From an archaeon (GTDB lineage Archaea; Nanobdellota; Nanobdellia; Woesearchaeales; GW2011-AR15), in assembly GCA_018657065.1 (NCBI GenBank), contig JABHXU010000005.1, positions 1 to 64,000 of the forward strand: a stretch of DNA of 64,000 bases, written 5' to 3'. Of the stretch, positions 1-64,000 are shown in pieces; positions within the stretch are counted from its first letter, which is position 1, and every line of letters begins with the position of its first letter. The position numbers were made by a program, and so were the translations under genes. The notes under the pieces were generated by a model, which saw only the letters and a program-made list of their open reading frames with translations, had not been told where the DNA came from and did no database searches.

Positions 1-149
1 AAAAACATTGGTTCAAATGAATAAGAAAAAATAATTGCGTCACTGTCTGAAATTTGTTTATCTGTTCCAATTAATGTTGTTGGATCACTATCTAAAAAAA
101 ACAGACCAGCATAAACTCCTGGTAATTGATTTAATTCGTTCCAAAGAAT
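1..149 (-). pseudogene. Radical SAM protein, part beyond an in-frame stop (runs off the left edge)
   Basis: After the TAA at 150-152 the same minus-strand frame stays open to the window edge, about 49 codons, and encodes a coherent protein. It reads ILWNELNQLPGVYAGLFFLD, later ISDSDAIIFSYSFE. Joined to the preceding NLGY this matches, by eye, the N-terminal part of the large B12-binding-like radical SAM proteins, which have a NLGYQ-type motif, a 'LN..P.V...R.F.PD' stretch and a 'DII.FSLSFE' strand. The radical SAM CxxxCxxC motif would lie outside the window. The stop sits where a Gln is usual, and CAA to TAA is one base change. It is either a real nonsense mutation or a sequence error. The family call rests on about 90 residues. 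Confidence 0.55.
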
Positions 150-272
150 TTAATAACCTAAGTTTGCAGAACCTGTTGCCATTGGTGCAGGTACACCTAT
201 TGCAATTGTAATTTCTTGTTTTCCATCATAAGGAAAAACTTGAGCTATTCGTTTAGTAATTTCTTCAGACAT
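150..272 (-). CDS. N-terminal 40 residues of an interrupted radical SAM family protein
   Basis: The frame starts with ATG at 272 and ends with TAA at 150-152, giving a 40-residue product that ends in ATGSANLGY. A TATA-like box at 297-308 lies about 30 bases upstream, so the start is well supported and would give a leaderless or nearly leaderless mRNA. The peptide alone would lack all catalytic motifs. The frame remains open and family-like beyond the stop, so this is better read as the 5' end of one longer gene than as an independent small gene. It lies 59 bases downstream of trm1 on the same strand but has its own promoter. Confidence 0.55.
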   Translation of the reverse strand: MSEEITKRIAQVFPYDGKQEITIAIGVPAPMATGSANLGY

Positions 273-296
273 GTTGTTATGAGAAAGTGGTAAACT

Positions 297-308
297 TTTA
301 TATATAAA
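297..308 (-). promoter_or_regulatory. TATA box of the interrupted radical SAM gene
   Basis: The sequence TTTATATATAAA lies about 30 bases before the ATG at 272 in the short gap after trm1. Position and sequence fit an archaeal TATA box for a leaderless transcript. Confidence 0.55.
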
Positions 309-331
309 TTCTTTGTTTCAGAGGAAAAGAA

Positions 332-1384
332 TCAAATAGGAAACTCCTTACTCTTAATTCCCCATCTTAGAAAATGTGTCCTTACCTTTCCTTTTGCTAA
401 AACTTCTTGCATTTTAGGTATAGGAATTTGTTTTAATTGTGCTAATTTATGAAGATCATAAAATCCTACAACATTAATTTTGCTTTCTTCTTTAATTACA
501 TATAACAAATCAAACAATTCTTTGTTGTCTTTATCAGCATTTTTATACATTTTTTCAACTAGTTTTGTATCCCACAATTTTCCCGTCCACATTGGACCTG
601 CGTAGTCATATCCTTGTTTAAAATTATATTTAGAAATCTCTCTTTGCATTGTTTTATGATTATAAAGAAGAAATTCATGTTGTTTAAAAATTTCATCTGC
701 TTTTTTCTTTCCTTTAATACATCTAAAAAAAATTCTAAAATAATGATCTTTTGAATATGAAAAAATTGGAATTAATGCTCTTTCATTTTGTGCACCAATT
801 AATTGAACTTTTCTAATTAAAATTCGAATTCCTACTTCATGCATCAATTCATTTCTAAGTGGTTTAGCATAATATTTTCGAATACAAGCAGACTCATGAC
901 TTCCACTTAAAGCAGATGTATCTGTTGCTGTAACAGCTAAAATTCCATTTCTAGAAATTCTAATAATTGCATTATCTAAAAATTGATTAGGAGATCCAAA
1001 TGGATCAATATCAATATAATCAAATCCTTTACTTTCTAACAAAAATAAATTTGCATCTTTGCTTGATAATTTTAGTTTTGAATCTTTTTCTAATTCATTA
1101 AGTTTTATATTTTGTTTAATGTGTTTTATTGAACCATAATCATTAAATGAAATGTTTTTTATTTTATTTTTTTTAAGTTCTTTTAAGAATCTAATACCTC
1201 TTATTCCTGAACCTGCTAAAGGAAGAGCCAATTGCATTTCTTTATCTTTTATTAAGTTTAAGAGTAAAATAGATGTATCCCTATTTAATTTCATGATTGG
1301 ATTATAAAATACTTCTAATTCCTTAGAAATTTTTGATTTTTCTGAGATTTTAAGTTTTGTAGATTCCTCTGTAATTATCTTCAT
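332..1384 (-). CDS. trm1: tRNA (guanine(26)-N2)-dimethyltransferase Trm1
   Basis: Trm1 uses S-adenosylmethionine to make N2,N2-dimethylguanosine at position 26 of tRNAs in the cytoplasm. The 350-residue product has the SAM-binding loop PLAGSGIRGIR near residues 55-65, the catalytic D-PFG motif as DIDPFGSP at 125-132, and the conserved TATDTSALSGSH stretch at 152-163. The C-terminal GPMWTGKLWD also matches the family. The segment before that motif (about 230-265) normally carries a four-cysteine zinc site in archaeal Trm1; here it has no CxxC pair, and the protein is somewhat short. The gene is followed on the same strand by the interrupted radical SAM gene. The family call is very safe; loss of the zinc site is read by eye. 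Confidence 0.95.
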   Translation of the reverse strand: MKIITEESTKLKISEKSKISKELEVFYNPIMKLNRDTSILLLNLIKDKEMQLALPLAGSGIRGIRFLKELKKNKIKNISFNDYGSIKHIKQNIKLNELEKDSKLKLSSKDANLFLLESKGFDYIDIDPFGSPNQFLDNAIIRISRNGILAVTATDTSALSGSHESACIRKYYAKPLRNELMHEVGIRILIRKVQLIGAQNERALIPIFSYSKDHYFRIFFRCIKGKKKADEIFKQHEFLLYNHKTMQREISKYNFKQGYDYAGPMWTGKLWDTKLVEKMYKNADKDNKELFDLLYVIKEESKINVVGFYDLHKLAQLKQIPIPKMQEVLAKGKVRTHFLRWGIKSKEFPI

Positions 1385-1477
1385 AAGTAAAAGGAAACAA
1401 GAAAAAGTTAATTAAACTATACGATTCCAGAAATTGTTTTGGAATTAGTAGTGCTCAAAAACTATTGGTTTTTGACA

Positions 1478-1819
1478 TTATTCAATAAAAACCCATGAGT
1501 GTCTTTTTTCTCTAACTCCTTCATCATTCATTGTCCTAATGATTATGGGATGATATCCTGGTTCAACATCTTGAGAATTTAAATATATAAATCTTCTACC
1601 TGATTCTCTTGATCTAACTTTAAAACCTGGACTTCTTGAATAAGTATCAGGAATATATGCACTTGCTGAAAGTCCTTTTGCATTAATACTTGAAGGATTA
1701 TAGTATGTTACAAGAATTTCAACATCATTACCCCTTGTTTGATGATAAATGTGTCCTGTCAAAGCTGTTGCACTAGTTACCATTAAAATTGATATTAATA
1801 TAAATAATAATTTTTTCAT
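1478..1819 (-). CDS. Small secreted protein of unknown function
   Basis: This 113-residue protein begins with a clear signal peptide: MKK, then a hydrophobic run ILISILMV, then TSATA-L, with likely cleavage near residue 20. The mature part of about 93 residues has alternating short beta-like strands and no cysteine, compatible with a small beta-sandwich, but I do not recognise a family. The ATG at 1819 follows a strong ribosome binding site (GGTGGAGG, about 4-11 bases upstream) and a TATA-like box at 1853-1862. It is transcribed divergently from infB. Export through the Sec system is inferred from the signal sequence. Confidence 0.7.
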   Translation of the reverse strand: MKKLLFILISILMVTSATALTGHIYHQTRGNDVEILVTYYNPSSINAKGLSASAYIPDTYSRSPGFKVRSRESGRRFIYLNSQDVEPGYHPIIIRTMNDEGVREKRHSWVFIE

Positions 1820-1829
1820 AACCCTCCAC

Positions 1830-1862
1830 CTTACTATTCAAAAGTAGTAAGCATATTTAAAT
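1830..1862 (-). promoter_or_regulatory. Promoter of the small secreted protein, with an inverted repeat between TATA box and start
   Basis: On the minus strand the TATA-like TTTAAATATG (1853-1862) is followed by an inverted repeat with arms CTTACTA (1830-1836 on the plus strand) and TAGTAAG (1845-1851), spaced by 8 bases. It covers the region between the TATA box and the expected transcription start, where a repressor would block initiation. It could also form a short hairpin in DNA or RNA. Operator function is inferred from position only. Confidence 0.45.
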
Positions 1863-1876
1863 CTTACGAAGGGAAG

Positions 1877-1885
1877 TTTTAAAAG
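1877..1885 (+). promoter_or_regulatory. TATA-like box of infB (aIF5B)
   Basis: The sequence TTTTAAAAG lies about 27 bases before the ATG at 1908, the usual spacing for a leaderless archaeal mRNA. It supports the ATG start over the in-frame TTG six bases earlier. Confidence 0.5.
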
Positions 1886-1907
1886 TTTATGCAAAGTTCT
1901 TTTGTTC

Positions 1908-3665
1908 ATGGCTTTAAGACAATCTATTATTGGTGTTCTTGGTCATGTAGATCATGGCAAGACAAAATTACTAGATAAAATTAGAGGTAGCGCTACTCAA
2001 TCTGGTGAATCTGGTGGAATTACTCAAGCTATTGGTGCTTCCATTATTCCTCTTCAGACAGTTAAAAAAATTTGTGGAAATTTACTAGACAACAAATCTG
2101 ATTTTTCAATTCCTGGATTACTTTTTATTGACACTCCTGGTCACGCTGCATTTTCTACTCTTAGAAAAAGAGGAGGAAGTATAGCAGATATTGCTATTTT
2201 AGTTATTGATATTAATGAAGGGCTTAAACCTCAAACAATTGAGAGTATTGAAATTTTAAAAGGAAGTAAAACCCCTTTTGTTATTGCTGCAAACAAAATT
2301 GATTTAGTTCCTGGGTATAAACAAAAAGACAAATTACTTTTAAAAAATTTAAATAACCAAGACCCATATGTTCAAGAACATATAGATACTAAATTATATG
2401 AAATCCTTGGAAAACTATCTGAACTAGGTCTAAATTCTGAAAGATTTGATAGGGTTGAAGATTATACAAAACAAGTTGCAATAATTCCTGTTAGTGCTAT
2501 AACTGGAGATGGTATTCCTGAGCTTTTAATGGTATTAATAGGTTTAGCACAAAAATTTTTGGAAGAAAATTTAAAATTACATGTTGAAGGAAATGCCAAA
2601 GGTAGTGTTATTGAAGTTAAAGAAACAACTGGTCTTGGTGTAACTTTAGATGTAATTATTTATGATGGAATTTTAAAAAGAGGAGATAAAATTATGATAG
2701 GTGGGTTAGATAAACCCATTGAAACAAGAGTTAAAGCTCTTTTATGTCCACTTCCTTTAAATGAAATGAGAGATAAAAAAACTAAATTTAAAGCTCAAAG
2801 TGAAGTTACTGCAGCAACAGGGGTTAAAATTAGTGCTCCTGGCATTGATAATGTAATTGCAGGCATGCCTATCCAAAGTTATACTGATAAAATAAAAACA
2901 CAAGTTTCTGAAGAGATTCAAAAACAAGTTAAGGACGTAGTTGTTGAAACTGGTGATTCTGGAATTATTATTAAAGCAGACACCTTAGGTTCATTAGAAG
3001 CATTAACTTTTTTACTTAAAGAAAAAGAAATTCCTGTCAGAAAAGCAAGAATTGGTAAAATTTCTAAAAAAGATATTACTGATGCTGAATCAAATTATGA
3101 TAAAAATCCATTACATTCTGTTATTTTAGGGTTTAATGTTGATAGAGACGCAGAAGTATCTGGAAACCAAAAAGTGAAAATTATCACTAATGATATTATT
3201 TACAAAATTATTGAAGAATATGAATTGTGGTCAGAGCAACAAGGAAAAATTTTAGAGGCAAAAAAACTTGATGATCTTATAAGGCCATGTAAAATTCAAA
3301 TCATGAAAAATCATGTGTTTAGACAATGTGATCCTGCAATTTGTGGTTGTGAAATTATTGAAGGAAAATTAACAACTTCAACTCGATTAATGAAAGAACA
3401 TAAAGCTATTTCAAATGTTAAAAGTATTCAACAAGAAAAAGAAAGTATTAAGAGTATAACAAAAGGAAATCAAGTTGCTGTATCAATGGATTCAATTATT
3501 ATAGGACGACAAGTTCATGAAGGAGATTTCTTGTATAGTTTTATTCCTGAAAATGATTTTAGGAAATTAAAGAATTTAGCTAAATTTTTATCAAAAGGAG
3601 AAATTGAACTTTTAAAAGAAATTGCAGAAAAGATGCGAAAAGATAATCCTATGTGGGGAGTATAA
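1908..3665 (+). CDS. infB: Translation initiation factor aIF5B
   Basis: aIF5B is the GTPase that promotes ribosomal subunit joining during initiation. From the ATG at 1908 the product is 585 residues, the usual archaeal length. It shows the G1 loop GHVDHGKT (12-19), the G3 motif DTPGH (75-79), the G4 motif NKID (129-132) and a following SAI motif, then two beta-barrel domains and the C-terminal region. A frame-compatible TTG at 1902 exists, but the ATG is better placed relative to the TATA-like box. The stop codon overlaps the ATG of the next gene (TAATG), so the two are translationally coupled. The bacterial-IF2-like N-terminal extension is absent, as in archaea. Confidence 0.96.
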   Translation: MALRQSIIGVLGHVDHGKTKLLDKIRGSATQSGESGGITQAIGASIIPLQTVKKICGNLLDNKSDFSIPGLLFIDTPGHAAFSTLRKRGGSIADIAILVIDINEGLKPQTIESIEILKGSKTPFVIAANKIDLVPGYKQKDKLLLKNLNNQDPYVQEHIDTKLYEILGKLSELGLNSERFDRVEDYTKQVAIIPVSAITGDGIPELLMVLIGLAQKFLEENLKLHVEGNAKGSVIEVKETTGLGVTLDVIIYDGILKRGDKIMIGGLDKPIETRVKALLCPLPLNEMRDKKTKFKAQSEVTAATGVKISAPGIDNVIAGMPIQSYTDKIKTQVSEEIQKQVKDVVVETGDSGIIIKADTLGSLEALTFLLKEKEIPVRKARIGKISKKDITDAESNYDKNPLHSVILGFNVDRDAEVSGNQKVKIITNDIIYKIIEEYELWSEQQGKILEAKKLDDLIRPCKIQIMKNHVFRQCDPAICGCEIIEGKLTTSTRLMKEHKAISNVKSIQQEKESIKSITKGNQVAVSMDSIIIGRQVHEGDFLYSFIPENDFRKLKNLAKFLSKGEIELLKEIAEKMRKDNPMWGV

Positions 3666-4108
3666 TGCAACAACTCAAAATTTTAAATTCTAAAGAAAGG
3701 AAAAAAATTCAAAAAATTCTAGATTCAAGATTTGATTCTGATTTTAAACTAAATTATGAAGTGTTCATGAATCCCAAAAATAAAATTTTTATTATCACTA
3801 AAGATATTTCAAAAATTGACTTAAATGAACTTAGAATTAATTCTTTAGGTATGTACTTTGGAGTTCTATATGAAAATACAATAAGACTTAGTATTGAAGG
3901 ATCTGAAATTGTTGGAAAAACTGCTAAAAAGAATTTTCTAGAACTTAATGATAGGGATGCAGATCTCTGGATGTCTGGACAAGACTTTGAAATTGATTCA
4001 AATTTAAGTGGTTTTATAATAATAAAACATAATAATTATTTTTTAGGTTGTGGAAAAATGGTTAGTGGAAAACTGTATAACTATGTTCCTAAAGAAAGAC
4101 GGGCTTAG
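3665..4108 (+). CDS. PUA-domain RNA-binding protein, probably in ribosome biogenesis (COG3270-like)
   Basis: The 147-residue protein starts at the ATG that overlaps the infB stop. An earlier in-frame start at 3653 would overlap infB by 13 bases and is less likely. The N-terminal half is a small mixed domain. The C-terminal half contains NFLELNDRDADLWMSGQDFE and ends GCGKMVSGKLYNYVPKERR, the signature of PUA-like domains attached to NOL1/NOP2/Fmu-type RNA methyltransferases and of stand-alone archaeal proteins. No methyltransferase domain is present, so a role as a free RNA-binding ribosome-assembly factor is inferred. Coupling to aIF5B supports a translation role. The gene ends tail to tail with the next minus-strand gene, sharing TTAG. 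Confidence 0.75.
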   Translation: MQQLKILNSKERKKIQKILDSRFDSDFKLNYEVFMNPKNKIFIITKDISKIDLNELRINSLGMYFGVLYENTIRLSIEGSEIVGKTAKKNFLELNDRDADLWMSGQDFEIDSNLSGFIIIKHNNYFLGCGKMVSGKLYNYVPKERRA

Positions 4109-5223
4109 CCTCTTTTTGTAGGACGATATATGTCACCTGTAAAAATTCCATGTGTAAACCCTGCTTGTTCAGCAAGAGGTAGTAGGTTTAAAGAAGCACC
4201 AACTCCCTTCCAAAACGGGTGTAACCCTTTTTCCTTTGTTCTAAGTCTATACTCAATAGGAACAAATCCTGAATCTAATACTTCAATTTTTGTTACACCT
4301 TTTTTTTTCATAGCTGCTATTTCTAATAATTCATTTTCGAAACGTTCAACAAAAGGATTATAACCTAAAATAATTGAAGATAATGTTTTTATTGTGGCTG
4401 CGAAAGTATACAATTCAAATGTTGCTCTTGGATCCTTTCCTTCTGCAACTGCAGCCAAAATATTTTCGCCTCTTAAATATTCATCTAATCTTTTAACCAC
4501 TCCTCTCGTGCTTAATATTTGAGAATTCTCACGAGGTTCTGAATCCAATTTAGTTAATTCTCCATAAGCACCCGATAAAAACAACCTTGTTTCAAAGTTT
4601 CTATACCATTTATGTAGTTCTTGTATTACTCCTCCTTCACTAAGAGGCTGTAGTGCATATCTATTTGTTTTTAATACATTCATTATTCTATCCATATTTG
4701 TATTTGTTTCATCTGAAATTGCAACTTGTCTTAAAAAATATTCTTCTCTTCTATGTTCATCAATCTGTTCAGATACAATTGGAGACTTAGGCCATAATTT
4801 TTTAGCTAATTTATTTGTTGCAAAAGATAAATCTGTATTTTTTACCCCATCTTGAAGTACTTTTGCTCCCTGTTTTAAAAATTTTTTTCCTTTTAAATTA
4901 GGATTAAATTTCGTATTAGTAATTCTATCACACATTTTCATGGTTGCAAGCCAATATGCGGGATCTTTTTCCAAAATATGGTTTGGACCTTGCAAATATT
5001 TATGATAACTTTCTGTTTGTTTTCTTGACATTCCGTATATTAACTGTCTAACAAAAGTTTCAGATTCATCTCCTAAGTCTTCAACACCAATATCAATTAA
5101 CAAATCTTCCACAATATCTGAAAATTTTTCATCATATACTTTTGACGCAGTTCTATATCTTCCAAGTTCTGCAGTGATAAATCCTTCAAGTTCTGCACTA
5201 ATAGAAGAAAAAGCTTTTACAAT
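4105..5223 (-). pseudogene. C-terminal part of the interrupted RelA/SpoT-like HD protein
   Basis: This frame directly continues the gene at 5224-6021 past its TGA. The first 37 codons after the stop contain no ATG, GTG or TTG, yet encode helical protein-like sequence (KAFSSISAELEGFITAELGR). The first possible start is a poor GTG at 5112. The remaining 335 residues are mostly helical and I do not recognise them as a whole. Near the C-terminus, IEYRLRTKEKGLHPFWKG faintly resembles the 'vQIRT...HW.YK' end of RelA/SpoT synthetase domains, but GTP-binding residues are not evident. Without readthrough this part would probably not be translated from the normal start. It overlaps the PUA gene tail by 4 bases. 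Confidence 0.6.
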
Positions 5224-6021
5224 TCATTCATCTTCTTCAGATAATGCTGCTCTTTCTCGCAATCTTTGTATAGCATATAATTCTTTTGAGCCTGGTTTTA
5301 TATAATTTGATAGAATTTCATCAAATCTAACATCTCTAATCTTTCTTAACTCTTGATAACTTGTTAATTCAACACCCATTCCCTCTAACATTTCTTCTTG
5401 ATTAGATGTTAATTCTTCCATAGATAGCCATGCTTGAAGAGCTTTATGTCTATGAGAATCTTCTACACTATCATGACCTAAATATGCTAAATCTACTTCA
5501 TAAGGTGCATCTTTAGGAAGAAGAAGTTCTCCTTTAATTGGATGAGAAAAAGCATATACTAATCTTCCAAACTTGTTTTTTTCAAATTTTCTTGTTCTTA
5601 AATTATCTTTAAATTCCTCGAAAGTTGATGAATAACTCTTTGAAAAGGTACCTAAATTTCTTAAAAATAATCTTCGATATATTTCTACTCTTTTTTCACT
5701 TCTTTCACCAGTATTTTCATTAAAAATTCCTGGAAACAATCCTTCTAGTTCTTTAACAATTAAATCTTCAAAAAAAGCATAATATATTGGATCATTAGAA
5801 GCTTCAATTAAATCTTGTTCTTCTAATACTTCGCCATTACTTTGAAGCCCATATCTTTGCCGATGATTTATTGGAATAGGAACTATATTTAAAAAATCAT
5901 CAATAGAAACAGAACGAAGAGAGTCGTTTCCTTTTAAGAATTGAACCAATTTAGAGTCTTCAACATCATCATAAAGGGTTCTTGCTGCAAGGATTGTATC
6001 CTTCATCGTTTCCGGCGACAT
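5224..6021 (-). CDS. HD-domain protein with RelA/SpoT-like hydrolase motif (N-terminal part of an interrupted gene)
   Basis: The 265-residue product ends at TGA (5224-5226), but the frame continues for 372 more codons. Around residues 160-192 it has FSHPIKGE, then AYLGHDSVEDS. This reproduces the SHP...HDxxED signature of the RelA/SpoT HD hydrolase domain that removes pyrophosphate from (p)ppGpp. The metal-binding His and the HD and ED pairs are all visible. The upstream 150 residues are helical. The ATG at 6021 follows a TATA-like box at 6041-6050 and a perfect palindrome at 6063-6079, so the start is firm. The substrate cannot be decided from sequence, and many HD proteins act on other nucleotides. 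RelA/SpoT-type proteins are uncommon in archaea. Confidence 0.6.
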   Translation of the reverse strand: MSPETMKDTILAARTLYDDVEDSKLVQFLKGNDSLRSVSIDDFLNIVPIPINHRQRYGLQSNGEVLEEQDLIEASNDPIYYAFFEDLIVKELEGLFPGIFNENTGERSEKRVEIYRRLFLRNLGTFSKSYSSTFEEFKDNLRTRKFEKNKFGRLVYAFSHPIKGELLLPKDAPYEVDLAYLGHDSVEDSHRHKALQAWLSMEELTSNQEEMLEGMGVELTSYQELRKIRDVRFDEILSNYIKPGSKELYAIQRLRERAALSEEDE

Positions 6022-6040
6022 AACTAAAGGAAAAAATAGT

Positions 6041-6079
6041 TATTTAAATATTTTATTGAACGTTACTACTATGTAGTAA
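6041..6079 (-). promoter_or_regulatory. Promoter of the HD gene with a perfect upstream palindrome
   Basis: A TATA-like TATTTAAATA at 6041-6050 lies about 25 bases before the ATG at 6021. Just upstream, TTACTAC (6063-6069) and GTAGTAA (6073-6079) form a perfect inverted repeat with a 3-base centre. A related arrangement occurs at 1830-1851 and, in degenerate form, at 53092-53106. Regulator binding is inferred. Confidence 0.5.
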
Positions 6080-6081
6080 AT

Positions 6082-6531
6082 CTAAGCAGAATTCCAAATA
6101 TTGTCGCCTACATAATGAATATTTTTTACAATTTTCCCTGTTTTCATATCTTTAATTTCTTGCCCAGAAAAAAGAGTTAATCCTATTGCTATAGGTTTTT
6201 TATGTGTTTCATCAACGATTACAATAAATTCATTTTTTTCTATTTCCTCATCAAATTCAGTTATTCCTGGACGCATCATATCAACACCTTTAGCTGCATA
6301 AGGTACTGCCCCCATATCAACTGTAATTGTCTTTAAAAGACTATTTTTTAAAATAAATCTAAGAGTAGGAACAAGCTTTTTTTCATAATAAAAAAATTTT
6401 GACTCACTATTAATCAAAACCACATTATCATCTAACTCAAATTTATCTTTTTTGGAGAATTCTAAATCATATAATTCAAATAGTGTTTTAATTAATTCCT
6501 TAACTTCTTTTTTTTTAATTGCTTTTTTCAT
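6082..6531 (-). CDS. MCT-1/Tma20-like PUA domain protein
   Basis: The 149-residue product matches archaeal relatives of eukaryotic MCTS1/Tma20, which act in translation initiation and ribosome recycling with DENR or as part of eIF2D. It has the MCT-1-like N-terminal domain (1-70). The PUA domain begins TVDMGAVPYAAKGVDMMRPG (from about 75) and ends KPIAIGLTLFSG...NIHYVGDNIW. Its ATG overlaps the stop of the DUF371 gene (6528-6531), so the two are co-translated. It is the last gene of the RIO1 / coiled-coil / DUF371 / PUA operon. The exact archaeal role is not settled; RNA or ribosome binding is the safe statement. Confidence 0.85.
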   Translation of the reverse strand: MKKAIKKKEVKELIKTLFELYDLEFSKKDKFELDDNVVLINSESKFFYYEKKLVPTLRFILKNSLLKTITVDMGAVPYAAKGVDMMRPGITEFDEEIEKNEFIVIVDETHKKPIAIGLTLFSGQEIKDMKTGKIVKNIHYVGDNIWNSA

Positions 6532-6908
6532 ATTATTTCAACTTGTGCTTTTGCTTTTGGATCCTTAAGTTTTTCAATTAAATCTCTATTAAGGTTTATA
6601 GCTGCTTTATTTGCTTTAATCCCTAATGTTCTATCTGATAAAAAATCTGATAATCTAATTACAATTTCTTCTTTATGATCAAAATATTTATTCACTTTTG
6701 AAATTATCTCTTCTTTTATTTCATCTATAGAGATTATTATTTTTATTGTATCTTGTCCTTTAAGTTTCATAAGTTCGTCATAAGAAAAATCAGCTCTTAT
6801 TCCAACAATACAATCTCCGTTTTTTGTTAAATAAGAGTCTTTTGTGAACTCTAATGTGGTGTTATGTGTTGCCAATAAATTTTCATGGCCGTAGATAAAG
6901 AACTTCAT
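6528..6908 (-). CDS. DUF371 family protein
   Basis: The 126-residue product carries the family pattern of DUF371: an early GHENLLATHNTTLEFTK stretch (7-23), then LTKNGDCIVGIRADFS (27-42), and a C-terminal part that includes SDFLSDRTLGIKANKAA. The family is archaeal, short and of unknown function. It overlaps the preceding coiled-coil gene and the following MCT-1-like gene by 4 bases each, so it is translated in step with them. The conserved THxTTxEFT and DCIxGxxAD residues look like an active or ligand site, but no reaction is known to me. Confidence 0.85.
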   Translation of the reverse strand: MKFFIYGHENLLATHNTTLEFTKDSYLTKNGDCIVGIRADFSYDELMKLKGQDTIKIIISIDEIKEEIISKVNKYFDHKEEIVIRLSDFLSDRTLGIKANKAAINLNRDLIEKLKDPKAKAQVEII

Positions 6909-7147
6909 ACTTTTCTGCTTTCTTTATCAACTAAATCTTCAATAGGTTTTTTTTGCTCTTTACTTGCTTTATCAGCTAAATCCTGCAAATCTACGCCTAA
7001 TTCTTTTAGTGCTGAAACATGCATTTGCATTAATTGTTCTACTATTCCAACTAATTTCATTAATTCTTGTCTTTCTTTTGCAAGTGTTGAAAGAGCACCT
7101 TTATGAAATCCAATTTGTTCATCTTTAGAAGTATTTTGTTCTACCAT
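6905..7147 (-). CDS. Small helical (coiled-coil) protein of unknown function
   Basis: The product is 80 residues and almost entirely charged helix, with heptad-like spacing through residues 15-60 (LAKERQELMKLVGIVEQLMQ). It has no cysteine, signal peptide or membrane segment. The ATG at 7147 follows an AGGTGA ribosome binding site. It lies 31 bases after RIO1 on the same strand and overlaps DUF371 by 4 bases, so it is a real operon member despite its size. A structural or adaptor role in the same translation or ribosome-assembly process is a guess from context. I do not recognise the family. Confidence 0.65.
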   Translation of the reverse strand: MVEQNTSKDEQIGFHKGALSTLAKERQELMKLVGIVEQLMQMHVSALKELGVDLQDLADKASKEQKKPIEDLVDKESRKV

Positions 7148-7178
7148 GAAATCACCTTTTATTTTGTAAAGATCGTTG

Positions 7179-7892
7179 TTATATAATAATTTCTTTTTTT
7201 ATTTTTTCAAATATCTCTTTACTATTTACTTTTAATTTATATTTTTTAAAAAATCTCTCAAGATTTTTCAGGTCCCTTTCTAAATATTCTAATGCATGGT
7301 AATCTTTTGTCGATGTACCTTGAGAAAAATCAATAAAAAAAGGTTTTTCTTTAAAATTAAGAATATTAAATTCTGATAAATCTCCATGTACTAAGCCTAA
7401 TTTCGCAAGATTTGAAACTGAATCAATAATTTTATCTGAAAATTCTTTGAGATTTTTTGGAACTGAATCCTTTAATTGAGGAGCAGGAACATTGTTTCCA
7501 ATAGATTCCATTACTAAAACATTGTTCATGAATGTTATGACACTAGGAACATTAATTTTCTCTCTAGCAATTAATAAATTTCTATATTCTCTTTGTACCC
7601 ATTTAAAAATAACTTGACGTTTTTGGTTTTTAATTTGTTCAAATCTAGGATCTGTTTTAATGTAAGAATGCATTTTATTAAAATTACATGAATGGAGTCT
7701 ATAGATTTTAACTATGACCACTGTTTCCTCATCATGATTTGAACTTGCTAAGAATACATTTGATTCTTTTCCAATCATTACTGGACTTAAAAGTTCATCA
7801 AAATGTCCTTCTGTACTTAACTTAAACAATGTTCTAAGGGTAAAACCATCAAAAACATTCTTGTAAATTTTAAATTTTTCTAAACTCTTCAT
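7179..7892 (-). CDS. rio1: RIO1-type atypical protein kinase
   Basis: RIO kinases/ATPases act in late small-subunit ribosome maturation. The 237-residue protein has the N-terminal RIO segment FTLRTLFKLSTEG, the Lys in VVIVKIYR (about 62), the catalytic loop HGDLSEFNIL (169-178) and the metal-binding IDFSQGT (187-193). The RIO1-specific spacing and the FxxGxESxVF-like loop (GKESNVFLAS, 41-50) support RIO1 over RIO2, and there is no N-terminal winged helix. The ATG lies 28 bases from the bidirectional TATA box at 7915-7926. It leads the operon with the coiled-coil, DUF371 and MCT-1-like genes, all plausibly linked to ribosome function. Confidence 0.93.
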   Translation of the reverse strand: MKSLEKFKIYKNVFDGFTLRTLFKLSTEGHFDELLSPVMIGKESNVFLASSNHDEETVVIVKIYRLHSCNFNKMHSYIKTDPRFEQIKNQKRQVIFKWVQREYRNLLIAREKINVPSVITFMNNVLVMESIGNNVPAPQLKDSVPKNLKEFSDKIIDSVSNLAKLGLVHGDLSEFNILNFKEKPFFIDFSQGTSTKDYHALEYLERDLKNLERFFKKYKLKVNSKEIFEKIKKEIII

Positions 7893-7914
7893 TAATTTTC
7901 AAGATAACAATAAG

Positions 7915-7926
7915 ATTTATAAATTT
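7915..7926. promoter_or_regulatory. Symmetric TATA box serving RIO1 (minus) and a candidate RNA (plus)
   Basis: ATTTATAAATTT is close to palindromic. Its centre is about 28 bases from the RIO1 start codon at 7892 on the minus strand and about 26 bases from the first base (7946) of the long stem of the candidate RNA on the plus strand. Both distances equal the normal archaeal TATA-to-start spacing, so it may fire in both directions. Confidence 0.5.
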
Positions 7927-7945
7927 AGAGCTTTACTTACGCTTT

Positions 7946-8046
7946 ACTTGCCTTTTTTGGGAACAATGGGGCTCTACTTATTTACAAGGACTGTGTCCAA
8001 CAAAGTTTTGTTACCTCACGTTACCGTCAAAAAGGCAAGTTTTTAT
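7946..8046 (+). ncRNA. Candidate structured small RNA closed by a 13-bp stem
   Basis: This non-coding stretch begins ACTTGCCTTTTTTG (7946-7959) and ends CAAAAAGGCAAGT (8028-8040). The two ends pair perfectly over about 13 bp, enclosing about 70 bases. Inside are smaller hairpins, GGAC-TGT-GTCC and AACAA-AGTT-TTGTT, and a repeated GTTACC. A T-rich run follows directly at 8040-8046, as expected for archaeal termination. The TATA box at 7915-7926 places transcription start at the first stem base. It does not match tRNA, 5S, SRP, C/D-box or H/ACA patterns I can check by eye. A short mobile element with 13-bp inverted ends is the main alternative. Confidence 0.45.
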
Positions 8047-8087
8047 TCTATAAAATCTAGTATTTAAAAATTATTAAGAAAAAAAAA

Positions 8088-8354
8088 TTACTCGTCTTCT
8101 GGATTATAAGACGGAACTGCTGATTTATTTATAATCATAATATCACCAACACTTTTAACAAGTTGATGAGGAACAACGACTCCTTTTGCACTTCCTAAAA
8201 CTTGTGTTAAAAATGAATTTCTTGTAGCTTTAACTCTCCATCCACCAATTTTGTTTGTAGCTATAATAATCTCCTCAATATCTCCAAAATAGTCTCCTTC
8301 ATCTGTGAAAACTTTCATATCATAACATTCTGAAACTCTTTTCATCTTAAGCAT
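8088..8354 (-). CDS. PRC-barrel domain protein
   Basis: From the ATG at 8354 the product is 88 residues. The start is set by a GGAGGG ribosome binding site 8 bases upstream; an in-frame TTG at 8369 overlaps that site. The sequence MKVFTDEGDYFGDIEEIIIA followed by GVVVPHQLVKSVGDIMIIN is the PRC-barrel fold, with the G-x-V/I-x-D-I pattern and the closing 'V...GD.iil'. In euryarchaea small PRC-barrel proteins act as cell-division partners of SepF (CdpA/CdpB); others associate with RNA-processing factors. Which role applies here is unknown. It is a monocistronic gene, divergent from the AK6-type kinase with a palindrome between them. Confidence 0.85.
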   Translation of the reverse strand: MLKMKRVSECYDMKVFTDEGDYFGDIEEIIIATNKIGGWRVKATRNSFLTQVLGSAKGVVVPHQLVKSVGDIMIINKSAVPSYNPEDE

Positions 8355-8401
8355 TATAAATCCCTCCAAATACGATAAAAATTACAAATTTTTAGCGTGC
8401 C

Positions 8402-8423
8402 AATAAAACAAACGTGTTTTATT
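8402..8423. promoter_or_regulatory. Perfect 9-bp inverted repeat between divergent genes
   Basis: Arms AATAAAACA (8402-8410) and TGTTTTATT (8415-8423) are exact complements with a 4-base spacer. The site lies 48 bases upstream of the PRC-barrel gene and about 28 bases upstream of the AK6 TATA box. It could be an operator for either gene, or a stem-loop. Confidence 0.45.
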
Positions 8424-8450
8424 ACCTATACTTCTTTTAATTATTATCAC

Positions 8451-8458
8451 ATTTATAT
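8451..8458 (+). promoter_or_regulatory. TATA box of the AK6-type kinase / transporter operon
   Basis: ATTTATAT lies about 27 bases before the ATG at 8482, consistent with a leaderless transcript. Confidence 0.5.
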
Positions 8459-8481
8459 AGTTTTTTATATTCCTGTGCTCC

Positions 8482-8916
8482 ATGATTATAATAATTTCAG
8501 GTACTCCAGGAACAGGTAAAACCACATTTGCAAAAAAAATTGCAAAAGAAAAAAATCTTGAATATATTGATGTTAAAAAAATAATTGAACAAAATAATCT
8601 TTCTGAAGGTTTCGATAAAAAAAGGAATACAAAAATTATTGATGTTGAAAAATTGAATAAAATTCTGTTAAAATTAATTAGTGAGAAAAAAAATATTGTC
8701 ATTGATTCACATATGTCACATTATCTACCTTCAGATGTTGTTGATATTTGTTATATAACGAAATGCTCATTACCTATACTCAAAAAAAGATTAGAAGAAA
8801 GAAATTATTCAGAAGAAAAAATTCGAGAAAACCTAGATGCTGAAATTTTTGATACTTGTAGAATTGAAGCTTTGGAAAAAGGACATAAAATTAAGGTAGT
8901 GAAAACTGATGAATAG
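8482..8916 (+). CDS. AK6/Fap7-type adenylate kinase (ribosome assembly NMP kinase)
   Basis: The 144-residue P-loop protein has a Walker A GTPGTGKTT at 7-15 and the short lid and NMP region typical of human AK6/yeast Fap7: IDSHMSHYLP, the conserved ICYITKCSLPILKKRLEERNY, and a NLDAEIFDTCRIEA stretch. This family converts AMP and ATP to ADP and acts with Rps14 in small-subunit maturation. Its size excludes the normal Adk, which often follows secY in archaea but is not seen there in this window. The start is a leaderless ATG after the TATA box. The next gene overlaps by 8 bases. Confidence 0.9.
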   Translation: MIIIISGTPGTGKTTFAKKIAKEKNLEYIDVKKIIEQNNLSEGFDKKRNTKIIDVEKLNKILLKLISEKKNIVIDSHMSHYLPSDVVDICYITKCSLPILKKRLEERNYSEEKIRENLDAEIFDTCRIEALEKGHKIKVVKTDE

Positions 8917-9772
8917 TTTAATTATGGTTCTTTTTGTTGCGTTTTTAGGAGGTGCTCTTCCTGTATTTATGAAAATAACAATGGAAGTTATTCCTCCACA
9001 AACCTTTATTTTTTTAAGATTCATAATTGCCGCTATAATTTTAGTTCCTCTATTTTTATATAAAAAAGAAAAATTAATTGGAAAAAAACAATTTTTATTT
9101 GTTGCCATATTTGGATATTTGAACATACTTTTCGCGTCTTTAGGAATTCATAGAACAAGTCCAGTCATGAGTCAAATGCTTTATTCTGTTGTTCCAATAA
9201 TTACTGCAGTATTTGCTCATTTTTTCTTAAAAACAAAACTAACTAAAAAAAGAATACTCGGTGTTGTTATTGGTTTTGTAGGTGTATTAATAATAATTAT
9301 TGCACCTGCAATTCAAAAAAATCAAATGTCTTCCGGAAGTTTATTAGGAAACATTATTGTTTCATTTGCAGTATTATCTTACTCAGTTTATACAATCACT
9401 TCAAAAAAAATTCAGAAAAAAAATTCTTCCCTTACTGTCATGACTTATCTAACTTTTTTTATTTTATCAATTCAAATATTTATTATGCCTTTTGAAATTA
9501 ATAATCTAGATTTTATTTCTAATATAACAAATAAAACAATTATTGCTTTGTTATATGTTGGTATAATTGGCACAAGCCTCTACCACTTCCTTTATCTTAA
9601 TGTAATAAAAACAGCAGGTCCTGTTACTGCGTCCCTTGTACTATATTTACAACCCATTTTTAGTTTCATATCAGCTTTTTTTTTACTAGGAGAAACAATT
9701 TCATTAAGTTTTATAATCGGTAGTATATTTGCACTAAGTGGTGCTTACATTACAAGTAGTAATCAAAATTAA
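8909..9772 (+). CDS. EamA-family (DMT) transporter, 10 membrane segments
   Basis: The 287-residue product has ten hydrophobic segments in two homologous halves of five, the standard EamA arrangement. The first half begins GGALPVFMKITMEVIPPQTF and the second half includes the matching KTAGPVTASLVLYLQPIFSF motif near the C-terminus. It sits in the cytoplasmic membrane as a drug/metabolite-type exporter or importer; substrate cannot be told. It overlaps the kinase gene by 8 bases, giving translational coupling. It ends tail to tail with maf, the two stops sharing TTAA. Confidence 0.9.
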   Translation: MNSLIMVLFVAFLGGALPVFMKITMEVIPPQTFIFLRFIIAAIILVPLFLYKKEKLIGKKQFLFVAIFGYLNILFASLGIHRTSPVMSQMLYSVVPIITAVFAHFFLKTKLTKKRILGVVIGFVGVLIIIIAPAIQKNQMSSGSLLGNIIVSFAVLSYSVYTITSKKIQKKNSSLTVMTYLTFFILSIQIFIMPFEINNLDFISNITNKTIIALLYVGIIGTSLYHFLYLNVIKTAGPVTASLVLYLQPIFSFISAFFLLGETISLSFIIGSIFALSGAYITSSNQN

Positions 9773-10353
9773 TAATCAAAAATCTTAATCCCTATTTCTC
9801 GAAAAATTTTGTGTAATGCTGGCAAAGGTAATCCAACAACATTTGAAAAACAACCTTGAACTTCTTCAACTATTACAGTTCCTAAGTCCATCATACCAAA
9901 ACTTCCTGCTTTATCCATTGGATCTTTTGTTTTAATATATGATAAAATTTCATCATCTGTAAGTATAGCGATTTTAACATTTGTTGTTACAAGTTCAAAA
10001 TATTCTTTATTTTCATTTAAATCTAAAACACAAAGTCCTCCAATAACACTTATCCATTTTCCTGATTGTTTTTTAAGCATTAAAAACGCGTCTTTTTCAT
10101 CTTTGGGTTTTCCTAAAACTTCATTATTTAAAACAACAAATGCGTCACCGGCAATAATAACGCCTGAATTATAATGTTTTGCCACATCTTTTGCTTTACC
10201 AATTGAATGTTTTTTAGCAATTTCTTCAGGTGATAAATCTAATCCATTATCTTCAACATATTTACTAACATGAACTTTAAAGTTAGTTCCTAGAATTGTT
10301 GAGAGAAGTCTTTTTCTTCTTGGTGATTTTGATGCTAAAATTATTTCTTTCAT
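9769..10353 (-). CDS. maf: Maf-type nucleotide pyrophosphatase
   Basis: Maf/HAM1-fold enzymes hydrolyse nucleoside triphosphates, often modified or pyrimidine ones, to the monophosphate. The 194-residue protein opens with ILASKSPRRKRLL (5-17), the family signature, followed by the GDAFVVLNNEVLGKPKDE segment with the catalytic Asp and Lys. DKAGSFGMMDLG and the closing GCFSNVVGLPLPALH are also diagnostic. The ATG overlaps the stop of the upstream regulator gene (10350-10353), so both are in one transcript. Confidence 0.95.
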   Translation of the reverse strand: MKEIILASKSPRRKRLLSTILGTNFKVHVSKYVEDNGLDLSPEEIAKKHSIGKAKDVAKHYNSGVIIAGDAFVVLNNEVLGKPKDEKDAFLMLKKQSGKWISVIGGLCVLDLNENKEYFELVTTNVKIAILTDDEILSYIKTKDPMDKAGSFGMMDLGTVIVEEVQGCFSNVVGLPLPALHKIFREIGIKIFDY

Positions 10354-11273
10354 TCTAATACCTCTATGCTATCTATTTTTCCATCTCCATCTAAATCAAA
10401 TCCTTGAACAATTGCATGGAACTCTTTTTGACCTGTAAATCTATGGATTGTTTGTTTAGTAAATTTTGTTAAAGCTAATACAGCAGATTTTGTTCCTATA
10501 AACCTAATTCCTGCAATAACTAAAATAAAGTGTTCTGGACTATAAGGATTTGGCACTTTTGAAATCATACCTATGCTTTCTTCAGTGTATGTTTGTTTTT
10601 TTGTAACTATGCCCCAAGGTCTTTTCTCAGAAAATTTTGCAGGAAGAAAATCATTAATTTTTCCAACAACTAAATTCGTTACAGGACCTCCAACTAAAAT
10701 TAAATTTTTTGATTGTTTTAGATCAATATCTACATCAAGTTTTGTTGAAAATTCACTTGCAACTAAATATTGTCCTAAAAAAAGAGCTAAATCTATTGCA
10801 TAGTGCCCATCTCTTGCTCGTGCTTTATGTGGTCCATGCGGATCAGGACTACCTACAACAATTTTTGCATTCAAATCATTATCTTTTACAAAAGGAGTTA
10901 AAAAAGTTTCAATTAAAGGATCTTTTTTCTCTATAAGTCCATCTAATTTTTTCCAATTTTTTGAAAGAGAAAATACAAAATTCAAATATTTAGGAGCTAA
11001 TTTTTTTGCAACTGTACCTCTTATTTCTTCTCTTTCTACAATTTCTAACAATCCTGAATTGGTCATTTGTTTTATATGATAATACACTTTTTGTTCATGC
11101 ATTTTGAGTTCTTTTGCTATTTGTGCAGGATACATTGGTTTTTTTGCTAATAAATTTAGAATTCTAAGTCGTGTTGGATGATCAATTATTTTGAGAGATG
11201 AGGGATTATCTACTAAAGCTGCTTCGCTATAACTTAATTTATTATTTTCTTCTTTTAAAACATAAGTTTTCAT
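10350..11273 (-). CDS. ArsR-like winged-helix regulator with a C-terminal S-layer-like domain
   Basis: The 307-residue protein has an ArsR-type winged helix at about 27-90 (DHPTRLRILNLLAKKPMYPA, then MHEQKVYYHIKQMTNSGLLE), without obvious metal-binding cysteines. Residues 130-285 resemble domains found in archaeal S-layer-like proteins (NLILVGGPVTNLVVGKIN, then HFILVIAGIRFIGTKSAV). It ends DLDGDGKIDSIEVLE, an EF-hand or dockerin-like calcium loop. There is no signal peptide, so it acts in the cytoplasm, presumably as a sensor-repressor. It faces glmM across a divergent promoter region with an inverted repeat. The ligand is unknown. Confidence 0.75.
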   Translation of the reverse strand: MKTYVLKEENNKLSYSEAALVDNPSSLKIIDHPTRLRILNLLAKKPMYPAQIAKELKMHEQKVYYHIKQMTNSGLLEIVEREEIRGTVAKKLAPKYLNFVFSLSKNWKKLDGLIEKKDPLIETFLTPFVKDNDLNAKIVVGSPDPHGPHKARARDGHYAIDLALFLGQYLVASEFSTKLDVDIDLKQSKNLILVGGPVTNLVVGKINDFLPAKFSEKRPWGIVTKKQTYTEESIGMISKVPNPYSPEHFILVIAGIRFIGTKSAVLALTKFTKQTIHRFTGQKEFHAIVQGFDLDGDGKIDSIEVLE

Positions 11274-11293
11274 TACTATAAGAAAAGTTATAA

Positions 11294-11302
11294 TATTTAT
11301 AT
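11294..11302 (-). promoter_or_regulatory. TATA box of the regulator-maf operon
   Basis: On the minus strand ATATAAATA is centred about 25 bases before the ATG at 11273. Confidence 0.5.
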
Positions 11303-11334
11303 AGTTTTTTATAATATAATCTTATTATGTAATT

Positions 11335-11358
11335 TTGCTTTATAGACGATAAAAGCAA
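11335..11358. promoter_or_regulatory. Inverted repeat between the divergent regulator and glmM promoters
   Basis: Arms TTGCTTTAT (11335-11343) and ATAAAAGCAA (11349-11358) pair with one bulged base around a short centre. The site lies between the two TATA boxes (11294-11302 and 11387-11394). A regulator gene divergent from a biosynthetic operon with a palindrome between them is the classic layout for autoregulation, inferred here from position. Confidence 0.45.
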
Positions 11359-11386
11359 TTATACTATAAATTCATTATTAATTAAG

Positions 11387-11394
11387 TTTTTAAA
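11387..11394 (+). promoter_or_regulatory. TATA box of the UDP-GlcNAc operon
   Basis: TTTTTAAA-type sequence centred about 26 bases before the ATG at 11417. Confidence 0.45.
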
Positions 11395-11416
11395 TGATAA
11401 GTAGAACTTAGTTGTT

Positions 11417-12757
11417 ATGAAATTATTTGGTACTGATGGTGTTAGAGGACTTGCAAATGTTTACCCAATAACTGCTGAAGTTGCTTTAAAATTAGGTAAG
11501 GCTGCTGCAATTGTTCTTTCAAAAAATAAAAATAAACCTCTTTTTTTAATAGGTAAAGATACAAGAAGGTCTTGCTATATGTTAGAAAATGCATTGACCG
11601 CAGGATTAACTTCAATGGGTGCAGATGTTTTATTAGTTGGACCCGTACCAACTCCAGGAGTTGCCCATTTAGTTAGAAGTTTTGCTGCTGATGCTGGAAT
11701 TATGGTTAGCGCGTCTCACAATCCTTATTCACATAATGGAATAAAATTTTTCGACTCTAAAGGACTAAAACTTCCTGATGAAATTGAAGAAAAAATTGAG
11801 AATTTAGTTTTAAATAATCCACTTAGCACAGACCATATTACTGGTGAAGGTATTGGAAAAGCAAAAAGGATTGATGATGCACAAGGAAGATATATTGAAT
11901 TTGTTAAATCTTCAATACAAAATACAAAATTAAAAGGATTAAAAATTGTGTTAGATTGTGCTAATGGTGCTGCTTACAAAGTTGCTCCACAAATACTAAG
12001 AGAACTTGGTGCAGAGTTAATAGTTATCAATAATAACCCAAATGGATTAAATATAAATCTAGATTCTGGTGCTTTGCACCCTAATGTACTAAAAACTGCT
12101 GTTCTAGGACATAATGCAGACCTAGGACTTACTTTGGACGGAGACGCCGATAGAATTTACATGGTTGATGAAAAAGGTAAAATTTTAGATGGAGATGACA
12201 TAACAGCCATTATTGCAATTGATTATTTAAAAAAAGGAAAATTAAAAAATAAAACTGTTGTAATGACTGAATATACTAATCTAGCGTTTAAAAAACTAAT
12301 CGAGAGTAATGGTGGAAAATTTGTAAAGGTTCTAAATGGCGATCGTTATGTTATTGAGGAAATGCTTAAACATGATTATAATTTAGGTGGAGAATACTCA
12401 GGCCATATTATTGTCTCAGACTATAATTCAACTGGAGACGGATTAATTGCAGGCCTCCAAGTTCTAAAAATTATAAAAGAACAAAACAAAAAATTATCAG
12501 AATTATCTTCATTAGAAAAATTTCCACAAGAATTAATTAGTGTTAATGTAACAAAAAAAACTCCATTATCAAAACTAAGCAATGTTCAAAAAGCTATAAA
12601 AAATGCAAATAACATTCTTAAAGAAAATGGTCGTCTTTTAGTACGATATTCTGGAACTGAAAATGTTTGTAGAATTATGGTTGAAGGAAAAAATAAAGAA
12701 CTAATTAAAAAAATAGCAAATGATATTGCTACAGAAATAAAAAAAGAGGTTAATTAA
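11417..12757 (+). CDS. glmM: Phosphoglucosamine mutase
   Basis: GlmM interconverts glucosamine-6-phosphate and glucosamine-1-phosphate. The 446-residue protein starts MKLFGTDGVRG, carries the phosphoserine loop VSASHNPYSHNGIKFF with catalytic Ser100, the metal loop LDGDADRIYMVD near residue 240, the sugar-binding GGEYSGHI and the phosphate-binding RYSGTEN. These are the four motifs of the alpha-D-phosphohexomutase family. MKLFGTDGVRG and the operon context favour glucosamine over mannose. It is followed after one base by the glmU-like gene and then by an ATP-grasp gene and glmS, completing the amino-sugar pathway. Confidence 0.93.
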   Translation: MKLFGTDGVRGLANVYPITAEVALKLGKAAAIVLSKNKNKPLFLIGKDTRRSCYMLENALTAGLTSMGADVLLVGPVPTPGVAHLVRSFAADAGIMVSASHNPYSHNGIKFFDSKGLKLPDEIEEKIENLVLNNPLSTDHITGEGIGKAKRIDDAQGRYIEFVKSSIQNTKLKGLKIVLDCANGAAYKVAPQILRELGAELIVINNNPNGLNINLDSGALHPNVLKTAVLGHNADLGLTLDGDADRIYMVDEKGKILDGDDITAIIAIDYLKKGKLKNKTVVMTEYTNLAFKKLIESNGGKFVKVLNGDRYVIEEMLKHDYNLGGEYSGHIIVSDYNSTGDGLIAGLQVLKIIKEQNKKLSELSSLEKFPQELISVNVTKKTPLSKLSNVQKAIKNANNILKENGRLLVRYSGTENVCRIMVEGKNKELIKKIANDIATEIKKEVN

Positions 12758-12758
12758 A

Positions 12759-13940
12759 ATGCAAGCTGTAATTTTTGCTGCTGGAAAATCTACTAGAACA
12801 TATCCTTTAACTCTTACAAAACCTAAACCACTTCTAGAGATCTTAGGAAAATCAGTTCTAAAACATAATTTAGAACAATTAGACGGAATTGTAAATGAAG
12901 TTATAATTATTGTTGGATATAAAAAAGAACAAATAATTGAAAAATTTGGAAACTCATTTATGTCGTTAAAACTTAGGTATATTGAACAAAAAGAACTAAA
13001 TGGTACTGGTGGTGCACTTATTTGTGCTAAAGAATTTTTAAAAAATAAATTTATTGTTATGAATGGCGATGATTATTTTTCAAAAAAAGATATTGAAAGA
13101 TGTTTTAAACATGAATTTTGTGTTTTAGGTAAAAAAGTAAATGAACTCCACAGATTTGGTGAATTAGTTATTAAAGACAATAATATAATTGAAATCAAAG
13201 AAAAACCGCAAAAAAAAAAAGGTATTGCAAATATAGGACTTTATATTTTTAACGATAAAATATTTGAATTACATTTAAAAAAATCTCCTAGAAAAGAATA
13301 TGAAGTAACTGATTATATTAAATTACTTTCAAATTTAGGAAAAAAAGTAAACTATGAATTAGTTGAAGATTATTGGTTTCCAATAACCTATCCTTGGAAT
13401 CTACTTGATGCTAATGAATTTTTTATTAATAATTTAAAATCAAAAAATAGAGGTATCATTGAAAAAGGAGCCACAGTAAAAGGAAATGTAATTATTGGAA
13501 AAAACACAATAGTTAAATCTGGTTCTTATATTGAAGGTCCTGTTGTTATTGGAGATAATTGTAAAATTGGTCCAAATTGTTATTTAAGACAAAATACGAG
13601 CATCGGAAGTAATTGCAATATTGGAAATGCTGTTGAAATAAAAAATTCAATTATTGGAAACAACACTTGTATTGCTCACCTTAGTTATGTTGGTGATTCA
13701 ATTGTTGGTGAAAATGTTAATTTTGGTGCTGGCACTAAAATTGCTAATCTTAGACATGATAATCTAAATGTCAAATCTTTTGTAAAAGGAGAATTAGTTG
13801 ATACTTTGCGCAGAAAACTAGGTGCAATTTTAGCTGATGGAGTTCATACTGGAATTAACACATCAATTAATCCAGGAAGAAAAATTTGGCCTAACAAAAC
13901 AACCTTGCCTGGCGAAGTTGTTAATAGAGATATACAATGA
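12759..13940 (+). CDS. glmU: Bifunctional sugar-1-phosphate uridylyltransferase / acetyltransferase (GlmU-like)
   Basis: The archaeal GlmU-like enzyme acetylates glucosamine-1-phosphate and then joins it to UMP. The N-terminal nucleotidyltransferase domain has AAGKSTRTYPLTLTKPKPLL (7-26) and MNGDDYF. From about residue 235 a left-handed beta-helix of hexapeptide repeats follows (GNVIIGKNTIVKSGSYIEGP and on) and ends PNKTTLPGEVV. The usual GKGTR is GKSTR here. Length (393) and domain order match the Sulfolobus-type enzymes. The stop overlaps the start of the ATP-grasp gene by 4 bases. Confidence 0.9.
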   Translation: MQAVIFAAGKSTRTYPLTLTKPKPLLEILGKSVLKHNLEQLDGIVNEVIIIVGYKKEQIIEKFGNSFMSLKLRYIEQKELNGTGGALICAKEFLKNKFIVMNGDDYFSKKDIERCFKHEFCVLGKKVNELHRFGELVIKDNNIIEIKEKPQKKKGIANIGLYIFNDKIFELHLKKSPRKEYEVTDYIKLLSNLGKKVNYELVEDYWFPITYPWNLLDANEFFINNLKSKNRGIIEKGATVKGNVIIGKNTIVKSGSYIEGPVVIGDNCKIGPNCYLRQNTSIGSNCNIGNAVEIKNSIIGNNTCIAHLSYVGDSIVGENVNFGAGTKIANLRHDNLNVKSFVKGELVDTLRRKLGAILADGVHTGINTSINPGRKIWPNKTTLPGEVVNRDIQ

Positions 13941-14662
13941 TTCCAAATTACCATATAAGTTCAGGATTTAATTCAAAAGAATTTAATGAATTTTGTAAAG
14001 ATAAATTAAAACCATATAATCATTTAAAAAATATTAATCAACCAAAAACCTCTTTGTTTTCAAAAAAAAACTTAAAAATTTTTTTCAAAGTTCATGATAG
14101 AGTAATATTAAAACCTAGATTTTTAAAAAAAGGCGAAGGAATTTTTATTTTAAAAAAAAAAGATCCTATTCCCAAATTAGAGAATTATCTTATTCAAGAG
14201 TTTATTGATAATGGTTTTGAAAATTATTATTTTGATATCCGAGTTTATGTTCAAAATTTAAACGAGCAAATTATTTGTACTTATGCTAGAATATCAAAAA
14301 AAATTGTTTGTAATATAGCAAACAACGGACGTGTTGAAGATTGTGAGAAATTGTTAAATTTGGTTTATCCAAAAAAAAATATATATAATGAATTATTAGA
14401 ATTAACTAAGAAAATAATTTCTCTTCTTTCATTTAAAGAAGTTGGAATTGATTACATAATTGATAAAACAGGCAAAATATATTTAATTGAATTAAATTCT
14501 AGTCCTGGAATCTTAGGATTATATATTTTAAGAAATCCTGATAATTCAAAATATCCTTCTTTTACAATTAATTATGATGATGAATTCAAAAAAGAAAAAA
14601 AACAAATTTTAGAAAAAATTAGAATCAATAGATACGAGGAATTACAAAAATGTGTGGTATAA
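13937..14662 (+). CDS. ATP-grasp protein (YheC/YheD- or RimK-like) in the UDP-GlcNAc operon
   Basis: The 241-residue product has the ATP-grasp pattern: VILKPRFLKKGEGIFIL (the ATP-lysine and glycine loop, near 55-71), YLIQEFIDN (hinge), YYFDIRVYVQ (95-104), then ARISKKIVCNIANNGRVEDC. The metal-binding pair lies in GIDYIIDKTGKIYLIELNSSPG (near 168-190). This is closest to YheC/D- and RimK-type ligases, which couple ATP hydrolysis to forming an amide or peptide bond. Substrate is unknown. It overlaps glmU by 4 and glmS by 13 bases, so it is tightly co-translated with amino-sugar enzymes. Confidence 0.8.
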   Translation: MIPNYHISSGFNSKEFNEFCKDKLKPYNHLKNINQPKTSLFSKKNLKIFFKVHDRVILKPRFLKKGEGIFILKKKDPIPKLENYLIQEFIDNGFENYYFDIRVYVQNLNEQIICTYARISKKIVCNIANNGRVEDCEKLLNLVYPKKNIYNELLELTKKIISLLSFKEVGIDYIIDKTGKIYLIELNSSPGILGLYILRNPDNSKYPSFTINYDDEFKKEKKQILEKIRINRYEELQKCVV

Positions 14663-16365
14663 TAGGAATTAATTCAAATGAAGAATTTTATATTAAAGAC
14701 GCTGTCAAAAGATTAAAAAGACTTGAATATAGAGGATATGATAGTTTTGGTTATTATGATGGAACTATTTTATTTAATCAAGTAGGTCACATCAAGATTC
14801 CAAATACAGATGATAAATCTAGTAGAATTATATTACATACTCGTTGGGCTACACATGGAGGAGTCACAAAATTTAATGCTCACCCACATCAGTCTACAAA
14901 AAAAAAAGTAACTATAGCTCACAACGGAATAATAAAAAATTATGAGGAACTTCGTGAGAAATTAATTAAAAAAGGACATGAATTTACGAGTGAAACTGAT
15001 AGTGAAACTACAGCACATTATTTTGAAGAAAAATTAAAAACAAAGACGATAAAAGAAGCATGTATTGATTTTCTTAATGATATTGAAGGTGAGTTTGCTT
15101 TAGTAATTATGGTTGAAGGAAATGAAAATATCTATGCTCTTCGTAGAGATTCACCATTAGTTTTAGGTGTAGGAACAAATACAAATTATGTTGCTTCAGA
15201 TATTTATGCTTTTTCAGATATAACAAATATGGCGATTTTTTTTGAAAATAATGAATTTGCAGAAATTGGTACAGATCATTTTCAATTTTATGATAAAAAA
15301 GGTCAAAAAATTCAAAAAGAAGTTCAAACATTCAAATGGGAACAAGAGGAATCAACCCTACAAAATTATGACCATTTTATGATGAAAGAAATTATGGAAG
15401 AACCTATCGTTGTAAAAAGACTTTTATTCTCTTTAAAAACAGAACAAAAAATTAATTTTGAAAAATTTATTGATCTAATGAGAAAGGCAAAAAAAGTTAC
15501 TTTTGTTGCTGCAGGCACCAGTTATCATGCCTCATTACTTGGAGTTTATTATTTACACAAATGTGGAATTGAAGCTCAAACAATTATTGCAAGCGAATTT
15601 GAACATTTTATTGGTGTAGATAAAGACACATTAGTAATTCCAATATCTCAAAGTGGAGAAACAATGGATGTTATTGAGGCTCTCAAATATGCAACAAAAC
15701 ATGGTGCAAAAATTGCAAGTATTGTTAATGTTCCTTATTCAACTATTCAAAGAATAAGTGAAATTTCTCTTAATATTTTCGCAGGTCAAGAAATATGCGT
15801 TGCTGCTACAAAAAGCTTTGTAAATCAAGTTACTCTAATGCTCGCTATTGCTAAAGAATTTGGATACAATGTAAATCTTGAAAATTTACCTCAAAGAATT
15901 GAGGAAGTATTTACTATGAAAGAAACAATCAAAGAAATAGCAAAAACTCTTTTCAAACAAAAACATCTTTATGTCTTAGGTAGAGGACTTAGTTATCCTG
16001 TAGCTAGAGAAATTGCATTAAAAATCAAAGAAATTAGCTATATTCATGCAGAAGGTATGATGGGTGGAGAACTTAAACATGGCACAATTGCATTAATTGA
16101 AAAAGGAACTCCTGTAATTGGCCTTTTAAATGAAAATGACTATGATATGAGAAGTAATTTAAAAGAAGTTGCTGCAAGAGGAGCTAATGTTATTTCAATT
16201 AGTAATAAACTTAAAGGTGATATCATGATCTCAACTAGTAATGATGGAAAATTTGGTATACTTGCTTCAATCGTTGGTCAATTATTAACTTATTATTTAG
16301 CTAGAGAACTAAAATTACCAATTGATAAACCTAGAAATTTGGCAAAATCTGTTACAGTAAAATAA
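14650..16365 (+). CDS. glmS: Glutamine-fructose-6-phosphate aminotransferase
   Basis: GlmS makes glucosamine-6-phosphate from fructose-6-phosphate and glutamine, the first step of UDP-GlcNAc synthesis. The 571-residue protein begins MCGIIGI with the catalytic Cys2, followed by the glutaminase motifs LHTRWATHGG and AHNGIIKNY, then HFMMKEIMEEP, the family's link into the isomerase part. Two SIS domains follow (AAGTSYHASLLG; ISQSGETMDV; GRGLSYPVAREIALKIKEIS) and the C-terminus is PRNLAKSVTVK. It is complete and slightly shorter than bacterial GlmS (about 610). It overlaps the preceding gene by 13 bases and is the last gene of the operon. Confidence 0.96.
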   Translation: MCGIIGINSNEEFYIKDAVKRLKRLEYRGYDSFGYYDGTILFNQVGHIKIPNTDDKSSRIILHTRWATHGGVTKFNAHPHQSTKKKVTIAHNGIIKNYEELREKLIKKGHEFTSETDSETTAHYFEEKLKTKTIKEACIDFLNDIEGEFALVIMVEGNENIYALRRDSPLVLGVGTNTNYVASDIYAFSDITNMAIFFENNEFAEIGTDHFQFYDKKGQKIQKEVQTFKWEQEESTLQNYDHFMMKEIMEEPIVVKRLLFSLKTEQKINFEKFIDLMRKAKKVTFVAAGTSYHASLLGVYYLHKCGIEAQTIIASEFEHFIGVDKDTLVIPISQSGETMDVIEALKYATKHGAKIASIVNVPYSTIQRISEISLNIFAGQEICVAATKSFVNQVTLMLAIAKEFGYNVNLENLPQRIEEVFTMKETIKEIAKTLFKQKHLYVLGRGLSYPVAREIALKIKEISYIHAEGMMGGELKHGTIALIEKGTPVIGLLNENDYDMRSNLKEVAARGANVISISNKLKGDIMISTSNDGKFGILASIVGQLLTYYLARELKLPIDKPRNLAKSVTVK

Positions 16366-17073
16366 TTATTCAACTCTTTGCCATTCTTTTATTATTTCTT
16401 TTTTGAATATTTTTCTAAAAAAATTTGTAATTAATACTAAAACACCTAAATAGATATAACCTTTTTTCCTATACCTTCTTGGAGATTCATAAACTATAAT
16501 ATCATTAAAATATTTAACCTGTCCTTTTTTTGAAATTCTTTCAAATATCTCTGCATCTTCGTTTACTGCCATCTTAGAATTATAACCTTTCATTTGTCTA
16601 AATATTTTTTTTCTAATAATTTGGCACTGCCCCGATGCAAGAGGGATTTTTGTTTTAAAACTTGTTTTTAGTATAAAACTAAATATAGAATGGAAAAAAA
16701 AATCTTGAATTTTTTTTTCTTTAGGAAAAATTTCTAATCTAGGCACTCCAGCTAAGAGATTATTAGAACTAAATTTAGATTCGATATTTAAAATTGCTTT
16801 TTTTGCATTTTTAAATTGTGTGTCTGCATCACAAAAAATCAGAATATTTCCTTTTGCATGTGTTGCTCCCAAATTTCTATTTTTCCCTATGTTTTGTGTT
16901 TTTCTTTTATTTAAAAACACTTTAGCCCCAAGTTTTTTTGCTATTTTTATAGTATCATCATCACTAGATCCATCTGCAATAATTATTTCTAAGTTTTTTA
17001 TTTTTGAAAATTGAGATATAACTCTTGAAATGTTTTTTTCCTCATTTAATGTAGGAATTATAATTGAAATCAT
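16366..17073 (-). CDS. GT2 family glycosyltransferase
   Basis: The 235-residue protein has the GT-A fold signature MISIIIPTLNEEKNI, then ADGSSDDDT and the metal-binding CDADTQ near residue 88, with the acceptor-side motif NEDAEIFERISKKG. Compared with dolichol-phosphate synthases it has the 'GKNRNLGATHAKG' stretch of membrane-associated sugar transferases, and a hydrophobic C-terminal segment (YIYLGVLVLITNFF) may tether it to the membrane. Sugar and acceptor are unknown. It abuts glmS tail to tail with no gap and is divergent from the RqcH homologue. Confidence 0.85.
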   Translation of the reverse strand: MISIIIPTLNEEKNISRVISQFSKIKNLEIIIADGSSDDDTIKIAKKLGAKVFLNKRKTQNIGKNRNLGATHAKGNILIFCDADTQFKNAKKAILNIESKFSSNNLLAGVPRLEIFPKEKKIQDFFFHSIFSFILKTSFKTKIPLASGQCQIIRKKIFRQMKGYNSKMAVNEDAEIFERISKKGQVKYFNDIIVYESPRRYRKKGYIYLGVLVLITNFFRKIFKKEIIKEWQRVE

Positions 17074-17095
17074 TTATTTTAATGCTTTTTTATGT

Positions 17096-17127
17096 AATTA
17101 TAAATGTTTCCAACATGCTTAAATATC
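17096..17127. promoter_or_regulatory. Divergent TATA boxes for the GT2 gene and the RqcH homologue
   Basis: A TATA box on the minus strand (ATTTATAATT, 17096-17105) is about 28 bases before the GT2 ATG at 17073. A plus-strand box (CTTAAATATC, 17118-17127) is about 26 bases before the ATG at 17148. Both imply leaderless mRNAs and decide the RqcH start. Confidence 0.45.
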
Positions 17128-17147
17128 ACTACTTCTTCTATTATTTT

Positions 17148-18209
17148 ATGGAACTTACTAGTCTTGACTTGTATTTTTTATTAAAAGAATTACAAATAAT
17201 TAAAAATGCGAAGATTGATAAAGTTTTTAATGATAATAAGGAAATATTATTTCAATTGCATCTACCTGGTAAAGGAAAACATTTCTTAAAAATAATCCTA
17301 CCTTCCACTATTTTTTTAACAAAATATAAAGGTGATTTTGAATCTGGAAATTTTGGAATAAATATTAGAAAACATCTTAAAAATACTAGAATTAGAAAAA
17401 TTGAACAAATTGATTTTGAAAGAATTATTAAACTTAGTTTAGATGAATTAGATTTATATTTTGAATTATTTAGTCCGGGAAATGTTGTTTTATGTAAAAA
17501 TAATAAAATTGTTATGGCAAAAACCTACAAAGGTTTTGGTTCTAGAGTTGTTAGACCTAACGGAGAATATGAATTTCCTAAAAAAGAATACAATTTTTTA
17601 GATTTAAGCGAAAAAAACCTTGTTGATTTATTTAGTAAATCTGAAAAATCTTCTGTTGTTATAACACTAGCTACTGAATTAGGTCTAGGTGGAAAATATT
17701 CTGAATATATTCTATCAAAATCTAAAATTGATAAAGAAAAAACTAGTTTAAATATTAAAGAAATCAAAAGAATTCAAAAAACAATAGACGAAATTAAAGA
17801 AACACTCCCTAAAGCATATTATGGAAAAAAATTATCCCCAATTGAAATTGAAAAATCAAAAAAAACACATGATTCATTTAACCAAGCTTTAGACGAATTA
17901 CTAACTGAAAAAAGTCATAATGATAAACAAGAAATTGTGGTATCAAAAGTTGAAAAAAAGAAAGAAAAAATAAATAAAATTATCAGAGAACAAAAAGCAA
18001 GAATAAAAGGACTTAAGATTTCTATAAAAGAAAACCAAAAAAAAGCTGAGGTATTATATGAAAATTATCAAATGCTTGAAAAATTGCTTGATGAATTTAA
18101 TTTAATTAAAAAAAATCATTCTATGAAGTCTATAAAAGAAAAATTAAAAAATCATAAAATAATAAAATCTATTGATGAAAAATCAAAAAAAATTGTGGTT
18201 GAAATATGA
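17148..18209 (+). CDS. Short RqcH/NEMF-family protein (NFACT-N and coiled-coil, no NFACT-R)
   Basis: RqcH/Rqc2/NEMF proteins bind the peptidyl-tRNA on stalled large ribosomal subunits. The ATG at 17148, placed by the TATA box, gives 353 residues starting MELTSLDLYFLLKEL; an earlier in-frame start at 17064 adds a non-conserved segment and is rejected. The N-terminal domain is NFACT-N-like (KIDKVFNDNKEILFQLHLPG, then FELFSPGNVVLC, then PPNGEYEFP-like RPNGEYEFPKKEYN). A helical domain with ELGLGGKYSEYIL follows, then a long charged coiled coil (about 255-330). The family usually continues with an NFACT-R domain to about 600-650 residues; here the protein stops after the coil. The next gene overlaps by 4 bases. 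Confidence 0.8.
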   Translation: MELTSLDLYFLLKELQIIKNAKIDKVFNDNKEILFQLHLPGKGKHFLKIILPSTIFLTKYKGDFESGNFGINIRKHLKNTRIRKIEQIDFERIIKLSLDELDLYFELFSPGNVVLCKNNKIVMAKTYKGFGSRVVRPNGEYEFPKKEYNFLDLSEKNLVDLFSKSEKSSVVITLATELGLGGKYSEYILSKSKIDKEKTSLNIKEIKRIQKTIDEIKETLPKAYYGKKLSPIEIEKSKKTHDSFNQALDELLTEKSHNDKQEIVVSKVEKKKEKINKIIREQKARIKGLKISIKENQKKAEVLYENYQMLEKLLDEFNLIKKNHSMKSIKEKLKNHKIIKSIDEKSKKIVVEI

Positions 18210-18919
18210 TAGTTGTTATTATTCCTACATATAATGAAGCAAGTAATATTTCTAAAGTAATTAAAAATGTGTTTTGCTTAAATCTTAAAGATCTTAATAT
18301 TCTTGTTGTTGATGATAGTTCACCAGACGGGACTTCGAAAATTGTAAAAAAGATAATTAAAAAAAATAAAAATTTACATCTTTTAATTAATGAAGAAAAA
18401 AAAGGATTAGGGAAAGCTTACATGGTTGGCATGGACTACGCTATAAATCAACTAAATGCAAAGGTCTTAGTTGAAATGGATGCAGACCTTAGCCATGATA
18501 CAAAAATTTTACCAAATATGATAAATTATACAAAAACTCATGATTTAATTCTAGGATCTCGTTATATTAAAGGTGGTTCCATTCCTAAAGATTGGGCATT
18601 TCATAGAAAATTTGTTAGTTATGTTGGAAATTTAGTATTTAGATTTTTTTTCTCTTGGAAAATTAATGATTGGACAACTGGATACAGAGTCATAAAATCT
18701 AAAGTGTATAATAAACTTAAACTTGAATTAAATGAAGATATGTTTTTAGGGTATACTTTTCAAGTAGGTTTTTTATATAAAGCAATAAAAAAAGGTTTCA
18801 AGATTAAAGAATATCCTCTTATTTTTATCGATAGAAAAAAAGGATCATCTAAATTTATGGGTTGGAATTATATTAAAAATAATTTATTTTTTATTTTAAA
18901 AACTAAATTCAAAAAATAA
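18206..18919 (+). CDS. Dolichol-phosphate-sugar synthase-like GT2 (DPM1-like)
   Basis: The 237-residue protein reads like eukaryotic/archaeal DPM1: VVIIPTYNEASNI, VDDSSPDGT, EMDADLSHD (near 90-98), GSRYIKGGSIPKDW, DWTTGYRVIK and, near the C-terminus, EYPLIFIDRKKGSSKF. It would transfer mannose or another hexose from a nucleotide sugar to dolichol phosphate on the cytoplasmic face of the membrane, making the donor for GT-C enzymes. There is no C-terminal membrane domain. The start overlaps the RqcH homologue by 4 bases (ATGA), an odd pairing of functions, but glycan genes follow directly. Confidence 0.9.
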   Translation: MIVVIIPTYNEASNISKVIKNVFCLNLKDLNILVVDDSSPDGTSKIVKKIIKKNKNLHLLINEEKKGLGKAYMVGMDYAINQLNAKVLVEMDADLSHDTKILPNMINYTKTHDLILGSRYIKGGSIPKDWAFHRKFVSYVGNLVFRFFFSWKINDWTTGYRVIKSKVYNKLKLELNEDMFLGYTFQVGFLYKAIKKGFKIKEYPLIFIDRKKGSSKFMGWNYIKNNLFFILKTKFKK

Positions 18920-18935
18920 TTTTTAAAAACTAAAA

Positions 18936-18944
18936 CTTTATATT
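18936..18944 (+). promoter_or_regulatory. TATA box of the first GT-C gene
   Basis: CTTTATATT is centred about 27 bases before the ATG at 18967. Confidence 0.45.
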
Positions 18945-18966
18945 GATTCTTTGTTTTTTCTGATCT

Positions 18967-20619
18967 ATGGGGGATAAGGCATTAAAATTTAATATCAAAC
19001 CTGAATATATTCCTTTAATATTTTTAATTATTGCAACAATTGCTGCAATTAATATTAATAAAATTCCTTTAACTCATCCAGGAAACATCAAAGCTGCAGA
19101 TCCATTTTACCATGCAATTGCTGTAGAAAGTATAAAAGATACTGAGCAATGGAACTACCTACCTTATTATATTTCATTAGGTCAAGAAAAAGCTGCAAAT
19201 CTAGTTCCTCCACTATTTTATTTTAATGCTGCTATTTTGTCTTTATTTTCTAGTTTACCTGCATGGGTAACGCTATATTTAATGATCTGTATTGCTCAAG
19301 GTTTATCAATCATATTATCATATTTAATCACTAAAGAAGTATTTAACGAAAAAGCAGCAATTATTGCAAGCTCCCTATCTGTTATTCCTCTTTCTGCTAG
19401 TGTTTGGTTATATCCATTATATATTGGATTATGGCCTCAACTAAGTGGTTATTTATTCATTCAATTATTTATGTGGTTATTCATTAGATATTTCAAGAAA
19501 AGAGAATTATGGTCTCTAATTTTTTTAGGAATTTGTATCTCAAGTCTATTGCTTTTACATTCTATGGATTTAGGTCTTCTTTTAATCCCTTGTATATTTA
19601 TTGGAATAGATATTTTAAAAAGATCATACGTAAAAAAGAAATTTAAATTAAAACAATTATTTAAAGAGTCTATTGCTTTTGCAGGAATCCCAGCGTTCAT
19701 GCTCTTAATTTTACTTCCTAGAATTTTATTTGTATGGAGTAGTGTTGGAGGTAAACAATACAAATTTGGTTTTTTTGGATTTCGAGAATTATTTCAGAGA
19801 AGTTATTTAGGTGGTCTACCTCACCCTGATTTTTTTTTACTTCCTACTGTATTAGTCATTATTTTTACTATTGGCGTACTTCAACAATTAATTAATTTTA
19901 AAAAATATAAACTCCTTATTTTTTCTCAAATATATTATTTTGCAATTATTTATTTATTACCTCCTTTTGTTCAAGATCCATTTTATTTATCAGGAAGAAC
20001 TAGAGCATTACAATATTTTATGATTCTTCCAACAATTGGATATATTTTGTATTTTGGACTTTCTAAATTAAAATCAAAAAAGATTGAAAATTTTGCCATT
20101 TTAGGAATATTTTTACTTGCAATTAGTTTTGCTCTTCCAAGTTATAATAATTTAGTAGATAGAATGCAAGGAGAACACATCCCAATTCATGAATGGGAAG
20201 CATATCAATGGATTCATGCCAACACACCTAAAGAATCTAAAGTGTTGTTCTTTGGTAGTGTATTTCAAACTGAATTTATTTATACTAAACGAATTACTGC
20301 AATACTTAATATGCAACAATATCAAGATACTATAAATAAAGTTGCAACAACCAATATCACTCCCACTATTTTTGAGGGTAGTTGGGGTGGAAACACCCTT
20401 AGATGGGGGAATAAATATGAAGTAACCCCTTTCAAGTATGAAACATATGAAGAACCTAATAGTACAATTCATTTAACAGACTTTGATTATGTGGTGTTCC
20501 AAGACATTACACCTCAAATCGCACAAATAAATAGATTTTTTATTTACCAATTTATTAACAATCATAATTTTAGTGGAGCCTATGAAAAAAACGGATACCT
20601 TATTATCAAAAGAAATTAG
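18967..20619 (+). CDS. Multi-span membrane protein, GT-C glycosyltransferase-like (STT3/PMT fold)
   Basis: The 550-residue protein has about 11-12 membrane segments followed by a C-terminal soluble part of about 150 residues (from roughly 390). Loop 1 contains AADPFYHAIAVESIKDTEQW, resembling the acidic 'DPFYH' loop of STT3/AglB and related GT-C enzymes that bind metal and lipid-linked sugar. No WWDxG motif is present, so it is not a second AglB. The C-terminal part has EWEAYQWIHANTPKESKVLF, a motif common in this group. It most likely transfers a dolichol-linked sugar at the outer face of the membrane. Substrate unknown. Confidence 0.7.
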   Translation: MGDKALKFNIKPEYIPLIFLIIATIAAININKIPLTHPGNIKAADPFYHAIAVESIKDTEQWNYLPYYISLGQEKAANLVPPLFYFNAAILSLFSSLPAWVTLYLMICIAQGLSIILSYLITKEVFNEKAAIIASSLSVIPLSASVWLYPLYIGLWPQLSGYLFIQLFMWLFIRYFKKRELWSLIFLGICISSLLLLHSMDLGLLLIPCIFIGIDILKRSYVKKKFKLKQLFKESIAFAGIPAFMLLILLPRILFVWSSVGGKQYKFGFFGFRELFQRSYLGGLPHPDFFLLPTVLVIIFTIGVLQQLINFKKYKLLIFSQIYYFAIIYLLPPFVQDPFYLSGRTRALQYFMILPTIGYILYFGLSKLKSKKIENFAILGIFLLAISFALPSYNNLVDRMQGEHIPIHEWEAYQWIHANTPKESKVLFFGSVFQTEFIYTKRITAILNMQQYQDTINKVATTNITPTIFEGSWGGNTLRWGNKYEVTPFKYETYEEPNSTIHLTDFDYVVFQDITPQIAQINRFFIYQFINNHNFSGAYEKNGYLIIKRN

Positions 20620-20956
20620 ACTTATGTCTTTTAGCTTTGTAACAATATTTATAATAGCTCTTGCTCTAAAAAATTTGGCACTAACCTTAAAATTTAGTTT
20701 TGTTTATTTTTATTTTATATATTTACCTTTTGTTCCATTAATTTCAAAAATAGAGATTTCTTTACCAGGACAATATTTATTAAACAATATTGCTGGAATT
20801 TGTTATGCTTCAATTTATGTTTTATTTGATTTATGGTTTAAAATACCATTAAATAAAACTACTTTTTTAATTGTCACAACACTTGTTAATCTAATTACTT
20901 GGGGTTATTTTTTTGCAATTAAAAGTAATTCTCCTGTTAAAAAATTATTAAAATAG
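20582..20956 (+). CDS. Small four-span membrane protein of unknown function
   Basis: The 124-residue protein has four hydrophobic segments (FVTIFIIALALK; FSFVYFYFIYLPFVPLI; ICYASIYVLFDLWF; FLIVTTLVNLITWGYFF). The ATG at 20582 follows GTGGAG; an in-frame GTG at 20573 would add three residues. It overlaps the tail of the preceding GT-C gene by 38 bases and overlaps the convergent methyltransferase gene by 52 bases at its 3' end. I do not recognise a family. A partner of the GT-C enzyme is a guess from context. Confidence 0.6.
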   Translation: MKKTDTLLSKEIRLMSFSFVTIFIIALALKNLALTLKFSFVYFYFIYLPFVPLISKIEISLPGQYLLNNIAGICYASIYVLFDLWFKIPLNKTTFLIVTTLVNLITWGYFFAIKSNSPVKKLLK

Positions 20957-21777
20957 CTTGTTTTGATTTTTTGAGGTAAAAAATCATAAAAAAACAAAAA
21001 TATTTTTTCTAACCCAAGTAAAGAATATTTTCTAAAATATACTGAATAATATGCAAAATTAAACCTTTTCTTATTAAGAGAAATTTCTTGAATTTTAAAA
21101 TCATATTTTTCAAAAAGTTCTTTTATTGAAGATTTGTTATAATAAATTATGTGTTCATACTTATACTGATACCATTTTTTCCCTAAAATTTTTCTAGTAA
21201 ATGAATCTGTGTTTGGAGTTATTACAAAAAAATATCCGCCTGGTTTTAATATTCTTCTAACCTCTTTAACAAATTCGTGTGGGTTTTCAATATGTTCTAG
21301 AAGATCTGTTGCTGTTATAACATCAAAATAATTTGATTTATATTTAGCACTGAATAAATCACCTGTAAATATTTTTTTATGATTTTTCTTAGCTATTTTT
21401 GTTGCATATTTAGATATATCTAAACCATAACAATTATACCCTTGTTTTTTTGCAACATCCAATAGATAACCTTTGCCAGTTCCAATATCAAGTAATTTTT
21501 TTCCTTGTGGTTTAATATATGTTTTAAGAAATGATAATTGTAAACTAAAAGATTCTCTTTTGCTTAAGATTATTTGCTTTTCATTTTTTTTAAACTCTTG
21601 TCCCCAAACCATATAATTTTCCCCATATATGTGTTTTCTATCTTCTTTATAATTTTCAAGAAAAATTAAATTACAATTCTCACATTTATATGCTTGATTT
21701 AAATTTTTAGAATTAGCTTCAGAAGTTTCAACTAAGAATTTTTTATTAGTTTTTTCTTTGCAAACAGGACATTTCAT
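20905..21777 (-). CDS. Class I SAM methyltransferase with N-terminal zinc ribbon
   Basis: The product is 290 residues from the ATG at 21777, placed 25 bases from a TATA box at 21798-21807; a start at 21816 would precede that box. Residues 3-41 carry CPVC...CENC, a zinc ribbon typical of sugar and lipid methyltransferases in glycan loci. The Methyltransf_11-type domain follows, with LLDIGTGKGYLLDVAKK (motif I), DVITATDLLEHIENP and GGYFFVITPNTDS. Small-molecule or glycan methylation is inferred from neighbours. Its 3' end overlaps the convergent small membrane protein gene by 52 bases. Confidence 0.87.
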   Translation of the reverse strand: MKCPVCKEKTNKKFLVETSEANSKNLNQAYKCENCNLIFLENYKEDRKHIYGENYMVWGQEFKKNEKQIILSKRESFSLQLSFLKTYIKPQGKKLLDIGTGKGYLLDVAKKQGYNCYGLDISKYATKIAKKNHKKIFTGDLFSAKYKSNYFDVITATDLLEHIENPHEFVKEVRRILKPGGYFFVITPNTDSFTRKILGKKWYQYKYEHIIYYNKSSIKELFEKYDFKIQEISLNKKRFNFAYYSVYFRKYSLLGLEKIFLFFYDFLPQKIKTSYFNNFLTGELLLIAKK

Positions 21778-21797
21778 TGTGTTTTCAAATATAAAAC

Positions 21798-21827
21798 AAT
21801 TTATAAGGATTTCCAAAAGTATAAAAA
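21798..21827. promoter_or_regulatory. Divergent TATA boxes of the methyltransferase and the next GT-C gene
   Basis: The minus-strand box (CTTATAAATT, 21798-21807) is 25 bases before the ATG at 21777. The plus-strand box (GTATAAAAA, 21819-21827) is about 28 bases before the ATG at 21851. Confidence 0.45.
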
Positions 21828-21850
21828 ACCAGTTTTATTATTTATTTATA

Positions 21851-23284
21851 ATGAAGTTAAAACAAAGACATTGGATACTTATATTACTCTTTTTAACTTT
21901 TATAATAAGTAGATCATTAATCTCAACCAAATCTAGTAATTTTAGTGATGATAACTCTTATTTTGTTATGAGGCAAATTGAGCATATTTCAACCCATGGA
22001 AAACCTCTTCATCAAGACACTTTAAGTTATGGTGGTCGAACATTTATTATTATGCCTTTGTATTATTACTTAATGGGGTTTATGTATAAACTATTTCCTT
22101 CCATTATTTTTTTAAAAATTATAAACAACTTCTTTGCATCAAGTTTAATTTTTTCAGCATATTTGATTAGTGCAAAAGTAATTAAAAACCGTAGAATTGC
22201 TTTATTTTGTAGTGTTGTTGCAAGTAGTTTACCAATTTACATAAATGAAACTTTAAATAGACTAAATCCCTATTCCATTATAACTCCTGCTGCTTTTCTG
22301 ATCTTATGGCTTTTCTTAGAACTTGATGAAAATAAATTAAATTATTTAATCCCGCTCACTATTGTATTTATATTAAGTTCTTCAGCATCACTAGTTCTAA
22401 TTGTAGGACTCATTAGCTATATTGTTTATAGTTATTTTGAAAATAAAAAAATTGAAAAAATTCATTTTGAATATGCTTCTTTTTTTTTGCTATTTTTTTT
22501 ATGGGTTAGTTTTATCATCTTTAAAGAAGCATTTCAAACACATGGTTTTGTTATTCTATTTCATAATATTAAATTATCTCTAGAATCAATAAATCTAATT
22601 GGTGTACCTTTAATTTTGCTAGGTTTATATTCTGTTTATATCTATTCGTCTAAAAAGAAAAGTATATTTATGGTATTAGTTATTAGTTTATTTTTATCAA
22701 ATATTTTATTTATATGGTTAAAATTAGTGCCAAAAAATACCTTAATTTTTGTTGGAGTATATTTAGTTCTCCTTATGGGACAGACAATCAAAGATTTTAA
22801 TTCTTATCTATCTTCATCAAAAATGAGTAAATATTCAACTCTAATTATGGGATCTTTATATGCTCTGCTAGTTTTTTCTCAAATAGCTCCAAGTTTTTTT
22901 CTTCATGAAGAAGTCTTTTCAGATAGATATTTAGAAGGTTTTGAATGGCTCAAAGAAAACACAGAAATTAATTCAACAATATTGAGTGTTCCTATTGAAG
23001 GACATCTAATAACATATTTATCAAAAAGAAAAAACATTGCAGATTCTCAAACACTATTAGTTGATTATCAAAAAAGAACCATAGAAATTACGGGCGTATA
23101 TAATTCACCATTCAAAACAAAAATTTTAAACTTTTTAAATGATTATAATACAGATTATATTATTTTGTCTGATAAATTATCTTCATTAAACATAAAAATA
23201 CAAGACACCATTTTTTTTAGTGACCCTTGTTTTGAATTAATATATAATGAAGAAATAAAAGTTTTTAAGAGATGTGAAGAATGA
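21851..23284 (+). CDS. GT-C-type membrane glycosyltransferase-like protein
   Basis: From the ATG at 21851 the protein has 477 residues, about ten or more membrane segments and a C-terminal soluble tail. Loop 1 holds SDDNSYFVMRQIEHISTHGK, with acidic residues at the place of the GT-C 'DD/DE' motif, followed by LYYYLMGFMYKLFPS, similar to PMT/ArnT-like proteins. The tail includes EGFEWLKENTEINSTILSVP, the same pattern seen in the neighbouring GT-C proteins. Earlier in-frame starts lie upstream of the TATA box and are rejected. The stop overlaps the next gene by 4 bases. Substrate unknown. Confidence 0.7.
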   Translation: MKLKQRHWILILLFLTFIISRSLISTKSSNFSDDNSYFVMRQIEHISTHGKPLHQDTLSYGGRTFIIMPLYYYLMGFMYKLFPSIIFLKIINNFFASSLIFSAYLISAKVIKNRRIALFCSVVASSLPIYINETLNRLNPYSIITPAAFLILWLFLELDENKLNYLIPLTIVFILSSSASLVLIVGLISYIVYSYFENKKIEKIHFEYASFFLLFFLWVSFIIFKEAFQTHGFVILFHNIKLSLESINLIGVPLILLGLYSVYIYSSKKKSIFMVLVISLFLSNILFIWLKLVPKNTLIFVGVYLVLLMGQTIKDFNSYLSSSKMSKYSTLIMGSLYALLVFSQIAPSFFLHEEVFSDRYLEGFEWLKENTEINSTILSVPIEGHLITYLSKRKNIADSQTLLVDYQKRTIEITGVYNSPFKTKILNFLNDYNTDYIILSDKLSSLNIKIQDTIFFSDPCFELIYNEEIKVFKRCEE

Positions 23285-24546
23285 AAAGAAAAGAAGTTAA
23301 AAAAATTCTGTTAATACTTATAGTTTCTACTGTTCTTCTTTCATTGTTTCATATATTTCGATTTCTAAAAACAAGTCTTTTACCAATTTATGATCAATAT
23401 CTCTATAAAGATTTTAGTGTAATACTTCCTTTTATTGTAAGTATACTTAACATTTTAATTCTATATTTAATTTTAAGACAAATTTTAAAAAATGATTCTG
23501 AAAGGTTTTTTGTATTGCTTTTATTTATTATGTCTCCTATTTTTATTTTTGTTCATGGCACATTAAATAATATTTATTTTTCATTAACTCTTATATTACT
23601 AAGTGTTTTTTTAATCTTAAAAGAAAAACATTTTTTCAGTGTTTTTGTTTTTCTTGGCGCTTTTTGGGTAAATCAAAATTATGTATTTTTAATACTAATT
23701 ATTTTAACAATTTTTCTAGAAAGAAATATGGTGAAAAATAGCTTTTTTCCATATATTAGTATTGTTTTTTTAATTGGATTATTTACTACATTTAATAATT
23801 ACAACACTTATTTAAATTTACATTTAATAATTACAGACTTTATTTCAGATTTTGGTGCACAAATAGGTTTTGGTGTTTTCTCGCTGATTTTATTCTCTAT
23901 TGGAATCCTTTTATCTTGGAAACAAAAAGCTAAACATAGGATCTTTTATTTTTGTATGGTTAGTCTTTTTTTTATGTCATTATTTGACAAAGACACTTTG
24001 ATTTTTCTAAATATTTTTATTTCACTTTATGGAGGATTTGCATTATATTATATTTACAAACGAAAATGGTCTTCTGAAAATCTAAAAAATTATGTAATAA
24101 TTTTAATTATGTGTGGGCTAATTTTCACTTCAGGGTCATATATAAAGAAAATTTCTGACTCTGGACCTTTTGAATCTGAATATATTAGCTTAAAATGGTT
24201 ATCTAATTTAGCACCCGGTAAAGTTCTATCGGATTACAAATTTGGACATTTTATTCATAGTATAAGTAATTTTGATGTTTATTCAGATACAAATTATTAT
24301 TTATATTCTGATAAAAGTAGAATAAATTATTATACAAAAATATTTCAATCTAGAAATCTCGAAGAGATAATAAATTTTCTTGAAAACAACAACATAAAGT
24401 ATATTTGGATAAATCAAGAAATGAAAAATTCAATTTGGGAAACAGAAGAACAAGGAATTTTATTGATATTAAAAAATAGTAAACATTTCACTAAAATTTA
24501 TGATTATGAGGTCGAAATTTGGGAATTTAACAAACACTCAAATTAG
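23281..24546 (+). CDS. GT-C-like multi-span membrane protein
   Basis: The 421-residue protein has about ten membrane segments and a C-terminal soluble part containing EYISLKWLSNLAPGKVLSDY, like the 'W...L..gkvl' segment in the two GT-C-like proteins upstream. A clear acidic GT-C loop is harder to see (YDQYLYKDFSVILPF lies in loop 1), so catalytic activity is less certain. It is co-translated with the preceding gene (ATGA overlap) and may be its partner or a diverged copy. Its last 20 bases overlap the convergent thioredoxin-like gene. Confidence 0.6.
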   Translation: MKRKEVKKILLILIVSTVLLSLFHIFRFLKTSLLPIYDQYLYKDFSVILPFIVSILNILILYLILRQILKNDSERFFVLLLFIMSPIFIFVHGTLNNIYFSLTLILLSVFLILKEKHFFSVFVFLGAFWVNQNYVFLILIILTIFLERNMVKNSFFPYISIVFLIGLFTTFNNYNTYLNLHLIITDFISDFGAQIGFGVFSLILFSIGILLSWKQKAKHRIFYFCMVSLFFMSLFDKDTLIFLNIFISLYGGFALYYIYKRKWSSENLKNYVIILIMCGLIFTSGSYIKKISDSGPFESEYISLKWLSNLAPGKVLSDYKFGHFIHSISNFDVYSDTNYYLYSDKSRINYYTKIFQSRNLEEIINFLENNNIKYIWINQEMKNSIWETEEQGILLILKNSKHFTKIYDYEVEIWEFNKHSN

Positions 24547-25207
24547 TTTTTGTACATATTAAATTTAAAATTTCTTTTCGATCTTTAATTCCGCAATATG
24601 TTTTTCCTTCAATCACAGTGCAAGGAAGATTTGTCACATTATGATATTCTTTAAGAACTGCTATTGCCATTACATCTAAATCCACATCCAAAGAAAAAAT
24701 GGATATTTCTTCATCTATGTCTTTATTAATATCTGTTAAGACAAAAGATTGTGCATCACAATCACTACATTCTTTGGAATTCCCATAAAAATAAATTATT
24801 GTTACTGGCAAACTTGTATTACAAGACCTTTTCATCTTTTCATGAACTGAAAGGTAAAAAATTTGATTCACGTTAAATCTTTTTTTTTGAGTTTTGTAAA
24901 ATGGATCATCAAAAATATTTTTTGAAACTGACTCGTAAGAATCTAATTTTTTTCCTAGATCCCAGATAGATTTATCAAAATAATTTAATTGTGTTTCTAA
25001 TAATTCACAATTTTGAGATTCTCCAATCAAATCAGAAATTGCTGTGAATGCTTTCATATTCTCAATTTCATTAATCACTTCATCTCTTAAAGTATTAAGT
25101 TTAGCTTCTCGACTAGTGTTTAAAACTTCACTTGTAAAATAAATTAACCCAAATAAAAATAAAGTAACTATTCCTGCTATCCAAAATATATTTTTATCTA
25201 CTTCCAT
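24527..25207 (-). CDS. Membrane-anchored thioredoxin-fold protein with a CxxC motif
   Basis: The 226-residue protein has one N-terminal membrane anchor (IFWIAGIVTLFLFGLIYF, 7-24), a helical stem and a C-terminal domain of about 100 residues. The domain has IIYFYGNSKECSDCDAQSF, a CSDC pair in the position of a thioredoxin active site, and a later NLPCTVIEGK where thioredoxins have their cis-proline. This suggests a disulfide-handling protein facing the outside. The extra cysteines (NCEL, RSCN, TYCG, ICTK, SVC) may form structural disulfides. It is downstream of, and overlaps by 10 bases, a processive GT2 gene. Confidence 0.65.
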   Translation of the reverse strand: MEVDKNIFWIAGIVTLFLFGLIYFTSEVLNTSREAKLNTLRDEVINEIENMKAFTAISDLIGESQNCELLETQLNYFDKSIWDLGKKLDSYESVSKNIFDDPFYKTQKKRFNVNQIFYLSVHEKMKRSCNTSLPVTIIYFYGNSKECSDCDAQSFVLTDINKDIDEEISIFSLDVDLDVMAIAVLKEYHNVTNLPCTVIEGKTYCGIKDRKEILNLICTKTNLSVC

Positions 25208-26439
25208 TCAAATTCCCTCTTAAATATAAAGTTAAATATTGATGATATCCAAAAAACTTGATATAAAATAAAAAAAGGTAAAAATCCTATATATCCAATT
25301 AGTCTTTTTTTTATATCTTTATTAATGATTCTCAATCCAACAAAAGCTAATACTGCTGTTAAAATAAATGACGTTAAAATTAAAAGTCCAAATAAACTGA
25401 AAAAAGATAATAAATCAATTTCAACCTGCTTTAGTATTTGTAAAAAATTAAAATCTATTAATCTATAAAATGATATATCTTTAATGAGATTATTTATTGA
25501 AAGTATTGACGATAATATAAAAACTATAACACCGAGCAAAACAACAGCATAATTTAAAGGAATAAAATAACCAAAAATCCCTAATTTTTTATTAAAAATA
25601 ATATCTCTATGTTTAGATAGTGTTTGAAGTGCTCCTGTATACCATCTTCTTCTTTGTTTGTAAAGTCCTTTAAAATTTCTAGGAACTTCAGTATATACTT
25701 TTGTTGTTAAGCAACATCTAATCTTATATCCATATTTTTGCATTCTGTAAGCTATTTCTGAATCCTCAGTTATATTTTTTTCATCAAACCCACCTATTTC
25801 ATCAAACATACTTTTTCTAAAGACTGTGAATGGCCCTGGTGTTACATGAGCACTATCAAGTTTACAAAGAATCCCTATACTTAAAGACAAACCTACAGCA
25901 TATTCAATTTCAGTTATTTTTTGAAGAAGATTTTTTGGTTTAAGATCAATACTTACTGTTACTGCTCCAACTTTCTCATGAGAAAATTCTGGAAGAGTTC
26001 TTTTTAAAACATTTGGTAAAACAACTGTATCAGCATCCATACAAACAACGAATTCTCCTTTTGAAATTTTAATTCCTTGATTTAAAACTGCAGATTTTCC
26101 TTGATTCTTAAAATTATCAATAAATCTAATATTTTTAGATCCTTTTTTTAAATATTCTGTAATTTTTTTTGATGTTTGATCTTTACTTCCATCATTAATA
26201 ATAATAAATTCTAATTTTGGATAATCAATCTTTTTTAAAGACTTAAGAGTACTAATAATATTTTCTTCTTCATTATATGCGGGGACTATAACACTAACTA
26301 ATGGAAAGTTAGATTTTATTTGTGGTTTTTTTTCAAATAATTGATTTCTATATTTTAACACAAGTAAAATAAATAAAATTACAAAGTAGGTAGATATAAA
26401 CCACACAACATATATCATTAACTTTTGAATTAATTCCAT
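25198..26439 (-). CDS. Processive GT2 membrane glycosyltransferase (IcaA/BcsA-like)
   Basis: The 413-residue protein has an N-terminal membrane span, a GT2 domain (VSVIVPAYNEEENI, IINDGSKDQT, CMDADTVVLP, ITEDSEIAYRM) with the processive-enzyme motif QRRRWYTG, and four C-terminal spans. That is the organisation of poly-N-acetylglucosamine, cellulose and hyaluronan synthases, which polymerise sugars from UDP-donors and move the chain across the membrane. With a UDP-GlcNAc operon nearby, GlcNAc is a plausible donor, but this is inference. The TATA box lies within a perfect palindrome at 26459-26474. Confidence 0.85.
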   Translation of the reverse strand: MELIQKLMIYVVWFISTYFVILFILLVLKYRNQLFEKKPQIKSNFPLVSVIVPAYNEEENIISTLKSLKKIDYPKLEFIIINDGSKDQTSKKITEYLKKGSKNIRFIDNFKNQGKSAVLNQGIKISKGEFVVCMDADTVVLPNVLKRTLPEFSHEKVGAVTVSIDLKPKNLLQKITEIEYAVGLSLSIGILCKLDSAHVTPGPFTVFRKSMFDEIGGFDEKNITEDSEIAYRMQKYGYKIRCCLTTKVYTEVPRNFKGLYKQRRRWYTGALQTLSKHRDIIFNKKLGIFGYFIPLNYAVVLLGVIVFILSSILSINNLIKDISFYRLIDFNFLQILKQVEIDLLSFFSLFGLLILTSFILTAVLAFVGLRIINKDIKKRLIGYIGFLPFFILYQVFWISSIFNFIFKREFEWK

Positions 26440-26458
26440 TTAGTTTAGAGAAGATTTT

Positions 26459-26493
26459 AGCTTTTTAAAAAGCTTTAGGATAGATATATAAAT
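26459..26493. promoter_or_regulatory. Divergent promoters with a perfect palindrome over one TATA box
   Basis: AGCTTTTT and AAAAAGCT form a gapless 16-bp palindrome at 26459-26474, centred about 27 bases before the GT2 ATG at 26439. The plus-strand box ATATATAAAT (26484-26493) is about 27 bases before the ATG at 26516. Confidence 0.5.
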
Positions 26494-26515
26494 TTGACTA
26501 TTTTAATGCATTTTT

Positions 26516-27829
26516 ATGAAAAAATGGGTTTATTTCCTCTTAATTTTGTTTTTTCTCGTAAAAGTCAATTTAATTTTTAGATATCATGACACAAGATGGG
26601 ACGAGTCGGTTTTTATTGGAATGGGAAAATATATCTTTTCAGAAGGAGAAAGTGGCCTTTGGGAGAGTATTAGACCTCCTGGTCTTCCTTTGGTGTTTGG
26701 TTTATTTTGGAAACTTGGATTAAACTCTATAATCTTATCTGAGTTATTAAGTATATTTTTTGCTATGGGTTGTATTTATTTTACATATTTAATAGGAAAT
26801 GAGTTATATAATTCTAAAATAGGTTTTTTTTCTGCACTAATACTCAGTGTAACTCCTGTTTTTTTCTATTTCTCATCTTATGGATTTACTGGAATTCCTT
26901 CTACTTTTATGGCTTTAGTAAGTATTTATTTTTTTATTAAAAAAAGGTATTTTATTTGTGGTGTTTTCTCTGCAGCTGCACTTTTATTTCGATTTCCTCA
27001 AGGATTGCTCTTACCTATTTTTTTATTTTGGCTTTATATTAAAAACAAAAATAAAATAGTTTCTTTTATTTTAGGATGGAGTTCACTAGTTATTCCTTTT
27101 TTCATATTTAATTTATTCATGTATCAAGATATGTTTTTCCCATTTATTGAAGCATCTTTACATCAATCAAATATTGTATATTCTGTTGGAAGCAATACTT
27201 TTCTTGGTTTGATACATAATTATTCATTTTATATAATTGAAGGATTAAAACAAAATTTGCTTTTTATTTTTGGTTTATTTTATATTTTTAGAAAAAAATT
27301 CTTTATTCCTTTTTTATTATTTGCAGCTTATTTTACATATATAGTCAATAAACAAGTAAGATTTTTGCTAATATATGTTCCTTATTTAGCTATTATGGCA
27401 GGCTATGGAATTTACTTTATTTCAAAAAAAAGAAAATTTGTTCTGTTGTTTATTTGCCTTTTATTACTCCCTTCACTCTTAAGTATAAAAACTCAATATT
27501 TTTGGAGATCACATTATATACCTCCAGTTGATGAACTCCATAATTATTTTAATGATAAACAAGGAGTCTTGTTAACAACATACCCCACTCCTGTTGCATA
27601 TTCAAATATTAAAGTTATACCTTTTTATAATAATGTAAATGATGCTATTTCAATATTCAACAAAGAAAAAAACAATGTTAATTATATATTATATAGTAAT
27701 GATTTTTATCCTTGTTATAACAAAGATTGTGAAAAAAAGAAAGAATTTTTATTTCAAAGCATTAAGGGAGAATTTAATTTAATTGCAAATTATTCATTAG
27801 ATCAAGAATATCTAATTTTTAATAAATAA
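26516..27829 (+). CDS. GT-C family membrane glycosyltransferase (PMT/ArnT-like)
   Basis: The 437-residue protein has about ten membrane spans. The first loop, RYHDTRWDESVFIGMGKYIF then ESIRPPGLPLVFGLFWK, is the clearest GT39/ArnT-type motif in the cluster: an acidic WDE near the catalytic position and the conserved PPG-P segment. It would use a polyprenyl-phosphate sugar at the outer face of the membrane. Its soluble tail is short. The start is fixed by the TATA box at 26484-26493. Its last 11 bases overlap the convergent epimerase gene. Confidence 0.75.
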   Translation: MKKWVYFLLILFFLVKVNLIFRYHDTRWDESVFIGMGKYIFSEGESGLWESIRPPGLPLVFGLFWKLGLNSIILSELLSIFFAMGCIYFTYLIGNELYNSKIGFFSALILSVTPVFFYFSSYGFTGIPSTFMALVSIYFFIKKRYFICGVFSAAALLFRFPQGLLLPIFLFWLYIKNKNKIVSFILGWSSLVIPFFIFNLFMYQDMFFPFIEASLHQSNIVYSVGSNTFLGLIHNYSFYIIEGLKQNLLFIFGLFYIFRKKFFIPFLLFAAYFTYIVNKQVRFLLIYVPYLAIMAGYGIYFISKKRKFVLLFICLLLLPSLLSIKTQYFWRSHYIPPVDELHNYFNDKQGVLLTTYPTPVAYSNIKVIPFYNNVNDAISIFNKEKNNVNYILYSNDFYPCYNKDCEKKKEFLFQSIKGEFNLIANYSLDQEYLIFNK

Positions 27830-28763
27830 TTTTTTCATGTATGTTTTCTTCATACCATTTGACTGTTTTTTTAAGTCCTTGTTTTAATGTTGTTTGTGGT
27901 GTATATCTTAAGAGATTTTTTGCTTTTTCAATATTTGCTTTTGTTTTAAGTTGGTCTCCTTGTCTTGAAGGTTTTATTTCTAGTTTTGCCTTTTTACCTA
28001 TAATTTCTTCAACAATTTTTATTCCTTCACCAGTTGAATTTGATTCTTCAATTCCTAAATTAATTATTTCACCTATACATTTGTCTTTGTTTTTTAATAC
28101 TTGAATAAATCCTTCAACAATATCCCCTACATAAGTATAACTTCTTAAATGATATTGGCTTTGATCATAAAGTGGAAACGCTTTATCATCAAACATTGTT
28201 TTAATTAATTTCATGTATAATTTTTCGGGTCTTTCCCTAGGACCGTAAACTGAAAAAATTCTTAATGAGCATGCTGGAAAATTTTTATCTCTGTAATTTG
28301 CCATTATCAACTGTTCTGCTGCTAATTTTGTTACACCATAAATTGACGTTGGTTTAACCTCTGAATCTTCTGATCCAATAGCATTTTTTCCATACACTGA
28401 AGAGGTTGAAATATAAACAAAAAGTTTTACTTTTTCCCTAACAGCTTCAAGTAATTTTTGTGTAGCAACAAAATTATTGTTTAAATAATCTTCAAAAGAT
28501 ACTTTTGATGATATACCTGGTTGAGCAGCCAAGTGAAAAACTACTTCAACATCTTTAACAACATTATCTAATTCATCTTTTGTTAAATCTAAATTAAAAA
28601 TCTTAACTCCTTTTGTTTCAAGTGTTTTTGCGTTTAACTCTTTTAATTTAAAAGAATAATATGGGCTAAAACAATCTATTCCAACTACTTCTTTTCCTTC
28701 TTTAACCAGTCTTTCACAAAGGTGACTTCCAATAAATCCAGCTGCTCCAGTTACAAGTATCAT
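27819..28763 (-). CDS. NAD-dependent sugar epimerase/dehydratase (GalE/WbpP-like)
   Basis: The 314-residue product begins MILVTGAAGFIGSH, the Rossmann NAD motif, with STSSVYG, the catalytic pair in IYGVTK (YxxxK) and RIFSVYGPRERPEK, typical of UDP-glucose or UDP-N-acetylglucosamine 4-epimerases and 6-epimerase relatives. An upstream in-frame start at 28811 would overlap the SMR gene by 52 bases; the ATG at 28763 overlaps it by 4 (ATGA) and follows GGTGG, so it is preferred. It supplies an isomerised nucleotide sugar to the glycan pathway. The exact substrate is not decidable. Confidence 0.88.
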   Translation of the reverse strand: MILVTGAAGFIGSHLCERLVKEGKEVVGIDCFSPYYSFKLKELNAKTLETKGVKIFNLDLTKDELDNVVKDVEVVFHLAAQPGISSKVSFEDYLNNNFVATQKLLEAVREKVKLFVYISTSSVYGKNAIGSEDSEVKPTSIYGVTKLAAEQLIMANYRDKNFPACSLRIFSVYGPRERPEKLYMKLIKTMFDDKAFPLYDQSQYHLRSYTYVGDIVEGFIQVLKNKDKCIGEIINLGIEESNSTGEGIKIVEEIIGKKAKLEIKPSRQGDQLKTKANIEKAKNLLRYTPQTTLKQGLKKTVKWYEENIHEKIIY

Positions 28764-29104
28764 CTTACCACCAAAAAAGATCCAATCATTATTAAAACTA
28801 TCCCTGTCCACTTTAATTTTGTCATTTTTTCATCTAAATACCACATAGAAACAATTGAAATAAAAATATAACTAAGTGAACTAAGAGGGTAAACTACAGA
28901 CAACTCTCCATAAGGCAAAGCAAGTAAATAAAAAATTGTTGAAGAACCAAATAAAACCAATCCAAAAATTACTTCCAAATTATTTTTCCACTTCTTTAAA
29001 TTAAAAGTTAGCTTTGATGATCCTTTTTTTAAGAAAAGAGAACCATATCCTCCTAAGATTATCCCTGGAATTAAATATAATAAAATATATACTAAGTTTA
29101 TCAT
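28760..29104 (-). CDS. SMR/EamA-half membrane protein, likely one half of a lipid-sugar flippase
   Basis: The 114-residue protein has four membrane segments with the SMR-like pattern: GIILGGYGSLFLKKGSS at the start and GELSVVYPLSSLSYIFISIV in segment 3, ending LKWTGIVLIMIGSFLV. It lies directly after a second SMR-like gene (stop and start overlap at 29104), like the ArnE/ArnF pair that flips undecaprenyl-linked aminosugar. Between AglB and an epimerase, a heterodimeric flippase for a lipid-linked sugar is the best inference; drug efflux is the alternative. Confidence 0.75.
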   Translation of the reverse strand: MINLVYILLYLIPGIILGGYGSLFLKKGSSKLTFNLKKWKNNLEVIFGLVLFGSSTIFYLLALPYGELSVVYPLSSLSYIFISIVSMWYLDEKMTKLKWTGIVLIMIGSFLVVR

Positions 29105-29445
29105 TATTTACCGCCTCTTTGGATTAAAAAAACTCCTCCAATTATAGTTGTAATTCCTGAGATTTTTGAGAAAGAAATAGATTCATTTAAAACATAAACT
29201 GAGATCATAGTAACCCAAATAAATGTTAAAGAAACTATAGGATATAATGTATTAAGTTCACCAAACCTTAATGCATACACAAGTAAAAATGCTCCTATTG
29301 CATAAAAAAAAAGACCAAATATTAAATTGTAATTTAAAAAAAGGTCTAAATTAAAAACTAATGTCTCTGATGCTTTTTTAAAAAAATATTGACCGGCTGC
29401 TGTAAAAATTGTACATATCAGCATTAGGATAATTCCTTTCTTCAT
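29104..29445 (-). CDS. SMR/EamA-half membrane protein, partner of the adjacent one
   Basis: The 113-residue protein has four membrane segments: IILMLICTIFTAAGQYFFKKASE, then GELNTLYPIVSLTFIWVTMI, then KISGITTIIGGVFLI. It is clearly homologous to the 114-residue neighbour but diverged from it, as expected for an obligate heterodimer. Its ATG overlaps the end of aglB by 4 bases and its stop overlaps the next ATG. Membrane flippase function is inferred from the pair and its place behind the oligosaccharyltransferase gene. Confidence 0.75.
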   Translation of the reverse strand: MKKGIILMLICTIFTAAGQYFFKKASETLVFNLDLFLNYNLIFGLFFYAIGAFLLVYALRFGELNTLYPIVSLTFIWVTMISVYVLNESISFSKISGITTIIGGVFLIQRGGK

Positions 29446-32240
29446 TTTTCCCAGTTAACTGACCAAGTAATAATTCTACTTCCGGTAACATCTGTAACAT
29501 CATGAAATTTGTTAAATCCTTCCAATCCCACCCCATTATAATAAAATAATCGAGTAAACATACTTCCTGTTAATTCTGGAGTCATAAATAAAACTCTATT
29601 ATCAGGTAATATTGCAATACCATATCCTATTTCATTTCCTTCATAATCTTTAACATTAAATTTTCCATCTTCAATATAAGCCAAATTATTTGGTCTATAT
29701 AATTCTCCATTAGCATTCGTGTATGCTTCATTTGAAGTAAGATTAATTAACATTGGAATGTTTGGAGGTAATTGACAAATTAATGTAGAATTATCTCTTC
29801 TTGAACAACTAGCAAAACCTCCATAGCTTGGCCAAGGCGCTATCCAATCATTTATATCTCTATCTGTAGATAATGCACTTAACTCATAATATAGTTTTTG
29901 TGCTTCTTTATCTTCATAATTTAATTCAGATTTTAAAGATTCAACAAAAGAGATTACATCATTTCCCTTATAATATTGATAAATTTTAGCTCTCTCAAAA
30001 TTCCAACTCCCAAAATGAGCCCAAACACCTGATTTTCCAACCATATCACCGCTAGTAATATAGTAGTTTTCTGGAGGTTCACAATAAAAATATTCTAATA
30101 TTTCTTTTGTATGTGATTCATTTGTAATTTTTAATAATTCTTTTCTAGCATCATCTTTTGATAATGATAGAATTTTATATGTAATTTCAACACTTTTTTG
30201 TGTATCTTTTACAATAGAATATATTTCAGCTTCTGCTTTTGTCCCACCACAATCAAGCATTCTAAGTATTGCAATTGCCTGATCTTCATCTTCTGTAAGG
30301 AGTGTTTTTCCTATCCAATGCGCTTGTTGTTTATTTTGAGATGCACCATCAAACGTTACTTTCCTATCTGCCCAATATTTAAACCAATGTCCAAAATCCC
30401 ACCATGAGTTAATTATTGCATCTGGTTCTGCTTCATTATCTATTTTTGTTAATGTTCCAACCCAGGCATCATTAATACTAGGTACGTATCTCTGAGCTGT
30501 TTCTACTCCTCCTTTAATTGGTTGAATTAAAATCATTAATGCAATCATTGCACCTATTACTTTAGGAATCATAGCGTTCATATCTAGTGAACTCCCAAGC
30601 ACATCTGATATTTTCTTAACTAATTCTCCAATAACAACTGAAAATGAAATAACAAATGCAGGAATAATTAATAGGATAAATCTAATTCCCTTGGTTGACG
30701 CATATATTGTTGCCATAAACCAAATTGTCATAAGAATTGAATGTATGGGGTCTAATTCATAATCAAAAATTAATGAAAGTAATATACCTATGACCAAAGG
30801 TAATGAAATTAATACTAAAAGTAAAATTAAATTAATTGCGTTTGACCTTGCTAAATCAACAAAAATAGTAAAATATAATGTAGATAGTCCTAAATAAATA
30901 TAACTAATGTACTTATTTTTTGAGTTAAACTTAATTAAATTAAATATTGTCCCAAGAAGAGCCAAAACAAGAGCTAATTTCCCACCTAGACTACTTATAA
31001 TTTGATCCATGTTTGCTGAATTCATCTCAGCAACAGTAGTATAAACATTAGGCCATAATGCTATACCATGTGATGCAGCTTTAAGATTTACAATTCTTAA
31101 CGGATTAGTAAACACATCTAAAAGCATTGATGCATCCGAGAATACTGATAATGATATATATGACATAACTAAAAATACTCCAACCAAAATAAGCGTATTT
31201 GTAGTTTTTTTGTTATCAAATACGTTTTTATTTTTTAAAATATCTCTTCCAATTGTATATCCTAAATATGCTGCACATACAATTATTATAAATAAAAACA
31301 TAAACCACCAACCAGACCAAGCGAAACTATATAGTCCAACTAAAAAACCTGTTATAGCCGCGTAAATTGCAGTAAATTTATTATTTTTTGAATCAAAAGC
31401 ATAAAATACAAATAACATTATTAATAGTGGAAAAACTGCATTAACAATATCATTATCTGATCCTAATGATCTACTTAATACAGTTGGATTAACTGTAACG
31501 AGAACTGATGCAACAAGCCCAGCAAGATTTCCTGAAAGTTTTTTCCCAATTAAAAATGCTGCGATTATTGCTAAAAAAGATAAAAACATAGGTGTGTAAT
31601 ATGCTGCGCCCATTATACTAAAACTTGAATTAAATATCTTGACAAATTTATATAACCAGGCTTCAATATAAGGATATAAATTTGATAATAATGGTCTTCC
31701 ATCTGGCGCAGACATCCTCATATCATAAGCAACTCCTTCAATTCTTTCGTCTGCAATGTCTCCTTTTTCAACAATATTTCTAGCATATCTTAACCAAAAA
31801 TAAGAATCAATATCTCCTAAATATGTTTCACCAGATTCATCTTTAAATCTTTGTTTGAGTCCATCTGCTTGCTGCAAAGCTAATTGATCTATTTGAGCTT
31901 TATTTTGAGCAATTTGTTTATTAAATTCTTCGTTAATTAGAGGTTCTTTGTTCTCTGGTGGTAAATTAGGATATTGTGAATTAATTTGTGAAGCTATATC
32001 ATTTCTAATATAATTATATATTGATTGTCTTCCCCATTCTTCAGTTATACCTAATTCTGTTGGAATAGAACGAATATAAACAGAAAGTGTCAATGGAATT
32101 ATAAGTAAAAAAAGAGTAATTACTAAATTTAAGTATTTATTTGATTGATTCTTTGGTTTTTTTGAATTAGTTTTATTGTTTGAAAATAATTTTCCTATAA
32201 AAGAAAAGTCTAAAGTAATATCATCTTGTTTTCCCACCAT
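29442..32240 (-). CDS. aglB: Oligosaccharyltransferase AglB (STT3 family)
   Basis: AglB moves a glycan from a dolichol carrier to Asn in N-x-S/T of exported proteins on the outer face. From the ATG at 32240, set by GGGGGT upstream, the protein has 932 residues, 12-13 membrane spans and a C-terminal globular domain. Diagnostic motifs are the first acidic loop YLGDIDSYFWLRYAR (near 145-160), the second acidic motif SDNDIVNAVFP, and the catalytic NSWWDFGHWFKYWADR. WWDFG replaces the more usual WWDYG. An unusually polar first loop of about 90 residues (NSQYPNLPPENKEP and on) precedes the DxD motif. It follows secY by 29 bases. Confidence 0.95.
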   Translation of the reverse strand: MVGKQDDITLDFSFIGKLFSNNKTNSKKPKNQSNKYLNLVITLFLLIIPLTLSVYIRSIPTELGITEEWGRQSIYNYIRNDIASQINSQYPNLPPENKEPLINEEFNKQIAQNKAQIDQLALQQADGLKQRFKDESGETYLGDIDSYFWLRYARNIVEKGDIADERIEGVAYDMRMSAPDGRPLLSNLYPYIEAWLYKFVKIFNSSFSIMGAAYYTPMFLSFLAIIAAFLIGKKLSGNLAGLVASVLVTVNPTVLSRSLGSDNDIVNAVFPLLIMLFVFYAFDSKNNKFTAIYAAITGFLVGLYSFAWSGWWFMFLFIIIVCAAYLGYTIGRDILKNKNVFDNKKTTNTLILVGVFLVMSYISLSVFSDASMLLDVFTNPLRIVNLKAASHGIALWPNVYTTVAEMNSANMDQIISSLGGKLALVLALLGTIFNLIKFNSKNKYISYIYLGLSTLYFTIFVDLARSNAINLILLLVLISLPLVIGILLSLIFDYELDPIHSILMTIWFMATIYASTKGIRFILLIIPAFVISFSVVIGELVKKISDVLGSSLDMNAMIPKVIGAMIALMILIQPIKGGVETAQRYVPSINDAWVGTLTKIDNEAEPDAIINSWWDFGHWFKYWADRKVTFDGASQNKQQAHWIGKTLLTEDEDQAIAILRMLDCGGTKAEAEIYSIVKDTQKSVEITYKILSLSKDDARKELLKITNESHTKEILEYFYCEPPENYYITSGDMVGKSGVWAHFGSWNFERAKIYQYYKGNDVISFVESLKSELNYEDKEAQKLYYELSALSTDRDINDWIAPWPSYGGFASCSRRDNSTLICQLPPNIPMLINLTSNEAYTNANGELYRPNNLAYIEDGKFNVKDYEGNEIGYGIAILPDNRVLFMTPELTGSMFTRLFYYNGVGLEGFNKFHDVTDVTGSRIITWSVNWEK

Positions 32241-32269
32241 TATAACCCCCAAAAGATGTTGTTAAATTT

Positions 32270-33709
32270 TTATTTACCCATGAATTTACGCATCATTGGA
32301 TTCATATCCATCATATGCTCTCGGGCAATATCTTCATATAATTTGTAAATAATCATAACTGTAAGTAAAATTCCTGTACCTCTTGATAAAGCACCCATCA
32401 TATCTGCGAAACTCGCTAAAAATCCAATAACTATTCCTCCCATTACAGTTAAAGGTAGAATGTATCTTGATAAGATTCTTTCTAGAATTCTTTTATCTTT
32501 TCTAAATCCTGGAATTTGAAGTCCAGATGACATAATTTGACCGGCTAATGATTCTGCATCTTGTCCAGATGTTTGAACCCAAAAAATAGAAAACAAAACT
32601 GCTCCTCCAATCATCAATAACATGTATATTAAAGAATTAAGTAAAACTGGCCAAATAGCTGAAAAATTTCCACCGCTTTGAACTATTGCATTAATAACAT
32701 TTTGTCCATTTAATAACGCAATAAGGCCTACTGGTTGACCACCTTGATATCCTCCTAATATTGGAATAAGACCTCCAGTCCAATTTTGAAGCAATCTAGT
32801 CCAAAGTTGAAGTGTTGCGAATAATGATGATACTAAAATTATTGGCATAACACTTGTATATACAAATTGAAGAGGCCATCTAATACCATGCCCTCTTACT
32901 CTTCCAAAAGATAATGGAATTTCAATTTTCATAGCTTGTGCATAAACAGCTACAACAAAAACAATTACTGTTGCTAAAATCGTGAATACTGATATTAACG
33001 CTGTCGCACCTTCTCCTTGTGACAAAAATATAATAATTCTCCATACATGACCAACTATTTGTGTTGCTTGAAATTCTGCTTGCCATGGCATAAAACCTGT
33101 TGCATCCATAAATGAAAACAACCTAATAAAAATTTGTTTACTAATTCCAGCGGCAATAAATAAACTAATTCCTGAACCAAATCCCCATTTACTAACAATC
33201 TCATCCATAAACAAAACTATTAATCCACCTAAAAATAATTCAAAAACAAGCAACAGTTTCATCTGAAACATTGAACTTGCAGTAAGAGTTATACTATTAA
33301 TAGCTGTTGGAGGTGCAATTCCTCCCATAAATACATAAATAATAGCTTCAAAAATTACAAAAAATATTGAAGTAAGCTTTTGTACTCCTTGGTATTTTCT
33401 TTTACCATCTTGAGTAGTCAAATCAAACTTAACAATTCCTGCTCCATTTAATAATTGTAAAATAATAGATCCTGTAACAATCGGACCAATTCCTAAAGAT
33501 AATAATGATCCAAATTCTGCTCCTAAAATAATAGAAAGTTGTTCAAATTGTTCCAATGTATTTGGTCCTAAAGGCCAAAGAGGAATCATTCCAAGTAAAA
33601 AATATATAACTAAAACTATTAAAGTCCATTTTAATCTATCATTAAATGGTAATTTTTTTTGTTTTGGTGCGCCAACTTCTGGCAAATTAAAAATTATATT
33701 GTCAAACAT
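32270..33709 (-). CDS. secY: Protein translocase subunit SecY
   Basis: SecY is the channel of the Sec translocon. The 479-residue protein has ten membrane spans, begins with LPEVGAPKQKKLPFNDRLKWT and contains family motifs LSLGIGPIVTGSIILQLL (the plug region), KWGFGSGISLFIAAGI, and the cytoplasmic loop GRVRGHGIRWPL. It is the last classical gene of the ribosomal protein operon, one base after uL15. No canonical adk gene follows; aglB does. Confidence 0.96.
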   Translation of the reverse strand: MFDNIIFNLPEVGAPKQKKLPFNDRLKWTLIVLVIYFLLGMIPLWPLGPNTLEQFEQLSIILGAEFGSLLSLGIGPIVTGSIILQLLNGAGIVKFDLTTQDGKRKYQGVQKLTSIFFVIFEAIIYVFMGGIAPPTAINSITLTASSMFQMKLLLVFELFLGGLIVLFMDEIVSKWGFGSGISLFIAAGISKQIFIRLFSFMDATGFMPWQAEFQATQIVGHVWRIIIFLSQGEGATALISVFTILATVIVFVVAVYAQAMKIEIPLSFGRVRGHGIRWPLQFVYTSVMPIILVSSLFATLQLWTRLLQNWTGGLIPILGGYQGGQPVGLIALLNGQNVINAIVQSGGNFSAIWPVLLNSLIYMLLMIGGAVLFSIFWVQTSGQDAESLAGQIMSSGLQIPGFRKDKRILERILSRYILPLTVMGGIVIGFLASFADMMGALSRGTGILLTVMIIYKLYEDIAREHMMDMNPMMRKFMGK

Positions 33710-33710
33710 T

Positions 33711-34154
33711 TTATTCTGGCAAAATTACTTTTCCACCTTTTTCTTCAATTTTTTTAATAGCATTTGGTGTAGCGAAACTTGTTTTTATATTTATCTTATG
33801 ATAAACATCTCCTTTTGATAAAAGTTTCTTATATCCTAGTGCTCCTAAATCAATCTCGTAGATGTCTTTTGATAGTGATATTTTGCCTAGTTTAACTAGA
33901 GAATCTAATCCTTTTTGTAATTCTGATAAATTGATAGCTTTAACTTCTCCTTTTATTGATGTAAATCCATGTTTTCCAATATATCTTTTTCCACCATTGG
34001 TTAATTTCATTAATTTGAAATCTCCTCTCTTACCTGATCCAGATTTTCCCCTTCCACCTCTATTTCCGGCGCCTCTGTTCTTTTTCTTATGTCCATGACC
34101 TGCAGTTACTTTAGCAGCTCTTATTCTAGATCTTTTGGTTCTTTTTGCTTGCAT
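33711..34154 (-). CDS. rpl15: Ribosomal protein uL15
   Basis: Large-subunit protein uL15, 147 residues. The Gly/Lys/Arg-rich N-terminal extension (GHGHKKKNRGAGNRGGRGKS) and the C-terminal KLLSKGDVYHKINIKTS are typical; the former threads into 23S rRNA. It stands between uL30 and secY with one-base gaps. Confidence 0.95.
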   Translation of the reverse strand: MQAKRTKRSRIRAAKVTAGHGHKKKNRGAGNRGGRGKSGSGKRGDFKLMKLTNGGKRYIGKHGFTSIKGEVKAINLSELQKGLDSLVKLGKISLSKDIYEIDLGALGYKKLLSKGDVYHKINIKTSFATPNAIKKIEEKGGKVILPE

Positions 34155-34155
34155 G

Positions 34156-34599
34156 TTACATCATTTTTTTAATTAGATCATTAATTTTTTCCTTCCTATT
34201 TCCAAGTGCACCGCTTTTGTTAAATGTTGTTTTAATCCCATTTTTACCAAATCCGCCAACTGGAGGTGAAAGTCTAAAATATTTTTTATAATTTTTTGAA
34301 TTAAAAGTAATATATTTTGAATATTTTATTTTACCTTTGCTATCTTCAATATTTCCTAAATATAATTCTCCTTTTTTGTTAAAAAGTTCTTTATGAATTT
34401 CAGGGTCAATTTCTCCCCAAGTTACATAATCTTTAACTTTAATTATCATTCCTCTATTTGAAGGATTATCGTCTATAACAACACACCAATTTTTATTATT
34501 AAGATTAAGTAATTTAAAAGTATTTTTCACTGATTCATTTAAGTTAATTTTACCTCTAACTCTAATTACTGCCAGTTTTTTTGATTTACTTTCGGTCAT
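34156..34599 (-). CDS. rpl30: Ribosomal protein uL30 (archaeal long form)
   Basis: The 147-residue protein has the archaeal/eukaryotic-length uL30: LAVIRVRGKINLNESVKNTF at the N-terminus, then DDNPSNRGMIIKVKDYVTWG, and the C-terminal FRLSPPVGGFGKNGIKTTF. Bacterial L30 is only about 60 residues. It lies between uS5 and uL15 with gaps of 1-2 bases. Confidence 0.95.
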   Translation of the reverse strand: MTESKSKKLAVIRVRGKINLNESVKNTFKLLNLNNKNWCVVIDDNPSNRGMIIKVKDYVTWGEIDPEIHKELFNKKGELYLGNIEDSKGKIKYSKYITFNSKNYKKYFRLSPPVGGFGKNGIKTTFNKSGALGNRKEKINDLIKKMM

Positions 34600-34601
34600 T
34601 T

Positions 34602-35366
34602 TTATTCCTCTTTCTTAATTGCGTGTTCAACCACACTTAATCTTTCATAGTGGGTATCTTGAAGTTTTGTTTCCATTAAACTTTGTAGTGCTTTTTCTGT
34701 TGCTTTCAATAAATTAAATTTTGTTTTTGTTTGACCATATGTTTGTGACCAAACATCTGATATTCCAGCCAAATCTAAAATTTTTGCGATTTCTTTGTCT
34801 ACTCTTAAACCTGTTCCTTTTGGTGCTGGAATCAACTTAACTATTGCAGACCCACATTTACCCTCGACCGCAAAAGGCAATGAATGAGGTTGTCCACATC
34901 CACATTCCCAACTTCCACATCCTCTTCTAATTTTAAATACTCCACATTTTGCATTTCTAAGCGCTTTTTCTCTAGCTGGAACTGTTTCTCTAGATTTTCC
35001 ATAACCAATTCCTACAACTCCTTGTTTATTTCCTACAACTGCTAAAGTTGCAAATCTTGGCTTATTTCCTTCTTTGGTTTTTTTCTGAGTTTGTCTAAAC
35101 ACTCTTCTTTTTCCACCACCAAACTTTCCTTTTGCTTGACCTATTTGCAAAAGCTCTGATTCTATTGTTGGTATTAAAATATCAACAATTTCTTGTTCCA
35201 TAATTTTTTGACCTTGATCTAGTAACAAGTGTATTTCCTTTACTTCTCCTGAAAAAACTTTTTTACCTAATTCAGTCTTTGGTTTCCAAGTCTCCCGGAT
35301 AGGCGGAGTTACTCTTTCTTCTCTTCTTCTATGATTTTCTCGTGGTCTTGATCGTGGTCTTGGCAT
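34602..35366 (-). CDS. rps5: Ribosomal protein uS5
   Basis: The 254-residue small-subunit protein has an Arg-rich N-terminus (PRPRSRPRENHRRREE), the double-stranded RNA-binding domain with RFATLAVVGNKQGVVGIGYG, and the archaeal insert CGSWECGCGQPHSLPF, followed by IPAPKGTGLRV. It contributes to the mRNA entry and decoding accuracy region. It lies 8 bases after uL18. Confidence 0.95.
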   Translation of the reverse strand: MPRPRSRPRENHRRREERVTPPIRETWKPKTELGKKVFSGEVKEIHLLLDQGQKIMEQEIVDILIPTIESELLQIGQAKGKFGGGKRRVFRQTQKKTKEGNKPRFATLAVVGNKQGVVGIGYGKSRETVPAREKALRNAKCGVFKIRRGCGSWECGCGQPHSLPFAVEGKCGSAIVKLIPAPKGTGLRVDKEIAKILDLAGISDVWSQTYGQTKTKFNLLKATEKALQSLMETKLQDTHYERLSVVEHAIKKEE

Positions 35367-35374
35367 TTTTACAC

Positions 35375-35941
35375 CTATGATAATATTTTTTGTTTAACTT
35401 TTTCAAAATATTCTTCGAATTTTTTTGGATCTTTTTTAACTTTAATATATCCTGAAAAAATTTTCTTGAATTTTTCTTGATCTTTCAAATTATTTGCGTA
35501 TGTTTGAATGTGTGTCCCTTTAATTCTTTCATCAATCGGAACAATTTTTTCTGAAAATTTAATTATTAATCCACCATCTGCAGCACCTTTTAATGTTGCA
35601 AATAATCTTGAACCTGAAATTGGTGTTTGTAATCCTAAATCTAATATTGCTTCTTTTCCTTTTAATTCCTTTCCGAGTAATAATCCTACAAGATATGCTG
35701 AAGGCACATTACTAGTATTCAAATCCCATCCAAATTTTAATAAATCTTTAGATGTTACTGACTTTAGTACTTCATCTCCTTTGTCACCATATTTGACAAT
35801 TTGAGCAAGCATATGTTTATTTGATTTTCTTACTACTAACCTTAACTTTCCAGATTTTAACAAAGCTAAACGTTTTTTATAATTTGTTTTACCTTGTTTT
35901 TTCCTTCTAAAAGGAATAGTAAATAGTTTTTTGTGTGCCAT
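35375..35941 (-). CDS. rpl18: Ribosomal protein uL18
   Basis: The 188-residue protein begins with the archaeal/eukaryotic uL18 motif FRRKKQGKTNYKKRLALLKS and RLVVRKSNKHMLAQIV, followed by NVPSAYLVGLLLGKE and LDLGLQTP. It binds 5S rRNA together with uL5, encoded in the same operon. Its start is one base after the eL19 stop. Confidence 0.95.
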   Translation of the reverse strand: MAHKKLFTIPFRRKKQGKTNYKKRLALLKSGKLRLVVRKSNKHMLAQIVKYGDKGDEVLKSVTSKDLLKFGWDLNTSNVPSAYLVGLLLGKELKGKEAILDLGLQTPISGSRLFATLKGAADGGLIIKFSEKIVPIDERIKGTHIQTYANNLKDQEKFKKIFSGYIKVKKDPKKFEEYFEKVKQKILS

Positions 35942-35942
35942 T

Positions 35943-36383
35943 TTAGTTCATCATCTTGTGTTCTGTAATATAAAGTTTAATATGTCTTTTACTTCTAAAA
36001 AATCCACCTTTAGATTTTCTATATAATGATTTATAATTTTCAGGAGATAATTTCTGTTTTTCTTTTAATTCTTTTAAAAATTTTCTTTGAAGTCTAACTT
36101 TATTCATCCAAACTTTTTTAGTTTTTAATCTTGCATTAGCTGTTCCTTTTCTTGATCCATATCCCTTTCTTCTTCCTTTTGCTTTTTGAGATTGGGTTTT
36201 TTTAGCTCGAACTCTTGAAATTCCTTTTGCTTGTTCCAATTTAATTGCTTTATCTTTAATTAATGCTCTAACATCTGCTCGTGTAATTGCTTCTTTAATC
36301 TCTTCAGATCTACTAGGATCTATTTTAACTCTTTTAGGAGATCTTTTTGCAATTTTTCCAGCTAGTTTTTTTTGGATTTTCAT
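35943..36383 (-). CDS. rpl19e: Ribosomal protein eL19
   Basis: The 146-residue protein, specific to archaea and eukaryotes, begins with KIQKKLAGKIAKRSPKRVKI. It has the basic motif KAKGRRKGYGSRKGTANAR and the long helix ending YRKSKGGFFRSKRHIKLYI. Its position between eL32 and uL18 is the conserved archaeal order. Confidence 0.95.
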   Translation of the reverse strand: MKIQKKLAGKIAKRSPKRVKIDPSRSEEIKEAITRADVRALIKDKAIKLEQAKGISRVRAKKTQSQKAKGRRKGYGSRKGTANARLKTKKVWMNKVRLQRKFLKELKEKQKLSPENYKSLYRKSKGGFFRSKRHIKLYITEHKMMN

Positions 36384-36389
36384 ATTTTA

Positions 36390-36953
36390 TCACTGTTTTT
36401 TTGTAAGTAATTTATCAATTTCTTTTTTTTCTAATTTCTTTTTATCATCTTGACTTAATTTATCTTCGATTGAAATCTTTTCTTCTTTTTTCTTATCATC
36501 AGACTTTTTATCTTCTTTTGGTTTGGCTTTTGCTTTTTTCTTTTTAGCCAATTTTTTAGCTTTTTGCTCGTCTAAATATTTTTTTGGATCTTTGATATTT
36601 AAAATTTTAATTTTTAAACTGACTAATTTCTCAATAACTAAAATTTTATTTTTTAATCCTATTTTTCTTGAAACTATCACAACTTGAGATTTACTATTTA
36701 AAAATTCAATTTCTTTAAGTGATCTAATCATTATTACTTCTTTTCCATTTTCATCAAGATCTCTTAAAACACTAGGAGTTCCATAACCTGGTTTAACTTT
36801 AACTCTATTATTTTTCATAAGTCTTTTTTTAGAGTCACAACCTCTAGGTCTTCTCCAAATCTTTGCAAGTCTCTTTTTTTTATGATGATCTTGCCTAATG
36901 AAATTAGGATTGTCTGATTTTTTCTCTTTCTTAATTTTTTGCAAGTCTGCCAT
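36390..36953 (-). CDS. rpl32e: Ribosomal protein eL32 with a long Lys-rich tail
   Basis: The ATG at 36953, just after the uL6 stop, gives 187 residues; an in-frame upstream start lies inside uL6 and is rejected. The core has FIRQDHHKKKRLAKIWRRPRG and NRVKVKPGYGTPSVLRDLD, the eL32 signature. After the conserved domain a tail of about 55 residues, almost all Lys, Glu and Asp (residues 132-187), follows. Short tails occur in the family, but this one is unusually long and low in complexity. Confidence 0.93.
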   Translation of the reverse strand: MADLQKIKKEKKSDNPNFIRQDHHKKKRLAKIWRRPRGCDSKKRLMKNNRVKVKPGYGTPSVLRDLDENGKEVIMIRSLKEIEFLNSKSQVVIVSRKIGLKNKILVIEKLVSLKIKILNIKDPKKYLDEQKAKKLAKKKKAKAKPKEDKKSDDKKKEEKISIEDKLSQDDKKKLEKKEIDKLLTKKQ

Positions 36954-36954
36954 T

Positions 36955-37500
36955 TTAGATCTCTTTTCCTGCTTTATCTGTAATATAAATTCCATCTTGA
37001 AAAATTCTTTTATCAAATCCTGGTCTTCTAGTTGCTTGTTCAATAGTTGCAGCAGCTTGACCTGCTTTTTCTTTATCTGATGATTCTACATAAATATTAG
37101 CACCATCAATTTTAACTTTAGCATCTGAATTTAATTGAACTTCCCTAGGAACTTTTTCTCCTAAAAAATTTTTAATAACTAATCTATTATTATTTACTGC
37201 CACACTCATTGGAAAGTGACCTGAACAAATTTTTAATTTGTATAAAAACGGTTCATTACATCCTTTGAAAGCATTTAATATATGTGCTTTATATGCTTTT
37301 AAAACAGCTTTTTCTTTTTTTGATGCGGATTTAGCAAAAATCTTAATCATATTATCTTGCTTTTGAATTTGAACACTTGGATTATTAAATTTTTTAGTAA
37401 CCTTCCCTTTTGGTCCTGAAAAAGAATATTCCAACCCTTCAATTTCTACATTGATTCCTTGTGGAATTTCAATTTCCTCAACAAGATCTTTTTTTGCCAT
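36955..37500 (-). CDS. rpl6: Ribosomal protein uL6
   Basis: The 181-residue protein has two copies of the L6 fold, with EYSFSGPKGKVTKKFNN in the first and the C-terminal signature QAAATIEQATRRPGFDKRIF. It lies near the GTPase-associated site of the large subunit. It starts one base after the uS8 stop on the transcript side and is followed by eL32 with a TAAAATG junction. Confidence 0.95.
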   Translation of the reverse strand: MAKKDLVEEIEIPQGINVEIEGLEYSFSGPKGKVTKKFNNPSVQIQKQDNMIKIFAKSASKKEKAVLKAYKAHILNAFKGCNEPFLYKLKICSGHFPMSVAVNNNRLVIKNFLGEKVPREVQLNSDAKVKIDGANIYVESSDKEKAGQAAATIEQATRRPGFDKRIFQDGIYITDKAGKEI

Positions 37501-37501
37501 T

Positions 37502-37894
37502 TTAGTAAACGTATGCTAAAAGTCTTCCTCCTAATTTCATTTCAATTGCTTTTTCTTGAGTCATAATTCCTTGGTTTGTTGAAACTATCAAAAAACCAAA
37601 CCCATATGCTAATAAAAATCTTTTTTCAAATTTTTCATATCCATCTAATTTAACACTATATCTTGGTTTAACAACTCCTGTTTTGTTAATAGCCCCAATT
37701 AAATTTACTTCAATTGTTCCAGCCTTTCCATCCTCAATTATTTTAAAATCTCCAAGATACTTATTTTCTCTTAGTAATGTTAAAACTTCTCTAATTATTT
37801 TTGAGTTGTTCTTTAAAGTAATTACTTTTTTTCCCTTCTTATCTTCAATCATAATATGTGATAAGGCATTTGCTAATGGATCATTTAAACTCAT
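37502..37894 (-). CDS. rps8: Ribosomal protein uS8
   Basis: The start at 37894 follows a GAGGA site and gives MSLNDPLANALSHIM, the family N-terminus; a start at 37936 would overlap uS14 and adds non-conserved residues. The 130-residue protein ends RFLLAYGFGFLIVSTNQGIM...GGRLLAYVY, with the rRNA-binding motif STNQGIMT. Confidence 0.95.
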   Translation of the reverse strand: MSLNDPLANALSHIMIEDKKGKKVITLKNNSKIIREVLTLLRENKYLGDFKIIEDGKAGTIEVNLIGAINKTGVVKPRYSVKLDGYEKFEKRFLLAYGFGFLIVSTNQGIMTQEKAIEMKLGGRLLAYVY

Positions 37895-37901
37895 TTTTTC
37901 C

Positions 37902-38138
37902 TCAACTATATTTTTTAAACCCGATTTTTGGAGCAATTTCTCTAAAACAACATCGACAATATTTTAATTTATACTGACCAACAAACCCGCCAATTCCTGT
38001 TCTTCCACATCTTGTACAACTTGCTGTTGCTCTTCCACAAGATCTTTTTTTTGAGAGATTATATTTTTTAAATCTCGTTAATTTATGTGGTTTTTTATTA
38101 AGCTGTTTAAGCATTTTTCTTGGGTCTGATGTTGTCAT
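37902..38138 (-). CDS. rps14: Ribosomal protein uS14 (zinc-binding)
   Basis: The 78-residue protein has CTRC (near 41-44) and CRCC (near 60-63), the four-cysteine zinc form of uS14, in GRTGIGGFVGQYKLKYCRCC. A downstream Met (MLKQLNKKP) is an alternative start closer to the usual 50-56 residue length. The gene is in the usual place between uL5 and uS8. Confidence 0.94.
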   Translation of the reverse strand: MTTSDPRKMLKQLNKKPHKLTRFKKYNLSKKRSCGRATASCTRCGRTGIGGFVGQYKLKYCRCCFREIAPKIGFKKYS

Positions 38139-38648
38139 TTATTCTTCCACCTTTATTCCAAATTTTTCTTCAAAATATTTTATTCCTTCTTCTTGACTTA
38201 TTTTGTGAGTTTTTCCAACTTTTCTAGTTAATTTTTTTCTATTTTTAATTCTGTATCCTGGTCTTGTTAAAGTTACACTTATTTGAAAACCAATTATTCC
38301 AATTTCAGAATCATAATTTAAATTAGGTACATCAATATACTCATGAATCCCAAAAGATAAATTTCCATTTGAATCAAAACAACTTTTTTTGATTAAATTA
38401 TCTTTAGCTTTTAACAAATTTGGTATAATCTCTTCAACTTTTGATCCTCTAATTGTTATTTTGCATCCGACAGGAAGTCCAGGTCTAACACCCCAACTTG
38501 GAATTCTTTTTTCTGAAATTGTTTTAACAGGTTCTACACCCGTTATATTTTTCAATAATTTCATACCTTTTTTTAATAAATCTTGGTTTGTTCCTGCACC
38601 TACATTTAAGGTTAATTTCTCTATCCTGATTTGTTTCATTTGATTCAT
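38139..38648 (-). CDS. rpl5: Ribosomal protein uL5
   Basis: The 169-residue protein has IRIEKLTLNVGAGTNQDLL at the start, GCKITIRGSKVEEI in the centre, and SFGIHEYIDVPNLNYDSEIG, the archaeal uL5 signature. It binds 5S rRNA with uL18. The junction to eS4 is TAAAATG. Confidence 0.95.
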   Translation of the reverse strand: MNQMKQIRIEKLTLNVGAGTNQDLLKKGMKLLKNITGVEPVKTISEKRIPSWGVRPGLPVGCKITIRGSKVEEIIPNLLKAKDNLIKKSCFDSNGNLSFGIHEYIDVPNLNYDSEIGIIGFQISVTLTRPGYRIKNRKKLTRKVGKTHKISQEEGIKYFEEKFGIKVEE

Positions 38649-38649
38649 T

Positions 38650-39336
38650 TTAATCTAATTTAATTTCAGACTTACTTTTACCAACAACAAAAACTGTTGA
38701 TTTTGGTGTTTCAAAAGAGTCTTCTTTTGTTTTAATTATTATGGCCCTTTCATCAATTTTTTCAATAATTCCATGTTCTCCAACATGGCTTCCACCAATC
38801 ATAAAAGCATAAGCTCCTTTTTCAAATTTTAAAATTGATTTAATTTTTTGATCTGGTAAAGAAAGTATAACTGAATCACCTACTTTAAATTCATCTTTTT
38901 TTACTAAAACATTTCTTCCATCAAATAAATTAATTTGCACTTGACCTTTTTTTAATAAAGTTTTTCCTGTTATTTTACAAATTTTAATTTTTGCTTCTTC
39001 TTTTGAAATTTCTGTAATGTATAATTTTTTACTTTTCTTTATTAACATTCTATAATTTTCATTTGAAATAGGAATTGTGACTGTATCCATAAGTCCAACT
39101 AATTGTTTAGGTTTTTTAACTCTTTTTCCGTCTACTAAAATTTCTTTATCCATCAAAATAGTTTTGACTTCCTTCATTGTTTTTGCATATCTTAATAAAT
39201 TTTTAAAAACTAATGCTATAGGCATACTTAGTTCAAATGATTTACCTGGGTTTGGTCTTAATGTAAACCTACTTGATTTTCTTTTAACAGGCCAACTTAC
39301 TGGAACTGTTAATGTTTTCATATGCTTTTTTCCCAT
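38650..39336 (-). CDS. rps4e: Ribosomal protein eS4
   Basis: The 228-residue small-subunit protein, absent from bacteria, begins KKHMKTLTVPVSWPVKRKSS and contains an S4-type RNA-binding segment (ILVDGKRVKKPKQLVGLMDT) and a KOW-like segment (GSHVGEHGIIEKID). It keeps the archaeal order uL24-eS4-uL5. Confidence 0.95.
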   Translation of the reverse strand: MGKKHMKTLTVPVSWPVKRKSSRFTLRPNPGKSFELSMPIALVFKNLLRYAKTMKEVKTILMDKEILVDGKRVKKPKQLVGLMDTVTIPISNENYRMLIKKSKKLYITEISKEEAKIKICKITGKTLLKKGQVQINLFDGRNVLVKKDEFKVGDSVILSLPDQKIKSILKFEKGAYAFMIGGSHVGEHGIIEKIDERAIIIKTKEDSFETPKSTVFVVGKSKSEIKLD

Positions 39337-39337
39337 T

Positions 39338-39691
39338 TTATTTCCTCTTCAAAATTTCCTGTCTTTTTTTATCCTCTAAATTCAATTCAGTAATCATTAC
39401 ATTACTAGCATGAATTGGCATTTTGATTTTAGTTCCTTCTTTTTTTTGATATTCAACACCATTAACATAAATCTTTGAATTTTTTACATTTACTTCTTCA
39501 ACTTTTCCAGTTTTTCCTTTAAATTGGCCAGACATAACTTTGACTTTGTCTCCCTTTCTAACTCTTATTGATCTTTTATCATATTTTTTTTTAAGATCGT
39601 CCGATAAGTGACATCCTAGCATTTTTCCTTTTATATGAAGTGATGCTTTTTTTTGCATTATCCTTTGTTTTTTTGGTTTTGAACTTTTCAT
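39338..39691 (-). CDS. rpl24: Ribosomal protein uL24
   Basis: The ATG at 39691, two bases after the uL14 stop, gives 117 residues beginning MKSSKPKKQRIMQKKASLHI; an upstream in-frame start would lie inside uL14. The KOW motif VRKGDKVKVMSGQFKGKTGK and HASNVMITELN are diagnostic. It helps begin large-subunit assembly near the tunnel exit. Confidence 0.94.
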   Translation of the reverse strand: MKSSKPKKQRIMQKKASLHIKGKMLGCHLSDDLKKKYDKRSIRVRKGDKVKVMSGQFKGKTGKVEEVNVKNSKIYVNGVEYQKKEGTKIKMPIHASNVMITELNLEDKKRQEILKRK

Positions 39692-39693
39692 TT

Positions 39694-40095
39694 TTACACT
39701 ATAATGCTTGCAGTTTTTGCAACTCCAGGCCATCTTTCAGTAGCTTCTTTTGCTATTGGACCCTTAAAAATTGTTCCTTTTGGGTTCCCTTTATCATCTT
39801 TTAATACTACTGCTGCATTGTCTTCAAATTTTATTCTTAATCCATTAGCTCTTCTATATTCTTTTCTTTGTCTAACAACAATTGCATAAACCATCTGTTT
39901 CATCATATCTGGTCTTCCTTTCTTAACTGATGCTCTAACAATATCTCCTACTTTTGCAGAAGGTTTTCTTCTTTTAACTCCTTTATATCCTTTAACAGAT
40001 AAAATTTCAATAACTTTAGCACCTGAATTATCACAAGTAGGTATTTGAGACCCTACAGGCAATCCTCTTGTAACTCTAGATGTTAATGCTTTCAT
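39694..40095 (-). CDS. rpl14: Ribosomal protein uL14
   Basis: The 133-residue protein carries [20 protein letters not shown] at the start, [20 protein letters not shown], and the C-terminal [21 protein letters not shown]. It forms part of an intersubunit bridge. Its ATG overlaps the TGA of uS17. Confidence 0.95.
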
Positions 40096-40346
40096 TTTAT
40101 AACCTCAACAACAATAAATTTTTTTGTTTTACTTATTGGCCTACATTCTTTAATAATAACTTCGTCCCCTTCTTTTGCATCAATTTCTTCTGGATTGTGT
40201 GCTTTAACCTTACTTCTTTTTTTTTGGTAACGCTCATACTTAGGAACATAAACTCTCCTATTCCATTCTACTGTAACTGTCCTTTGAGCCTTATCACTCA
40301 CAACAATTCCTTTGAAGGTTCTTCCTCGTGTTTTGATATTTTCCAT
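40092..40346 (-). CDS. rps17: Ribosomal protein uS17
   Basis: The ATG at 40346 lies just after the Rpp29 stop and gives 84 residues; earlier in-frame starts overlap Rpp29. The OB-fold motifs [20 protein letters not shown] and [16 protein letters not shown] are clear. It stabilises 16S rRNA. It overlaps uL14 by 4 bases. Confidence 0.94.
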
Positions 40347-40348
40347 TT

Positions 40349-40567
40349 TTAACATGATTTGATTCTGTCTTGTGGTCTTTTTTTGATAGTATTACCATCA
40401 ATTTTTTTGCCATCAAACAAAATCTGTGCTGCATTTTTGAGCACTTTTTTTTTTTGATTTTTTGATTTAAGACAAATTGTGTTTTTTGTCTCGTCAACAA
40501 CTTCTCCTCTGAAAGTTTTATTGTGATATTTTATCTCAACTTTTTTTCCAATGAGTTCGTGTTTCAT
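40349..40567 (-). CDS. rnp1: Ribonuclease P protein component 1 (Rpp29/Pop4)
   Basis: Rpp29 is one of the archaeal protein subunits of RNase P, which trims the 5' end of pre-tRNAs. The 72-residue protein has [20 protein letters not shown] and [12 protein letters not shown], the Sm-like fold of this family. It is shorter than usual, lacking much of the flexible N-terminus. Its place between aIF1/SUI1 and uS17 is the conserved archaeal location. Confidence 0.9.
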
Positions 40568-40872
40568 TTGATTTTGATCGTATTTTGTGGGAATCCAAGC
40601 CTAACGAGCTCATCTCTCACTTTATTTTTATGGTCTCCTTGTAATTCAATTTTACCTTCTTTTGCTGTGCCTCCACAAGCAAGTAAATTTTTGAGCTTCT
40701 TGCCCAAATCTTTAAGGTCAATTTGTTTTGTATCTATACCTTCAACCACAGTGTTTTTTTTTCCAAATTTTTTCTTTATTGTGTATATCTTAATCTCTTG
40801 GTTTTCTTTTGCTATGCTCTCACACACACATAATTCTTGTGGTAAGCCACATACTTGACAGATATCACTCAT
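40564..40872 (-). CDS. Translation initiation factor aIF1 (SUI1 family)
   Basis: aIF1 promotes accurate start-codon selection on the small subunit. The 102-residue product has an N-terminal zinc knuckle (CQVCGLPQELCVC, 5-17) and the SUI1 domain with LLACGGTAKEGKIELQGDH and VRDELVRLGFPQ. It overlaps uL29 by 8 bases and Rpp29 by 4 bases. Confidence 0.95.
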   Translation of the reverse strand: MSDICQVCGLPQELCVCESIAKENQEIKIYTIKKKFGKKNTVVEGIDTKQIDLKDLGKKLKNLLACGGTAKEGKIELQGDHKNKVRDELVRLGFPQNTIKIK

Positions 40873-41071
40873 CCTTCTTACTTCCCTCCTTTTGATTTAA
40901 TAAAGTAAGTATTCTAGCAATTGTTTTTTTAGTTTTTTTAACAAGACCAGGACTTTTTAATGTTGTTCCGGTTGCAACTTGCGTATTTAACTTGATCAAT
41001 TCTTTATTAGCTTGAGCTAATTGCTCTTCTAATTCTTCTCTTTTTTTTGATCTTAGTTCTTTAATTTTCAT
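40865..41071 (-). CDS. rpl29: Ribosomal protein uL29
   Basis: The 68-residue helical protein has the family pattern MKIKELRSKKREELEEQLAQ and LKSPGLVKKTKKTIARILTL. It lies at the tunnel exit and binds SRP in other systems. It overlaps uS3 by 11 bases and aIF1 by 8. Confidence 0.93.
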   Translation of the reverse strand: MKIKELRSKKREELEEQLAQANKELIKLNTQVATGTTLKSPGLVKKTKKTIARILTLLNQKEGSKKDE

Positions 41072-41786
41072 CTTTTTTGTTTTCTACTTTTGAAGTTTCT
41101 TCTTTTTTTTCTTTTTTTTCTTCTTTAACTTTTTCAATAATTTCTTCTTCAACTTTTTTAGATTCTTTTTCTGGAAGTTCTTCTACTTCTGGTACTCTAA
41201 GTTCTATATGATCTGGAAGTTTAACATTTGGCGGCATAATACTAACTTTTACACCAACAACTCCAGATTTTAAATTTGCAACTTCATATGCTGTATCAAC
41301 TATTGTTACAGCTGCGTGTCCACATTTTTTAATATATCCTTGGTAAAATCTCCAAGTTCTTGCTCTTGCGCTTGGAATTTTTCCTGAAATTAAAATTTCA
41401 ATTCCTTTTGCTCCTGCATTTAAAGCATCAGACATTGCTTTATGGCCTACTCCTTTAAATCTCATTGTTCCATATTTTTCTAATGCTGTTGCAATTCTTT
41501 CAGCAACAATTGCTGCAACTAAACCTTGGTTTTTAATTTCATTAATTTCAATTTGAGGATTATCTAAATCAAATTTTCGCTTTAACTCTGCAGTTAATTT
41601 TTTAATATTTGATCCTCCTCCTCCAATAATCAATCCTGGTCTTGAAGCGGTAATAACGATTTTCTCACCAAGAGGTGTTCTTTGAATCTTTGAGTCACTA
41701 ACTCCAGCACCTCTCAAACTATTTTTAATATATTCTTGAATTTGAAATTCTTTCTTTTTCCTATTGACAAAATCTCTTTCTATCAT
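41061..41786 (-). CDS. rps3: Ribosomal protein uS3 with acidic/basic tail
   Basis: The 241-residue protein has the KH domain (RPGLIIGGGGSNIKKLTAEL, with the GxxG loop) and the C-terminal KSGVVGVKVSIMPPNVKLPD. The last 40 residues are low-complexity Lys/Glu repeats, probably unstructured. uS3 lies at the mRNA entry tunnel. Its ATG overlaps the uL22 stop by 4 bases. Confidence 0.95.
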   Translation of the reverse strand: MIERDFVNRKKKEFQIQEYIKNSLRGAGVSDSKIQRTPLGEKIVITASRPGLIIGGGGSNIKKLTAELKRKFDLDNPQIEINEIKNQGLVAAIVAERIATALEKYGTMRFKGVGHKAMSDALNAGAKGIEILISGKIPSARARTWRFYQGYIKKCGHAAVTIVDTAYEVANLKSGVVGVKVSIMPPNVKLPDHIELRVPEVEELPEKESKKVEEEIIEKVKEEKKEKKEETSKVENKKDEN

Positions 41787-42217
41787 TTTTTATCTTCCTT
41801 CAAAACAATTTGAATGTGTGTTCTTTTCATTCTTGATCTTCTTTTTCTTCCATAATGCCAAGGTTGTGAAGCTTTATTTGCATTAATATGTTCAATTACT
41901 AATTTTTTTACATCTAATCCTTTATTTTGTGCATTTGATTCTGCACTTTGAATTAATTTTAATATTTGATCTGCTGCAACAATTGGAAATTTCCCTGCTC
42001 CAATTTCTTTTTTATGTGCAGTATCTCTTCCAAATCTTTTTATTGGAACTGCTTTTTCTTTTTTTATTACTGCTTCTAAAAAATTTTTCGCTTTTTGAAC
42101 TGGCTTTCCCCTAATACTATTACATATTTCTATTGATTTTTTTGTTGAAATACTTAAAGCACTACCATAAGCTTTAGCAATATTCTCTTGATGTTTTGTT
42201 TGGAAAGCGTAATTCAT
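41783..42217 (-). CDS. rpl22: Ribosomal protein uL22
   Basis: The 144-residue protein has AKAYGSALSISTKKSIEICN, RFGRDTAHKKEIGAGKFPIV, and the tunnel-lining loop ANKASQPWHYGRKRRSRMKR in archaeal form. It lies 2 bases after uS19. Confidence 0.95.
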   Translation of the reverse strand: MNYAFQTKHQENIAKAYGSALSISTKKSIEICNSIRGKPVQKAKNFLEAVIKKEKAVPIKRFGRDTAHKKEIGAGKFPIVAADQILKLIQSAESNAQNKGLDVKKLVIEHINANKASQPWHYGRKRRSRMKRTHIQIVLKEDKK

Positions 42218-42219
42218 TT

Positions 42220-42603
42220 TTATCTCACTGATACTGATGCACTACTTCTTGTAGCACCTACTCCTGGTGCACTATGTGCAACTCTTCTTCTTGTTAATGA
42301 AAGTTCACCAAGCACATGCCCTGCCATTTCAGGAACAATCATAACTTCTACAAAGGCTTTTCCATTGTAAATTTTTATTTTATGATCTATCATTTCAGGA
42401 ACAATAACCATGTCCCTTGCATGTGTTTTGATATCTTTATCATTTTTTCTAACTTTTTCTAAAACTTTTTTTTGCTCGTCTGTAAATCCTCTCTTTAAAG
42501 TTCTTCTTGCCCTACTTGGAATCAATTCCATAAATTCATTAACTGATAAATTTTTAAGTTCTTCTGCTGACATTCCTTTGAAACTGAATTCTTTTTTAGC
42601 CAT
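42220..42603 (-). CDS. rps19: Ribosomal protein uS19
   Basis: The 127-residue protein contains IPSRARRTLKRGF-like text (LIPSRARRTLKRGF), MVIVPEMIDHKIKIYNGKAF and the C-terminal MAGHVLGELSLTRRRVAHSA, all typical of archaeal uS19, which contacts the A-site tRNA region of the small-subunit head. Confidence 0.95.
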   Translation of the reverse strand: MAKKEFSFKGMSAEELKNLSVNEFMELIPSRARRTLKRGFTDEQKKVLEKVRKNDKDIKTHARDMVIVPEMIDHKIKIYNGKAFVEVMIVPEMAGHVLGELSLTRRRVAHSAPGVGATRSSASVSVR

Positions 42604-42605
42604 TT

Positions 42606-43310
42606 TTACCTTTTCATACCTGTTCTTCTTGGTCTAATTTTTCCAACTTTTCTTCCTGGAGGAGCATTTCTAGGAGCAATTGTTGGATGACCTTTTTTAG
42701 ATGATCTTGATGTTCCGTGAGGATGATCTACTGCGTTCATAGATATACCACAAACTCTTGGATATAATTTATTTCTTGCTTTCATATAATGATATTTTCT
42801 TCCAGCTTTCATAAATGGTTTATCTTTTCTTCCTGATCCTGCTGTAACACCTATTGTAGCCCTACATTTTGGATGAAATATTTTTTGTTTTTTTGATGGA
42901 AGCATAATAACTATTTCTGTGTCTTTTTTAGACATAACTTTAGCAAAACATCCTCCACTTCTAACAAACTTTCCACCATCTCCTGGTTGAGATTCAATGT
43001 TAAAAACTGATGTTCCTACTGGGATATCTTTTAAAAATAATGTATTTGCTGTACTTAACTCTGCTTTATTTCCTAATTTAACAACATCTCCAACTTTTAC
43101 TCCTTCAGCTGCTATGACAAAAGATTCCTCTCCACTATCATATTTAATTTTAGCTAACGGACTTGAATGTCCTCTACACTTAATAAAATCAATAATTTCT
43201 CCTTCCACTGCATTTTGAGGATACGATACTTTTGCTTTATACTTAAAACTAGGTGCCCGATAAGTTGGACCTCCTTTTCCTCTAGCTTGTTGGATTAAGT
43301 TTTTTCCCAT
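42606..43310 (-). CDS. rpl2: Ribosomal protein uL2
   Basis: The 234-residue protein begins MGKNLIQQARGKGGPTYRAP and contains the peptidyl-transferase-near motif SMNAVDHPHGTSRSSKKG with the conserved His, and APPGRKVGKIRPRRTGM at the end. It is full length. Confidence 0.96.
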   Translation of the reverse strand: MGKNLIQQARGKGGPTYRAPSFKYKAKVSYPQNAVEGEIIDFIKCRGHSSPLAKIKYDSGEESFVIAAEGVKVGDVVKLGNKAELSTANTLFLKDIPVGTSVFNIESQPGDGGKFVRSGGCFAKVMSKKDTEIVIMLPSKKQKIFHPKCRATIGVTAGSGRKDKPFMKAGRKYHYMKARNKLYPRVCGISMNAVDHPHGTSRSSKKGHPTIAPRNAPPGRKVGKIRPRRTGMKR

Positions 43311-43319
43311 TTTAATTCA

Positions 43320-43568
43320 TTACATTATTCCTAATTGTGTTGCTAAATCAATTGCTGGTGTTTCTTCTGAAAATTTAATATATGCTTTTTTTCTATTTTT
43401 AGGATCAATTGCAGTATTAACTCTAACAACTTTAACACTATAAAGTTCTTCAATTGCTTCTTTAATTTGTTTTTTTGTAGCTGATTTTTCCACTATAAAT
43501 ATCAACATATTATCAGATTCCATTAATCTAATTGTTTTTTCTGTTGAGAGTGGATATTTGATTATCAT
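43320..43568 (-). CDS. rpl23: Ribosomal protein uL23
   Basis: The 82-residue protein begins MIIKYPLSTEKTIRLMESDN and contains FIVEKSATKKQIKEAIEELY and the AYIKFSEE loop. uL23 docks SRP and chaperones at the tunnel exit. The start overlaps the uL4 stop by 4 bases. Confidence 0.95.
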   Translation of the reverse strand: MIIKYPLSTEKTIRLMESDNMLIFIVEKSATKKQIKEAIEELYSVKVVRVNTAIDPKNRKKAYIKFSEETPAIDLATQLGIM

Positions 43569-44479
43569 TTTTTAACTCCTGTTTTTTTTGTTATTGTTTT
43601 TTTAGGTTTGATTTCTTTTTGTTTTTTTGGAGTTTTTTTAATTTCTTTTTTAATTGGTTTTTCTAGTTTAATTTCGTCTGTAAATAATTGTTCTTTTTCA
43701 ATTTTTTCAATACTTTCTTTTGTGTAAATTGTTAATCTTGCTAAATCACAGCCTGGAGCTAATAATTCTGCATTTAAACTATGAACTTCTACAACTTCTA
43801 CTCCCGGAATATTTGAAGCAGAATCCATTAATTCACATTTTTTTGAAACAACAAACAAAGGACCAATTGCTTTTTTGTATTTTCTACCCCTTCTTCTTGC
43901 TCTTCCTGTTTTTTGGGTTTTTCTACTAGATCTTTCTAATTCTTTTGATAACCCTAATTTATTTAACATTTCAATAACTTCTCTAGTTTTTTTTAATGAT
44001 TCAACATCTGTTTCTAAAACTATAGGATATTCTTCAAATATATGACCTCTACTTTGTACTAATTCTTTAATAACTGTAGCAGACATAGCTGATCTAATTG
44101 CTTTTCTTCTTTCTTTTTTATTTAGTTTTCTACCTAAGTTTTTTTCTGCTTTAGGTGGATGTGCTTGTCTACCTCCTACAGTATTAGGTGCTGTAGCCCC
44201 CATCCAATTAAATCTTGTTCCCCTATGACTCATAATTTTTCTAGGAACTCTTGAAATTCCCATTCCATAAGCCCCTTTATAATCTCTTCTTCTTCTTGAT
44301 AATTTTGAACTATATTTTGCGCCTGCTTTTGGATCTGCTCCATAAGGCTGTCTTCTGTTATTTTGAACTGTTAAAACTGCTCTTTTAATTAAATCTGGTC
44401 TAATTTCTTCTGAAAATTGCGAAGGTAATTTTATTTCTGATTTTTTTGTTCCTGTTTTGGATCTAACATTAACTTCCAT
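43565..44479 (-). CDS. rpl4: Ribosomal protein uL4 with Lys-rich C-terminal tail
   Basis: The 304-residue protein has the archaeal uL4 core: RPDLIKRAVLTVQNNRRQPY, GRQAHPPKAEKNLGRKLNKK, and the C-terminal PGVEVVEVHSLNAELLAPGC. The last 40 residues, almost entirely Lys, Pro and Thr, form a tail longer than usual. The internal loop lines the exit tunnel. Confidence 0.95.
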   Translation of the reverse strand: MEVNVRSKTGTKKSEIKLPSQFSEEIRPDLIKRAVLTVQNNRRQPYGADPKAGAKYSSKLSRRRRDYKGAYGMGISRVPRKIMSHRGTRFNWMGATAPNTVGGRQAHPPKAEKNLGRKLNKKERRKAIRSAMSATVIKELVQSRGHIFEEYPIVLETDVESLKKTREVIEMLNKLGLSKELERSSRKTQKTGRARRRGRKYKKAIGPLFVVSKKCELMDSASNIPGVEVVEVHSLNAELLAPGCDLARLTIYTKESIEKIEKEQLFTDEIKLEKPIKKEIKKTPKKQKEIKPKKTITKKTGVKK

Positions 44480-44481
44480 TT

Positions 44482-45459
44482 CTAATTACCTTGTTTTTCT
44501 TCTAAACTTATTTTTTCAACTGTTGGTTGTGGTTTAGGTTTTTTAATTCTTGATGCTTTTTGGATAACAATCAATTGTTTCTTTGGTCCTCCAACACTTC
44601 CTTTAATTAATATCACTTTGTTTTTTGGATTTCCATATCCTGGCATACCGCCTTTATGAGTTACATCTAAAGGTTCTTTTAAAGCAATAATTTGTTTATT
44701 ATATTCTGTTCTTTGGTGATGTCCCATTTTACCTGCATGAGCAACTCTCCACATTATATGGCCTTGACCACACCATGGACCTAAAGAACCAGGATTTCTA
44801 ATTGCTTTTTCAGATTTTCTCTGCCTAATTGTTATTCCAAATCTTTTAACTGGACCTTGAAATCCTTTTCCTTTTGTAATAGATTTAAGATCTGTATAAT
44901 CTCCTTCTTTAAATACGGACTCCAAAAGTAAGTCTTTATTTAGATTGTTTTTGACAAATTCAATTTTTTCTTGGATTGAATTTCCAATAACAGACATTTC
45001 AACTAATTCAGGTGTTTTCTTACCAATACTTGTTAAATTTGGTTGAGTAAATAAAATAACTCTAACTTCTGAAAATTCTTCTGGATTTATTTTTTCAAGT
45101 TCTTTTGTTAAATCTTTTTTTGGTAATTTTAATTTTCTAGATAATTGTTTATCTTTACTTAATAATAATTCTTTAGTTAATTCAATTTTTGGACCATTTT
45201 TTGAATATAATCTAATTGATGCTATTTTAATAGGTGGACATTCTATAATTGTTACTGGAACAGCTACTTCTAATCCTTTTTTGGTTTTTCCTGTTTCAAC
45301 ACCTAAGATATGAGTCATTCCTGCTTTATATCCTACAAATCCTTCCAAACCTACTTCTCCATTTTCATGATGAGTTCTAATTCTGGCTGAAACTCTTTGA
45401 GACCGTACTCTTGGCCAAAATTGCAATGATCCAGACCTTGGTTTACGTGTGTTTGGCAT
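44482..45459 (-). CDS. rpl3: Ribosomal protein uL3
   Basis: The 325-residue protein starts PNTRKPRSGSLQFWPRVRSQ, and contains EGFVGYKAGMTHILGVETGK and RRWGxxQ-like segments followed by GQGHIMWRVAHAGKMGHHQR and NPKNKVILIKGSVGGPKK, typical of archaeal uL3. It is the first gene of the long operon, with a leader of about 75 bases rather than a leaderless start. Confidence 0.96.
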   Translation of the reverse strand: MPNTRKPRSGSLQFWPRVRSQRVSARIRTHHENGEVGLEGFVGYKAGMTHILGVETGKTKKGLEVAVPVTIIECPPIKIASIRLYSKNGPKIELTKELLLSKDKQLSRKLKLPKKDLTKELEKINPEEFSEVRVILFTQPNLTSIGKKTPELVEMSVIGNSIQEKIEFVKNNLNKDLLLESVFKEGDYTDLKSITKGKGFQGPVKRFGITIRQRKSEKAIRNPGSLGPWCGQGHIMWRVAHAGKMGHHQRTEYNKQIIALKEPLDVTHKGGMPGYGNPKNKVILIKGSVGGPKKQLIVIQKASRIKKPKPQPTVEKISLEEKQGN

Positions 45460-45514
45460 TTTTTCTCCATAAGTAACCTATCATTGGATTATCTTTAGAA
45501 ACTCTCTAAGACAA

Positions 45515-45526
45515 ACCTTTTCAGGT
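45515..45526 (-). promoter_or_regulatory. Hairpin in the uL3 operon leader
   Basis: On the minus strand ACCT-GAAA-AGGT forms a 4-bp stem with a GNRA-type loop inside the roughly 75-base leader before uL3. Leaders of this length are unusual in this window, so a translational control site for the ribosomal protein operon is possible. Confidence 0.3.
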
Positions 45527-45556
45527 CAATTTGTATTGATGTGGAAATTTAAAGTG

Positions 45557-45564
45557 TTTATAAA
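45557..45564 (-). promoter_or_regulatory. TATA box of the ribosomal protein operon
   Basis: TTTATAAA is 98-105 bases before the uL3 ATG at 45459, so transcription should start near 45535, leaving a structured leader of about 75 bases. It is symmetric and could also read toward the plus strand, but the gene at 45628 has a nearer box. Confidence 0.5.
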
Positions 45565-45593
45565 TGTTTGGATAATAACGATAATAAAGAAAA

Positions 45594-45602
45594 TTTTAAA
45601 TA
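45594..45602 (+). promoter_or_regulatory. TATA-like box of the SpoIIM-like gene
   Basis: TTTTAAATA is centred about 30 bases before the ATG at 45628 and supports that start over a TTG at 45568. Confidence 0.4.
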
Positions 45603-45627
45603 CTGTCTAAAAAAAGATATATTTATT

Positions 45628-46479
45628 ATGGTTTTAGAATCTTTAATTAATCCTTGGAACGCTGAAAAACATCCTAAAACTATGCTTCTCTATGGATTTA
45701 TTTATGCAAGCTTAGGTTTTTTCTTAGGTCTTTGGGTTTTTAATGAGCACGCATCTTTAATTATGGTTTTTTTAACAACTATGGCAGCCATCCCTTTAAT
45801 ATATAATATAATTAAAGTAGAAGAAAAAAAAGATTTAGTGTTTCATAGTGAAAAAGGATTATTAAAAGAACATAGTCGAGCTCTTAGAGTTTTCTTAAAT
45901 TATTTTATTGGAACTACTTTAGCTTTTGCGTTTTGGTACATTGTTCTTCCAAATTCCACCATTATTTCTGCGTTTGAAGTTCAAGCAAATACAATTAACT
46001 CTCTAAGAGCTAATGTCACAGGAAATGCTTCATATTTAGGACGAATTTTTTTTGAAATTCTTTCAAATAATTTAAAAGTTTTAATTTTTTGTATATTATT
46101 TTCATTTTTATACGGTGTTGGTGCTGCATTTATTTTAACATGGAATGCTTCTGTAATTGGTGTAGCCATAGGTGACACTATAAAAACAGGAATTCTACAA
46201 ATTAGTGAAAAATTTCATATAACTACAAGTCATCAATATTTTGGAGTTATAACTTATGGTCTTTTAAGATATATCATCCATGGTGTTCCTGAAATCTTAG
46301 CTTATTTTGTTGCTGGACTCGCTGGTGGAATAATTTCAAGCGCTGTTATAAGACATGATTTTGGGACAAAAAAATATGAAAAAATCATATTAGATTCTTC
46401 AGTTTTATTACTTATAAGTTTGGTCTTGATTGTTATAGCAGCATTTTTAGAAGTCTATGTTACACCAACATTATTCTAA
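45628..46479 (+). CDS. SpoIIM/DUF95-family membrane protein
   Basis: From the ATG at 45628 the protein has 283 residues with about six membrane segments. It has ESLINPWNAEKHPKTMLLYG at the start, NNLKVLIFCILFSFLYGVGA and HGVPEILAYFVAGLAGGIIS, the pattern of the stage II sporulation M-like family that is widespread in archaea. Function outside Bacillus is unknown; a membrane partner of cell-envelope or division complexes is possible. It diverges from the ribosomal protein operon and overlaps the convergent RPA-like gene by 9 bases. Confidence 0.85.
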   Translation: MVLESLINPWNAEKHPKTMLLYGFIYASLGFFLGLWVFNEHASLIMVFLTTMAAIPLIYNIIKVEEKKDLVFHSEKGLLKEHSRALRVFLNYFIGTTLAFAFWYIVLPNSTIISAFEVQANTINSLRANVTGNASYLGRIFFEILSNNLKVLIFCILFSFLYGVGAAFILTWNASVIGVAIGDTIKTGILQISEKFHITTSHQYFGVITYGLLRYIIHGVPEILAYFVAGLAGGIISSAVIRHDFGTKKYEKIILDSSVLLLISLVLIVIAAFLEVYVTPTLF

Positions 46480-47073
46480 TAATTTAACTCTCCCTGGGCT
46501 AATTTCAAATATTTCTCCTTCCTCAATTAAATTTTGAACAATTTGATCACAATTTTCTATTTTAATATTTGAAACTATTTCATCAACATCAACACCAGAT
46601 CCTTGATCCAATACAGAAATAACATTTAAAATTTTTTGATATGGTCCTGTTTCAAACTCTTGCTCTTGTGTTGTTTCGACAGGTAATGTTGGTGCTGTTT
46701 TTTTTAAAAATTTCAATTCGAGATTATGTGCTTTATGCCATTTTTTGTCAACTTTTTTTATTATCTCTGGAACAATAAAAATTGTGTTTGAATTTTCCCT
46801 AACTCTTCCAATAATTTTCACAAAATCTCCCACAACTAAAACTTTATCTTGCTTTTCAAAAGCTCTTATACTCACACTTCCTGTTCCATCATCAAGTAAC
46901 ATTGACCAAGAATTTTCTCCCTCTTCTTTAGAAACAATTAACCCAATTAAATCTACTCTAGTTATTTCTCCATATTTAGTTAATATCCCTGAAGGTTCCC
47001 ATCCAGGTCTTTTAATATAAGTACCTTTAATTAAATCTTGAATTGGGATTTTTTTTGCTGTTTTTCTTTCCAT
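46471..47073 (-). CDS. RPA-like single-stranded DNA-binding protein (OB fold plus winged helix)
   Basis: The 200-residue protein has an OB fold at about 30-115 (RVDLIGLIVSKEEGENSWSM, then LDDGTGSVSIRAFEKQDKVL and VGDFVKIIGRVRENSNTIFI). The C-terminal 60 residues form a winged helix (VISVLDQGSGVDVDEIVSNI and ENCDQIVQNLIEEGEIFEIS), as in RPA32-type subunits. It likely protects single-stranded DNA during replication and repair, consistent with mcm 54 bases upstream on the same strand. Its promoter carries a perfect palindrome over the TATA position. Confidence 0.87.
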   Translation of the reverse strand: MERKTAKKIPIQDLIKGTYIKRPGWEPSGILTKYGEITRVDLIGLIVSKEEGENSWSMLLDDGTGSVSIRAFEKQDKVLVVGDFVKIIGRVRENSNTIFIVPEIIKKVDKKWHKAHNLELKFLKKTAPTLPVETTQEQEFETGPYQKILNVISVLDQGSGVDVDEIVSNIKIENCDQIVQNLIEEGEIFEISPGRVKLLE

Positions 47074-47089
47074 TTTAAATCTTAGATAA

Positions 47090-47138
47090 TTACAATTTAT
47101 TAAATTGTAAACTCGAAAATTTAATATTTAAATTTTCG
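47090..47138 (-). promoter_or_regulatory. Two adjacent perfect inverted repeats between mcm and the RPA-like gene
   Basis: Repeat 1 has arms TTACAATTTA (47090-47099) and TAAATTGTAA (47101-47110) around one base; its centre is 27 bases before the RPA-like ATG at 47073, exactly where the TATA box should be. Repeat 2 has arms CGAAAATTTAA (47114-47124) and TTAAATTTTCG (47128-47138) and covers the mcm stop codon. Repeat 1 suits an operator overlapping the promoter; repeat 2 could be an mRNA 3' hairpin for mcm or a second operator. Confidence 0.5.
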
Positions 47139-49146
47139 AAATAAATCCTTTTTTTGGTTCGTAAATATCCCCGGATCTCTTTAATTTTTCAATAACTTCT
47201 AAAACTTTATCTTCTTTTATTCCTTTTGTACTTGCTTCAACTAATAAGTTCTCTACTGAAATTGTTTTACCTTCTTTTGTTTCTAATTCACTTATCATTT
47301 CTTTAATTAAAACTATATTTCCTCTTTCGGAAGCGGTTACTCCAGAAGATATTCGATCAATATCAAATTTTCCTGTATCAGGATCTAAACCAATCTCCGT
47401 TAAACAATGATGAACTAATTTCACAGATCTTTGAGCATCTTTTCTTGTAACTTTGTCTGAAAGCCTAATTTTTGCTGATGCTTCGGCAAGTCGAATTAAT
47501 GCTTCTAATTGTCTAGCTGTAATAGGAATTGCTTTTACTCCTCCTTCTTCACTTCCTGAAGCCCTCATTTTTACATAATATTCTTGGATTTCTTCTACAG
47601 CTGCTTCTGTTAAAGCAGGCTTACATTTTTGTCTCGCATATGCAAAAAATTTTCTTAATGTTTTATTACCAACTTCAGTTACTAATTCAGTTGGATCTTT
47701 ATGTAAACTCAAAATAAATGCTGCTAGTTTTGCATCTTTACTTGCATCAGGCATATCTTTGATTGGAAAAATTAAATCAAATCTATTAATTAATGTTGAA
47801 GGAAGCTCAATTTGCTTTGCTAAAACTTCATAAGGATCAAATCTTCCAAATTTAGGATTTGCTGCTGCCAAAACTGTTGTTTCACATCTCAGTGTTGCTT
47901 GAATATTTGCTTTAGAAATTGTGACTGTTTGTTGTTCAAGAGCTTCATGCATTGCACTTCGGTCTTCTTTGGTCATTTTGTCTAATTCATCAATACAACA
48001 AATTCCCCTGTTTGCTAAAACTAATGCTCCTGCCTCTAATGCATACCCTCTAATAAATTCATCTCTAACTACTGTCGCAGTAAGGCCTGCCCCTGATGCT
48101 CCTTTTCCACTTACATATCGAGCTTTAGGTGCAATTTCAGACATTCTTTTTAGTAATTGTGATTTTCCTGCTCCTGGATCCCCAATTAATAAAATGTGAA
48201 TATCTCCTCTTGTTGCTGAACCTTTTTTTCTTTTTTTTCTAACTCCTCCAAATGCTTGAAGTATCAAAGCTTCTTTAATTAAATCATGCCCGTAAATTGT
48301 TGGAGCCAAAGAATTAACAAGTTTTTCATAAACTTTCGGATTTTTTGCTAATTCAAGTATTTCTTTTTCCTCTTCTTTCTCAATATTAAGCTCCAAAAAA
48401 TCTTCTTCAATAGGTTCAATATAATTTGCTTCAATCATTAAATCATATCTTGTTAAATTTCCTCCATCTTTAGCAGGCAAAGGAACTTCTTTTAATATTC
48501 CATTAATGATTATTTTGCTCCCTGGGTTTGTTTTTTTATCTGAAATTGGAGAAACTAGATCGGACTTTAAGAAAATATCTAACCTTTTAGGTTGTTCTCC
48601 TCCATCTAAATCTTCTGGTGCTTCCTCTAAAACGATTTTTTGAGCATCCACAAGTTCTTTACTAAGCATTCTAAATTTTCCTTTTCTCCCACATCCACAT
48701 CTACTTGGTTCTTTAAATTTTTGATCTAATTGTAAAACTGTAATAACGTTCCCACAACTAGGACATTCAAACCTTGCACTTGTAACTTGAGGCCTAACAT
48801 CAGATTTTTGTCGTACAAGACCTTTTACAAAAAGAAATTTATTCAAATGTTCACTTCGAATATTTCTTATTAGAATTGCTGTACTTTCTGGAGCATCTTT
48901 AATTCGAATTTTGAAGTTTTTTACGTCGCCCTCTATTTCAAAAGATTCTAACGCTATTTCTCCAGCTTTAATTACCTCTTCAGGTGTTTCAAGTAACTCA
49001 TCTGCTAGTTGTGGATCAAATTTAGAAAGTTCATTAAAATCAACAACTAAATATTTTTTACCCTTCCTAACTCTTTCAGAAATCTCTTTAACATAATTCT
49101 TTTCTAAAAATTCTTGAAATTTTTTAATTACCTGTGTGGGCTCCAT
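47128..49146 (-). CDS. mcm: MCM replicative helicase
   Basis: The MCM hexamer unwinds DNA at the replication fork. The 672-residue protein has the N-terminal domain with a zinc site (CPSCGNVI near 129-136, then CGCGRKG), the Walker A GDPGAGKSQLL, Walker B CCIDELDKM, the sensor-1 AAANPKFGRFDP, the arginine finger LINRFDLIFPI and a C-terminal winged helix (EDKVLEVIEKLKRSGDIYEP). All active-site residues are in place and there is no intein. It is followed by the RPA-like gene. TBP lies immediately upstream. Confidence 0.97.
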   Translation of the reverse strand: MEPTQVIKKFQEFLEKNYVKEISERVRKGKKYLVVDFNELSKFDPQLADELLETPEEVIKAGEIALESFEIEGDVKNFKIRIKDAPESTAILIRNIRSEHLNKFLFVKGLVRQKSDVRPQVTSARFECPSCGNVITVLQLDQKFKEPSRCGCGRKGKFRMLSKELVDAQKIVLEEAPEDLDGGEQPKRLDIFLKSDLVSPISDKKTNPGSKIIINGILKEVPLPAKDGGNLTRYDLMIEANYIEPIEEDFLELNIEKEEEKEILELAKNPKVYEKLVNSLAPTIYGHDLIKEALILQAFGGVRKKRKKGSATRGDIHILLIGDPGAGKSQLLKRMSEIAPKARYVSGKGASGAGLTATVVRDEFIRGYALEAGALVLANRGICCIDELDKMTKEDRSAMHEALEQQTVTISKANIQATLRCETTVLAAANPKFGRFDPYEVLAKQIELPSTLINRFDLIFPIKDMPDASKDAKLAAFILSLHKDPTELVTEVGNKTLRKFFAYARQKCKPALTEAAVEEIQEYYVKMRASGSEEGGVKAIPITARQLEALIRLAEASAKIRLSDKVTRKDAQRSVKLVHHCLTEIGLDPDTGKFDIDRISSGVTASERGNIVLIKEMISELETKEGKTISVENLLVEASTKGIKEDKVLEVIEKLKRSGDIYEPKKGFISKI

Positions 49147-49171
49147 ATTTTATAATAAAAAAAGAAAAATT

Positions 49172-49747
49172 TTAGCTAACTTTTTTTAAGTTAACTATGA
49201 GCATATCTAATGCTTGATGAACTTCTTTTTCACTTTTAGTTCCTGTACAAACAATTTTTCCATTACTAAATAATAGGAAAGTTGCTTTTGCTTCATCTAA
49301 TTTATAAACTAATCCTGGAAACTGTTCTGGTTCGTATTCAGTATTATCAAGTTTCATAGCTAGAACATTTAAATTTAAATCCATACCTATTGCTCCTGAT
49401 GCAACAATATTTTGAACTGCAATTTTAGGTTTAATTTTAATATCTATATTTATTTTTTTAAGTGCTTTAATAATTTTAACAATAGATTCTTCAACTTTAT
49501 CCATTGATCTTGCACCTGTACAAACAACTTTTCCGGAACTAAAAATAAGTGCAGATGTTTTTGGATCTTTAATTCTAATAACTAATCCTGGAAACTGTTC
49601 TGGATTATACTCAGTATTGCTTAATGTAGCAGCCATTTTTTCTAATGGAATATCATGCTCTAGACTTGTAGAAACAACTATATTTACAACTTCGATTGTT
49701 TTTTTACCTTTAACAGGTTTATTAATTTCACTAGTTTTTTCACTCAT
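49172..49747 (-). CDS. tbp: TATA-box-binding protein
   Basis: TBP binds the TATA box and starts assembly of the archaeal transcription complex. The 191-residue protein has the two-fold repeat: VVNIVVSTSLEHDIPLEKMA with FPGLVIRIKDPKTSALIFSS, and IQNIVAS-type VQNIVASGAIGMDLNLNVLA with FPGLVYKLDEAKATFLLFSN. GKVVCTGARS and GKIVCTGTKS close the two halves. It has a ribosome binding site (GGGGGTG) and two TATA repeats upstream, unlike most leaderless genes here. Confidence 0.97.
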   Translation of the reverse strand: MSEKTSEINKPVKGKKTIEVVNIVVSTSLEHDIPLEKMAATLSNTEYNPEQFPGLVIRIKDPKTSALIFSSGKVVCTGARSMDKVEESIVKIIKALKKINIDIKIKPKIAVQNIVASGAIGMDLNLNVLAMKLDNTEYEPEQFPGLVYKLDEAKATFLLFSNGKIVCTGTKSEKEVHQALDMLIVNLKKVS

Positions 49748-49762
49748 ACTAACACCCCCGTG

Positions 49763-49796
49763 TTATTTATAAAGAAACTTAGTTTTATTTATAAAG
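49763..49796 (-). promoter_or_regulatory. tbp: Tandem TATA repeats upstream of the TBP gene
   Basis: CTTTATAAATAA occurs twice on the minus strand, at 49763-49774 and 49785-49796, exactly 22 bp apart (about two helical turns). The distal copy fits a start giving a leader of about 19 bases that carries the GGGGGTG site. The proximal copy lies over the expected initiation region, so TBP bound there could block its own transcription. Confidence 0.55.
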
Positions 49797-49808
49797 GTTT
49801 TTAAATGG

Positions 49809-50600
49809 TTACTTAGTAAATCTCCAAAGTTCATTAACCATTTCATTAGCAGTATACCCATATCCTTTTTGCTTATACATATATTCTCCTAATTTCCCAT
49901 TTGTATATGCTGCTTCTTTTGCCGAATCAAACAAATTTTTAGTTTGAGCTAAATAGCCTGCACAAATTCCGGATAAAATATCTCCTGTTCCTCCTTTTGT
50001 CATAGAGTTATGACCTGTTTTATTCACATATCTTCTGTGTTTAGAAAAAATTGTATCTTCTTTACCTTTCAACAAAATTATATTATTTCCTATTTTTTGT
50101 TTAATTTGTCTTATATTCATTTCAAGCTCTAATTCATCATATTGAGGTTTTTGGATTGTATTATTATATAATGTTTGAAATTCTTTAATATGAGGTGTTA
50201 GAATTGCATTATTTATACTTTCTAAATTAAGTACTTTAAGAGCATCCGCATCAATAACAAATGGTTTTTGAATTTCTCTTAAAATTTTTAAGACAAAATC
50301 TTTTTTTAATCCTAATCCAGGACCTATTAAAATTACATCAAATTCTTCACTTAATAATATAATTTCTTTTGTATGTGTAAGATTTAAATCATCTCCAAGT
50401 AATTTTCGTGTAATCATATCAGGAGAATAATGATTAATTGCCCATGCTGTTTTTTCAGGAGCACAAATTGTAACAAGATCAATTCCTGTTCGCATTGCTG
50501 CCATGGCAGACAAATAAGGAGCGCCAGTATATTCTTTGCTTCCACCAATAATTAAAACTTTACCGTTTTGCCCCTTGTACTCCTTTCTCTTTATTCTCAT
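49809..50600 (-). CDS. nnrD: ADP- or ATP-dependent NAD(P)H-hydrate dehydratase
   Basis: This ribokinase-fold enzyme repairs damaged NAD(P)HX. The 263-residue protein has GKVLIIGGSKEYTGAPYLSA near 14-33, the phosphate loop TKGGTGDILSGICAGYLAQ near 207-226, and VIDADALKVLN. It lacks the N-terminal epimerase domain found in fused versions. It overlaps the primase gene by 41 bases; no later ATG keeps the N-terminal motif, so the overlap is real. Confidence 0.9.
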   Translation of the reverse strand: MRIKRKEYKGQNGKVLIIGGSKEYTGAPYLSAMAAMRTGIDLVTICAPEKTAWAINHYSPDMITRKLLGDDLNLTHTKEIILLSEEFDVILIGPGLGLKKDFVLKILREIQKPFVIDADALKVLNLESINNAILTPHIKEFQTLYNNTIQKPQYDELELEMNIRQIKQKIGNNIILLKGKEDTIFSKHRRYVNKTGHNSMTKGGTGDILSGICAGYLAQTKNLFDSAKEAAYTNGKLGEYMYKQKGYGYTANEMVNELWRFTK

Positions 50601-52119
50601 TCTTTACCTTTTTCTTTTTTTTCCTTTTATTTCTTTGTTCGTACAAAGACTTAGCATAGACAACTGGATTTTTATATTTTCGCATAATTAAATCTGAATC
50701 AGGTATGCCTAAATCTTTATAATATCCCGAACTATAATTTGGAGGTGGTGAGGGTTTTTTGTATTTTGAATATCTAAGTTGTCCCACTATATAATTATCT
50801 TTAAGCGGTTCAGGATTTTTTTTATTCCATTCTAAAACTTTTTCTTCTACGTTTTTATTGGTCCAACCACTTGTTCTCAAAAAATTTACTAGAATAAATA
50901 AAAATCTTTTTTTGCCATCTTTTAACCCTAATAATCCTTTTTTTATACTTTCTGGAAAAAAATCTTCAGGTATAGCAATATCTGGAAGTTCATATTCCTT
51001 CAACTCTTTACTAGATCGATTTGTTATTGAATTTTGTTCTGTTTGATGATCAAAAGCTTGGATTAGTAATTTATACGCTTCTCCTTTTTTTGCATCTGTT
51101 TTCATGAATGTTTTCGTTTTCATAATTTTTTCAGGATTTGCTTGATCTTTTTCAAAAGACATTATATTTTTATGAGAAAATACAACAGATGCAAGTCCAG
51201 ATTTTTCATGAAGACTATAAGGTGCACGATACATATGTCTAGAAGAAATTAAAATTGTATCTACCTCAATAATAGAAAGAGGATCAAATAAAGTTATATA
51301 ATCATTAGACCCACAATGACAAAGAGATTCATGTTCAATTTTTTCCATTAATATTTTACACTTTGGACAAACAAGCAATTTGGTATTATCTTCTTTAATT
51401 ATCCTATAAGAACAATTTTTACAAATAAATTCTGTGCGTTTTTTTGTATGTTTAAGTTTAGATTTACATTTTAAGCATTTTGTTACACTTAACTCTTTTT
51501 TTTCTTTTCCACTTATTTTAGATATTTCATTAATTGTAGTATTAAAAACACCATCAAAATCAACATTATCTCCTTGGACTTTAATCAAATTATTTGAAAT
51601 ATAATCGAGTAAATATAGTGCTATTCTTTTTGGTCCTTCTGGAAACCAATCTTTTACTGGAACATCATTTACTTTCTCAGGAAAAGCCTCAAAAGGAACA
51701 CTTATATGAAATCCTTTATTTCCTGAAAATTTACATCCTATTGACTCAATATTATGTTCTTCGAGAGCTTTAATAAATAAATGAGCAGTAAGTTTTGAAA
51801 AATGCCAAAAAGGACAATCTATATCTAAAACAAGATCCCAACCATCTCTTAACTCATCTAGTGTTTTTTTATTCATACCAGTACTCAATTCTAAAGGATT
51901 ATTCCACCTCTCTTCACTAACATGAATACTTGTTACTCCTTTTTTGATAAATATAAACACATCGTTTTCATATTCTAGAATATCAGGTCTTTTTCCATAC
52001 CCTTTATTTCCAAATCGAACGCCAACCTCTCTATCTTTTGCAGATGCAACTATTGCTTGTTGAATTTCTTTTCTTTTATAATAAAGAAGCCTTTTACTTA
52101 TATCTCTAAAATCCCCCAT
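50560..52119 (-). CDS. priS: Archaeal primase: PriS-type catalytic domain fused to a degenerate PriL-C-like domain
   Basis: Primase makes the short primers for DNA replication. The ATG at 52119, about 28 bases after a TATA-like box, gives 519 residues; GTG at 52140 is an alternative. Residues 1-310 form the PriS-type domain, with catalytic Asp99 and Asp101 in VLDIDCP, SGNKGFH (132-138), and ISSRHMYRAPYSLHEKSG. Two zinc ribbons are inserted (Cys 215/218/233/236 and 251/254/267/269). Residues about 383-490 resemble the PriL Fe-S domain by position and helix pattern (KRFLFILVNFLRTSGW; YYKDLG), but Ser391, Tyr462 and other residues replace its cysteines. The tail is Lys-rich. It overlaps nnrD by 41 bases. 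Confidence 0.85.
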   Translation of the reverse strand: MGDFRDISKRLLYYKRKEIQQAIVASAKDREVGVRFGNKGYGKRPDILEYENDVFIFIKKGVTSIHVSEERWNNPLELSTGMNKKTLDELRDGWDLVLDIDCPFWHFSKLTAHLFIKALEEHNIESIGCKFSGNKGFHISVPFEAFPEKVNDVPVKDWFPEGPKRIALYLLDYISNNLIKVQGDNVDFDGVFNTTINEISKISGKEKKELSVTKCLKCKSKLKHTKKRTEFICKNCSYRIIKEDNTKLLVCPKCKILMEKIEHESLCHCGSNDYITLFDPLSIIEVDTILISSRHMYRAPYSLHEKSGLASVVFSHKNIMSFEKDQANPEKIMKTKTFMKTDAKKGEAYKLLIQAFDHQTEQNSITNRSSKELKEYELPDIAIPEDFFPESIKKGLLGLKDGKKRFLFILVNFLRTSGWTNKNVEEKVLEWNKKNPEPLKDNYIVGQLRYSKYKKPSPPPNYSSGYYKDLGIPDSDLIMRKYKNPVVYAKSLYEQRNKRKKKKKVKNENKEKGVQGAKR

Positions 52120-52139
52120 CAAATTATTAAGAACATACA

Positions 52140-52152
52140 CAAATATATATTG
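52140..52152 (-). promoter_or_regulatory. TATA-like box of the primase gene
   Basis: ATATATATT-type sequence on the minus strand lies about 25-30 bases before the ATG at 52119. Confidence 0.4.
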
Positions 52153-52166
52153 TTTTGGTCAGTCAG

Positions 52167-52709
52167 TTAAGATGTGCAAACAAAAAAATCTGGAAAATTA
52201 TATCCTAGAGTATTTTGAGCTTTATTTAAATTCCTATAAACCTTCCCTCCAACTAAATCTGCAAGAGAAATAGCTAAACCTAATTTAATCATGGTTCCTA
52301 TTTTTTTTTCTTGTATTATATCATAATTAAATCTATCTTGTAAATTTTTGTTAGTAGATTGGGCATATCCTTGTGTTTCTTCATTTGAAAGACCAAGACT
52401 TTCTTGTACAATATCCCAAACAAAACTTTCTTCTCCTAATCTCTCTGGCGCACTTGGAGATACACAAAAATAAGTTCCACCTATTTTATTATGAATCTTA
52501 CCAATAATCCATGCTAGATCTACTGGTGCTTCATATGTAATAAAACTCTTATTTGATGTTGTGATCTCCCTAAGTTCTTTAGGTAATGTTTTAGTATGTT
52601 CTTCAACTATTTCCCTCTCTATATATTCAACATTTTGAATTCCATTTGCCCTATATAATCTATTTGTACTTAAAGCTATATTATCTAATTGAATTTCGTC
52701 TTGTCCTCT
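52167..52709 (-). pseudogene. Downstream part of an interrupted gene of unknown function
   Basis: The frame of the gene at 52710-53057 continues after its TAA for 180 codons to a second TAA at 52167-52169. The sequence looks like ordinary protein: RGQDEIQLDNIALSTNRLYR, later FITYEAPVDLAWIIGKIHNK and SAPERLGEESFVWDIVQESL. No ATG, GTG or TTG occurs in its first half, so it cannot readily be a separate gene. I do not recognise a family. Without readthrough it is not translated. The two parts together make 295 coding positions plus one interrupting stop. Confidence 0.6.
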
Positions 52710-53057
52710 TTAAAAAACTAAGTAATTTTCAAGATTTGGGATATGTCTAAATAAAAAATCTGGAAATCTTTTTTCTATCCTAGGTGAAGAAATTAATAGT
52801 CCCTTTGTATTTGGTTTATTTGCTGCCAAATAACCAACACCTCGATGCCCCCATCCACTTGCAATCATAATTATAGTTTCATCGTTAGAATTAGAAATTT
52901 CCTGCATTGCTTTTTGTTGCATTGTCTGGTTAGTCGCAATCGGAATATTTTGCAAAATATTTTGAAAATTTTCAGGTAAATTTATGACTTCAGGGTTTCC
53001 ATTTAATACTTGTACTTTTCTTAAATATTCAACAACTTGAGATTTAATTTCTCGCAT
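52710..53057 (-). CDS. N-terminal part of an interrupted gene of unknown function
   Basis: The 115-residue product starts with ATG at 53057, 27 bases from a TATA box at 53079-53088, and stops at TAA 52710-52712 in the middle of an open frame. Residues 1-70 are helical (MREIKSQVVEYLRKVQVLNG). Residues 70-100 include IIMIASGWGHRGVGYLAANK, a glycine-rich stretch like a nucleotide-binding loop without being a recognised motif. I do not know the family. The stop could be one base change from AAA, CAA or GAA. Confidence 0.5.
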   Translation of the reverse strand: MREIKSQVVEYLRKVQVLNGNPEVINLPENFQNILQNIPIATNQTMQQKAMQEISNSNDETIIMIASGWGHRGVGYLAANKPNTKGLLISSPRIEKRFPDFLFRHIPNLENYLVF

Positions 53058-53078
53058 TTATTAAAATAAATAGATGAA

Positions 53079-53106
53079 ATATTTAAATGTTGTTACTTCT
53101 AAGTAG
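53079..53106 (-). promoter_or_regulatory. Promoter of the interrupted gene with an upstream 15-base element
   Basis: The TATA-like box (53079-53088) is about 27 bases before the ATG. Upstream, GTTACTTCTAAGTAG (53092-53106) matches 13 of 15 bases of GTTACTACTATGTAG (6062-6076), upstream of the interrupted HD gene. It is a degenerate form of the TTACTA/TAGTAA inverted repeats. Confidence 0.4.
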
Positions 53107-53107
53107 T

Positions 53108-55030
53108 TTAAATAAATTTTATGATGTTTTTGTTTATTTTAATTAATGCTATTATTGAAATAATTATTGTTCCAACTAAAAAATAAATAGAATAGTTCTT
53201 TAATTTCGAATTCGTAGATTTATATATTGTTCTACCAGTAATTTTAGGTAATAATTCGTTCAAATTTTGAGAATAATTATTTGAAATATTTTTTTGATCT
53301 ATTTGAAAAAATAAAGGTTTTGTTATTTCTAAAGTTTTATTATTTTCCAAATCTAAAATTTTCACTTTTAATTTAAGATTTTTTCCAGGTAATTCTTGAA
53401 CTATATTTTCTAAAAATATTATTTGTTTTGTAGATTCATTTAATTTTATCTTTTGTTTATTGTTTTCTCTTTCTCCTGAATAAACTTTTGAACCCGAGTA
53501 CAAATAACTCCATACTTCAAACTCTTTTTGTGTTTGTTCATTATTTACTAATTCTACTAAAACAAAAGATTCATTTGAAATATTTTTTCTAAAAAAAATA
53601 ATGTCGTGTTTTAATTTTTCATTTTTTGTTTTATTTTGTTCAGATAGTCTCCCTATAGGGATTTTTTTATTAATTCCAAGTCCATTTATTATTAAAAACA
53701 ATTCTTGATTTTGAAAATACTCTTCATTAATTTTAATAGGAATTTTTGTTTCTACTTCTTTATTATTTCCATAAATATATATTTTAAATATATCTGATAC
53801 TCTTTTTTTACCTTGAACAAATACTTCAATTAAATATTTTGCAGAACTTCCTTTTTTGATTTCTAATTTTGGATAAATAATTTCTCCAGGGGTTATTTGT
53901 TTTTTATATTCAACTTCTACATTGATTTCTGTTTGAAATTCTTCAAAATTTTGGTTTTCTTTTTGACCTTTTGCAACTACAAGAACTGTATCTGAAATAT
54001 TATTTTGAGAATTATTACAAAAAATTTCTTTAATTTTCGCATTAATTAAAAATGCTTTCTCTAAAAATGAAATCTTTGGTGTAAAAGATTTTTTATTTGT
54101 ATTTTTTGTAATTCTCTTATTTTTAATTTTTTGAAAAAAAATATCTTCAATATAATATTCAATTTCATAATCATAAGAATTGTTACTTAATTCAATATAA
54201 TACTCAATTTTTTCTCCTTTTTTATAAATCTGTTTTTGCGTTTTTATTGATAATGATACATCACATGGAATTTTTGAAGAATCTAAAACTTCCAACTCAT
54301 AACATTTCTGCAAATTTAATATTTTTCCACAAACTAAATATTGGCCAGGTATGTCAAGCCCATATTTCAAAACCTGTTTTGATTTTTTAAAAAACACATC
54401 TTCTTGATTTTGTAATTGAACAAGATTTGAATTATTTTGTTGTAAAGTAATATTATAAAAAAAAGTAGTATTAACATCTCCAAATTCATTTTTAATTACA
54501 AACAAAAAATCTTCTTTTTTCGTTATAGTTTGATTTGTTTTTAAATAAAAACTAATCATTGGTTTAGGTTCAGAATAAGTATTTTCATTTTTTGGAGTTG
54601 GAAGTGTCTGAAAATATGTTCCATTTATCTTTGCTAACGAATATCCTTTTAATGTTGAAACATTATATGAATAATTTATTATAGTTTCATTATCTTTTAT
54701 TATTTGTATTATGTCTCCACTATTACCTAGACTATTACCAATTGTTTTATCATCAACACAAAGATCTAAAAACTGTTCTTTTGATTCTTGCTCTCCAATT
54801 ATAATATAAGTATTTGGATGGAAAATTAAAGAACAATTAATTTGACAACAAATTATTTCATCTTCATAATAATTATCTTTAATTTTATATCCTGAAAAAT
54901 TAATTATTTCATCTGTATATATTTCAATCCATTCTGATCCGTTTTTGGGATTAAACATTATCTCTGAAATAAAAATCTTTGAAACTGAGAATGGAATTAA
55001 TAATAAAAATAATAAAAAATATTTTTTCAT
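53108..55030 (-). CDS. Large surface protein with N-terminal lamin-tail domain and C-terminal anchor
   Basis: The 640-residue protein begins with a signal peptide (KKYFLLFLLLIPFSVSK, 2-18), followed at once by a lamin-tail (LTD) domain: IFISEIMFNPKNGSEWIEIY and YIIIGEQESKEQF. About 470 residues of beta-rich repeats follow, with many Asn-x-Ser/Thr sites (NSN, NNS, NISN, NYS) suitable for AglB. A single membrane segment at the end (YFLVGTIIISIIALIKI) anchors it to the cell surface. LTD domains occur in secreted archaeal and bacterial proteins, often with nucleases; no nuclease domain is visible here. It is monocistronic with a TATA box at 55053-55063. Confidence 0.75.
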   Translation of the reverse strand: MKKYFLLFLLLIPFSVSKIFISEIMFNPKNGSEWIEIYTDEIINFSGYKIKDNYYEDEIICCQINCSLIFHPNTYIIIGEQESKEQFLDLCVDDKTIGNSLGNSGDIIQIIKDNETIINYSYNVSTLKGYSLAKINGTYFQTLPTPKNENTYSEPKPMISFYLKTNQTITKKEDFLFVIKNEFGDVNTTFFYNITLQQNNSNLVQLQNQEDVFFKKSKQVLKYGLDIPGQYLVCGKILNLQKCYELEVLDSSKIPCDVSLSIKTQKQIYKKGEKIEYYIELSNNSYDYEIEYYIEDIFFQKIKNKRITKNTNKKSFTPKISFLEKAFLINAKIKEIFCNNSQNNISDTVLVVAKGQKENQNFEEFQTEINVEVEYKKQITPGEIIYPKLEIKKGSSAKYLIEVFVQGKKRVSDIFKIYIYGNNKEVETKIPIKINEEYFQNQELFLIINGLGINKKIPIGRLSEQNKTKNEKLKHDIIFFRKNISNESFVLVELVNNEQTQKEFEVWSYLYSGSKVYSGERENNKQKIKLNESTKQIIFLENIVQELPGKNLKLKVKILDLENNKTLEITKPLFFQIDQKNISNNYSQNLNELLPKITGRTIYKSTNSKLKNYSIYFLVGTIIISIIALIKINKNIIKFI

Positions 55031-55052
55031 GATTTATTTTTTCACCATTATA

Positions 55053-55123
55053 ATATTTATATTTTACTAATTTATTACTTATTTTAGTCTTTTCTAATTT
55101 TCTTGTAATAAAAAGTTTTAAAA
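55053..55123. promoter_or_regulatory. Divergent promoters of the lamin-tail protein and the small-protein cassette
   Basis: On the minus strand, ATATAAATATT-type sequence at 55053-55063 is about 28 bases before the ATG at 55030. On the plus strand, GTTTTAAAA at 55115-55123 is about 29 bases before the ATG at 55148. Confidence 0.45.
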
Positions 55124-55147
55124 ACAAAAGGTGTCTTAATTTGTTTA

Positions 55148-55588
55148 ATGACACAAATTCAAAGTGTTAATAAAAAAGAAGGTGGTTCGTTTTCTTTACC
55201 TAAAGGCTTGCCTAGTTTTAAAACTAATATACCTAATTCTCTACCTAGTTTAACAATTTCAACAAATAAAAATTATGAAAAAGAAATTCCCTTTTTCCCT
55301 GAAGAAGAATCTTATAATGAGCCTCCTGCTCTCCCAATATTAAATAACTTCCCTGCAAACTTTCAAAAAAAAGGCCCATTATTTGTTAGAACAGACGATT
55401 ATAGTAAAATGATTTCTTGTGTTGATACTATGCAAGAATATATTAAAGAATCTCCTGAAATTATTATGATGTTAAAAAATTTAGAAAAAAATTCAGAAAT
55501 TGAATTTAAAAGTTATTTAAAAAATTTAGAAGATATTCAAAGAAAATTAATTTATATTGATAATTTGCTATTTGAGGCGATGAAATAA
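55148..55588 (+). CDS. Small protein A of a three-gene cassette (Pro-rich N-terminus, paralogue of protein B)
   Basis: The 146-residue protein has a low-complexity, Pro/Leu-rich N-terminal half (GSFSLPKGLPSF, then PALPILNNFP), probably unstructured. The helical C-terminal half begins FVRTDDYSKMISCVDTMQEY and ends KLIYIDNLLFEAMK. That half aligns by eye with the whole of protein B (FVKMEEYNDLLDIIALINEK ... KLKYVDQVLFEPKY), so A and B are tandem duplicates. There are no membrane segments or signal peptide. The start follows a TATA box. The stop abuts protein B's start (TAATG). Function unknown. Confidence 0.65.
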   Translation: MTQIQSVNKKEGGSFSLPKGLPSFKTNIPNSLPSLTISTNKNYEKEIPFFPEEESYNEPPALPILNNFPANFQKKGPLFVRTDDYSKMISCVDTMQEYIKESPEIIMMLKNLEKNSEIEFKSYLKNLEDIQRKLIYIDNLLFEAMK

Positions 55589-55815
55589 TGAGAAAAGATC
55601 TTAATGTTTTTGTAAAAATGGAAGAATATAATGACCTTCTTGATATTATTGCACTAATTAATGAAAAAATACAAGAAGCAAGAATAATTTTAGGCAAAAT
55701 ATATGATTTGAAAAATCAAGAAGATAGTGAACTTGATGCTTGGAAAAATTCATTATCTGGTGTTGAAAGAAAACTTAAATATGTTGACCAAGTATTGTTT
55801 GAGCCAAAATATTAA
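55588..55815 (+). CDS. Small protein B of the cassette (helical, paralogue of A)
   Basis: The 75-residue protein is almost wholly helical (FVKMEEYNDLLDIIALINEK through LDAWKNSLSGVERKLKYVDQ). It keeps the FV+..(D/E)Y...KL.Y(I/V)D.(L/V)LFE pattern of protein A without A's Pro-rich arm. It starts one base into A's stop (TAATG) and lies two bases before protein C. A complex of A and B is a reasonable inference from the duplication. I know no function for this family. Confidence 0.65.
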   Translation: MRKDLNVFVKMEEYNDLLDIIALINEKIQEARIILGKIYDLKNQEDSELDAWKNSLSGVERKLKYVDQVLFEPKY

Positions 55816-55817
55816 AA

Positions 55818-56129
55818 ATGGATGAAAAAGATTTTTTTGTTGGAATTCATGAACCTAGTGACATTAGAAGAAATGTGTTAGAATCTTCAAAAGATGTTGT
55901 AAATTCAATGCAAACAAATGAAATTTTAAAACAGATTAGAAAAGAAAAATTATTATTATTTGAAAAAATGAGATCTGTTATGAATGATCTGGACTTACTT
56001 GTTTCAAAATTAAATAAAAAATTACCTAAGACACATTTAAGAAAAAACGTAGTTATAAAAACGCCTGCAGAAATAAAAGAACTTGAAAATAGTCTTAGAA
56101 AAATTGAATCTGAGTTTAATAAAATATAA
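55818..56129 (+). CDS. Small protein C of the cassette (coiled-coil, FVGIHEP motif)
   Basis: The 103-residue protein begins MDEKDFFVGIHEPSDIRRNV and continues as a long helix (KDVVNSMQTNEILKQIRKEK) to a basic KLPKTHLRKNVV and a final helix. Cysteines, membrane spans and catalytic motifs are absent. It is not obviously homologous to A and B but is in the same transcript, two bases after B. A structural or adaptor role is plausible. I do not know a characterised member. Confidence 0.65.
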   Translation: MDEKDFFVGIHEPSDIRRNVLESSKDVVNSMQTNEILKQIRKEKLLLFEKMRSVMNDLDLLVSKLNKKLPKTHLRKNVVIKTPAEIKELENSLRKIESEFNKI

Positions 56130-56155
56130 AACATAGTAAATTTTCTTTTTATATT

Positions 56156-56827
56156 ATGAATGAATTTATTGTCATTGCTGCCTATAATGAAGAAGAAAAA
56201 ATAGATAAGGTAATTAAAGATCTTAAAAAAGAATATAAAAATATTATTGTCGTCGATGATGGTTCAGAAGATAAAACTTTTGATATTGCTAAAAAAAACA
56301 AAATTATTGCATTACAACACGTAATCAATAGAGGACAGGGAGCTGCATTAAAAACCGGAATTGATTATGCTTTAAGTAAAAAAGCAGATATTATTGTAAC
56401 TTTTGATGCTGATGGACAATTTTTAGTAAAAGATATTAAAAAAGTTATTGCTCCAATTAAAAAAGGAATTGTAGATGTTGTTTTAGGTTCTAGATTTTTA
56501 GGAAAAGCAGTTAATATTCGACCATTAAAAAAATTTGTATTAAAATTAGGTGTTTTAGTTGTATATTTCTTATATGGTATTAAAGTAACAGATTCGCAGA
56601 ATGGATTTAGAGGGCTTTCAAAAAAAGCTGCTAAGAAAATTAAATTGACTTGTGATCGAATGGATCATGCTGGTGAATTTTTCTGGGAAATAACTAAAAA
56701 CAAATTAAAATATAAAGAAGTTCCTGTAACTGTTATATATGATTCATATAGTCTTGCTAAAGGACAAAGTTGGACAAAAAGTATTGAGATTGGAATTAAA
56801 ATGTTTATAAAGAGGTTTTTAATGTGA
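56156..56827 (+). CDS. GT2 glycosyltransferase, DPM1/GtrB-like
   Basis: The 223-residue protein has FIVIAAYNEEEKIDKVIKDL, VDDGSEDKT, the conserved INRGQGAALKTGIDYALSK, FDADGQF and GSRFLGKAVNI, the profile of undecaprenyl/dolichol-phosphate sugar synthases of the GtrB/DPM1 group. No membrane domain is attached. The next gene is DUF2304, which often accompanies this GT2 type and may provide the membrane anchor. It overlaps the next gene by 4 bases. Confidence 0.9.
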   Translation: MNEFIVIAAYNEEEKIDKVIKDLKKEYKNIIVVDDGSEDKTFDIAKKNKIIALQHVINRGQGAALKTGIDYALSKKADIIVTFDADGQFLVKDIKKVIAPIKKGIVDVVLGSRFLGKAVNIRPLKKFVLKLGVLVVYFLYGIKVTDSQNGFRGLSKKAAKKIKLTCDRMDHAGEFFWEITKNKLKYKEVPVTVIYDSYSLAKGQSWTKSIEIGIKMFIKRFLM

Positions 56828-57156
56828 TAAGTGTAATTCAATTTCTAGCATTACTTTTTAGTTTATTTGCATTAAGTAGAGTTATTTTAAGAGCAAAAGA
56901 TAAAAAAATCACTAGTGGAGAATTAGTTTTTTGGTTAGGAATTTGGATAATTTTGATAGTTGTTATTATTTTTCCTGAAATTTCCTCTTTTTTTGCAACT
57001 TTTTTGGGAATAGGTAGAGGAACAGATGCTATTTTATATGCTAGTATTGGAATTTTATTCTATATTGTTTTTAGATTATATGTAAAATTAGAAGAAACTC
57101 AAAAAGAATTAACAAAAATAGTTAGAGAACGCGCTATTAAAAATAAGAAAAAATGA
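56824..57156 (+). CDS. DUF2304 family membrane protein
   Basis: The 110-residue product has three hydrophobic segments (VIQFLALLFSLFALSRVIL; ELVFWLGIWIILIVVIIFP; DAILYASIGILFYIVF) and a charged C-terminal helix (LYVKLEETQKELTKIVRERA). That is the DUF2304 plan, including the ITSGELVFWLGIW stretch and GRGTDAILY motif. Its position directly after a GT2 of the DPM1 type matches the common partnership; anchoring or flipping the lipid-linked sugar is inferred. It overlaps both neighbours by 4 bases. Confidence 0.87.
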   Translation: MISVIQFLALLFSLFALSRVILRAKDKKITSGELVFWLGIWIILIVVIIFPEISSFFATFLGIGRGTDAILYASIGILFYIVFRLYVKLEETQKELTKIVRERAIKNKKK

Positions 57157-57989
57157 GGTCTTGTGTTGTTTGTGGGTCTTTTTATGAATCAAATAAAGAT
57201 AATTTAATTTCTCAAATTAAAAATTGTTTTTCTAATAATTTAGGACCTGGATTACCAACTGAAAATAATAAAAAAGACATAGTTGGCATAATTGTTCCTC
57301 ATGCAGGTTATTTTTTTTCTGGTGCTTGCGCAGCTCATGCGTATAAAGAAATTTATAATTCTAAATCAAAATCTTTTATTATAATTGGTCCAAATCACCA
57401 TGGACAAAAATCAGGAATTTCAAATAAAGATTGGCAAACTCCTTTAGGAATAGTAAAAACAAATCAACAGTTGGCTAAAAAAATTTCTGAAAACACAGAT
57501 TTAGAAATAGATGATGAACCTCATGTTAATGAACATTCAATTGAAGTTCAATTGCCTTTTTTACAATATTTATTTGATGATTTTGATATTTGCGCTATTA
57601 GTCTAGGATCTGATATTAATTTAAAAAAACTGGGAGAGGATTTAAGTAAAATTCATAAAAATGAAATCTTCATCATTAGTTCTGATTTTACTCATTATGG
57701 TTTAAATTTTAATTATTTGCCATTTGTAACAAATATTGAAAAAAATTTGGAAAGTTTGAATTTATCTTCAATTAAAAAAATTCAAAACAAAAATATTGAA
57801 GATTTTTTAAATCATATAAAGACAACAAAAGACACTATTTGTGGTAAAAATGGAATAATTGTATTTTTAAATATTATTAAAAATATAAAAACTAAGTCTA
57901 ATTTATTATCTTATTATAAATCAAGCGATATAATTCCAGATAAAATGAATTCTGTTAGTTATATTTCAATTAGTTTTGAAAAAAAATAA
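57153..57989 (+). CDS. MEMO1 family protein (AmmeMemoRadiSam system B)
   Basis: The 278-residue protein begins RSCVVCGSFYESNKDNLISQ. It has GIIVPHAGYFFSGACAAHAY with the conserved His, IIGPNHHGQKSGIS, and HVNEHSIEVQLPFLQYLF, with ISSDFTHYG near the end: the His/Cys positions of the metal-binding site of MEMO proteins. These are dioxygenase-like, and in prokaryotes often occur near AMMECR1 and radical SAM genes, forming an uncharacterised system. Neither partner is seen in this window. It overlaps DUF2304 by 4 bases. Confidence 0.93.
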   Translation: MRSCVVCGSFYESNKDNLISQIKNCFSNNLGPGLPTENNKKDIVGIIVPHAGYFFSGACAAHAYKEIYNSKSKSFIIIGPNHHGQKSGISNKDWQTPLGIVKTNQQLAKKISENTDLEIDDEPHVNEHSIEVQLPFLQYLFDDFDICAISLGSDINLKKLGEDLSKIHKNEIFIISSDFTHYGLNFNYLPFVTNIEKNLESLNLSSIKKIQNKNIEDFLNHIKTTKDTICGKNGIIVFLNIIKNIKTKSNLLSYYKSSDIIPDKMNSVSYISISFEKK

Positions 57990-58047
57990 ATAGTAATGAT
58001 ACTTACTTTTATCTGGGGTGGGGGAACTAGAGCTCATGCTCTTTAGC
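57990..58047. other. Convergent intergenic region with a G-rich run and a short hairpin
   Basis: Between convergent MEMO and rsmI, GGGGTGGGGG (58015-58024) is exceptionally G-rich for this genome. It is followed by a stem AGAGC-TCAT-GCTCT (58029-58042), then TTAG. The stem could serve as a terminator or 3'-end processing site for the plus-strand transcript. No gene is visible. Confidence 0.3.
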
Positions 58048-58707
58048 TTAATGCCTAGAAAAATCCCCTTCACCAATTATTAAAACAATTTCTCCTTTAA
58101 CAATTTTTATTTGCTCTAATAATTCTCTTGCTGTACCTCTATAAAATGTTTCAAACTTTTTTGTTAGTTCTCTACCTATAATTATTTTTTTTTCAGGCAA
58201 AATTTTTGAAATTGTCACTAATGTTTTTAATAATCTATGTGGAGATTCATAAAAAATTGTTGTGTGTTTTATATCTTTTAAAATTTGAATTTTTTTTTGT
58301 TCTTTTTTGGGTAAAAATCCATAGAAGGTAAATTTATCTGTTGGTAATCCTGAACAAACTAAAGCTGAAACAAATGCTGTTGGACCGGGAATTGGAGAAA
58401 TTAAAATATTGTTTCGAACACATTCTCTAACTAAATAAAATCCAGGATCACTAATTCCTGGTGTTCCACAATCAGAAACTAAAGCAACATTATAATTTAA
58501 TAAATCGTTAATTATGTTTTTTGTTTTTTTCTCTTTATTCATATCATTATATGAAATAAGTTTTTTATTAATATCATATTTTGATAAAAGAATTGATGTT
58601 CGTCTTGTATCTTCCGCTAAAATGTATTCAACATCTTTAAGCACTTCAACAGCTCTAAAGCTCAAGTCTTTTAAATTTCCAATAGGGGTTGAAACTATAT
58701 ATAGCAT
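58048..58707 (-). CDS. rsmI: RsmI-like 16S rRNA (cytidine-2'-O)-methyltransferase
   Basis: In bacteria RsmI 2'-O-methylates C1402 of 16S rRNA in the decoding centre. The 219-residue tetrapyrrole-methylase-fold protein begins MLYIVSTPIGNLKDLSFRAV. It has ILAEDTRRTSILLSKY, VALVSDCGTPGISDPGFYLV and IPGPTAFVSALVCSGLPTD, then FYESPHRLLKT and GRELTKKFETFYRGTA, all clear family motifs. It is shorter than the bacterial enzyme (about 280), lacking the C-terminal extension. RsmI is a bacterial family and is uncommon in archaea. Confidence 0.93.
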   Translation of the reverse strand: MLYIVSTPIGNLKDLSFRAVEVLKDVEYILAEDTRRTSILLSKYDINKKLISYNDMNKEKKTKNIINDLLNYNVALVSDCGTPGISDPGFYLVRECVRNNILISPIPGPTAFVSALVCSGLPTDKFTFYGFLPKKEQKKIQILKDIKHTTIFYESPHRLLKTLVTISKILPEKKIIIGRELTKKFETFYRGTARELLEQIKIVKGEIVLIIGEGDFSRH

Positions 58708-58729
58708 AAAAATTTAGAACTTAATTAGT

Positions 58730-58747
58730 TTTAAAAAACCTTTTAAG
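58730..58747. promoter_or_regulatory. Divergent TATA-like boxes for rsmI and nrdR
   Basis: TTTTTAAAA-type sequence at 58730-58737 (minus) is about 26 bases before the rsmI ATG at 58707. CTTTTAAG at 58740-58747 (plus) is about 26 bases before the nrdR ATG at 58770. The two boxes nearly overlap, so the genes may compete for initiation. Confidence 0.4.
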
Positions 58748-58769
58748 TTCATATTAGATTCTAAGTTTT

Positions 58770-59228
58770 ATGAAATGTCCTTATTGTGGTTCTTTAAAAA
58801 CTAAAGTTGTGGATAAAAGAGAAACAGAAAAAGATAAAGCTACCAGAAGAAGGAGAGAATGTTTAGATTGTGAAAAAAGATTTACAACTTATGAAAGAAT
58901 TGAATTCATTTCATTAACTGTAATTAAAAAAAATGGTAATATAGTGCCTTTTGAACGAGAAAAAATTATTAAAGGAATAATAAAAGCTTGTGAAAAAAGA
59001 GACGTATCTTTAAAAGACATTGAAACAATTGTCTCTGACATTGAATTTCATATTAAAAACAAAAGCACAACAAATATTCCCTCTTCATTAATTGGAAGAA
59101 TGGTTATGAGTAGACTTAAAAAATTAGATAAAGTGTCATATATTAGATTTGCTTCAGTTTACAGAGATTTTAAAGATCCTGAAGAATTTGCAGAAGAATT
59201 AAACAAATTAGGTAAAAAAAATGGATGA
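58770..59228 (+). CDS. nrdR: NrdR-type transcriptional repressor
   Basis: NrdR senses ATP/dATP and represses ribonucleotide reductase genes. The 152-residue protein has the zinc ribbon CPYCGSLKTKVVDKRETEKD with CLDCEKRFTTYERIE (3-48) and the ATP-cone domain (VIKKNGNIVPFEREKIIKGI, later SYIRFASVYRDFKD). It is complete and in bacterial form. Its target genes lie outside the window. It overlaps the HD gene by 8 bases, which links it to nucleotide pool control. Confidence 0.95.
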   Translation: MKCPYCGSLKTKVVDKRETEKDKATRRRRECLDCEKRFTTYERIEFISLTVIKKNGNIVPFEREKIIKGIIKACEKRDVSLKDIETIVSDIEFHIKNKSTTNIPSSLIGRMVMSRLKKLDKVSYIRFASVYRDFKDPEEFAEELNKLGKKNG

Positions 59229-59856
59229 AAAAAAACTATCAAATTTACTTGAAATATTTTTAACAGTACAGGTTTCAAAAGAACTTCCTAGGCAAGGTTT
59301 TTTGTATTCTGGTTTCAAAAGAGCTGAAGCAGATTCAGTTGCAGCACATTCTTTTTCTGTTTGTGTTTTAACATATCTTTTAGCAAGAGAATTAAAAGAA
59401 GAAGGATGGAAAGTTAACCCTGATGAAGCACTAAAAATTGCTTTAATGCATGATTTAGGTGAATCTATTACTGGAGATATTGGAACATATGCAAAAGAGT
59501 TGGCAAGAGGTATTTTTGATAAAGTTGAAGTTGAAGCATTTAGACTCTTAATGAGAAATACATCAAATAAAAAAGAACTTACCAAATACTTTAACGCATA
59601 TATGGATCCAAAAAGTTTAGAAGCTCAAATTGTTAAATTTGCAGATTCATTAGATGCTTTTGCTCAAGCCTTTACAACCTCAAATGCTGTTATTGAAGAT
59701 CTTGAAGAAAATATGAAAATTATAAGTAAAAAGAAAATAAAAGATCCTAAACTTAGGGCATTATTTAATACTTCAATTCGATTAATTTCAAATAAAAAAG
59801 TCACATTATATAAAGGACATATGGGAAAAAACGACGAAACCCAAGAAACACTTTGA
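59221..59856 (+). CDS. HD-domain nucleotidase (YfbR/HDDC2-like)
   Basis: The 211-residue protein has the HD-domain metal residues: AHSFSV (His, near 43), MHDLGESITGDI (the HD pair and following E), and VKFADSLDAFAQAF (Asp, near 144). This is the order and spacing of the YfbR/HDDC2 group of 5'-deoxynucleotidases. Overlap with nrdR by 8 bases suggests a role in dNTP turnover or control. Substrate is inferred from family and context. Confidence 0.88.
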   Translation: MDEKKLSNLLEIFLTVQVSKELPRQGFLYSGFKRAEADSVAAHSFSVCVLTYLLARELKEEGWKVNPDEALKIALMHDLGESITGDIGTYAKELARGIFDKVEVEAFRLLMRNTSNKKELTKYFNAYMDPKSLEAQIVKFADSLDAFAQAFTTSNAVIEDLEENMKIISKKKIKDPKLRALFNTSIRLISNKKVTLYKGHMGKNDETQETL

Positions 59857-59897
59857 TTTTTTCTCTTAAACATTAACTTTTTATTTTCCTAGAAATG

Positions 59898-59907
59898 TTT
59901 ATTAAGG
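59898..59907 (+). promoter_or_regulatory. TATA-like box of the peptidase cluster
   Basis: GTTTATTAAG-type sequence lies about 28 bases before the ATG at 59930. Confidence 0.4.
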
Positions 59908-59929
59908 ATTTATTCTTAAGAACTGCAAG

Positions 59930-60991
59930 ATGAGAATTAAAAAACTACAAGAAATTATGAAAAAGAAAAAAATAGATCTCTGTTTATTTTTTAGTTTAAA
60001 TTCTCCAAACACAAACATTGTATATTTTTCTTCATACATAGGAAAGGGTATTTTTGTTATTACAAAATCAAATAATTTCTTAATAGTTCCTGAATATGAA
60101 AAAGAAAAAACTAAAAATCTTGATACTAAAATTCATTATGTTGAAAAAACTAAATTTTTACTTAAAGAACTTTCAAATCAAATTAAAAATATCAAAAAAA
60201 CAGGAATTGAAGATGATAAACTAAATCTTAAATTATTTAAAAAAATAAAAAATAAAATCAAAGGTAGATATTGTGACATTTCAATTATATGTAGAGAAAT
60301 AAGATCTAAAAAAGAGAAAAAAGAATTAAACTATATAAAAAAAGCTTGTAATGTTACAGATTCAATTTTTCAAAAAATTTGTAACAATTTTATATTTAAA
60401 ACAGAAGACGAAATTAGAGAATTTATAATTAAAGAATGTAAAAAATATAATTGTGATCTTGCTTTTCCGCCTATAGCTGCTTCAGGTATAGGTACAAGTG
60501 AAGTACACTATGAAGGATCAAAAAAATTAACAAAAGGATTTTTAATGTTAGATTTTGGTGCAAGATATAATGGATATTGTTCTGATATGACGCGAATGTT
60601 ATATTTAGGACAACCGAGCAAAAAAGAATTAGAAAAATTTAACTTAGTATTAAACACATTAAATATTTGTGAAAGTAAATCAAAAAAAATAAAAAAATTT
60701 TCTACACTTTATTCTCTTGCTATAAAATTATTAAAAGAAGATTCAATATATTTTACTCATAAGTTAGGACATGGGATTGGTTTAGACATACATGAATTGC
60801 CAAATCTCTATTTCGATAGTAATCAAAAAATTGAAGAAAATATTCCTTTTACAATTGAACCTGGAATATATTTTGAAAATAATTTTGGAATTAGAATTGA
60901 AGATACTGTTGTAATAGAAAATGGAAAATTAAAAATTTTAACAAAATCAAAAAAAAAATTGGTGATATTAAATGAAAAAACAAAATTATAG
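59930..60991 (+). CDS. M24 family metallopeptidase (Xaa-Pro peptidase-like)
   Basis: The 353-residue protein has the creatinase-like N-terminal domain and the pita-bread catalytic domain. Metal-binding residues are visible in LDFGARYNGYCSDMTRM (both Asp), HKLGHGIGLDIHELPN (His), FTIEPGIY (Glu) and GIRIEDTVVI (Glu). This fits Xaa-Pro dipeptidase/aminopeptidase P. Cytoplasmic peptide turnover is inferred. It overlaps the M32 gene by 20 bases. Confidence 0.92.
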   Translation: MRIKKLQEIMKKKKIDLCLFFSLNSPNTNIVYFSSYIGKGIFVITKSNNFLIVPEYEKEKTKNLDTKIHYVEKTKFLLKELSNQIKNIKKTGIEDDKLNLKLFKKIKNKIKGRYCDISIICREIRSKKEKKELNYIKKACNVTDSIFQKICNNFIFKTEDEIREFIIKECKKYNCDLAFPPIAASGIGTSEVHYEGSKKLTKGFLMLDFGARYNGYCSDMTRMLYLGQPSKKELEKFNLVLNTLNICESKSKKIKKFSTLYSLAIKLLKEDSIYFTHKLGHGIGLDIHELPNLYFDSNQKIEENIPFTIEPGIYFENNFGIRIEDTVVIENGKLKILTKSKKKLVILNEKTKL

Positions 60992-62441
60992 TGAATTAAT
61001 TTCATTAAAAAAGAAAGTAGGATTACTTGGTTCTGTCTCTGAATTATTAGGATGGGATCAAGAAGTAAACATGCCACCTAAAGCAGCTGAAATCCGTGCT
61101 CAAGAGCAAGGAGTAGTTGCTGAATTACATCATCAATTATTTATTGATCCTAAAATTGGAAAATTAATTAAAAATGCAAAAAAAGAAAAATTAACAAAAA
61201 AAGAACTTGCTAATCTTAATGAAATCGAATATGATTATAAAAAAGCAAAAAAAATTCCAAGCGATCTTGTAGTTGCTTTTGCACATACTTCAGCAAAGGC
61301 ACTCGAAGTCTGGAAAGAAGCTAGAGAGAAAAATGATTTTAATTCTTTTACGCCATGGTTAAATAAAACAGTTAAACTCAATAAAAAATATGCAAAAATA
61401 ATTAATAAAAAAAGAGATCCTTTTGAAGTAGTATTTGAAGATTATGAAAAAGGAATAAATGTAAAAGAAGTTGATGTATTATTTAATAAATTTAAAGAAG
61501 AAATTGTTCCATTAATTGAAAAAATAACCTCAATTAAAAAAATTAAAAATAATTTATCAAAAAAAAAGATTCCTGTAGATAAACAAAAAGAAATTTCATT
61601 ATATGTGGCCAAATTAATTGGATATGATTTTTCTAAAGGGAGACTTGATGAATCAACACATCCCTTTACTTCTTGTTATGGTAGAATAACAACAAGATAT
61701 AATGAAGGGTGGATTTCAGCTATTTTATCAACAATACATGAAGCTGGACATGGTATGTATGAACATAATCTTCCAATAAAACATTATGGAACTCCTTTAG
61801 GTCAATCTAGATCATTAAGTATCCATGAATCTCAATCCAGATACTATGAAAATCATATTGGAAGAAGTAAAGAATTTTGGAAAAAGATTCTAAATAAAGT
61901 CAAGAAAACATATGATATAAATATTTCCCTAGATGAAATGTATAAACTCATAAATATTGTGGAACCTAGTTTTATTAGAGTAGAAGCTGACGAACTTACT
62001 TATTCCCTCCATATTATTTTAAGATATGAGCTTGAAAAAGACCTCATAAACAATAGAATAAAAATAAATGAAATTCCAAAAATTTGGAACGCAAAAATGA
62101 AAAAATATTTAGGAATAGTTCCTAAATCAGATTCTGTTGGTTGTCTTCAAGACGTACATTGGGCCATGGGTGGACTCGGATATTTTCCTACATATACTTT
62201 AGGAAGTATGATTGCAGCACAACTCAATTATAAAATGAAATCTGAAATTCCAAATTATAATAAAAAAATTGAAAAAGGAGATTTTAAAGAAATTAATCTT
62301 TGGCTAAATAAAAACATTCATAGTTTAGGTTGTCAATATTCAACTCAAGAATTAATCAAAAAAGCAACTGGAGAAAAATTAAATGTAAAATATTATATAA
62401 ATTATTTAACTGAGAAATTTACAAAGTTGTATAATTTATAA
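60972..62441 (+). CDS. M32 family carboxypeptidase (Taq-like)
   Basis: The 489-residue protein has the metal-binding HEAGH (in STIHEAGHGMYE, near 256), the family signatures LGWDQEVNMPPKAAEIRAQE near residue 27 and HPFTSCYGRITTRYNEG, then SLSIHESQSRYYENHIGRSK with the second Glu. It removes C-terminal residues from peptides. Length is normal for the family. It shares 20 bases with the M24 gene, so the two are coupled. Confidence 0.94.
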   Translation: MKKQNYSELISLKKKVGLLGSVSELLGWDQEVNMPPKAAEIRAQEQGVVAELHHQLFIDPKIGKLIKNAKKEKLTKKELANLNEIEYDYKKAKKIPSDLVVAFAHTSAKALEVWKEAREKNDFNSFTPWLNKTVKLNKKYAKIINKKRDPFEVVFEDYEKGINVKEVDVLFNKFKEEIVPLIEKITSIKKIKNNLSKKKIPVDKQKEISLYVAKLIGYDFSKGRLDESTHPFTSCYGRITTRYNEGWISAILSTIHEAGHGMYEHNLPIKHYGTPLGQSRSLSIHESQSRYYENHIGRSKEFWKKILNKVKKTYDINISLDEMYKLINIVEPSFIRVEADELTYSLHIILRYELEKDLINNRIKINEIPKIWNAKMKKYLGIVPKSDSVGCLQDVHWAMGGLGYFPTYTLGSMIAAQLNYKMKSEIPNYNKKIEKGDFKEINLWLNKNIHSLGCQYSTQELIKKATGEKLNVKYYINYLTEKFTKLYNL

Positions 62442-62480
62442 TATATTTTTCAAAAAATATTGGAAAAAAGGTGTAAAAAT

Positions 62481-64000
62481 ATGAGATATAGAAATTTTCA
62501 AAAAGATGTTAATTATTATAAAAGAATTTTATCAAAAAAGAAAATAAAAAATATTTACATTCATGGAAATATGAATAAATCTGCTTTTTTTTCAATTGCT
62601 CCTTTTTCAAGAGCAACGTCTGAACTAGGAATTGACATGTCTGTGTCTTTTTCACATAATAATAATAAGGATCCTATAATTTTTCGAATTTGGCAAACAT
62701 ATTTAGATTTAAAAAATAAAAATATGACAAAAGAAGCTAAAGCTTTAAATGAATTACTTAATGAAATTAATATAAAAGATTTTAAAAAATATTTTGAGCC
62801 TGTAGATTGTGTTTTGTCTGTTAAAAAAAAAGGTTTTTGTGGTAATTTATCATTAGATTATAAAAATACATGGTATGAAGATTTTTTAAAAACTAAATTA
62901 AGAAAAACAGGAAAAGCAATTATTAAAAACGTTTATGCTTTGAAAAAATCTGAAAGATTTGGAATGGGTTTTGAACTTATTCCTAATAAAAAATTTTTAT
63001 CTCATCCCTTACAAGATTATCTAGATTCTTATGCGATTTCATATAGTGTTTTTCTCGCTGCTAAAAATAATTGTAAATCTATTAAATTAAGTGCAAGTAC
63101 TAAAAGAGAAAATATGAGAGATGTTCCAGAAAAAACTTCTGAACTGATGGCAACATTTGTTGGATTAGAGCTTGAAAAAAATATTCCTTTACCTATTTTT
63201 AAAAAATATCGTAAATTTTCAAATTTACTAAAATTAGATGATATAAAAATTCCCCATGCTACTTTTTCAATTGCTGGAAAAGGATATCATGGTAAACATC
63301 TTTTTGGAGAAAAAATAGGATATCCTACAAAAAACATGAAAACAAAATGGAATTCTCCAGGTAGTATGATTTACAAATATCATTGGGCACCCCAATCAGA
63401 ATTTGAAGATAGACCTCCATTATGTCGACGAGGTTTTACTTCAACAGTACCTATTGATAAACTTATAGAAAGTACATTAATAAATTATAAACTAATGAGA
63501 AAAAGAAACGCAAAAATAGGTAAAGAACTTGAAAAATGTGAAAAAATATTTGTGAAAAGTAATATAAAAAATGGATGTGATTTTGAAGTTGGTTTAATTT
63601 ATAATGGGAAAAAAAGAAGAATTCTTCCTAGTGATTCTGATGCTAGAAATATTATTAATCAAAGAATGTATAAAGAAACTAAAAAAAAATTTGGTATGAT
63701 GGCAAACATTCCTGGTGGTGAAGCTTTTGTAGCACCAAGTTATTTAATAGGAAAAATTGTTGGAGATGTTACAATAAATATTGATAGAAGTTATACTTTA
63801 AATGCTAAAAATCCTTTTATTGCAAAAGCTACAAGAAAAGGATATAAAATACTTAGTGGACCAAAAAAAGTCGTGAATGCTTTTAATAATAGAAAAAAAC
63901 AAGCTTGGCAAAGAATCTTAGAACAACAAAAAAATAAATCGTTAAGCAAAGAAATAATAAAATTGAAAAAGAAAAATTTTGAAAATATTGGTGAATTTGC
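62481..64000 (+). CDS. M29-like aminopeptidase (cut by the window edge)
   Basis: The frame is open from the ATG at 62481, which follows an AAAGGTG ribosome binding site, to the window edge, 506 codons with no stop. Near residue 410 it has MMANIPGGEAFVAPSYLIGK then IVGDVTINIDRS, and near the end FENIGEFA, matching by eye the 'NIPGGEVFTAP' and 'NIGEFGIGTNP' segments of M29 thermophilic aminopeptidase-like proteins. The N-terminal 300 residues do not clearly match. It follows M24 and M32 genes on the same strand by 39 bases, forming a peptidase cluster. Confidence 0.65.
   Translation, partial: MRYRNFQKDVNYYKRILSKKKIKNIYIHGNMNKSAFFSIAPFSRATSELGIDMSVSFSHNNNKDPIIFRIWQTYLDLKNKNMTKEAKALNELLNEINIKDFKKYFEPVDCVLSVKKKGFCGNLSLDYKNTWYEDFLKTKLRKTGKAIIKNVYALKKSERFGMGFELIPNKKFLSHPLQDYLDSYAISYSVFLAAKNNCKSIKLSASTKRENMRDVPEKTSELMATFVGLELEKNIPLPIFKKYRKFSNLLKLDDIKIPHATFSIAGKGYHGKHLFGEKIGYPTKNMKTKWNSPGSMIYKYHWAPQSEFEDRPPLCRRGFTSTVPIDKLIESTLINYKLMRKRNAKIGKELEKCEKIFVKSNIKNGCDFEVGLIYNGKKRRILPSDSDARNIINQRMYKETKKKFGMMANIPGGEAFVAPSYLIGKIVGDVTINIDRSYTLNAKNPFIAKATRKGYKILSGPKKVVNAFNNRKKQAWQRILEQQKNKSLSKEIIKLKKKNFENIGEF

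Follow-up and report, generated by a model that had tools for sequence, protein, structure and literature searches.

The element at positions 7946-8040 of the window, by which we mean the whole 64,000-nucleotide stretch of archaeal DNA analysed here, is very likely a conserved structured RNA. The family to which it belongs, with members in the order Woesearchaeales, is likely new as far as the Rfam and literature searches show. More specifically, homology, structure, strand, promoter position and independence from neighbouring genes are shown by sequence comparison; transcription is inferred. Woesearchaeales are a large order of mostly uncultured organisms with small genomes, and, apart from the universal species, their small RNAs seem to have received little characterisation, which is also the impression left by a short literature search. 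An RNA family kept in the compact genomes of 13 taxonomic families, mostly with a promoter of its own, implies a selected function that annotation pipelines have missed. What we present as novel is an RNA family with no relation to those already known; no novelty is claimed for its mode of action, and its role in the cell is not known.

The host genome (G000; 25 contigs, 1.49 Mb) carries a single copy of the RNA, the parts of which are listed in Table 1. An earlier sequence-only reading had proposed a candidate structured RNA in which a perfect 13-bp stem closes about 95 bases with internal hairpins, followed by a T run and encoding no protein. The stem (helix P1, ACTTGCCTTTTT with its 3' partner) is real and is perfect over 12 bp, the next pair (T7958/C8028) failing. 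The internal hairpins (7988-7998 and 7999-8012) and the T run (8040-8044) are present, and the element is not covered by any open reading frame of at least 60 aa. Stem length is the sole correction to that candidate, which is otherwise supported, with transcription inferred.

The 64-kb window holds only three perfect 12-bp inverted repeats whose arms lie no more than 150 bp apart, and none of 13 bp. Of 200 shuffles of 7930-8050, 197 fold less stably than the native sequence (z = -2.8). The opposite strand of the element folds equally well, so folding alone carries no information on strand. A chance stem beside a chance promoter, without function, would find support in the two other 12-bp repeats of the window and in a folding z-score of just -2.8, and the host stem and promoter taken alone are modest evidence given those repeats. 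This explanation is nevertheless all but excluded, being refuted by conservation over 13 families and by compensatory changes in three helices.

Table 1. Features of the RNA locus in the window.
Feature	Position	Strand	Basis or remark
BRE/TATA-like box AAGATTTATAAAT, probable promoter, shared with RIO1 on the - strand	7912..7924	+	Sequence and upstream boxes of homologues
Noncoding RNA, approximate extent from stem to stem	7946..8040	+	Homologues in 26 genomes, covariation, alignment-free flank pairing, GU pairs
P1 5' strand, 12 bp perfect	7946..7957	+	Pairs with 8029-8040
P2 5' strand GGGAAC, one mismatch	7959..7964	+	Pairs with 8020-8025; weaker helix
P3 5' strand UGGGG, short helix	7967..7971	+	Pairs with 8014-8018
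Conserved unpaired CUCUA, consensus about NYCWA after G	7972..7976	+	Alignment; last A invariant
Conserved unpaired ACAA, 5' of apical hairpin	7984..7987	+	Alignment
P4 apical hairpin GGAC-UGU-GUCC	7988..7998	+	25/25 paired with AU/GC/CG exchanges; loop URU
Small A/U hairpin AACAA-AGUU-UUGUU, host copy, not universal	7999..8012	+	Host fold and homologue comparison
P3 3' strand CCUCA	8014..8018	+	Pairs with 7967-7971
P2 3' strand GUUACC	8020..8025	+	Pairs with 7959-7964
P1 3' strand	8029..8040	+	Pairs with 7946-7957
T-run, possible terminator	8040..8044	+	Sequence

The RIO1 product encoded in the window shares 67-68% identity with Woesearchaeota MAGs and archaeon GW2011_AR15. A common core, GGGGCTCTA...ACAACGGACTGTGTCCAACAA, recurs ahead of RIO1 in the intergenic DNA of three named relatives, enclosed by stems of quite different sequence. 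Among 353 Woesearchaeales genomes, an exact pattern for this core, GCTCWAN{6,18}GGRCTGTGYCC, matched 9 of the host family's 10 and was all but absent outside it; a control pattern gave 0 matches. A match in G224 (L056) was rejected on its resemblance to coding sequence. A covariance model built from the pattern matches (R1) and its successors (R2 and R3) brought the total to 27 RNAs, spread over at least 26 genomes from 13 families, all within Woesearchaeales. To be accepted, later members had to combine the apical hairpin with paired flanks and a non-coding position. Weak covariance matches that lacked the P4 hairpin with paired flanks, or looked coding-like, were rejected (L076-L078, L080, L081, L083, L086, L087, L113 and L169-L177), and a locus with a P4-like hairpin and unconvincing flanks (G249, L166) was excluded. 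In other orders of the class, covariance matches reached only 21-27 bits, several of them in open frames, and no convincing member was found. The large covariance searches scored only 13-18 candidates per genome, so the absence of the RNA from many families may reflect low sensitivity. Genomes carry one copy each, except for one relative with two strongly diverged copies. With one copy in the host and no more than two, strongly diverged, in any genome, a mobile repeat was rejected; many copies with target duplications, which the sequence-only reading had named as a refutation, are not what we find.

In a structural alignment of 25 sequences, 89.9% of cells are paired and 13 of 15 pairs show double changes, that is, changes on both sides. 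The covariation score is 0.704; shuffles give 0.264 +/- 0.024, and slid partners do not exceed 0.25. The P2 and P3 registers of this alignment were set by hand for each sequence, with variable loops trimmed or padded with N, and because of this hand fitting the score favours structure. Two tests are free of that bias. The P4 hairpin, which involves no register fitting, is 97.7% paired in a plain MAFFT alignment, with GC, AU and CG pair types represented. In alignment-free duplex energies computed on 45-nt flanks, a copy's own 3' partner ranks first in 24 of 27 cases, and the summed own-flank energy is -735 kcal/mol, compared to -494 for the best of 20,000 permutations. The covariance check in relatives that the sequence-only reading had suggested therefore returns strong conservation together with compensatory change. 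GU pairs occupy 36 cells of the 25-sequence alignment and would read as AC mismatches on the complement, which identifies the + strand as the RNA strand.

The consensus is a rod that reads, from 5' to 3', P1, P2, an internal loop, P3 (GGG), GNYCWA, ACAA, P4 with a U-R-U loop, and AA. It often includes an A-containing bulge of 2-4 nt on the 5' side between P1 and P2, and often a further variable helix after GNYCWA. The flanking helices are almost wholly changed in sequence between copies and keep their pairing. Conserved unpaired stretches reach at most about 5 nt, and the unpaired positions beside them differ from family to family. As a separate observation, a 3-nt bulge on the 5' strand between P1 and P2 (AGA, AAA, ACU or AUC) recurs in L070, L074, L069, L084, L079, L075 and L052, often flanked by UUAC/GUAA or GUAC/GUAC pairs. 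It is not a K-turn: Watson-Crick pairs follow it, with no GA on the opposite strand.

In the host, the stem is preceded at 30-31 bp by a TATA box (TTTATAAA, 7916-7923), itself following a BRE-like AAGA. The sequence-only reading had placed such a box at the expected distance, and this holds across the family: 17 of the 25 copies have a TATA-like box whose start lies 27-35 bp ahead of P1, compared to a mean of 2.2 and a maximum of 8 in 2000 shuffles. It had also assigned the box to RIO1 in the other direction. The same box lies on the other strand about 25-30 bp before the RIO1 ATG (7892), so a box common to both genes, in a leaderless arrangement, is plausible.

The genes around the RNA differ between lineages. 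The host copy diverges from RIO1 and converges on a PRC-barrel gene. Elsewhere, the RNA lies downstream of a PRC gene (G003), convergent to aIF2-gamma (second copy of G002), next to UDP-glucose dehydrogenase (G008/G009), divergent from rpL3 (G052) or, in many other genomes, downstream of a gene for a protein that we call X. Because these contexts are unrelated, both orientations occur and a TATA-like box stands before most copies, we regard the RNA as an independent gene in most lineages. A 5' leader or riboswitch was rejected on these arrangements, namely the divergent and convergent neighbours in the host, aIF2-gamma in G002 and the position downstream of X elsewhere. Taken together, compensatory changes and an own promoter satisfy two criteria for a stand-alone structured ncRNA gene, in silico only and with transcription inferred. 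Independently of this, the region 6082-8916 of the window resembles a translation or ribosome-maturation neighbourhood, with a PUA protein, DUF371, RIO1, a PRC-barrel protein and, at 8482-8916, what we take to be a possible Fap7-type kinase.

Protein X, a conserved protein of ~150 aa, carries the motif INPFS..KWII.P..H.KI and is encoded in 224 of 353 Woesearchaeales genomes (L116-L145, e.g. L117:1486-1935, + strand). It has no match above Pfam or NCBIfam cut-offs and no significant PDB match by sequence. Its AlphaFold model has a pLDDT of 92.7, and a fold search with this model gave no match at E below 0.06; the weak matches are mostly of nuclease type (Hjc, YaeQ, splicing endonuclease), too little for assigning a function. 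In 13 genomes, representing 8 families, the X gene is the immediate upstream neighbour of the RNA, co-oriented with it and no more than 260 bp away. Every one of the 26 genomes with the RNA also encodes X, whereas the order as a whole has it in 224 of 353 (hypergeometric test, P = 4e-6, uncorrected for phylogeny), a co-occurrence inflated by the relatedness of the genomes. Many X-bearing genomes yielded no RNA, and none was found in 80 further fragments downstream of X, so the adjacency is not general. A functional link between X and the RNA is possible, with inherited gene order as the plain alternative for their adjacency. In two genomes, G340 and G343 (L079 near 1501 and L110 near 1501), the X coding sequence ends at or inside the 5' side of the RNA.

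These arrangements raise the alternative that the element is a processed 3' UTR element of the X mRNA, acting as a stabiliser, terminator or processing signal, to which certain lineages, including the host's family, later added a dedicated promoter. In its favour are the position directly downstream of X in those 13 genomes, the overlap with the X stop region in G340 and G343, and the lack of a clear TATA box in the f15 copies tested. Several copies lack such a box, including four directly after X (G023, G345, G340 and G235), and for the TATA-less copies directly after X (f15) processing from the X mRNA or co-transcription is possible. Against it, the 17 copies with a TATA-like box at promoter distance include X-adjacent ones (G004, G042, G049, G232, G242 and G256), the host RNA is not beside X and is convergent to a neighbour, and the apical core is more conserved in sequence than a stabilising stem would require. 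We consider the 3' UTR explanation unlikely and retain that of an independent gene.

The sequence-only reading had found that the element fits no RNA class it could check, and this holds. Even at permissive thresholds, Rfam (15) has no match for the RNA of the window or for that of 20 homologous loci; the only permissive matches, MIR2119, CopA and BjrC1505, were rejected as chance. ARAGORN reports 0 tRNA or tmRNA genes in the window, and with no Rfam match at the RNA or its homologues a tRNA or tmRNA identity was rejected. The models for archaeal SRP RNA (RF01857) and RNase P RNA (RF00373) do not match the locus, and the host has both RNAs elsewhere (G000:C1:64307-64578 and G000:C7:10732-11088, respectively), so the idea that the element is one of these RNAs otherwise missing from the host was rejected as well. 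Archaeal SRP RNA is likewise free-standing, with a long rod-like helix and a conserved apical domain that binds protein, but measures about 300 nt compared to about 95 nt here. Archaeal RNase P RNA is also a free-standing structured RNA and differs in size and conserved regions. Archaeal H/ACA guide RNAs, hairpins of about 70-100 nt with internal loops, are similar in shape, but the new RNA lacks a 3' ACA box, a visible K-turn, a recognised guide pocket and an Rfam match. On inspection, the 25 copies have no ACA in common 3' of the stem, where a T-run is frequent, and no RUGAUGA or CUGA boxes of C/D RNAs were seen. A further parallel is with structured RNA candidates from comparative genomics (e.g. 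the 104 motifs of PMC2864571), which share covariation, intergenic position and unknown function; among such candidates, too, Rfam 15 offers no match for the new RNA. Searches of the Woesearchaeota and DPANN ncRNA literature, at title and abstract level, turned up no description of it.

A very divergent form of a known class, e.g. an atypical H/ACA RNA, could still be invoked, since several classes have a superficially similar shape, a long hairpin interrupted by internal loops. We consider this very unlikely in view of the missing Rfam matches at the window and the 20 homologous loci, the RNase P and SRP RNAs elsewhere in the host, and the absence on inspection of an ACA after the stem, C/D boxes and K-turn G.A pairs.

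We propose that the locus is a stand-alone gene for a small structured ncRNA of about 80-120 nt, with a TATA promoter of its own that would direct + strand transcription. The RNA is predicted to fold as a long irregular hairpin (P1, P2 and P3) beneath a sequence-conserved apical domain made up of the GNYCWA bulge, the ACAA/AA internal loop and P4 with its U-R-U triloop. The rod, free to vary, would serve as a scaffold and the apical domain as a putative protein-binding site, so that the RNA would work as a small ribonucleoprotein; a protein contact has yet to be demonstrated. The best candidate partner would be protein X, whose gene immediately precedes the RNA in 8 families. As a joint account, an RNA gene acting through bound protein is the reading towards which we lean, by a narrow margin, with neither transcript nor protein contact shown. 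The protein-binding mechanism by itself is an inference that we offer tentatively and with slightly more doubt than conviction.

A competitor for mode of action is an independent RNA whose single-stranded CUCWA or ACAA base-pairs with a conserved target, in the manner of an antisense or guide RNA. Both motifs are conserved and unpaired, as this would require. However, the conserved unpaired stretches measure just 4-5 nt, the adjoining unpaired positions vary between families, and no C/D or H/ACA boxes and no K-turn were seen. Because such stretches are so short and the long helices are free to vary, protein binding fits better than antisense guiding, which we hold to be unlikely.

A bolder version of the protein-binding proposal would make the RNA and X a dedicated Woesearchaeales RNP with a housekeeping role, e.g. 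in translation or ribosome maturation, and without counterpart in other archaea. This idea rests on the position of the host RNA between RIO1 and the Fap7-like kinase and, elsewhere, beside rpL3 or aIF2-gamma, and we regard it as unlikely.

For further work, the family offers a covariance model, a candidate partner protein of unknown function and a named genome, AR15 (CP010425.1), with two copies, at about 393.66-393.75 kb and about 1,105.0-1,105.1 kb. The second, strongly diverged copy in G002 (archaeon AR15 or a near-identical genome) lies at L058:1447-1560 on the - strand, corresponding to G002:C1:1105045-1105129, and it is this copy that converges on aIF2-gamma.
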